A stretch of DNA of 26,626 nucleotides from a virus. The stretch spans positions 1 to 26,626 of IMG/VR virus record IMGVR_UViG_3300035188_001367; one strand, given 5' to 3'. The position numbers were made by a program, and so were the translations under genes. Shown here piece after piece: positions 1 to 26,626 of this stretch (position 1 is the stretch's first letter; each line of letters starts with the position of its first letter). The notes beneath the pieces are model-generated. The model had not been told where the DNA came from, made no database searches, and saw only the letters and a program-made list of their open reading frames with translations.

Positions 1-876
1 TTGCAGTCACAGTTTAACTTGACAGTTACTGACACGCTAACAACTCCAGCTGGCACTTATTCAGGTTCTAATGCTTTTGCTGGTGGCGTACTGCTGCCTG
101 ATGGTCGAGTGTTCTGTGTGCCATTCAACAGCACTACAGCAAGGATTTACAATCCAGTTACTAACACGCTAACAACTCCAGCTGGCACTTATTCAGGTTC
201 TAATGCTTTTTTTGGTGGCGTACTGCTGCCTGATGGTCGAGTGTTCTGTGTGCCATTCAGCAGCACTACAGCAAGGATTTACAATCCAGTTACTGACACG
301 CTAACAACTCCAGCTGGCACTTATCCAGGCTCTAATGCTTTTGCTGGTGGCGTACTGCTGCCTGATGGTCGAGTGTTCTGTGTGCCATTCAGCAGCACTA
401 CAGCAAGGATTTACAATCCAGTTACTGACACGCTAACAACTCCAGCTGGCACTTATCCAGGCTCTAATGCTTTTGCTGGTGGCGTACTGCTGCCTGATGG
501 TCGAGTGTTCTGTGTGCCACGCGACAGCACTACAGCAAGGATTTACAATCCAGTTACTGACACGCTAACAACTCCAGCTGGCACTTATTCAGGTTCTAAT
601 GCTTTTTTTGGTGGCGTACTGCTGCCTGATGGTCGAGTGTTCTGTGTGCCACGCAACAGCACTACAGCAAGGATTTACAATCCAGTTACTGACACGCTAA
701 CAACTCCAGCTGGCACTTATCCAGGTTCTAATGCTTTTTTTGGTGGCGTACTGCTGCCTGATGGTCGAGTGTTCTGTGTGCCATTCAGCAGCACTACAGC
801 AAGGATTTACGGCACTGCATTATCGCCACTGCTGCCACTTGATGCTGTGCTTAGCCCCTACCTGAACAAATTTTAA
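1..876 (+). CDS. Kelch-like repeat (beta-propeller) protein, probable phage fibre/receptor-binding protein, 5' partial
   Basis: The reading frame is open from the first base, so the gene probably begins upstream of the window; the TTG at position 1 need not be the start. Residues 7-270 are six tandem 44-residue units, each with the core GGVLLPDGRVFCVP followed by TTARIY, a pattern typical of Kelch/beta-propeller blades. About 21 residues without repeat close the protein. Units differ only at a few fixed positions (S/P before GSNAF, A/F before GG, and FNS/FSS/RDS/RNS after CVP), which would be surface loops in a propeller. Codon use is AT-richer than the head and tail genes downstream, which suggests separate acquisition. 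Propeller repeats are common in phage fibres and adhesins; the fibre role is inferred from the phage context and from the small gene that follows 2 bases later. An unrelated host surface protein remains possible. Confidence 0.7.
   Translation: MQSQFNLTVTDTLTTPAGTYSGSNAFAGGVLLPDGRVFCVPFNSTTARIYNPVTNTLTTPAGTYSGSNAFFGGVLLPDGRVFCVPFSSTTARIYNPVTDTLTTPAGTYPGSNAFAGGVLLPDGRVFCVPFSSTTARIYNPVTDTLTTPAGTYPGSNAFAGGVLLPDGRVFCVPRDSTTARIYNPVTDTLTTPAGTYSGSNAFFGGVLLPDGRVFCVPRNSTTARIYNPVTDTLTTPAGTYPGSNAFFGGVLLPDGRVFCVPFSSTTARIYGTALSPLLPLDAVLSPYLNKF
19..810 (+). repeat. Six tandem 132-bp direct repeats inside the Kelch-like gene
   Basis: Units start at 19, 151, 283, 415, 547 and 679. Each is exactly 132 bp (44 codons). 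They are nearly identical at the DNA level, including third codon positions, so the array was amplified or homogenised recently. Differences sit at four small sites that are reassorted among units. Confidence 0.95.
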
Positions 877-878
877 CC

Positions 879-1406
879 ATGACCCACGCCATCATCCTCA
901 ACAACCAAATCACCACCCACGGCGACTACCGCACCCTGTGGCCAAATACATCATTCTCGGCGCTCGGCCCCAATGCTGAGTTCCTCGCTGAGAACAACGC
1001 AGTTGCCATCCGCAGCGACCCGCCACACGACCCGGAAACCCAGATCCTGCAGCCCTGTGAGCCGTATCTGCTCAATGGCGTGGCGTACAACATGGAAACC
1101 GTCGATCGCTCGCCGGCAATCGAGCCAACGCCTGAGCCGCAGTGGATTCAGTTTGGGTTGGAGCTGGCTGGCGTGCCTGCCATACACGAGCTGTTGGGTA
1201 CGGTGGAATCTGTCAATCGCCCACTTGAGCGGATGCTGAGCGGTGGGCTACTGCAAGCGGCTGAGGGAAATCCGCGCACCTTTTTAGCGGCTTGGGCCAA
1301 GGTTGCTGAGCTAGGCTTGGTCAGCTCGGAATTGATACCTGCCATCACAGCGCTGGCCGCGACCCACGGCCTCCCGGCTGAGTTTATCGCGGGACTTGAT
1401 GCGTGA
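879..1406 (+). CDS. Hypothetical phage protein, possibly tail-fibre associated
   Basis: A 175-residue protein starting at ATG 879, two bases after the stop of the repeat-protein gene. I do not recognise a family with certainty. The N-terminal half (about residues 1-85) is polar and proline-rich; the C-terminal half (about 90-175) is predicted mostly helical, with stretches such as FGLELAGVPAIHELLG and a closing Ala/Leu-rich helix. No signal peptide or membrane segment is seen. A small protein encoded directly behind a fibre gene is often a fibre assembly chaperone or a fibre-linked protein; that is an inference from position only. Its 3' end overlaps the ATG (1399) of the next, apparently damaged, gene. 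Confidence 0.6.
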   Translation: MTHAIILNNQITTHGDYRTLWPNTSFSALGPNAEFLAENNAVAIRSDPPHDPETQILQPCEPYLLNGVAYNMETVDRSPAIEPTPEPQWIQFGLELAGVPAIHELLGTVESVNRPLERMLSGGLLQAAEGNPRTFLAAWAKVAELGLVSSELIPAITALAATHGLPAEFIAGLDA

Positions 1407-1503
1407 GTACGTCAGCCCCCAGTACCCGTAAACAGGTCCTGATAACTGGATTGAAGCGGGCAACCATACCGGTGCCAGACTGAGGCTAAAGCGCATCGAA
1501 CCT
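1399..1503 (+). pseudogene. Probable original 5' end of the next gene, cut off by an in-frame TAA at 1429-1431
   Basis: ATG 1399 overlaps the stop of the upstream gene by 8 bases and has a GCGGGA purine stretch just before it, the same coupled layout used by its neighbours. It reads MREYVSPQYP, then TAA (1429-1431), then continues in the same frame as TGPDNWIEAGNHTGARLRLK and on into the intact 90-residue frame at 1504. The sequence between the TAA and 1504 has no other stop and looks like coding sequence. The simplest reading is a sense codon (for example TAC, Tyr) changed to TAA by one base. The alternative is that translation really starts at 1504 and this stretch is a leader. Confidence 0.5.
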
Positions 1504-1776
1504 ATGGACCGACGAACCGAAATGGTGACGCTGGCCACCGAGCTGCTCAGCGAGCAAATCAGACCGGTGCGGATCCTCTCGATTTCTGACCAGGGCGGCG
1601 AGCCCCAGGGAGAGTTTGTGTCCAACCAGCAGCGCTTCACGTTCAAGTTCACCAAACGCGGCATGGTTACCTACCGACCGAAAGGCACGGGCCAGAGCGA
1701 CCGGGGCGACAGCCGCATTGATGCCCTGCAGGCCCGGCTCGAGCGCATGAAAACTCTTCTCGGAGTATCCCGATGA
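1504..1776 (+). CDS. Small hypothetical phage protein (start uncertain)
   Basis: A 90-residue frame from ATG 1504, the first plausible start after the in-frame TAA at 1429. No Shine-Dalgarno sequence precedes 1504, which supports the idea that the natural start is ATG 1399 and that the gene is nonsense-mutated. The protein is basic and polar. Its C-terminal helix (DSRIDALQARLERMK) resembles the RIDALR segments found twice in the 898-residue protein downstream. It overlaps the following gene by ATGA (1773-1776). No family or function is recognised. Confidence 0.6.
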   Translation: MDRRTEMVTLATELLSEQIRPVRILSISDQGGEPQGEFVSNQQRFTFKFTKRGMVTYRPKGTGQSDRGDSRIDALQARLERMKTLLGVSR

Positions 1777-2270
1777 ACTGGCTTGATCGACTGCTGGACC
1801 CCCTCCTGGATCGCCTCGTCCTGAAACTGGCAAACAAGGTCCGCCCACAGCTGAACGGGGCGATCGATGCCGCGCTGGATCGGGCGGAAGACCGGATCGA
1901 CACGGCCCTCGAGGGACTGGAGGAGCGGCTGCTGGCGGTGGCCACAAAGCCCATCGAAGACCTGAAAGCGGCGCTGGCGCCGGTCATCACCTTCCAACAA
2001 CAGGTGGTGGATGCCGAAAGGCTCCGGGCTGATGTCTGGTCGCAAGCTGCAGAGATCCAGCAGCAGGCGATGACGACCCTTGCACCGGGGGCTCGATTCC
2101 CGACGCATCAGGAGGTTGAGGAGGCTGCCAAGGCAGCCGGGATGACTCCCGCCGCAGACGTGAGGGCCGCGATCACCTCCGCAGCCTCTTCGGCAAGTGC
2201 TGCCGCGGCGGACCACCTGCGCAGCCGCCTGACACCGCCACGGCCGTGGAAGGAGATCCCTGATCGATGA
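1773..2270 (+). CDS. Hypothetical helical protein
   Basis: A 165-residue protein starting at ATG 1773, in a 4-base ATGA overlap with the preceding gene and ending in an ATGA overlap with the next, so it is translationally coupled on both sides. The first 75 residues are amphipathic and charged (LLDPLLDRLVLKLANKVRP, then repeated DRAEDRIDTALEGLEER), consistent with a coiled coil. The middle continues helical and the C-terminal third is Ala-rich and probably flexible. There is no signal peptide, cysteine cluster or recognisable catalytic motif. Position between small virion-region genes and the large ParB-like protein suggests a phage accessory or virion-associated protein, but no function can be assigned. 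Confidence 0.65.
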   Translation: MNWLDRLLDPLLDRLVLKLANKVRPQLNGAIDAALDRAEDRIDTALEGLEERLLAVATKPIEDLKAALAPVITFQQQVVDAERLRADVWSQAAEIQQQAMTTLAPGARFPTHQEVEEAAKAAGMTPAADVRAAITSAASSASAAAADHLRSRLTPPRPWKEIPDR

Positions 2271-4963
2271 GTCGTCACCAGGCCCTGCAGGATCGCCTCT
2301 CGGCCATCGAGGCCCAGTTGCCTGTATCGACGGCCCGGCAGGCCCTGCCCCGCCGGCCGGCGGCCCTGCGGCATGACGCTGCCGATCGGGTCTCCCCGGT
2401 GCTGCAGCAGCTGCTGGCGGAGGTGCTCCCCGGGGCCCTGGTGCTCGACTGGCGCCAGGACGGTGCGATCCATGCCGGCCGGATGGTCGCCGACGGCCTG
2501 GTCTACCGCTTTCGTGTCGATGCGGAAGGTGTCGGCTACCGGCCCGCCTGGGACGGCATCGGTGAGCGTGGCTGGGAGCTGAGATCGGATTCGTTCCTGC
2601 AGCTGCGGGCTCCTGCCGTGCGGATGGATTTCCGCCGCAGTAACCGGGCCACCGGTCAGAAGCGCAAATGCACCACCGGCTACAGCTGCGGATCGGCCTG
2701 CATCTCCCTGCAGAAGGAGTGCCGGATCAGCCCGGGCAGCGCGATCGGCAAGGCTCGCCTGCGGCGTCTGCAGCAGCTGGCGGCCGCCGGCGACAAGGCC
2801 GCCGTGGCCACCGCCTCTCAGGTGTCGGCCGCCCGGGGAGTGGCTGCAGGAGAGCGGCAACAGGAGCGCACCACCAAACGGGTGGAAAAGCTGCTGGCCC
2901 GGCCCGAGATTGCCGAGTACCTGCGCACCGGCAAGCTCCCCGAGGCCGCCAGCGCTTCCACGGAGCCCGGCACCGTCCGCAACATGAAGCCCGGTGAGAT
3001 CGTCTTCGATCCAGGGCGGTTCCAGTACAAGTTGAACGCCACTGAGGGCACCGGTGAGGTGGGCAGCCTCTCGGGTGTTCGCAAGTGGGATCCAAACCTC
3101 GCCGGCGTGATGAGCGTCTGGAAGGACCCAGCCGACGGCAAGGTCTACGTGGTGAACGGCCACAACCGGATGGCCCTGGCCCGGCGCCTGGGAGCCGAGG
3201 AGGTGACCGTGCGCTTCCTCAACGCAAAAACCGCCACCGAAGCCCGGGCGATCGGCGCCATGCAGAACATTGCCGAGGGTGCCGGCACCCCGATGGATGC
3301 CGCCAAATTTTTCCGCGACACTGGCATCAGGTCCCAGACTGATGTGGAGGCCAAGGGCCTGCCGCTGCGCAGCGGCCAGGCGGAGAAGGGCCTCAAACTC
3401 AGCAAGCTGCCCGGCGAGGTGTTCAACGCCGTGGTGCGCGGTGATCTGAGCGTGAACCGCGGCGCGATCATTGGCGGCAGCGGCCTCGATGAGGCAAAGC
3501 AGCGGGAGGTGTTCAAGATGATCGGCTCCCGCAAGGGCATTGCTGATCAGACGCTGCTCGAGCTGGTGGAACATGCCGCTGCCAGCGAGCAGCGCACCCA
3601 GACCACGATGGACCTCTTCGGGATGAGCCAGGAGGTCAAGGACAACCTCTTCACCCGGGCCAAGCTCTCCGCCGGCCTGAAGGCCAAAATCACGCGGGAG
3701 AAGCGCCTGTTTGGCACCGTCTCCAAGAGCAGAGCAGCCTCCACCCTCGCGGAGAAGGCTGGCAACGTGATCAACCAGCAGCAGAGCGCCAAGGTTGCCG
3801 GCGAGGCCAGCGAGGCCCTGTCGGTGTTCGAGCGTCTGAAAAGCTCCAGCGGGCCCATCAGCTCCGCTCTCAACCGAGCCGCTGATCGAGTGGAAGCGGG
3901 CGAATCTGAAACGAAGGTGCGGCAGGAGCTGGAGCGGGACGTGTTCGCCGCTGTAGAGCAGGAGCTGGAGGCCCTGGGTCTGCGCAAGCGGCCCCGGGCC
4001 GACAGCCTGCAGGAGCGAATCGACGCCCTTCGGCGGAGATGCAGCACGGGCTACAGCTGCGGGGCGACGTGCATCAGCCTCCGGAAGGAGTGCCGCACCA
4101 GCCCGGGCAGCGCCATCGGCAAGGAGCGCCTGAAGCGGCTGCTGGCCGTGGCCGGTGGCGGCGCCTCCTCTCAGCGGGGGATCGCCCCAGTGAAGGCCGA
4201 GGAGGCTGGGAAGATGGCCCAGGCCATCACCGCCGGCCGGGCCCAGCGGGCGGCACAGCTGCGCGGTGCCAGGGCCCAGCAGAAACCGGCTGAGGCCCCC
4301 ACCCTTGATCAGGAGATCAAGAGGCTGGCCAGCGCCCTTGCCACCAGCAAGCAGAGCCAGAGCTCGCTCTTCGGTGCCACCGAATACGACCAGACCATGC
4401 CGCTGTTCCAGCAGCCGGCCGCCGCCGCCGGGCCGCGGCAGACGCCGAAGATCAGCGACGTGCTTCGCGCGACCACCGAGCAACTGAAAGCGGCCGATGC
4501 CCGCCAGATGGGCAAGATCGCCGAGAACCTCTTCGAGGCCGGCTGGACGATCGATCGCCGCACCCGCTACCGGGGCATAAGCAAAGACCAGGCGCGCGAA
4601 CAGTTCAAGGTGGAGTTCATGCAGAAGATGCAACAGCAGGCCGCCTCACCCGAGGCTGCCGCCAACTCCGCTGCCATGCGCCAACGTGCCGGGGCCTCCG
4701 GCAGCGTCGCCGGGGCCATGAAGAGCATCCTCGAGGACATGCAGGCCCAGGACCAGCGATTGGAAGACCTGCAGCGCCAATCCATCGATCTGCGCATCCA
4801 GGCCGAGGAGCAGTTCGGCGCCCTGGGCGGTGAGGATCCAACCCTGGGCGGCGGCCGGCCGCGGCGACGCCTCGGCGGCGGCCGTCGCCGTGATGCCGCT
4901 GCCGACATTCTGGAGGCCCGGATCGATGCCCTCCGGATGCAATGCGCCACCCTGGCCCAATGA
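2267..4963 (+). CDS. Large polyvalent phage protein with DdrB-like ParB domain and two Cys-rich modules
   Basis: An 898-residue protein, coupled to its neighbours by ATGA overlaps at both ends. Residues about 240-355 form a ParB/DdrB-like fold: MKPGEIVFDP at the start, then KVYVVNGHNRMALARRLG around 293-310, equivalent to the conserved DG(H)xRxxA...LG signature. Helical sequence to about 590 follows, as in phage polyvalent proteins with a DdrB-like ParB domain. On each side lies a copy of CxTGYSCGxxCISLxKEC plus SPGSAIGK: Cys135/141/145/152 and Cys592/598/602/609, spaced C-x5-C-x3-C-x6-C. They could bind a metal or form disulfides. The last third is helical and Gln/Ala-rich. Polyvalent proteins are typically injected with phage DNA and protect it or modify the host cell; that role here is inference. 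Its place just before the head genes fits a minor virion protein. Confidence 0.7.
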   Translation: MSRHQALQDRLSAIEAQLPVSTARQALPRRPAALRHDAADRVSPVLQQLLAEVLPGALVLDWRQDGAIHAGRMVADGLVYRFRVDAEGVGYRPAWDGIGERGWELRSDSFLQLRAPAVRMDFRRSNRATGQKRKCTTGYSCGSACISLQKECRISPGSAIGKARLRRLQQLAAAGDKAAVATASQVSAARGVAAGERQQERTTKRVEKLLARPEIAEYLRTGKLPEAASASTEPGTVRNMKPGEIVFDPGRFQYKLNATEGTGEVGSLSGVRKWDPNLAGVMSVWKDPADGKVYVVNGHNRMALARRLGAEEVTVRFLNAKTATEARAIGAMQNIAEGAGTPMDAAKFFRDTGIRSQTDVEAKGLPLRSGQAEKGLKLSKLPGEVFNAVVRGDLSVNRGAIIGGSGLDEAKQREVFKMIGSRKGIADQTLLELVEHAAASEQRTQTTMDLFGMSQEVKDNLFTRAKLSAGLKAKITREKRLFGTVSKSRAASTLAEKAGNVINQQQSAKVAGEASEALSVFERLKSSSGPISSALNRAADRVEAGESETKVRQELERDVFAAVEQELEALGLRKRPRADSLQERIDALRRRCSTGYSCGATCISLRKECRTSPGSAIGKERLKRLLAVAGGGASSQRGIAPVKAEEAGKMAQAITAGRAQRAAQLRGARAQQKPAEAPTLDQEIKRLASALATSKQSQSSLFGATEYDQTMPLFQQPAAAAGPRQTPKISDVLRATTEQLKAADARQMGKIAENLFEAGWTIDRRTRYRGISKDQAREQFKVEFMQKMQQQAASPEAAANSAAMRQRAGASGSVAGAMKSILEDMQAQDQRLEDLQRQSIDLRIQAEEQFGALGGEDPTLGGGRPRRRLGGGRRRDAAADILEARIDALRMQCATLAQ

Positions 4964-5124
4964 GCACCCCCCAGACCCCCAGCTCTATCCCCGAGGCCCC
5001 CCGGGCCGATGGCGAGCCCATCGACTGGGCCAACGTGGCCGTGGAGACCACGGTGATGCTGCGCCTCCAGCAGACACCCCCTTTGGCCACTGCTCGCCAG
5101 GGCCAGCCCCCGGCCAAGCGCTGA
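4960..5124 (+). CDS. Small hypothetical protein
   Basis: A 54-residue protein from ATG 4960, which overlaps the stop of the large polyvalent gene (ATGA). A longer reading from 4942 is possible but would lose that coupling. The N-terminal half is Pro/Ser-rich; the core IDWANVAVETTVMLRLQ could be one helix. No family is recognised. Its stop (5122-5124) directly abuts the stop of the reverse-strand regulator gene, so the two genes converge tail to tail with no spacer. Confidence 0.5.
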   Translation: MSTPQTPSSIPEAPRADGEPIDWANVAVETTVMLRLQQTPPLATARQGQPPAKR

Positions 5125-5352
5125 TCAGAGCCCCAGCAGCAGGGCCGGATCGATCGCCAGCAGCAGGCAGATCGATCGCAGCTGGCCTGGGTTGGGATCC
5201 CGCTCGCCGGAGCACCAGCGGCTCACGGCGCTGCGGTGCACCTCCAGGTGCTGCGCCAGCTGCTGCTGGCTGACGCCCCGCTGCTGCATAATCACGCCCA
5301 AACGTGCACCCAACAGGCGCCGCACCATTGCGTCTGGCAGGAGAGTGGGCAC
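5125..5352 (-). CDS. XRE/Cro-type helix-turn-helix regulator
   Basis: A 75-residue protein read right to left from a GTG start (5350-5352); an in-frame ATG lies nine codons in. Residues about 15-70 match a complete HTH_3/XRE domain: LGVIMQQRGVSQQQLAQHLE is helices 1-2, followed by the recognition helix VHRSAVSRWCSGER and the closing PNPGQLRSICLLL. It is only the DNA-binding domain, with no dimerisation or protease-sensing part, so it resembles a Cro-like or plasmid/prophage regulator. It lies antisense between + strand late genes and would fire into the end of the upstream operon. Likely target sites would be in the 75-base gap 5353-5427, but I see no clear operator repeat there. Confidence 0.8.
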   Translation of the reverse strand: MPTLLPDAMVRRLLGARLGVIMQQRGVSQQQLAQHLEVHRSAVSRWCSGERDPNPGQLRSICLLLAIDPALLLGL

Positions 5353-5427
5353 GGTGCGTTTATGGCATCAACAGGCGCAAGGTAGATCCGGCGGCCCCAT
5401 CTTGCTGGCAGCTCCTGCTATCTGCCG

Positions 5428-6723
5428 GTGCAATTCCGCTTGGATCGCTCCAACCTACCCGCCAGCTTTCTGGAAACTCCAGAGGGCTACGTGCGCGTGC
5501 GTGGGACGTTCTCCCGCAGCGGCTGCCAGACCTACACCAACCCGGATGGGTCGAAACGGGTCGAATATCGCCCGCCGGAAGAGGTGTCCCGTCCGGATTC
5601 TCTTCTGTCGATGGGCGGCCTGCCGGTGACGCTGGAGCATCCGCCCCAGCTGCTCACGCCCGACACCGTGCGGCAACACACCCGGGGCCACAGCGGCACC
5701 CAGGTGGAGTTCACCGACGGCTTTGTGCATGGCACCGTCACCCTGACGGATCGAGAAGCCATCGAGGCCGTCAAGCGTCGCGATGCGGTTGAGCTCTCCG
5801 TGGGCTACCGCTGCGAGTACGACCCCACGCCGGGCACAGCCCCCGATGGCACCCGGTACGACGGCGTGCAGCGGAACATCAGCGGGAACCATCTCGCCGT
5901 CACCCGCAAGGCCCGCGCGGGCTCCGAAGTGTGCCTGCACTTCGACTCCGCCGATGCCGACGACCCGCCGATCGTCGCTGTTTCCGCCGATCTCCTCCCT
6001 TCCCTTCCTGAGGCCACCCCCATGCCCGCTCCCGCTCAACCCACCGACCGTGCCGACATGAAGAGTTCCGCCAAGTCCAAGGCAAACGCCGAGGAAGAGA
6101 TGGACCCCGAAGAAATGGAAGGCGAGGGCGAGATGGACCCCAAAGAGAAGGAAGACGGCTACGGCATGGCCAAGGGCAAGCGAGCCCGCGGCGATTCCGC
6201 CACCCCCGGCCGCAGCGTGCCGTGGGAGGTCTACAAGGCCACCGTTGACGACCTGGCCGCCGCCGAGCTGCGCTTCGACAGCCTGGCGGAGCAGCTGAGC
6301 GAGTTGGAGGCTTTGGTGGCCCAACGGGTTGATTCCGCCCCGGAACCTGATCCGGAGCTGATTCAGCAGCTGGTGGCCGAGCGCGTCGACGTGCTCGAGA
6401 AGGCCAGCCTGATCATGGGCGGCCAGCGCGAGCGGCACGACGGCCTCAGCAACCGCGAGGTGCAGGTGCTCGCCCTCGAGGCTGCTGAGGTGCGCATCGA
6501 TGGCATCGAGAACCGCAGCGACGAGTACATCGCCGCCCGCTTCGATGCCGCCTACGAGGCTGCCGAACAGGTGCCCTACCAGGCCGATGCCGCCCAGATG
6601 CTGGCCCGCCAGTTGCAGGGCATCACCACCGGCCCCCGCACCGACGGCGCCGATGGCATCGCAGCGGCCGCGGCGGAGCACCAGAAAGCGCTGGCCAACG
6701 CCTGGCAGGACCCCGCCAGCTGA
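5428..6723 (+). CDS. DUF2213-type prohead protease, probably fused to a scaffold domain
   Basis: A 431-residue protein. Residues 1-180 match the DUF2213 family of head maturation proteins: TLEHPP with His71, VELSVGY with Ser124, and NHLAVTRKARAGSEV at 154-168. His and Ser in these motifs are the expected catalytic residues of this protease fold. Residues 180-260 form a low-complexity acidic linker (EEEMDPEEMEGEGEMDP). Residues 265-431 are helical and Glu/Ala-rich, like a scaffolding domain. The family cleaves the scaffold and often the capsid protein inside the procapsid. The start is the GTG at 5428; an upstream in-frame TAG (5383) limits alternatives, and no good Shine-Dalgarno is present. 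The cement and major capsid genes follow. An internal ATG at 6022 (residue 199) after a pyrimidine-rich tract may start a separate scaffold product. Confidence 0.8.
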   Translation: MQFRLDRSNLPASFLETPEGYVRVRGTFSRSGCQTYTNPDGSKRVEYRPPEEVSRPDSLLSMGGLPVTLEHPPQLLTPDTVRQHTRGHSGTQVEFTDGFVHGTVTLTDREAIEAVKRRDAVELSVGYRCEYDPTPGTAPDGTRYDGVQRNISGNHLAVTRKARAGSEVCLHFDSADADDPPIVAVSADLLPSLPEATPMPAPAQPTDRADMKSSAKSKANAEEEMDPEEMEGEGEMDPKEKEDGYGMAKGKRARGDSATPGRSVPWEVYKATVDDLAAAELRFDSLAEQLSELEALVAQRVDSAPEPDPELIQQLVAERVDVLEKASLIMGGQRERHDGLSNREVQVLALEAAEVRIDGIENRSDEYIAARFDAAYEAAEQVPYQADAAQMLARQLQGITTGPRTDGADGIAAAAAEHQKALANAWQDPAS

Positions 6724-6770
6724 TTCCCCCCTAGCCCTTCCCCCTCCCCCCGCCCCTCCGCATTCCTTCC
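6724..6770 (+). promoter_or_regulatory. Pyrimidine-rich leader before the cement gene
   Basis: 42 of 47 bases between the protease stop and ATG 6771 are C or T, and there is no Shine-Dalgarno sequence. Similar leaders occur before 7396 and 8381. It may promote S1-type translation initiation, or hold an mRNA end or processing site; the role is unproven. Confidence 0.45.
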
Positions 6771-7343
6771 ATGGCTCAGACCTTCACCAACAACGCCGGC
6801 AGCATGAACCCCCAAGTGGGTGTGGGCCGTGACTACCCGATGCAGATGGCCATCGGCCGCATCGGCGAGCTGGCCGACATCAGCGGCAGCCGGATCATCA
6901 GCGGCAGCAACGAAACCAATGGCGTGTTGCCTTTTGGCGTGCCGCTGGTGCGCAACGGCTCCGGCGTGCTGCCCAACTCCGCCCAGGTGGCCACCGCCGC
7001 CGGCGCGATCCTCGGCATCTCGGTGCTCACCGATGTCCAGGAGCTCAGCCACCGTGATGCCGCGACTCCTTACCAGGAGGGCATTCATCCCGGTTATGCG
7101 GTGAACATCCTCAAGGAGGGCTCGATCTACATCGAGGTCTTCGAGGCCGTTGATCCCGGAGGGGCCCTGCGCTACTTCAAGTCCGGCGCCAATGCCGGCA
7201 AGTGGGGCAAGACGGCCTCGGCGGGCAACAGCCTCAACCTGGCTGCCGGCGCCTGGGAGATCGAACGCGGCGCCGCTGCCGGTGGCCTGCTGGTGCTGCG
7301 GGTCAACGCGCCTGCCGCGCTGACCTTCACCGCTGACACCTGA
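6771..7343 (+). CDS. Phage head decoration / structural cement protein (Gp24-like)
   Basis: A 190-residue protein between the maturation protease and the major capsid gene, the usual place for a cement protein. Features match the family of small beta-rich capsid decoration proteins: an N-terminal PMQMAIGRIGELADIS segment, then NGVLPFGVPLVRNGSG, AGAILGISVLTD, and GYAVNILKEGSIYIEVFEAV, alternating Gly-turns and beta strands to the end. No signal peptide or cysteine is present. Such proteins bind the outside of the expanded capsid and stabilise it against DNA pressure. The ATG at 6771 follows a C/T-rich leader with no Shine-Dalgarno sequence. Family name is by recognition of pattern and synteny, so the exact subfamily is uncertain. 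Confidence 0.7.
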   Translation: MAQTFTNNAGSMNPQVGVGRDYPMQMAIGRIGELADISGSRIISGSNETNGVLPFGVPLVRNGSGVLPNSAQVATAAGAILGISVLTDVQELSHRDAATPYQEGIHPGYAVNILKEGSIYIEVFEAVDPGGALRYFKSGANAGKWGKTASAGNSLNLAAGAWEIERGAAAGGLLVLRVNAPAALTFTADT

Positions 7344-7395
7344 TCCTCCCCACCATCCCCCTTCCTTCCCCCTGCCCCCTCCTGGAGCCCGAACA
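7344..7395 (+). promoter_or_regulatory. Pyrimidine-rich leader with a short Shine-Dalgarno before the capsid gene
   Basis: About four fifths of the 52 bases are C or T. A TGGAG sequence lies 9-10 bases before ATG 7396, so here a pyrimidine tract is combined with a normal ribosome-binding site. Confidence 0.45.
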
Positions 7396-8331
7396 ATGAG
7401 CCACCGAATGGACGACGCCTACCAGAGTGGGGCGTTCCTGGCCGACCAGCTGCAGCACATCATTCCTGGTGTGCTGCGCAAACCCTATGCCGAAATCGTT
7501 TACCCCAGGATTTGCCCGGTCAGCTTCGAGGTGAACCCCGGCGCCACGTCGATCAAGCGCACCCTGTGGGATCGCACCGGCGCCTTTGATCTGATCGCTG
7601 ATGCGGCCGACGATTTGCCCCGCTCCGGCGTGAAGGTGGGTGAGATCGTCAACGAGATCCGCGAGTTCGGCGGCTCGTTCGACTACACCCAGGGCGAGCT
7701 GCTGGCCGCAAAGATGGCCGGCGTCAACCTCACCAACGAGAAGGCCGAAGCGGCTCGCGACGCCTACGAGCGCCGCAACAACACCACCTGTCTGTTTGGC
7801 CGGGCCGGCACCGGCCTGCGGGGCATGCTCAACCACCCGGCCATCGATCGTGTGGTGGTGACGGGCAACAACAGCGACGCCTGGTTCAACGACCCCAACA
7901 CCACCCCCCAGCAGATGCTTGATCTGCTGAACTTCGGCGTCACTCAGATGCGGGCCAACTCCAAGCAGATGGAGGAGCCGGATTCCGTGCTGATGGCTGA
8001 ATCGGATCACCGCATCGCCTCCACCACCTGTCGTTCCTCCACCGACAACACCACGGTGCTGGAGCTGTTCCTGAAAATGAACCCGACCATCAAGTCGGTG
8101 GTGCCGATCAACGAGCTCGACCCGGCCAACAGCGGCGGCAACCTCAGCGCCCGGCGGATGCTGTTCTACCGAAAGGATCCGACCAAGGGGAAATTCCACA
8201 TCCCCCTGCCGCTCACCTTCCTGCCGCCTCAGCCGAAAAATCTGAAGTTCGTGGTGCCCGCGATGAGCAAACTCGGCGGATTCATCCCCGATTTCCCCCT
8301 GGCCTTCCTCTACATCCAGGACGGCGGCTGA
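7396..8331 (+). CDS. Major capsid protein (DUF2184 family)
   Basis: A 311-residue protein with the layout of the DUF2184 phage capsid family: an N-terminal arm (FLADQLQHIIPGVLRKPYAE), strand-rich early region (YPRICPVSFEVNPGATSIKR), then DDLPRSGVKVGEIVNEIREF, the long spine-like helix region with KAEAARDAYERRNNTTCLFG, and LRGMLNHPAI, a segment characteristic of this family. The C-terminal half contains the expected QQMLDLLNFGVTQMRANS and MAESDHRIAST. The fold is of the HK97 type and forms the icosahedral shell. Protease and cement genes precede it and connector genes follow, the standard order. No clear cleavage site could be placed by eye. Confidence 0.85.
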   Translation: MSHRMDDAYQSGAFLADQLQHIIPGVLRKPYAEIVYPRICPVSFEVNPGATSIKRTLWDRTGAFDLIADAADDLPRSGVKVGEIVNEIREFGGSFDYTQGELLAAKMAGVNLTNEKAEAARDAYERRNNTTCLFGRAGTGLRGMLNHPAIDRVVVTGNNSDAWFNDPNTTPQQMLDLLNFGVTQMRANSKQMEEPDSVLMAESDHRIASTTCRSSTDNTTVLELFLKMNPTIKSVVPINELDPANSGGNLSARRMLFYRKDPTKGKFHIPLPLTFLPPQPKNLKFVVPAMSKLGGFIPDFPLAFLYIQDGG

Positions 8332-8380
8332 TCCCCGCTGATCAGCCCCGCACCATTTCCCTGTTCCCCATCGGTTTTCC
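8332..8380 (+). promoter_or_regulatory. Pyrimidine-rich leader before the 171-residue gene
   Basis: About 37 of 49 bases are C or T, with a run of CCATCGGTTTTCC directly before ATG 8381 and no Shine-Dalgarno. It is the third such leader in succession. Confidence 0.4.
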
Positions 8381-8896
8381 ATGACCACCACCCCCACCAA
8401 ACTCATCAGCAAGCCCCAGGCCGAGCCCGCCGAGGACCAACCGGAGGCCGGCGAGCTGGTGGTCTCCGTCCAACCGGAGGCCGGCGAGCTGGCGGTGATC
8501 TTCACCCCCGAGCTGAACGAGGCCTGTCTCCAGAGCTGCCGTGGCGGCGCCATCGCCTGGGCGTTCGGGCCCGTCGCCAATCCCACCACTCTCCGGATCA
8601 ACCCGGGCCTCAACGCCCCGGTGCCCCGCAAGCTGTGGGAGCAGGCCAAGCCCCGCCCCGACACCCAAGAGCTGATGGGCCGCGGCCTGATCCAAGAGAT
8701 CGAGCTCACCGATGGCGCCACCACTGCCGACGGCGAGGTGTCGTTGGCCGCCGTGCCCAATGCGGTGGCCATCCGACTGATCTACGGCTGCCGCAACACC
8801 GAGCAGCTGGAGCAGTGGCTGCGCAAGGAAGACCGGCAGGTGGTGCGCGAGAAGCTCGCCACCCGCGTGAAAGAGCTCCTCGACGGCCGGCCCTGA
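8381..8896 (+). CDS. Hypothetical head/connector-region protein
   Basis: A 171-residue protein between the major capsid and the DUF4054-like connector. The first 35 residues are Pro/Glu-rich and contain a duplicated 11-residue unit (QPEAGEL at residues 20 and 31). The middle holds a compact region with TTLRINPGLNAPVPRKLWEQ, and the C-terminal part (RLIYGCRNTEQLEQWLRKED then RQVVREKLATRVKELLDG) is strongly helical. I do not recognise the family with certainty; proteins at this place in related phages are usually annotated only as hypothetical. It may help capsid vertex or connector assembly. No membrane or export signal is seen. Confidence 0.6.
   Translation: MTTTPTKLISKPQAEPAEDQPEAGELVVSVQPEAGELAVIFTPELNEACLQSCRGGAIAWAFGPVANPTTLRINPGLNAPVPRKLWEQAKPRPDTQELMGRGLIQEIELTDGATTADGEVSLAAVPNAVAIRLIYGCRNTEQLEQWLRKEDRQVVREKLATRVKELLDGRP
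8438..8503 (+). repeat. Two 33-bp in-frame tandem repeats
   Basis: Units 8438-8470 and 8471-8503 are identical over the first 22 bases (QPEAGEL) and diverge at the end (VVSV versus AVIF). They duplicate 11 codons in the disordered N-terminus of the protein. Confidence 0.85.
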
Positions 8897-8898
8897 CC

Positions 8899-9207
8899 AT
8901 GGCAATCCCCACCCTCTCCGAGTTGCTCGACCGCTTTCCTGAGCTGGAGGTGCACACGCACGCCCAGCTGGAGGCGGCGCTGGCCACCGCCGGCCGGCGC
9001 TGCAGCGAAGCGGTGTGGGGAGACCTGCATGGTGATGGGGTGGGCCTGTTTGCCGCCCATCTGATCGCCTGCCGGGTGCGGGAGGTGGGCGCCCAGGTGG
9101 GCCAGGCGCCGCCTTCCGCCGGCAGCGGCCTGGAGGCCACCCACTACGGCCAGCAGTTTGCCGAGCTGCAGGCCTGCCTACCGCTCACCTGCGGCTTCAT
9201 GGTCTGA
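8899..9207 (+). CDS. Head-tail connector (DUF4054-like adaptor)
   Basis: A 102-residue protein from ATG 8899, two bases after the preceding stop. A longer in-frame reading from 8635 would sit inside the upstream gene and is rejected. The sequence has the DUF4054 layout: LLDRFPEL at the start, a helical core (LEAALATAGRRCSEAVWGD), a central helix LFAAHLIACRVREVG, a short Gly/Ser loop, and the closing THYGQQFAELQACLPLTCGFMV, close to the TPYGQQ..L....GGF signature. In related phages this protein forms the adaptor ring that joins portal and tail, like gp6 of HK97. Position after the capsid gene supports this. Confidence 0.65.
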   Translation: MAIPTLSELLDRFPELEVHTHAQLEAALATAGRRCSEAVWGDLHGDGVGLFAAHLIACRVREVGAQVGQAPPSAGSGLEATHYGQQFAELQACLPLTCGFMV

Positions 9208-9211
9208 TCTG

Positions 9212-9613
9212 ATGAGCACTCCCCAGCCCGCCAGCGCCTACGGCAACCTCGCCACCGCCACCCTGGCGTTCGAGGTGGCCGGCGCCACCCTCACCGAGGA
9301 TCCGGAAACCGGCAACCAGGTGGCAGCCACCGAGACGCTCCACTACCTGGCGGCGCTGCGCCTCAACCGCGGCCGCTGGGAGAAGCAGGTGGGCGTCGAT
9401 GAGACCACATTCCCCTGCACCGGCCGGCTGCTGAGTCCCGCCACCCTCGATCCGCGGATTGTGAGCGGCAGCAAGGCCGCGGCGGTAATCAACGGCCGCC
9501 GCGGCCGCTTCGAGCTGCAGGAAGACCTGGGGGCGCCGGTGGGGGCCATGCCGCTCCTGCGCCAGCAGATCAACGGCACCTTTCGGGTGACGGGAGGCCG
9601 TGGCAATGGCTGA
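9212..9613 (+). CDS. Hypothetical neck protein, possible head-closure (stopper) protein
   Basis: A 133-residue protein from ATG 9212, four bases after the previous gene; the in-frame extension to 9158 lies inside that gene. It is beta-rich, with TATLAFEVAGATLTEDPETG, an Arg-rich strand RLNRGRWEKQVG, and ALLSP-like turns, ending in a Gly/Arg-rich tail. By order it stands where lambda FII or HK97 gp7 stoppers are found, between adaptor and tail completion genes. I cannot confirm the fold from the sequence alone. The 3' end overlaps the next start by 8 bases. Confidence 0.55.
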   Translation: MSTPQPASAYGNLATATLAFEVAGATLTEDPETGNQVAATETLHYLAALRLNRGRWEKQVGVDETTFPCTGRLLSPATLDPRIVSGSKAAAVINGRRGRFELQEDLGAPVGAMPLLRQQINGTFRVTGGRGNG

Positions 9614-10127
9614 GCAGGGAATGGATCAGCAGCTTCTGCGCGGGGTGGTGGGTGAGCAGGGAATGGATCAGCAGCTTCTGCGCGGGGTGGTGGGTGAGGC
9701 CTGGGGCCGCTTCAGCACGTTTGTGGATTCGGAGCTCACGAGGCACATCACCGAGCCGAAATGGGACTGGCCGAGTGGGGAAAGCCCCCGCGACATCGTG
9801 GACATCGGCGACCTGCGCAAGTCGCAGGAGATGGCAATCAACCCCCGCCCGGGGGTGATGGAAACGAAATTCCGCTGGACTGCCCCCCATGCCCCTGCGG
9901 TGCACGACGGCGCCGTCTACAAGGCCAATGACAGCGAGGGGCAGCCCCGCACCAGGCCGGCCCGGCCCTGGACGCGGGAGCTGCAGCGCGAGCGCGTGAA
10001 GCTGCAGCGCGCCTTCCAGTTGCACTTCACCCTTTCGGCCAAGCGCCGGGGCCTGGGCGGCACCCGCCGTGGTGGCGCCGCTCCGGCGGGGCCCTCGGCC
10101 CTGCCGCCGGCTGGAGGTGCAGCATGA
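9606..10127 (+). CDS. Hypothetical tail completion protein (lambda Z / HK97 gp10 position)
   Basis: A 173-residue protein from ATG 9606, which overlaps the upstream stop (ATGGCTGA). It begins with a perfect in-frame duplication of 14 residues (EQGMDQQLLRGVVG twice). The core contains LTRHITEPKWDWPSGESPRDIVDIGDLRKSQ and an Arg/Lys-rich helix TRELQRERVKLQRAFQLHF; the C-terminus is a Gly/Ala/Pro-rich disordered tail. Proteins of this size with a DIVDTGxLxxS-like segment occur at the tail completion position in siphoviruses, where they help close the tail end. Assignment rests on this motif and on order, so it is tentative. It overlaps the next gene by ATGA (10124-10127). Confidence 0.55.
   Translation: MAEQGMDQQLLRGVVGEQGMDQQLLRGVVGEAWGRFSTFVDSELTRHITEPKWDWPSGESPRDIVDIGDLRKSQEMAINPRPGVMETKFRWTAPHAPAVHDGAVYKANDSEGQPRTRPARPWTRELQRERVKLQRAFQLHFTLSAKRRGLGGTRRGGAAPAGPSALPPAGGAA
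9612..9695 (+). repeat. Perfect 42-bp tandem duplication
   Basis: Bases 9612-9653 and 9654-9695 are identical over all 42 positions, adding 14 codons at the N-terminus of the protein. No mismatch at third positions means a very recent event, or an assembly artefact. Confidence 0.95.
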
Positions 10128-10561
10128 CCCAGGCTCGCTGCCAGGTGGAGCTGGGCGCGAGCCTGCGGCAGGTGGCCGATGAGCTGCGCATGCTGTTTGG
10201 CCCACTGTTGGGTCAGTACCACCGTTCTGAAGGCCCGCCGATTCAGGCCTTCTGGACGGTGGGCAAGGGGCAGGTGCGGCCCAGCTACAACGCTACCGGC
10301 ATCGAGGCGGTGCTCACCGAGGCCCCAGAGCGCGAGCTGCTGGGTGCCGCCACGCGCACCATGGCCACGATGCGCACCTGGACGGTGACCTTCACCCAGT
10401 TCGATACCAGCAGCAACCTCGAGGCGGTGCGGCTGCTGGCGTTCCGCGCCTGGCCCACCGCCCAGCAACGTCACCAGCCACAAACTGATGACACCTACGA
10501 GCGGCTCATCGTGGAGCTGCCCGATCCCGTCTACATCGCCTCCCTGGCAGCCTCCGGCTGA
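10124..10561 (+). CDS. Hypothetical protein at the tail-terminator position
   Basis: A 145-residue protein that starts in an ATGA overlap with the previous gene and lies directly before the tail tube gene. It combines a helix-rich N-terminus (LRQVADELRMLFGPLL) with a beta-rich centre (MATMRTWTVTFTQFDTSSN) and a helix (LEAVRLLAFRAWP), ending in strands (YERLIVELPDPVYIA). An alpha/beta protein of about 130-150 residues just before the tail tube gene is the position of the tail terminator (lambda gpU), which caps the tail tube. Sequence similarity to gpU is not evident by eye, so the role is positional inference. Confidence 0.55.
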   Translation: MTQARCQVELGASLRQVADELRMLFGPLLGQYHRSEGPPIQAFWTVGKGQVRPSYNATGIEAVLTEAPERELLGAATRTMATMRTWTVTFTQFDTSSNLEAVRLLAFRAWPTAQQRHQPQTDDTYERLIVELPDPVYIASLAASG

Positions 10562-10623
10562 CAGCCACGGGCTGCACAGCGGCCGTTTCTCTCCCTTCCC
10601 CCGACCCCTTCAAGGACCCCACC

Positions 10624-11634
10624 ATGACTGATACCGCGATCGGGCAGAGCTTTGTCAAGGCGCACCGCAGTGTGCTGCTGATGACCCCCCTGCGCGCCCC
10701 CTGCCGCTATTTCGCCACGCGCGATGAGTCCGGCTTCATCACACGCCCCACCCTCGATCCTGGCGACTGGGCCCGGGAGCTGCAGACCGTCAAACAGGTG
10801 TCGTTCAATGTCGACAACAACGATCGGGAGTTTCGCCTGATCGGTGACGAAGGCTGGAGCGATTCGGTGACCACCGGCAGCAAGGTGAGCGCCTCGTTCG
10901 ACACCTTCTTCTCCAAGCTGATCGTGCAGGGCGCCGCTGGTGGCTGCCCTGAGTTCCGCGGCGACTACTCCGAGGAGTTCGCCATTGTTGAGCAGGCCCG
11001 CTACGACACCGACTCGGAAGTGTTCGTGGAGATGTTCAAGGAGCTGGGCCGCGCTGGCGGCAACACCGGCGACTACATCTACGACTACGCCTGTTTCAAC
11101 GCTGCGCTGCGCAACTACAAGGAGCCCCAGGCCGCCGAAGACCTGATCAACGTCACCTTCGATGGCATGAGCCGCGGCCGCGCGGTGTTCGGCCGTTTCA
11201 ACGCCGGCAGCGCGCCGCTGGCCACCGGTGCGGTCCAGAGCGTGATCCTCAGCACGGCCCCCTCCAGCGGCAGCCGTCGCTATGCGGTGGTGCCGGCCGA
11301 CAACGGCACGGCGGTGGTGGTAGGCAACAACCTGACCGTGACCTACACCAGCGATGGCACCGCTCCGCTCACCCAGCTGGCGCTGGGCGCGGCCGATGGC
11401 AGCGGCTTCCGCCTCGAGGTGGCCAGCTCCGGCGTTCGAGTGCCGGCGGTGGTGACCCTGGCTGGTGGTGTGGTGACGATCAACCCCTCCGCCGACCTGG
11501 CGGCCGCCACCATCTACCGCCTGGTGGTGCGCGACGGGGCGATCACCCAGGCCGTCAATGCCACCCTGGTGGCCGATGCCGCCGGCATCCGCCGGCCGCT
11601 GGCAGGCTTCTCTACCACCTTCCGCACCGCCTGA
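10624..11634 (+). CDS. Major tail tube protein with C-terminal Ig-like domain
   Basis: A 336-residue protein with an AAGGA ribosome-binding site about 8 bases before ATG 10624. Residues 1-195 are the tube domain: FITRPTLDPGDWARELQTVKQ near the start, VSASFDTFFSKLIVQG, and the DLINVTFDGMSRGRAVFGRF segment. Residues about 207-336 form an Ig-like domain of the SbsA/Big_5 type, with AVQSVILSTAPSSGS at its start and IYRLVVRDGAI near its end. The two-part layout matches lambda gpV, in which the Ig-like domain decorates the outside of the tail tube and may bind cell surfaces. Tail tube subunits stack as hexamers around the tape measure. The next genes in tail order (chaperone, tape measure) are now separated from it by a transposon. 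Confidence 0.75.
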   Translation: MTDTAIGQSFVKAHRSVLLMTPLRAPCRYFATRDESGFITRPTLDPGDWARELQTVKQVSFNVDNNDREFRLIGDEGWSDSVTTGSKVSASFDTFFSKLIVQGAAGGCPEFRGDYSEEFAIVEQARYDTDSEVFVEMFKELGRAGGNTGDYIYDYACFNAALRNYKEPQAAEDLINVTFDGMSRGRAVFGRFNAGSAPLATGAVQSVILSTAPSSGSRRYAVVPADNGTAVVVGNNLTVTYTSDGTAPLTQLALGAADGSGFRLEVASSGVRVPAVVTLAGGVVTINPSADLAAATIYRLVVRDGAITQAVNATLVADAAGIRRPLAGFSTTFRTA

Positions 11635-11662
11635 TCACCAGGCCGCGGCCGCCAGAGCAAAG

Positions 11663-11688
11663 AGAGGGGCCCGGCGGGGCCCTTTTTT
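11663..11688 (+). terminator. Rho-independent terminator after the tail tube gene
   Basis: Stem GGGCCC (11667-11672), loop GGCG, stem GGGCCC (11677-11682), then six T (11683-11688); A/G bases before the stem can pair with the Ts and lengthen it. Terminating between tail tube and tail chaperone is unusual for a late operon, and fits an accessory region inserted here. The transposon landed in its T-tract. Confidence 0.85.
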
Positions 11689-11691
11689 ATT
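11684..11691. repeat. Left 8-bp target site duplication
   Basis: TTTTTATT lies directly outside the left inverted repeat and is repeated exactly outside the right one (14302-14309). Confidence 0.95.
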
Positions 11692-11715
11692 GGGCATTAT
11701 GTACTTGACAAACAC
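11692..11715 (+). repeat. Left terminal inverted repeat
   Basis: 24 bp matching the right end with a single C/T mismatch at position 4. It contains ACTTGACAAACAC, so both element ends carry an inward-facing TTGACA. Confidence 0.95.
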
Positions 11716-11730
11716 AGGCGATTGGCGGCT

Positions 11731-11916
11731 TCAGCGCCCTGCTCCTTCGGCTGGGGAGCGCTTATCATTGTCTTCTTTAATTTGATCATCTTTCGATACT
11801 ATAGCCTTTAAGGAAGCAATAAAAAGCTCAGGGCTATCCATTCCCCCGGCAATCTTTGCCGCTTCACGAAAACGGTCTGATTGAGCTTGGGTCACCTTTG
11901 GATCTTCCTTATTCAT
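11731..11916 (-). CDS. Small transposon cargo protein
   Basis: A 61-residue protein, last of the cargo genes, starting in an ATGA overlap with the PIN gene stop (11913-11916). The sequence DPKVTQAQSDRFREAAKIAG followed by SPELFIASLKAIV gives two helices, and the C-terminus is highly charged. It resembles a class of small uncharacterised bacterial proteins that I cannot name with a function. Overlap with the PIN gene suggests coordinated synthesis, and a small acidic/basic helical protein next to a PIN nuclease could be an antitoxin-like partner; that is speculation. The stop lies only 15 bases from the left inverted repeat. Confidence 0.65.
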   Translation of the reverse strand: MNKEDPKVTQAQSDRFREAAKIAGGMDSPELFIASLKAIVSKDDQIKEDNDKRSPAEGAGR

Positions 11917-12506
11917 AGGAATAACAATGGATTAGGGTGTGCTGGCGTAACACGCTTGAGACCAATAGCCTTACCCACTAATTCTTTCTGCTCATTGGTT
12001 ACCCTACCCAGGCTTCCACACCATTCCTCATAGCCCAGCAAAGGCACCGTTCTTCGCCCCTCGCTTCTGCTTTTCCCTTTGTCATAAGTGTGGAACTCAG
12101 TGAGCTTTTCACCAGTGCCTTCAACGTAAATTGCTGTTGCCAACATAATGGCATCGACAGTACCCAATGGTCGTTCTCCTGGTTTTCTCTCCGATCCATT
12201 CTTTACATATTTCACTGATCGGAGGAGCGCGGCAATTCTCATGATTATGTCATTGGGCGAAACACACACAACACTGCCTTCTATAGCTGCGAAAACCTGT
12301 GAGATATTCTTCCTTTCGCCCTTCTTCTCAATATTTCCGGCCACCTCTGCATATATGAGAGTAGAGGAGTATATAGTTATTAGTCCGCTTTTTGCCTCTT
12401 CTAGAAATTGCCCAATGCTTTCCAAGTTACCGTTATCCCTGGCCTCATTGTGAAGCCAAGCAAGAAAAATGCACGAGTCCCAAAAATACGAGGTGTTCTT
12501 ACTCAT
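11913..12506 (-). CDS. PIN-domain nuclease, transposon cargo
   Basis: A 197-residue protein, taking ATG 12506 as start because it overlaps the upstream stop (ATGAGTAA), the usual coupled arrangement; in-frame starts further upstream would extend it by 14 residues. The four acidic residues of a PIN active site are all present: Asp10 in FWDSCIF, Glu54 in IYAEVAG, Asp118 in GTVDAIMLATAI, and Asp142 in FHTYDKG. The DAxxLATA and TxD motifs are typical. PIN proteins are metal-dependent RNases, most often toxins of toxin-antitoxin pairs such as VapC, and sometimes RNA-processing or defence nucleases. At 197 residues it is longer than most VapC toxins (about 130), with an extra C-terminal segment of about 45 residues. 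Both genes beside it are cargo of the same element. Confidence 0.8.
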   Translation of the reverse strand: MSKNTSYFWDSCIFLAWLHNEARDNGNLESIGQFLEEAKSGLITIYSSTLIYAEVAGNIEKKGERKNISQVFAAIEGSVVCVSPNDIIMRIAALLRSVKYVKNGSERKPGERPLGTVDAIMLATAIYVEGTGEKLTEFHTYDKGKSRSEGRRTVPLLGYEEWCGSLGRVTNEQKELVGKAIGLKRVTPAHPNPLLFL

Positions 12507-13326
12507 TATCATCCCATACGCTCTTGTCTGGGACTCCAGAGAAAACACCTCGCCAATTAACTAAATCTCCTGTGAGTGGTATCAGGCTGAGCTTATCGAG
12601 CTCAATGCGAGTGGGCAGAAGATTTGTGCCATCGTAAAAACAGGTTCCGTAAGCTCTAACTCTCTCGCCAAACTTGGAACGATGTTTCGCAAGATCAGCA
12701 CGCTTGATAATACATTCAATTATTGCAGAGCCTGGACCGACAGAAAGCCCTCCAACGATATAACTTCCTTGTTCTGGATCATCAAGGAGCTTAAGCCTCC
12801 CAACAAAGTCGCCGATAGATTTGCCCTTGAAATAAGCAAGAGTTTGATCTTCGGGAGATTTGGCTTCGGCCAATAAACGCTTGGCTTGCCTATAAAGATA
12901 GCCATCGATGAGCAAAGGATCGTCGTCTCCGCACTTAAGCTCGCCCTTGGCAAAATCATCGCCACATCCATCGGCAAGGTCTCTAACAGTTGCTGCCAAA
13001 GCAAGGTCGTCTTGATTGGCAATGCCATCGTGAATCCGATGTATCCCATGCCGGAACGTTCGTATGCTTCGCTTTACAGGGCCGTCATTGCGGCGATGCC
13101 TGCCAATCTCCCGCTCCTCAATAGTTACTTTTGCGCTGCTTTTTTCTAAGTTAGAGATTAGGAAATCATGCCTGACCCTTCCATTGGCGTGAGTGTCAGC
13201 GACTTTCAACGCCTTAAGTAGTATCTGGAACTTTTTGGAAAATACGTCGGCCCTGACCTTCCGGTTGTCACCTTCTAGTCCGTATATTGTGAAAACAAGT
13301 TTTTCAGTGTTTTCAATCTGTTCCAC
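12499..13326 (-). CDS. Unknown transposon cargo protein, 275 residues
   Basis: Starts at GTG (13324-13326). An AAGGAGG sequence lies about 12 bases upstream (13339-13345 on + coordinates), a longer spacing than usual. The gene follows the transposase after 36 bases and overlaps the PIN gene by 8 bases. I do not recognise a family. The N-terminus (LVFTIYGLEGDNRKVRADVF) looks like a small beta-rich domain followed by a helix (KKFQILLKALKVAD) and SSAKVTIEEREI. A basic patch GRHRRNDGPVKRSIRTFRHG at about 77-96 could bind nucleic acid. The C-terminal half has LAYFKGKSIGDFVGRLKLL and a mixed alpha/beta end. Being coupled to a PIN nuclease suggests a partner or regulator, for example an antitoxin or sensor, but that is inference. 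Confidence 0.65.
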   Translation of the reverse strand: MEQIENTEKLVFTIYGLEGDNRKVRADVFSKKFQILLKALKVADTHANGRVRHDFLISNLEKSSAKVTIEEREIGRHRRNDGPVKRSIRTFRHGIHRIHDGIANQDDLALAATVRDLADGCGDDFAKGELKCGDDDPLLIDGYLYRQAKRLLAEAKSPEDQTLAYFKGKSIGDFVGRLKLLDDPEQGSYIVGGLSVGPGSAIIECIIKRADLAKHRSKFGERVRAYGTCFYDGTNLLPTRIELDKLSLIPLTGDLVNWRGVFSGVPDKSVWDDNE

Positions 13327-13362
13327 TTTCCAATCATGCCTCCTTATTAGTTGATTTATATG

Positions 13363-14241
13363 TTAGGCGCTTGCCAGCCATACCGCGCAACGCGGCGTGC
13401 TCCGCTCATGGTCTGTAATGCCAAGCTTGGCTCGCTGGTTGTACCTAAAGTCAAACTCTGCAACATACCGATGCAAGTGCTTCTCGGCACAATGCTGGTA
13501 GACGCCTTTCATGCCCCGCTTGAACACGCTGTAGAAGCCCTCGACAGTGTTGGTGTGGACCTTGCCACGCCCCCACTCATACTGGCTGTGACTGACGTAA
13601 CCATGGCCGGCGAAGTGCATGCCTAGGCTCTTGTACTGCCCAGCCTCGTCGGTCATGACCTCAGTGCTGGGATGCACGTTCGCCTGGATGATGGGAAGCA
13701 GATCAGCCGCCTTGGTCCCGTCAACATGGAAGGACCGGGCGGACCCCCCGCGCTGAACAAGGGTTAGAACAGCATTTTTGTGCGAGTAGCCACGCTTTGG
13801 CTTGTGACCAATCTTGCGACCAATGAAAGTTTCGTCTATTTCAACGACAGCACCCTCCCCTCCAATGGGCGGCAGGGTGCCGCCTTTCATTGCCTCCCGA
13901 ACGCGATGAGTCATGAACCACGCCGTCTTGTATTGAACTCCGAGTACGCGCATAAGTTGGTGGCTGCTGATTCCCTTCTTACTGCAACACATTAAATAGA
14001 TTGCTTGAAGCCAGAGATTAAGTGGAACATGGCTGCTCTCAAAGAGTGTTCCCACCTTCACAGTAAATTGACGCTTGCACGGTCCACAGCGCCATAGACC
14101 CTTTCGCCCACCCTTGACGGGCGTAATGCGCCCCTTGCCGCTGCAGCGTGGGCAGACAGGGCCGTTGGGCCAAAGAACGCGCTCAAGCTCCGCAAACGCA
14201 GCCGCTTCGTCGTGGAAATATGGTGCGGAAAGAATGGACAT
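13363..14241 (-). CDS. IS1595-family (ISXO2-like) transposase
   Basis: A 292-residue protein reading leftward from ATG 14239-14241, with GAGGAG six bases upstream. Residues 30-55 form a zinc ribbon (Cys30, Cys33, Cys52, Cys55: CPRC and CGPC). The catalytic core follows: Asp136 in VEIDETFIG, Asp198 in MTDEAGQY, and Asn231 in NTVEGFYSVFKRG with Lys241. A DDN(K) set in place of DDE is described for several IS1595 subgroups. The Tyr/Phe-rich end (YVAEFDFRYNQR) is also typical. Length is normal for the family and no frameshift is seen, so it is likely active. It cuts and pastes or copies the element between 8-bp target duplications. Confidence 0.93.
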   Translation of the reverse strand: MSILSAPYFHDEAAAFAELERVLWPNGPVCPRCSGKGRITPVKGGRKGLWRCGPCKRQFTVKVGTLFESSHVPLNLWLQAIYLMCCSKKGISSHQLMRVLGVQYKTAWFMTHRVREAMKGGTLPPIGGEGAVVEIDETFIGRKIGHKPKRGYSHKNAVLTLVQRGGSARSFHVDGTKAADLLPIIQANVHPSTEVMTDEAGQYKSLGMHFAGHGYVSHSQYEWGRGKVHTNTVEGFYSVFKRGMKGVYQHCAEKHLHRYVAEFDFRYNQRAKLGITDHERSTPRCAVWLASA

Positions 14242-14247
14242 GGCTTT

Positions 14248-14288
14248 CTCCTCGCCTTCAACCTAGTAAGTCACGGCGTGTTTGTCAA
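14248..14288 (-). promoter_or_regulatory. Transposase promoter and ribosome-binding site
   Basis: On the reverse strand, TTGACA (14283-14288) lies inside the right inverted repeat and is followed after 17 bases by TAGGTT (14260-14265), then GAGGAG (14248-14253). The -35 is perfect and the -10 weak. A promoter overlapping the transposase-binding end would be self-limiting, since bound transposase would block it. Confidence 0.5.
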
Positions 14289-14301
14289 GTACATAATACC
14301 C
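14278..14301 (-). repeat. Right terminal inverted repeat
   Basis: The 24-bp reverse complement of the left end, with one mismatch, ending in CCC at 14301, directly before the target duplication. Confidence 0.95.
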
Positions 14302-14309
14302 TTTTTATT
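14302..14309. repeat. Right 8-bp target site duplication
   Basis: TTTTTATT, identical to 11684-11691. It contains the stop codon (14305-14307 on +) of the reverse-strand gene that follows, so the duplication preserved that gene's end. Confidence 0.95.
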
Positions 14310-14601
14310 GCGGCGGTGCTGTTTGCTGATTCCACTCAGGACACTGTTGGCTCAGCTCAAGCACAAGGAACTGACGGAAGGCCGGATCGATCATTTCGTT
14401 CTTCCACATCGGCCAGGTGTCGCTCCATGCCACACGGTAGGCCTCTCCTCTTGTGAGCCCAGCGGCAAGCCCTCTGCAGAACGTGGTGGCGAACATCCAT
14501 GCTGCCGTGGTGACGCCAGCGCGAGCCGCAGGAAGCGAACTGCAGACCATGGCCCCCAAGGTGGCCGCAGCAAGCCAGGAAAGCAGGCGGCGTGGTTGCA
14601 T
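14305..14601 (-). CDS. Small secreted hypothetical protein (accessory 'moron'-like gene)
   Basis: A 98-residue protein from ATG 14599-14601 on the reverse strand. Residues 1-28 are a clear signal peptide: basic MQPRRLL, a hydrophobic core (SWLAAATLGAMVCSS), and an AARA-G cleavage-type end. The mature part contains FCRGLAAGLTRGEAYRVAWSD and a helical acidic/aromatic end with two cysteines (Cys42, Cys87) that could pair in the periplasm. The frame is open further upstream, but that part does not look like coding sequence. I do not know a function. Before the transposon arrived, this gene converged on the tail tube gene and its TAA overlapped the T-tract of that terminator. A reverse-strand secreted gene in a tail operon is typical of lysogenic accessory genes. 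Confidence 0.6.
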   Translation of the reverse strand: MQPRRLLSWLAAATLGAMVCSSLPAARAGVTTAAWMFATTFCRGLAAGLTRGEAYRVAWSDTWPMWKNEMIDPAFRQFLVLELSQQCPEWNQQTAPPQ

Positions 14602-14822
14602 TGGATCCGAAGCAAGGTGATCGCGTGATGGCTGGCGTTGCCCCGCCTCCCGTACTCTTGCACTGGTGGGTGGGGTCGGCCCTCCCCGCAAGGCTGGGCG
14701 CCGAGAGCGGTGCCGTTGGTCGCCGCTCGGGCTCGGTACTGGAGGCCCCACCCGCCACCCCTTGACAAATCGAACTGCTGTACTCTGGAACGACCTGGTG
14801 GCAGCACTGGGCAACCAATACG
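14602..14822. other. Divergent intergenic region
   Basis: This gap separates the reverse-strand secreted gene from the forward gene at 14846, so promoters for both would be expected. A TTGACA occurs at 14762-14767, but no -10-like hexamer follows at 16-18 bases (TACTCT lies only 13 bases away), so I do not call a promoter. No RNA gene or repeat is seen. Confidence 0.4.
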
Positions 14823-14839
14823 CCCGCTTCGAGCGGGAG
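14823..14839 (+). promoter_or_regulatory. Hairpin covering the ribosome-binding site of the 209-residue gene
   Basis: CCCGCT (14823-14828), loop TCG, AGCGGG (14832-14837) form a perfect 6-bp stem. Its right arm shares GGG with the Shine-Dalgarno GGGAG (14835-14839), six bases before ATG 14846, so folding could hide the site. Confidence 0.4.
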
Positions 14840-14845
14840 CCATCA

Positions 14846-15475
14846 ATGAAGAGCACCCTTCCTTTCCTCTCCTTCACCCCCTCCGGCGGGCGGATCGGTC
14901 GCATCGCATGGAGCAATGGCGATGAAGCTCGCTGGGGCCACGTCCGATGGGATCGATTCTGGCCTTTCCAGCCTCCAACTCCAACGCAACTGTCCGAGGC
15001 CGTGGCCGCGATCCAGCAATCCGCGACCCTCATGGCCGAGACCCTGATTTCTGCGTTTCAGCACGCTGCCGATGCGATCAACGTGATGCCTGACCCTATT
15101 AGCAGCAACTCGCTGAGGTCCGACGTTCACGCATGTTTTACTGGCCCCCAAATAGGAATCAAGGAGTCATTGGCGATCCCCCTACAGCTGCCTGACCCCA
15201 CCGACGTCGCCGTTTCTGATGAGTTCAGAACCCTCTGCGCCTACGCCCGCAACTACATCGAAGAATATGGAGACAGAGAAGCAGTTGATGAATTAGAGCG
15301 AATCATCGCTACCCTTTCACAACGGCTTGCCATTTCTAATACCGAGGAGCAGCAAATGACCGAGAAGCAGCAAATGTATGACGAGGCACTGGCTTTCTTT
15401 GACGCAGCGCAATCTAGTTCTCAATATCAATTTGGAATGTCGTTGCGCGAAAGGCGACGCCAACCTGGCCAATGA
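14846..15475 (+). CDS. Hypothetical protein
   Basis: A 209-residue protein. The start is set at ATG 14846 because of a GGGAG site six bases upstream; the frame is open to 14666, but that stretch is Arg/Gly/Pro-rich and overlaps the promoter region. The N-terminus contains an aromatic and charged segment (RIGRIAWSNGDEARWGHVRW), then a helical Ala-rich part (LSEAVAAIQQSATLMAETLI). The C-terminal half is helical and acidic (DEFRTLCAYARNYIEEYGDR, AVDELERIIATLSQRL), with a Gln/Glu-rich end. No family is recognised. It lies in the accessory patch between tail tube and chaperone, and the following + strand genes may share its transcript. Confidence 0.55.
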   Translation: MKSTLPFLSFTPSGGRIGRIAWSNGDEARWGHVRWDRFWPFQPPTPTQLSEAVAAIQQSATLMAETLISAFQHAADAINVMPDPISSNSLRSDVHACFTGPQIGIKESLAIPLQLPDPTDVAVSDEFRTLCAYARNYIEEYGDREAVDELERIIATLSQRLAISNTEEQQMTEKQQMYDEALAFFDAAQSSSQYQFGMSLRERRRQPGQ

Positions 15476-15512
15476 GCAAGCTCCACACTTGGCCCAGCCC
15501 GGGCCGATCGTC

Positions 15513-15761
15513 ATGTTTCACCGCCTGCTGCTCACCCCCATGCAGAACGTTGTGGCGATCGACTGCAGGGCACCCGACAACGCCCCGGAGCTGATGGTGG
15601 GCATGCTGGTGGTGGAGGCCGGCGCCACCGATGCAGAGGTGCTTGTCACCCCGCCCCAGGGCGGCGCTGAGTTCTGGCTGACCCTGCCGGAGGATGTCCT
15701 GAACCAAGGCCAGCGCTACGTTGGCTTTCAGATCCGTGCGGCCATCCGGCCTCTGACATGA
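15513..15761 (+). CDS. Small hypothetical protein
   Basis: An 82-residue protein, starting at ATG 15513; the frame is open upstream to 15378, but that part overlaps the previous gene and has no coding appearance. The sequence is mostly beta-strand: MFHRLLLTPMQNVVAIDCRA, LMVGMLVVEAGATDAEVLVT, then EFWLTLPEDVLNQGQRYVGF. It ends in an ATGA overlap with the tail chaperone gene, so it is coupled to it. A compact beta-rich protein just before the chaperone could be a minor tail component, but I recognise no family. Confidence 0.55.
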   Translation: MFHRLLLTPMQNVVAIDCRAPDNAPELMVGMLVVEAGATDAEVLVTPPQGGAEFWLTLPEDVLNQGQRYVGFQIRAAIRPLT

Positions 15762-16381
15762 CCGTAGCCAGTCGCCTTCTGGCGTCGTTCCGCACCGGCC
15801 ACAAGGTGATCGGCGGCGTGTTCCGCCTCGCCGTCTACGGCAAGGTGCTCCAGGGCGAAGCAGAGCTGATGGAGCAGCACGACCGGGAGCGGTGCGTTTC
15901 CCTCGGCAGCTTCTACCGCCTGGCCGATGGCATCGCCAAGGACACCGGCATGCCCATCGAGGAGGTGGACAAGCTGATCCAGGATCTATCAAGGGTGGCC
16001 AACCCCAACGATCCGGATTCGCTGCAGGGCACCCTGCAGGCCTTCGGGTTGCTCAACAGTGATCCGCAAAGGCTGATCACCTTCCTCTCGTCCCAGGCCA
16101 CCATGGACGATCAGAAGAAAGCCCTTGTCACCACTCTGCTGATCGGCCGCGGCGACTACCTCGACCCCGACAGCCAGGACTGGGTGAAGCTGGAGCCCGG
16201 CGACTGGAGCGAGAACGACACCAGTCAGCTGCCAGCTGACCTGATCAATGAGCTGCAGCAGTTCCTGATCGATGAGAAGGCGGCGATGACGGCGGGGGGA
16301 AAGCCGCCGGCGCCGAAGACGGCGCCGAAGCCCCGAGGCCAGAAGAAAACCTCAGCCGCGACGAGCACCGCGCCCGCATAG
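15758..16381 (+). CDS. Tail assembly chaperone, short form (lambda gpG-like)
   Basis: A 207-residue zero-frame product, directly before the tape measure gene as for lambda G. The first 180 residues are helical and acidic (GTLQAFGLLNSDPQRLITFL; ADLINELQQFLIDEKAAM). The last 25 residues after the slippery site are a Lys/Pro/Ala-rich tail. In siphoviruses the short form and its frameshifted extension coat the tape measure protein during tail assembly and are not in the finished virion. The gene starts in an ATGA overlap with the 82-residue gene. The role is by position, helical character and the frameshift signal; there is no visible direct similarity to gpG. Confidence 0.7.
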   Translation: MTVASRLLASFRTGHKVIGGVFRLAVYGKVLQGEAELMEQHDRERCVSLGSFYRLADGIAKDTGMPIEEVDKLIQDLSRVANPNDPDSLQGTLQAFGLLNSDPQRLITFLSSQATMDDQKKALVTTLLIGRGDYLDPDSQDWVKLEPGDWSENDTSQLPADLINELQQFLIDEKAAMTAGGKPPAPKTAPKPRGQKKTSAATSTAPA

Positions 16382-16794
16382 AGGCATACCTCAAGACTGC
16401 CCCTACCGACTGGGATGAGATCCAGCTGATCCTCACCAGCGGGCTGACGCAGGACCCCCGCTGGCATGCCGAGCGCTTCGCGTACCAGCCGGTGGATGCG
16501 GTGCTCAAGGCCTACGCCTGGGCCCTGAAGGAACGGGCCAAACGGACCAACGAGCTGAGCACCACCATGGCGCGGTTGGCCTCGATGGTTGAGATTGCTG
16601 CCTTCCCGGGCCTGGGCAACAAGGGCCGCAGCGAGGATCAGTTCCTGCCGTTCAAGATCTCCGACGCCCCGGGCAAGAACGCTCGCATCACCCAGGCGAC
16701 GGCCGCCACGATCCGCTGGCTGCTCAGCAACAACCAGATGCCGCCACGGGTGCTGGTGGTGGCCCACGAAGAGCTGCAGCGCTCTGGCTACTGA
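15758..16794 (+). CDS. Tail assembly chaperone, long form by -1 frameshift (lambda gpGT-like)
   Basis: Formed by joining 15758-16303 and 16303-16794 through a -1 slip at GGGAAAG. The product is about 345 residues: 182 from the short form plus 163 from the -1 frame. The -1 frame has no good start of its own before the GTG at 16492, yet its sequence from the slip is already protein-like (EENLSRDEHRARIEAYLKTA, WDEIQLILTSGLTQDPRWHA). The T-like part is helical with a Gly/Lys-rich centre (FPGLGNKGRSEDQFLPFKIS). In lambda the T part recruits tail tube subunits to the coated tape measure. A short intergenic run with an imperfect 11-bp tandem repeat follows. Confidence 0.8.
16297..16326 (+). promoter_or_regulatory. 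Programmed -1 frameshift signal
   Basis: The heptamer G GGA AAG (16297-16303) stands in the right phase and is the same slippery sequence as in lambda G/T. Five bases later GGCGCC (16309-16314), a six-base loop and GGCGCC (16321-16326) form a GC-rich hairpin, at the distance expected for a stimulator. Confidence 0.85.
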
Positions 16795-16847
16795 CCAGCC
16801 CGGCGCCAGCCCGGCGCCAGACTGACCCCAAGCAGGGATGAACGGGT

Positions 16848-19800
16848 TTGACCCAGAGCGGCGGCGGCGGCGAATACAGCCTGGGCACAGCCACGCTGAC
16901 CCTACGCGGCGACATGCAGCCGCTGGAGCGCGACCTGGCGCGCATGCGGGCGGTGATCGCCGACATGGAAAAGCGGGGCACCAAAATCCCGGCCCCCAAC
17001 ATCCCGCCGCCGCCACCGGAAACGCAGCGCGGCTATCAAGGCCTGGCCGCGACCATGGAGGCCCTGCGTCGCGGCGTGCAGGGCGATGGCGAGGCGTTCA
17101 CGATGCTCTCGCAGCAGCTGCGCGGCGCCGGCCAGGCGGCGGCAGCAGCTGGCGGCAGCGGTGGCTTTGGTGGCGCCACCAATGGCCTGGCCGGAATGCT
17201 TGGGATGGCCGGGAAGGCGATACCGATCCTAGGCCAGCTCGGCCTGGCGGCCACGGGTTTGCAGGCCATCTTCGGGGGGCTGCAGGGGGCAGTTAACGCC
17301 GTGCTGGGCCCTTTGCAGCAGCTTTCGGCCGAGGCCGGCCGGCTCAACAAGCAGGTGGCGGAGGCCGGGATCTTTGCGGCGCAGAGCTTTGCGATCCTCG
17401 GGCCCGACGGGAAGCTGGTGGAGGGCACCGCCCGCCAGATGCAGATGGTGCGCGGCGCGATCCTCAAGGAATACCAGGGCATCCAGAAAGAGGTGGCCAA
17501 CATCAGCGGCGCCACCGCCAGCGAAATCTACGACGGCTTCAACATCATCCTCCAGAACGTGAGTGCCCTGGGAGAAAAGGGCACCATGGAAAATTCCGCC
17601 AAGTTGGCCACCAGGCTGGCCGCCGGCATGAACACCCTTAATATCCCCACTTTTCAACTCCGGCAGGAGGCGAACGCCCTGCTCATGGGAAATATTGGCC
17701 CTGACGCGATGTTGGCCCAAAAGCTAGGCATCTCTAACGAAGACGTGCGCCAGCAGCAGGCCAAGGGCACTTACTACGACTTTCTGATGACGAAGTTGGA
17801 GAAGCTCTACGAAGGGCAAAAAGTGCTGGCGCTGAGCTTGGAAAACGTCAAGAGCAACTTTGATGACGTGAACCAGGCGATCTCATCTGAAGCTGGTCAG
17901 CCGCTGGAGCGCGACACGGCAAGGATGATGCAGACAATCCTGGTCACCTTTAAGAATCTGCAGGGCAGCTTTAGTGGGTTCTTCAAGAGCATCGCCGAGG
18001 CTGTTGGGCCAATTATCAAGGTGTTTGGCCCCGTTATTTCAGTTCTCACATCTATAGGTGCTATCGCTTCATCGGTGGGTCGGGTGATCATGGATGTAGT
18101 AGGCGTGGCAACCGCAGTGCTGGGTTTTGTGCTGCAGCCTGTTCTTGTAACGATCGCAAGGTTTGTTGAACTGATTGCCAAAGGTTGGGAAAACATAGGA
18201 AATCTCATTGGCGGAGCAATTAGCCCAATCAAGGCACTGTTTAATGCCAGTGCCGATGCAGATGCCGATGGCGTCAACTCGTTCTTTGACAACCTCATAG
18301 CAGGCGCGGAAGGCGCCGGCAAAGCAATCGACAACTGGAACAAGAAGTGGGCGCAAAGCGTTCTGAACTTCCGTTTGTTTACGATGCGCGCCCAAATGAT
18401 GGCGAGCGGTGCATCAGAAAAGCAAATTCAGGAAGCCCAGCTCAGCTTCAGGGAGAACTTCAACCGGCAAACCAACCTCAGCGAGCCGGTAGAGCTGCGC
18501 AGCCTCAAGCTGCCAGCTGATGTTCTAGAGCGGATCGAGGCCAGAGAACAGAGGCTGGGCTCTGGAGCAATCCGGGCTTTGAACATCTCCAAGGAATGGT
18601 CAGAGATCAAGCAGAAGGCCTACCAGAACGAAATCAAGGCGCTGGAGCAGGGCCTCACCCTGATGAACAAGCAGCGGGAGGTGGCGGAAGCCATGAGCTC
18701 TGTTGCCGGCGCCCGCCGCGCCCTGGAGGCGCGTGGTTATGAGCTGGGCGCGCAGGTGGCTGCAAGCCCTGAGGCCAAAGCCGTTGCAGAGGCTCGCCTG
18801 GCTGACCTGAAGCTCAGGCAGGAACGAGAGGCTATCGCCGAACGGCGGGGGATTCTCCAGACCGAACGGGAGCTGCAGCAGCGGCAGATGCTCATCCAGG
18901 AAAAGCAGATCAAGATCCAGCAGGAGCAGCTCAAGATTCAGCTGGCTGAAGCTCAGGCCGAACAGGTGCGTGCGCAGAAGGAACGAGACGCTTTGCTGCG
19001 CACGCAGAAAAATATGCCCCTCTACAGCGCCGAGTGGGGCAAGAACCAAGAGCTGCTCAACATCAATGCTGCCGAGCAGACCCGCATCAACGCCAAGGTG
19101 GAGGGCAGCCGGCGGCAGGTGCAGCTGGCTTTTGAGGCCGAAGGCCAGCTGGGCACCATCATCGCTCTGGATGCCCAGCGACTGGGCCTCCAGGAGCAGC
19201 AGCTCGACATCCAGGGCCAGCAAGCGCAGTACACCCGAGAGCAGCAGTTGCTCCTGGCCCAGATCAGCGGTGCGGAGCAAGACATCTCGAACATGCTCGA
19301 CGAGATCGTCAACAAGGAGAACGCCAAGAAGCGAGAGCTGGAAGACCAGAGCGACGCGATCAACCGTCAGAACACCCTCCTCGAGCGCCAGGGCCGGCTG
19401 GAGAAGGCCCAGGCCGATCTGGCCATGACCCGCGAGAAGGCGGCGGTGCAGGCCGCCGAGCGCCTCGCGGAACTGCAGGAGCTGCAAGACCGCGCCCGCA
19501 GTGGCGGCGGCACCGCGTCGGTGATCGAGGCCCAGATCGCTGCGGCCGCGGCCGGGGTGAGCGGGATGGAATCAGCGGCGGAAGTGCAGCAGCGGCTGTT
19601 CGACGCCAAGGAGGGGCAGATGGCCCGCGAGCACCAGCTGGCGCAGAAACAGCAGGAGGTGCAGCACAAGAAAGAGGAGAGCGAGCTGCGGATCCAGAAG
19701 CTGCAGATGGAGCGGCAGAAGGTGGACATCGCCCTGCAGCGCGCGCAGCTGACGGCAGAGCTGGGTCGGCTCAGGCTGACCCAGATAAAGGATGAAATCG

Positions 19801-21842
19801 CCCCACGACTGGCAGGGGCCAGCAGCGTGCCATCGCTGGGAGGTGTTGCACGGCTTCCGGGCTCCATCAGTGGCCGGCTAGATGCGTCCGGCCAGAACGG
19901 CGCGGACATGCCAGTAGGACCAAACAATGAAATGCGCAGCTACCACAATGGCGTGGTGACGGAAATAAGCAGAGCAGGCAATAATGGAAACTACACAGTA
20001 ATTGAGTTCATTGACGACCTGGGCAACAAGCTAGAAGCTACCTATAGCCACATGGCCGCAATCGTGAAGGTCGGACAGCACGTAGTTGGAGGGCAGGTGC
20101 TGGGTCGTTTTGATGGTTCAGGCCGCACGTTTGGCGCACATAACAGTGTTGACATCAATAGCCCTGGAACGAATGGGGCTCTGCAGCGCAATGCAGAAAC
20201 GGCAGCCGCCCGCCGCAGCGCTGACCTTCTCGTTACGGGGAGGGTGCAGGGCCAGGCCGCTGGTTCCAGTGTCGGTGCCCCTTCAGCCTCGATCCTTCGC
20301 CCTTCAGGGCAGTTGCCTTATAGCCAGCGCATAGATGCGTTTTCCACGGTGGCCCCACCCCCTGGCGTGGCCCCTGGAGCAGCCATCCCGCTGGGCGTGC
20401 AGCCGTTCACCGGCATGGGCCAGGCCCGGGCCGCGGCTGCCCTCCCTGCTGGCTCAGTTGCCAGCACCGTTGCCGCCGTTGGGGGCGCTGTGGCGCCCAG
20501 CACCGCCAACCAGGCGGAAGCGCTGCAGCAGAGCCTGAAAGACGTGGATTCCGCGGAAACCCGCCTGGTCAGGGCCATAGAAGACAACACCCAGGCACTG
20601 AAAGACCTCCAAAACAGCAACAGCCTGGAGAATGAGAACCTTACCGAGCAGCAGCTGGCAGAGCGAGCACAGCTGGCCTACGAGCGAACAAAGGCCCAAC
20701 TCACTGCCGAGGTGATGCAGACTCCCCAGGGCCGCCTGGCCATCTCCGCCGGCGACGCGGTGAGCGGCAGCATCAGCGGCTCCATTTCCGGCGCCGTGCA
20801 GGCACTGCTCACTGGTGGTGATGTGAGGCAGGCGGTGAGCAGCGCGCTGGCGCAAGCGGGGCAGTCGCTGATGAAGGCCACGCTCGACTCTCTCCTCAAC
20901 CCGCTGCTATCCCAGCTGCAGGGCGGGATCGTGAAAACGTTCACCGGGATCGACATCCCGGGCAGAGCACTGGAGATGGCCGCGGCATCGCACACGAACG
21001 CTGCAAGCGCCCACCAGGGCGCTGCATTGCAGCTGATGAACGCTGGTGCGGCGTTGCTGTCTGCGGCCGGTGCATCCGGAGCTGCTGCCGTGGGCGACAG
21101 CGCAAATGTGTGGGGGAGCTTGGCCACCAAAATCCCCAGCCTGATCAGCGGCTTCGCTGGCCTCGGCAACCTGGATGTCGCGTTCAACAGCGCAGCAGCT
21201 TTTGGGGGGCCTGACTGGTCTGCCGCTGGTCCCATGCTCAACCTGGGCAGCCCCAACCTTTCCTTCACCCCCGGTTTCGCAGGTGGGGGGGAGATCCAGT
21301 ACGGGCTCGACTACCTGGTGGGCGAGAAGAATGCGGAGATCGTGCGGTTCAACAAGGCCGGCGGGAAGGTCTACAGCAACCGGGCCCTCACCAAGGCGCT
21401 GGGTGTGCCGTTCCAGCGCACCCCAGGTGGCGGTGCTCAGGTGGCGGACGGTGGCGATTCGCTCGGCATCCCCTTCATGGCCGCCGGGCCCGCCCAGAGT
21501 GCTGGCGGCCGGTCTGGCGCGCCGCCAGTCCCCTTCATGGCCGCCGGGCCCGCCCAGAGTGCTGGCGGCCGGTCTGGCTTGCCGCCAATTCCGTTCCTTA
21601 AGTCATCCCCTAGCGGCGGCGCCATGGCAGGGTCTGGGCCTGGTGGCGCTCCCCCCAGCGCCATGGGCCCCTCCAGGTCGCTGCGGCTCAAGCTGGAGAC
21701 GCAGGTGATCAACGGCGTGGAATACGCCACGGTGGAGCAGGTGCACCAGGCCGCAGCCGCAGCCGCTGCAGCCAGCCGCGAGGCGGTCTACAACGACTTC
21801 CGCAACAACCCCTCCATTCAAAGCAGCGTGGGGATGCGCTGA
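16848..21842 (+). CDS. Tape measure protein with M23-like insert
   Basis: A 1,664-residue protein, by far the longest complete gene in the window and directly after the chaperone pair. It starts at TTG 16848 with AGGGA upstream; the nearby ATG 16838 is in another frame. After a Gly/Ala-rich N-terminus, residues about 374-446 are strongly hydrophobic (VIMDVVGVATAVLGFVLQPV), as in tape measures that reach the cell membrane. About 590-980 is long coiled coil with repeated QEQL/QIKIQQ patterns. Residues about 1010-1105 resemble an M23 peptidase domain lacking key ligands. The end contains GEKNAEIVRF (tail tip contact in many phages) and a duplicated PFMAAGPAQSAGG unit. The protein fixes tail length and leaves with the DNA. 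The M23-like and hydrophobic parts are AT-richer than the rest. Confidence 0.88.
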   Translation: MTQSGGGGEYSLGTATLTLRGDMQPLERDLARMRAVIADMEKRGTKIPAPNIPPPPPETQRGYQGLAATMEALRRGVQGDGEAFTMLSQQLRGAGQAAAAAGGSGGFGGATNGLAGMLGMAGKAIPILGQLGLAATGLQAIFGGLQGAVNAVLGPLQQLSAEAGRLNKQVAEAGIFAAQSFAILGPDGKLVEGTARQMQMVRGAILKEYQGIQKEVANISGATASEIYDGFNIILQNVSALGEKGTMENSAKLATRLAAGMNTLNIPTFQLRQEANALLMGNIGPDAMLAQKLGISNEDVRQQQAKGTYYDFLMTKLEKLYEGQKVLALSLENVKSNFDDVNQAISSEAGQPLERDTARMMQTILVTFKNLQGSFSGFFKSIAEAVGPIIKVFGPVISVLTSIGAIASSVGRVIMDVVGVATAVLGFVLQPVLVTIARFVELIAKGWENIGNLIGGAISPIKALFNASADADADGVNSFFDNLIAGAEGAGKAIDNWNKKWAQSVLNFRLFTMRAQMMASGASEKQIQEAQLSFRENFNRQTNLSEPVELRSLKLPADVLERIEAREQRLGSGAIRALNISKEWSEIKQKAYQNEIKALEQGLTLMNKQREVAEAMSSVAGARRALEARGYELGAQVAASPEAKAVAEARLADLKLRQEREAIAERRGILQTERELQQRQMLIQEKQIKIQQEQLKIQLAEAQAEQVRAQKERDALLRTQKNMPLYSAEWGKNQELLNINAAEQTRINAKVEGSRRQVQLAFEAEGQLGTIIALDAQRLGLQEQQLDIQGQQAQYTREQQLLLAQISGAEQDISNMLDEIVNKENAKKRELEDQSDAINRQNTLLERQGRLEKAQADLAMTREKAAVQAAERLAELQELQDRARSGGGTASVIEAQIAAAAAGVSGMESAAEVQQRLFDAKEGQMAREHQLAQKQQEVQHKKEESELRIQKLQMERQKVDIALQRAQLTAELGRLRLTQIKDEIAPRLAGASSVPSLGGVARLPGSISGRLDASGQNGADMPVGPNNEMRSYHNGVVTEISRAGNNGNYTVIEFIDDLGNKLEATYSHMAAIVKVGQHVVGGQVLGRFDGSGRTFGAHNSVDINSPGTNGALQRNAETAAARRSADLLVTGRVQGQAAGSSVGAPSASILRPSGQLPYSQRIDAFSTVAPPPGVAPGAAIPLGVQPFTGMGQARAAAALPAGSVASTVAAVGGAVAPSTANQAEALQQSLKDVDSAETRLVRAIEDNTQALKDLQNSNSLENENLTEQQLAERAQLAYERTKAQLTAEVMQTPQGRLAISAGDAVSGSISGSISGAVQALLTGGDVRQAVSSALAQAGQSLMKATLDSLLNPLLSQLQGGIVKTFTGIDIPGRALEMAAASHTNAASAHQGAALQLMNAGAALLSAAGASGAAAVGDSANVWGSLATKIPSLISGFAGLGNLDVAFNSAAAFGGPDWSAAGPMLNLGSPNLSFTPGFAGGGEIQYGLDYLVGEKNAEIVRFNKAGGKVYSNRALTKALGVPFQRTPGGGAQVADGGDSLGIPFMAAGPAQSAGGRSGAPPVPFMAAGPAQSAGGRSGLPPIPFLKSSPSGGAMAGSGPGGAPPSAMGPSRSLRLKLETQVINGVEYATVEQVHQAAAAAAAASREAVYNDFRNNPSIQSSVGMR
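19875..20165 (+). other. Degenerate M23-peptidase-like domain inside the tape measure gene
   Basis: Residues about 1010-1105 follow the M23 layout: NGADMPV (expected HxGxD), GVVTEI, GNYTVIEF, ATYSHMAAI, VKVGQHVVGGQVLG, and GAHNSVDI (expected GPHLHF). Asp1020 and His1098 remain, but the first zinc His is Gln1016 and the last is Ser1100, so lysis activity is doubtful. DNA here is AT-richer than flanking sequence (about 40% GC in 19981-20040). Confidence 0.65.
21469..21588 (+). repeat. Two 60-bp in-frame tandem repeats near the tape measure C-terminus
   Basis: Units 21469-21528 and 21529-21588 are identical over their first 50 bases and differ at a few bases near the end. Each encodes PFMAAGPAQSAGGRSG plus four residues. 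A shorter, diverged third start (PFLKSS) follows. Confidence 0.9.
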
Positions 21843-22306
21843 TGATCGCCATCTGCGCCTACATCTCCTTCCAGGCCAATGGCGCGCCAGTGCCCGGCTA
21901 CGCCTGGCAGAACCTCTTCACCGGGCAGACGCGCACCTACGACGGCCGGCCCCATACCTCGATGGGCTTCCGAATTTCCGATTCGGCCGGTGCCCGCGGT
22001 GGTGATCGCTCCGAGGGCCGGCTTGCGATGAACCGCAACCAGCTGGCGCTGAATGTGCTGGCCGAGGCCCGCGCCAACCGCTGGAAGCTCCGCGCCGATG
22101 TGGTGCTGTGCGACGTGGCCGCCGGCACCGATGTCCGCCTCCTCTCGCGCCATCTCTGGCGGCTGGGCCCGATCGAGCGGCGCGAGTACATCAAGGTCAC
22201 CCTCACATCACCGCTGGATGCCATCCGTGGTGACGCGCCCCGTCGCCGCCTCACCACTGAGCTGGTGGGCCAGCTGCCAGACACCGGCTCCATCTTCATC
22301 GCCTGA
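21842..22306 (+). CDS. Minor tail protein (lambda gpL-like position, DUF1833-like)
   Basis: A 154-residue protein starting in a one-base overlap with the tape measure stop (TGATG). It is beta-rich. The N-terminus (ISFQANGAPVPGYAWQNLFT) is followed by MGFRISD, then a central stretch about residues 70-100 (LAEARANRWKLRADVVLCDV), and a C-terminal RLGPIERREYIKVTLTSPLD, which resembles the common tail tip pattern ending in SPLD before PRR. In lambda the L protein sits at this place and forms part of the tail tip next to J. The four cysteines of lambda gpL that bind an iron-sulfur cluster are not seen here. The next gene also overlaps by TGATG. Confidence 0.6.
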   Translation: MIAICAYISFQANGAPVPGYAWQNLFTGQTRTYDGRPHTSMGFRISDSAGARGGDRSEGRLAMNRNQLALNVLAEARANRWKLRADVVLCDVAAGTDVRLLSRHLWRLGPIERREYIKVTLTSPLDAIRGDAPRRRLTTELVGQLPDTGSIFIA

Positions 22307-22749
22307 TGCCCATGCCACAGCACGCCTCACGGACCGCCCCCTGGTTGCGGTACATGGGCCTCCCCTACCGCTGGGGGGGGGATCCGGATCGCCATGGCGC
22401 CACCGACTGCTTGCGCCTCACGATCGCCGTGCTGGGCCTCTATGACGCCCCCCGGCCGCCGCTGATCAAACGGGAGTGGTATCGGGCCGCCAGCCGTGGC
22501 CGCTGGCGGCCACTGCTCGAGGAGCTTGCCGCCATCACCACACCGGTGCCCGGCGCCATGCCCCTCGACGTGGCGCTGCTGGCCGACGGTGAACCGATCG
22601 CCCTGGGTGTGTGCGTGGCCGGTGGAATCCTCACCACCTGCCAGGGCCAGGGCGTGCACTGGAGGCCGTTGGCGCCCTGCCAGGTGCGCCGCTGGTTTCA
22701 CTTCCTGCCTGTGGCTCCATCCACCACCGCGCCCATCCTGATCCTGTGA
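22306..22749 (+). CDS. Tail tip NlpC/P60-like protein (lambda gpK position), possibly inactive
   Basis: A 147-residue protein. GLPYRWGGDPDRHGATDCLRL (residues 18-38) is the typical start of an NlpC/P60 domain with catalytic Cys35 in the DC motif. The domain continues with DVALLADGEPIALGVCVAGG and the ILTTCQGQGVHW region. In active members a His follows the GG-I/V-L strand, as in LHA; here that place reads LTTC, so the catalytic His appears lost. The whole protein is close to the minimal length of the domain. Lambda gpK combines a Mov34 and an NlpC domain; only the latter is present here. Such domains cleave peptidoglycan at the tail tip or only support tip structure. It overlaps the next start by GTGA. 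Confidence 0.6.
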   Translation: MPMPQHASRTAPWLRYMGLPYRWGGDPDRHGATDCLRLTIAVLGLYDAPRPPLIKREWYRAASRGRWRPLLEELAAITTPVPGAMPLDVALLADGEPIALGVCVAGGILTTCQGQGVHWRPLAPCQVRRWFHFLPVAPSTTAPILIL

Positions 22750-25700
22750 CGCGCCATCCCCGCCCCCTTCCTGGCGACGCCTACCTGGCGGAGCTGCTCG
22801 GCTGGAGCGAAGACCAGCTGCTGCGCTATCAGATCGAACGGCAGCAGGCCGCGGCGATCGAATACACGCGGAACCCGCCACTGGCCACCTGCGGTCCGAC
22901 GCCCGCCGCTACCTGGGCGATCATCTCGCTGGCCACCACCATCCTCTCAACGGGCTACACGGTGCTGTCCACCCTGTTGGCGCCCAAGCCGAGGCAGCCC
23001 GGGCGATTCATCTCCAAGACCAACCGGGCCGACAACATCAGCCGCAACGCGCGTTACGCCCCACGGCCCGGCTTTGATTCCACCCAGGAGGTGGCGCGGC
23101 TTGGCAGTGTCATCCCCATCGTGTTCGCCCGGCGTGAGTATTTGCCCGCCCTCAATGGCCGGCCTGCGGGCTGGTACGGCGGCTGCCGCGTCGATCTGGA
23201 GCTCCTGTGGTCTCAACTGGTGGCCGTTGACGGCGGCCAGCTTTTTCGCGCGCTCTACATGCTGGGCGAAGGGCCGATGGCCGAGGTCGACTCGGCCGGC
23301 TTTGCCATCGGCAACAACCCCCTCCGCTCCTACGACCTCGGCACCGCCGCCGCCAATGAGGCCGCCGCCCGCGTCACCGTCTACGCCCGCCTGGGCGGCG
23401 GGCGGATCCGTTCCACCGATCGCATTGCCGGCCGCCTTGCCGCCAAAGACATCGGCAACATGGAGAACGACGGCGGCGGCGATGTCTTCCAGGTGCGCAG
23501 CACCGGCGGCGTGATCCGCCCCGATGCCTGCGCAACCGCACGCCCCAGCAGCTCTACCGCCTGCGGGCTCTACGCCACCATCGGCAACGGGCTGGGCCTG
23601 CGGATCAACCCCGAGATGCAGGCCACACGGCAGATCACCACCAAACCACGGGGCAGCAGCGGCAATCAGACGATCGATCCGGTTGATGATCCGGTGGCCC
23701 TCGGCTCAATCTGGAAGGCCAAGCGGATGTGGTCCGGCCGCAGCGGCGTGGTCGACACCTCAATCGGCGGGGCGAGTGGATTGGTCACCTTGCCCGTCGG
23801 TGCCACGTTCGACTACCTGCTCTCGAAAAGCAGCGATGCCAACACCAAATTGAAGTTCGACAAGGACAACACCGACAGCAATATCAAGCACACCGAAAAC
23901 TGCACTGATGTGGCCGCGGCGATCAGTGCACGCCAACGCAGTGCTGATGATGCCCTCCAGGTGGGAGAGCTGTTCAAGGCCGGCAGCTGCTTGGCAGTGC
24001 TGGAGCAGCGCACACCGTCCAATGAACTCTTTTCCTCCAACGCCGACAACGAGCCGGTGGGTGATGGCCAGAACATCACCGCCCGTTTCCGGGTGGTGCG
24101 CGCCGGCACGATCTACGTGACGCCCAACTCGGAGATTGATCCGGCTGCCACTGGCACCGAACAGTTCCCCGAGCGGGTTGGCCCTGAACAGGACTGGGAC
24201 TGGTCCGCTGTGGATTCCGGGCCCCGCTACGCCACTGGCACCAGCCGCCCACACCTTCATCGCTGTGCCATTGCCGATTTCACCCTGACCAAGCCCGCAC
24301 GCATCATTGAGATTGGCATCCGCAGCACCTTGGGGATGCGTACCAGCGGCTTCGCCAACCTGCGCAAGTGTCCCACCCTGCGGGAGATCAATCGCCTCGC
24401 TGGTGGGGAGCAAGAGGGTGATAACCTGCCGTCGGGCAAGAAGCCGAAGGTTTCCCAGTACAGGGGTGCAAGCATCAATATCCCCGAGGAGCGCTACTCG
24501 TTCCTTCGCCTCAGCTATCGCCCGGAGGGCCAGGCGGCGTTTGTGGAGTTGCCCACCATCTATGGCGTGCGGGGGCTGACGCAGCAGGCCCAGAACAATC
24601 AAATACAGCTGGAGTTGCCTGCCAATGCACGCTGTGCGCAGATCCGTTTGGAACCGCTCAGCGGCTGGGAGATTCGCTCCGGCACCGCCAGCGGCGAGCT
24701 GGCTGTGCTCGACAGCCGCATAACCAGCCTGCGAACCGTTGTGGATGGCGACTGCACGGCGCGCTACCTGGGCAAGGCGCCGTTTGCCAGAACCCAGAAG
24801 CGCTTTGATCTCCGCTCCATCGAACCGGATCGGCGCGACGCCCTGGCCGGCTTGACCACCACCACTGCTGCTGCGGGAGCTGTGCCTGGGGTCTACACCA
24901 ATGTGCAGGTGTTGCAAGGCGGCATCGACCTGGGCGGCCGGGCCACCGTGACCGTGCCAAGCGGCGGTGGCTTCAACAGTTCCAACATCACTGTAACTAG
25001 ATCGGGAAGCGGCTATGAAGCGGGACCGATCACCTTGGCCAATGGCAAGCCCGGGGGTTCTGCTCCGTTCCCAGTAATCGCCACCCGCAGTTTTGTAGTT
25101 GAGATTGTCCCTGCGGAGCCATTTATCTTCAACCAATTCGCGATGGTTGAAGACGGGGAGCCTGCACCGCGGATCGGCAACCGTGTGACTCTTTCCAGCA
25201 CCGGCAGTCTGCCAAATGGGCTGAACAGCTCCACTCTCTATTTCGTGGTGAGCAAACCAGCAGAGACGGAGTTCAACCTCGGCCTCACAGCTGACGGTGT
25301 TCCCATAACCATCACCAGCCAGGGGAGTGGTGTAATTACTGCCACGCAAATAGACGGCCCCACAACCAACTGGGCCGGCACCGCCATCGTTGGCAAGACC
25401 GACTTGGGGTTGGGTTGGAGCGATGGTGAAAACCTCGTCGATCCGTGGGGGAAGTTGGCGGAAAGTACTGTCTACGACGAGATCCAAACTACCGCCAACC
25501 AGGGGCCAGAGCATGAGATCGGCTATGTGAACATCATCGAGACCAACCCCACCGCACCCAGCTACTCGAACATTGCTCTGGTAGGGCAAAACATCCGCTC
25601 GGCCCTGGAGCTTCAGAGCGTGAATCAGCTCTCAGCCCAGATCATCGGCGGCCACATCTGCCCCCGTTACATCGAGGCCAGCGATGGCCCCACCCATCTG

Positions 25701-26626
25701 CTGCCCGACATCTTCTCTCGGTTGGCTTTGAGCCCACGATTTGGCGCTGGGCAGGACGTGAGCGCCGAACAGATCGACGCACCCAGTTTTCTGACTTCCG
25801 CCCAGTGGTGCTTTGATCGACGGTATTTCTTTGATGGTTCTTTGCCGGAGCCGGAGAACCTGCGGCAGTGGGCAGCAGACCAGGCCAGCCTGCATTTGCT
25901 CGCGTTCTATGAACTGAATGGGAAGTTCTATTTCAAGCCGGCGTTGTCGTTTGATCCGGTGGAGATCAAAGACCTGTTCACCGCTCAGAACATCAAGAAA
26001 GGCACCTTCCAGTCCACCACCAGCGACGACGACCAGCGGCGACCGATCCAGGTGAGCGGGCTGTACCGGGAGGAGCGCAGCAATGACGACCTGCTGTCTC
26101 CCGGGGTGTTCTCCACCGTGCGGGAGATCACGATCCGCGAGGCATCCGCCAGCGACAGCGACCCTGTGGAGCCGCTGGACATGAAGGCCAGCTGCACCAA
26201 TCGCTGGCATCTGATCGATGCGGCCAAACTGCTGATCCGCTGGCGGCGGCTGGTGGGAGACCCGATCAGCTTTGAAACCACCTACGCGGGCATCTTGCGG
26301 CCGATTGCGCCGGAGGATCACATTGCGGTGGCCTTCGACGAGGAGCTCAACGACCTCTGGTCAAACGGCGCGGTGTTGCCCGATGGCACCCTGGTGGCCT
26401 CCGAACCGCTCGAGGACGGCAGCTACCAGGTGCTGGCCTGGGATGGCACCACACCGCCGGGTCCCACCATTCAGACCCTGACGGTGAGCGGCGGCGGCAC
26501 CCGCGGCAACCTGCTGGGCACCCAGTGGACCCGTACTGCCCCTCCCCAGGTGCGGACATTCCGGGTGATGCGCGTCACCCCCACCGATGACGGCCGGCAG
26601 AAAATCGAGGCGGTGCTCATGCCCAC
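22746..26626 (+). CDS. Tip attachment protein J-like (central tail fibre), 3' partial
   Basis: The frame is open without any stop from GTG 22746 to the end of the window, at least 1,293 codons. The GTG overlaps the K-like stop (GTGA). Residues about 56-80 are hydrophobic (TWAIISLATTILSTGYTVLS), followed by LLAPKPRQPGR; such a segment before an APKP motif is typical of the start of J/TipJ proteins or of a fused gpI. Then come GSVIPIVFARREYLPAL, equivalent to the conserved VPVLYG segment, and long beta-rich domains. Around residues 805-870 lies an inserted domain with NRVTLSSTGSLPNGLNSSTL, also seen in many phage tail proteins. J makes the tail tip and binds the host receptor. The end beyond the window is unknown. 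Confidence 0.82.
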   Translation, partial: MTRHPRPLPGDAYLAELLGWSEDQLLRYQIERQQAAAIEYTRNPPLATCGPTPAATWAIISLATTILSTGYTVLSTLLAPKPRQPGRFISKTNRADNISRNARYAPRPGFDSTQEVARLGSVIPIVFARREYLPALNGRPAGWYGGCRVDLELLWSQLVAVDGGQLFRALYMLGEGPMAEVDSAGFAIGNNPLRSYDLGTAAANEAAARVTVYARLGGGRIRSTDRIAGRLAAKDIGNMENDGGGDVFQVRSTGGVIRPDACATARPSSSTACGLYATIGNGLGLRINPEMQATRQITTKPRGSSGNQTIDPVDDPVALGSIWKAKRMWSGRSGVVDTSIGGASGLVTLPVGATFDYLLSKSSDANTKLKFDKDNTDSNIKHTENCTDVAAAISARQRSADDALQVGELFKAGSCLAVLEQRTPSNELFSSNADNEPVGDGQNITARFRVVRAGTIYVTPNSEIDPAATGTEQFPERVGPEQDWDWSAVDSGPRYATGTSRPHLHRCAIADFTLTKPARIIEIGIRSTLGMRTSGFANLRKCPTLREINRLAGGEQEGDNLPSGKKPKVSQYRGASINIPEERYSFLRLSYRPEGQAAFVELPTIYGVRGLTQQAQNNQIQLELPANARCAQIRLEPLSGWEIRSGTASGELAVLDSRITSLRTVVDGDCTARYLGKAPFARTQKRFDLRSIEPDRRDALAGLTTTTAAAGAVPGVYTNVQVLQGGIDLGGRATVTVPSGGGFNSSNITVTRSGSGYEAGPITLANGKPGGSAPFPVIATRSFVVEIVPAEPFIFNQFAMVEDGEPAPRIGNRVTLSSTGSLPNGLNSSTLYFVVSKPAETEFNLGLTADGVPITITSQGSGVITATQIDGPTTNWAGTAIVGKTDLGLGWSDGENLVDPWGKLAESTVYDEIQTTANQGPEHEIGYVNIIETNPTAPSYSNIALVGQNIRSALELQSVNQLSAQIIGGHICPRYIEASDGPTHLLPDIFSRLALSPRFGAGQDVSAEQIDAPSFLTSAQWCFDRRYFFDGSLPEPENLRQWAADQASLHLLAFYELNGKFYFKPALSFDPVEIKDLFTAQNIKKGTFQSTTSDDDQRRPIQVSGLYREERSNDDLLSPGVFSTVREITIREASASDSDPVEPLDMKASCTNRWHLIDAAKLLIRWRRLVGDPISFETTYAGILRPIAPEDHIAVAFDEELNDLWSNGAVLPDGTLVASEPLEDGSYQVLAWDGTTPPGPTIQTLTVSGGGTRGNLLGTQWTRTAPPQVRTFRVMRVTPTDDGRQKIEAVLMP

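What the first reader, a model, noticed from the sequence alone, without database searches (positions are those of the whole stretch)
11692..14301. IS1595-family transposon carrying a three-gene PIN-nuclease cargo
The element is intact (inverted repeats, perfect 8-bp target duplication, complete DDN(K) transposase) and carries an unknown 275-residue protein, a 197-residue PIN nuclease with all four acidic residues, and a 61-residue protein, each overlapping the next. All genes read in one direction behind the transposase, so they may be co-transcribed. IS1595 passengers are known in general, but I do not know this trio. An RNase with a partner could act as an addiction module that keeps the element, or as anti-phage defence hitch-hiking in a phage late operon. 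Low GC of the cargo shows a separate history from the phage.
Basis: partly seen in the sequence, partly recalled or inferred. Interest (0 to 1): 0.78.

Follow-up and report, generated by a model that had tools for sequence, protein, structure and literature searches.

The report
Swappable-cargo jumping gene carrying PIN nuclease
A complete bacterial jumping gene has landed in a cyanophage genome; it belongs to a little-described lineage that keeps its transposase and one tiny unknown protein but swaps its cargo, and here the cargo is a two-gene module (a PIN nuclease and a nucleic-acid-binding-type partner) that looks like a phage-defence or toxin-antitoxin system.

Summary
Window 11692-14301 is an intact IS1595-family transposon (24-bp ends, 8-bp duplication, zinc-ribbon DDN(K) transposase); a related phage contig has the empty site. 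The phage resembles cyanophage S-CBS4.
The 'trio' must be re-cut. (i) The 275-residue protein (A) and the PIN nuclease form a two-gene module that recurs with and without IS1595: 13 A loci in 385 Alphaproteobacteria, 7 beside an IS1595 transposase, plus one pair beside a Pseudomonas phage repressor. A has a C-terminal PriB/SSB-like OB fold; the PIN acids are conserved. (ii) The 61-residue protein (C) is not a PIN partner but a core gene of the transposon lineage: 52 of 54 complete elements have it whatever their cargo, and it tracks the transposase. The cargo slot is exchanged repeatedly and holds DUF3800, Panacea, NYN, AlbA, methylase and known anti-phage genes (PD-Lambda-5, BstA).
Best reading: a small cargo transposon, often inserted at AT-rich or terminator sites, carrying an OB-partnered PIN RNase that acts as defence or TA-like stabiliser. 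Anatomy is shown; function is inferred. A and C match no Pfam family. Toxicity, antitoxin identity and phage resistance need experiments.

The parts
11692..14301 (-). complete IS1595-family cargo transposon, 2610 bp
   Evidence: ends, duplication and transposase; empty site in L117
11692..11715 (.). terminal inverted repeat beside gene C, GGGCATTATGTACTTGACAAACAC
   Evidence: same kind of end in relatives
14278..14301 (.). terminal inverted repeat beside the transposase gene, 23/24 identical to the other
11684..11691 (.). target duplication TTTTTATT, left copy
14302..14309 (.). target duplication TTTTTATT, right copy
11661..11688 (+). intrinsic terminator of the phage gene upstream; its T-tract is the insertion target
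   Evidence: RNA fold -20.4 kcal/mol, z -3.7, no shuffle as good
13363..14241 (-). IS1595 transposase, 292 aa, zinc ribbon plus DDN(K) catalytic domain
   Evidence: PF12760, PF12762, NF033547
12499..13326 (-). protein A, 275 aa: unassigned N-terminal domain (about 8-165) plus OB fold (168-253); GTG start
   Evidence: no Pfam or NCBIfam hit; AF2 pLDDT 83; PriB/SSB matches Z 8.7-9.1
11913..12506 (-). PIN-domain nuclease, 197 aa; acids D10, E54, D118, D142
   Evidence: PF01850; in 18 homologues D10, E54, D118 invariant, D142 nearly so
11731..11916 (-). protein C, 61 aa: conserved accessory protein of this IS1595 lineage (RFxEAARELGxDEDE motif)
   Evidence: 52/54 complete elements; no Pfam/NCBIfam family

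Best explanation
This is a cargo transposon of one IS1595 lineage. Its fixed core is two 24-bp ends, a DDN(K) transposase and the small helical protein C. Between or beside these genes is a slot whose content is exchanged between elements. In this copy the slot holds a two-gene module: A, with an N-terminal domain and a PriB/SSB-like OB fold, and an active-looking PIN ribonuclease translated from an overlapping frame. Most likely way of working (inferred): A binds single-stranded nucleic acid through its OB domain and both restrains and directs the PIN nuclease; phage infection, or loss of A, frees PIN to cut RNA and stops growth, so that the host population is defended or the DNA carrying the element is kept. 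C probably serves the transposon itself (transposition, its regulation or target choice) and not the PIN nuclease. Shown: element anatomy, empty site, A-PIN pairing and co-evolution, conserved PIN acids, C tracking the transposase, cargo exchange. Inferred: nucleic-acid binding by A, RNase activity, toxicity and neutralisation, defence, the role of C.
For: Element. A-PIN as a unit: A then PIN in 10 elements; PIN next to A in 11 of 12 genome loci with room; mirror-tree r 0.69, p<=5e-4, against -0.15 for transposase-PIN and 0.13 for transposase-A. Independent of IS1595: 6 of 13 genome loci without a transposase nearby; A-PIN next to the repressor gene of Pseudomonas phage vB_PaeS_AV001, confirmed by profile. 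A: OB fold; structural similarity over most of its length to phage proteins, one annotated DUF6575 (Foldseek E 7e-8), a domain found in a tested anti-phage system (PMC9519451). PIN: acids conserved at about 20-45% identity; VapC is the nearest solved sequence. C with the core: 52/54 complete elements; 8 of 9 C genes in 190 Alphaproteobacteria and 14 of 17 in 398 Pseudomonadota genomes lie near an IS1595 transposase; r 0.30, p 5e-4, n 69. Cargo exchange: A-PIN needs 8 changes on the transposase tree, at least 6 forced by starred branches. Cargo type: 16 DUF3800, 4 Panacea, PIN, NYN, AlbA, methylase; PADLOC PD-Lambda-5 A+B and BstA, placed in L048 and L063. Local profiles of six cargo families: 43 hits in 102 kb of cargo against 1 in 498 kb of flanks.
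Against: No function was measured. No PADLOC model matches the A-PIN pair. A is far larger than a usual VapB antitoxin, so neutralisation by A is a guess. The OB fold alone does not prove nucleic-acid binding, and its best Z (about 9) is only slightly above background for a common fold. PIN is broken in two stand-alone copies (L103, L104), so it can be lost. The local cargo profiles were built from cargo inside these elements, which favours the inside count.
Confidence: 0.6

Rival explanations
1. A-PIN is a plain toxin-antitoxin addiction module (A the antitoxin, PIN the toxin) that only keeps the transposon or its replicon in the population, with no role against phages.
For: Antitoxin-like gene order with overlap; PIN resembles VapC by profile; TA-type cargo in sister elements: Panacea, DUF433 plus DUF5615 PIN; two stand-alone loci kept A but broke PIN.
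Against: Sister cargos include systems tested as anti-phage (PD-Lambda-5, BstA models); the pair lies next to a phage repressor, a usual place for superinfection defence; A is 250-290 aa with an OB fold, unlike VapB.
Confidence: 0.27
2. PIN and C are a toxin-antitoxin pair, A being unrelated to both.
For: PIN and C genes overlap by 4 bp in the window.
Against: C occurs in 52 of 54 elements, most without this PIN; PIN-C distance correlation 0.14, not significant; A-PIN loci without C exist.
Confidence: 0.04
3. A-PIN is an RNA-processing or counter-defence pair used by the phage or element during replication, not a growth-arrest system.
For: The element sits in a phage here and related elements lie in other viral contigs.
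Against: Most copies found are in bacterial genomes and plasmids; the genes are antisense to the phage late genes and behind a terminator; closest phage relatives lack the element.
Confidence: 0.07
4. C is the regulator of whatever cargo is present, for example a general silencer or antitoxin, not a transposition factor (a rival for C only).
For: C lies downstream of or beside very different cargos.
Against: C tracks the transposase, not PIN; some loci have C directly behind the transposase with other genes after it (L056, L058, L059, L067).
Confidence: 0.2

Closest known systems
IS1595 family of insertion sequences (Zn_ribbon_IS1595 plus DDE_Tnp_IS1595)
   Same: Transposase domains, inverted ends, 8-bp duplications (PMC8101967).
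   Different: Family members are described as usually having a single transposase gene (PMC8101967). Here all 54 complete relatives are 1.9-4.0 kb with extra genes and 52 have the same small protein C.
VapBC (PIN) type II toxin-antitoxin systems
   Same: PIN nuclease with the usual acids, gene order partner-then-PIN with overlap.
   Different: The partner is a 250-290 aa OB-fold protein and not a small DNA-binding VapB.
DUF6575 proteins of phages and of a tested E. coli anti-phage system (PMC9519451)
   Same: Fold similarity to A over most of its length (Foldseek E 7e-8).
   Different: Low TM-score (0.36 of A), no Pfam match of any A member; domain arrangement differs or is not comparable.
PriB / single-stranded-DNA-binding proteins
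   Same: OB fold of residues 168-253 of A (Z 8.7-9.1, 76-84 residues).
   Different: A has another 165-residue domain, and no role in replication is suggested.
Mobile defence carriers in general (prophage hotspots, defence islands)
   Same: Exchangeable cargo with nuclease, TA and anti-phage genes.
   Different: Much smaller (2-4 kb) and moved by an IS1595 transposase.

Membership tests
IS1595 family | Zinc ribbon plus DDE_Tnp_IS1595 domain | tested here: met
   PF12760, PF12762 and NF033547 all above cut-off
IS1595 family | Terminal inverted repeats and 8-bp target duplication | tested here: met
   23/24 repeats, TTTTTATT twice; empty site L117
IS1595 family | Subgroup (ISPna2, ISNwi1, ISNha5 ...) | not testable with these tools
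   no ISfinder library; from memory the N...K motif points to ISPna2-like, a lead only
VapBC toxin-antitoxin | PIN nuclease with four acidic residues | tested here: met
   alignment
VapBC toxin-antitoxin | Adjacent small VapB-type antitoxin | tested here: not met
   neighbours are A (275 aa, OB fold) and C, which is not PIN-specific; neither matches an antitoxin family
VapBC toxin-antitoxin | Toxicity of PIN and neutralisation by its partner | not testable with these tools
   needs expression experiments
Known anti-phage systems (PADLOC) | Match of A, PIN or C to a defence model | tested here: not met
   nothing better than E about 0.01
DUF6575 | Match to the Pfam profile | tested here: not met
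   22 A members scanned against Pfam, DUF6575 not listed at E up to 0.05
DUF6575 | Shared fold | tested here: inconclusive
   Foldseek E 7e-8 but TM 0.36 and rmsd 12

The most novel reading that the evidence does not exclude
A lineage of IS1595 transposons is a compact defence-carrying transposon class: a minimal core (ends, transposase, the small protein C) with one slot in which anti-phage and toxin-antitoxin modules are captured and swapped, moving between chromosomes, plasmids and phages. A-PIN is a new anti-phage system carried in that slot, and C is a new accessory factor of transposition.
Probability: 0.4. Interest if true: 0.8.

Novelty: new variant of a known kind. Interest (0 to 1): 0.62.

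Why it matters
IS elements are usually seen as transposase-only. If this lineage regularly carries and swaps nuclease, TA and anti-phage genes behind a constant small partner protein, it is a very small vehicle for spreading immunity, and it offers a simple way to find new defence systems: read the slot. It also gives one undescribed pair (A-PIN) and one undescribed transposon protein (C) that can be tested directly.

Tried and rejected
The single-protein searches of viral contigs with A and PIN, a two-row PIN alignment in viral contigs, and a two-row A alignment in genome contigs found no relative; the transposase alignment was the productive query. Minus-strand 260-290 aa ORFs behind many transposases were first suspected to be antisense artefacts; Pfam shows that the representatives tested are DUF3800 genes. 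A first seed for protein C picked a wrong 61-aa ORF (famC); redone. The PADLOC BstA match was first expected in L034 (KilA-N); it lies in L063. Sequence search of solved structures gave nothing for A and only a VapC for the PIN profile. The AF2 model of C is too weak (pLDDT 65, pTM 0.30) to search with. Literature searches for IS1595 together with passenger genes, DUF3800, toxin-antitoxin or defence found no description of this lineage; subscription papers on IS1595 are not in the library, so absence is weak evidence. PIN2 of L041/L061/L017 was not shown to be a relative of this PIN (hhalign probability 3.8), though their first gene shares the OB part of A (E 6e-6).

Full report
What is there. 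Window 11692-14301 is bounded by 24-bp inverted repeats and a perfect 8-bp duplication TTTTTATT. On the minus strand it encodes an IS1595 transposase (PF12760, PF12762, NF033547), a 275-aa protein A without Pfam or NCBIfam match, a 197-aa PIN protein (PF01850 above cut-off) and a 61-aa protein C. A and PIN overlap by 8 bp, PIN and C by 4 bp. The surrounding phage has a capsid protein 45% identical to that of Synechococcus phage S-CBS4, and its tail-region protein matches only that phage among named records. Close viral contigs (up to 100% identity in that protein) lack the element; L117 shows the uninterrupted site. The target is the T-tract of an intrinsic terminator (-20.4 kcal/mol, z -3.7), and the element's genes point against the phage late genes.

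The lineage. A scan of bacterial genomes with the transposase found 501 relatives; the best 80 loci, 5 plasmid loci and the window were analysed. In 54 of these 86, both ends and the duplication could be found. All 54 are 1869-4018 bp, median 2800, so none is a bare IS. The same four-gene element with its own duplication (TATCTTTA) interrupts another transposase gene on a Roseomonas marmotae plasmid.

C belongs to the core. A profile of C finds it inside 52 of the 54 complete elements whatever the cargo, always in the direction of the transposase. In a sample of 190 Alphaproteobacteria genomes that was not chosen for the element, 8 of 9 C genes lie 0.1-1.5 kb from an IS1595 transposase on the same strand. 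In 398 Pseudomonadota genomes 14 of 17 lie within about 4 kb of one, 13 on the same strand, and the three exceptions are the weakest matches. The two samples share a few genomes, and each includes the genome used as their centre, which was picked because it holds an element. C distances follow transposase distances (r 0.30, p 5e-4, n 69) and not PIN distances (r 0.14, not significant; in the ten A-PIN elements alone the C-transposase correlation is also not significant). C has no Pfam or NCBIfam family; AF2 suggests two helices with low confidence.

The slot is exchangeable. On the transposase tree A-PIN needs 8 changes, at least 6 of them forced by starred branches, and the four named cargo types need 15. 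Cargo found: 16 DUF3800 and 4 SocA_Panacea proteins, plus PIN, DUF433 with DUF5615/PIN_10, NYN, Schlafen-AlbA, KilA-N, DUF5343, Cas2-like and adenine methylase genes. PADLOC adds PD-Lambda-5 A and B (L048, location of A confirmed) and BstA (L063, location confirmed). PD-Lambda-5 is an experimentally tested system described as a compacted RM+Abi system (PMC9519451). Profiles of six cargo families hit 43 times in 102 kb of cargo and once in 498 kb of flanks; the profiles were built from cargo, so this shows concentration of those families and is not an unbiased enrichment test. Many elements also hold genes with no known family.

The A-PIN module. A-type proteins were found in 10 of the 86 loci and in 12 of 385 Alphaproteobacteria (13 loci). 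PIN follows directly in 11 of the 12 genome loci with room. Seven of the 13 have an IS1595 transposase or remnant nearby and six do not, within flanks of 1.5 to 6 kb. In one locus (L107) the transposase is followed by a methylase-like gene, then A-PIN-C (the methylase was identified by eye only). A-PIN-C is also in viral contig L184. In Pseudomonas phage vB_PaeS_AV001 an A-PIN pair (profile E 6e-36 and 7e-25) lies directly behind the annotated repressor. A and PIN distances correlate strongly (r 0.69); transposase-A and transposase-PIN do not. In 18 PIN homologues D10, E54 and D118 are invariant and D142 nearly so.

Structure of A. AF2 with 20 homologues gives pLDDT 83, pTM 0.59. Residues 168-253 form an OB fold closest to SSB and PriB (Z 8.7-9.1, rmsd 3.0-3.8 over 76-84 residues). 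Among viral models three match over nearly the whole length with E below 1e-6, one annotated DUF6575, but with TM about 0.4 and rmsd 12, so the two domains are probably shared in a different arrangement. DUF6575 occurs in a tested anti-phage system. None of 22 A proteins matches a Pfam family convincingly.

Target choice. 31 of 54 duplications have at least 6 A/T in 8, against 7% of flank positions (binomial p about 1e-21), and 10 of 54 sites look like intrinsic terminators (dG <= -8) against 2.3% (p about 4e-7). The window insertion is one of them.

Interpretation. The anatomy, the empty site, the C-transposase link, the A-PIN link and the cargo exchange are shown. That A binds and controls PIN, that PIN cuts RNA, that the pair defends or stabilises, and what C does, are inferences; see rivals and next steps.

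Noticed in passing
TSDs of 54 elements (L002-L087 and window 11684-11691): The lineage inserts preferentially into A/T runs in GC-rich hosts, about a fifth of them in intrinsic-terminator-like T-tracts.
   Followed up: partly
L048:5923-9522: A complete IS1595 element carrying both genes of the anti-phage system PD-Lambda-5.
   Followed up: partly
L063:5939-9906: A complete element with DUF3800, C and a BstA-like protein.
   Followed up: partly
L107:3574-7959: IS1595 transposase, a methylase-like gene, A, PIN and C in a row: stacked cargo.
   Followed up: partly
L082:8176-8616: Protein C carries an extra domain of about 100 residues at its C-terminus.
   Followed up: no
L103 and L104: Stand-alone A-PIN loci in which PIN is split by a stop or frameshift while A is open.
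   Followed up: no
window 1-876: Near-identical tandem repeats of about 42 residues (NPVTDTLTTPAGTYPGSNAFAGGVLLPDGRVFCVP) at the start of the phage contig.
   Followed up: no
window 2267-4963: A Cys-rich motif CxTGYSCGxxCISLxKECRxSPGSAIGKxRLxRL occurs twice in one phage protein.
   Followed up: no
L017, L041, L061: Another OB-type first gene with a different, unassigned second gene in the same slot.
   Followed up: partly
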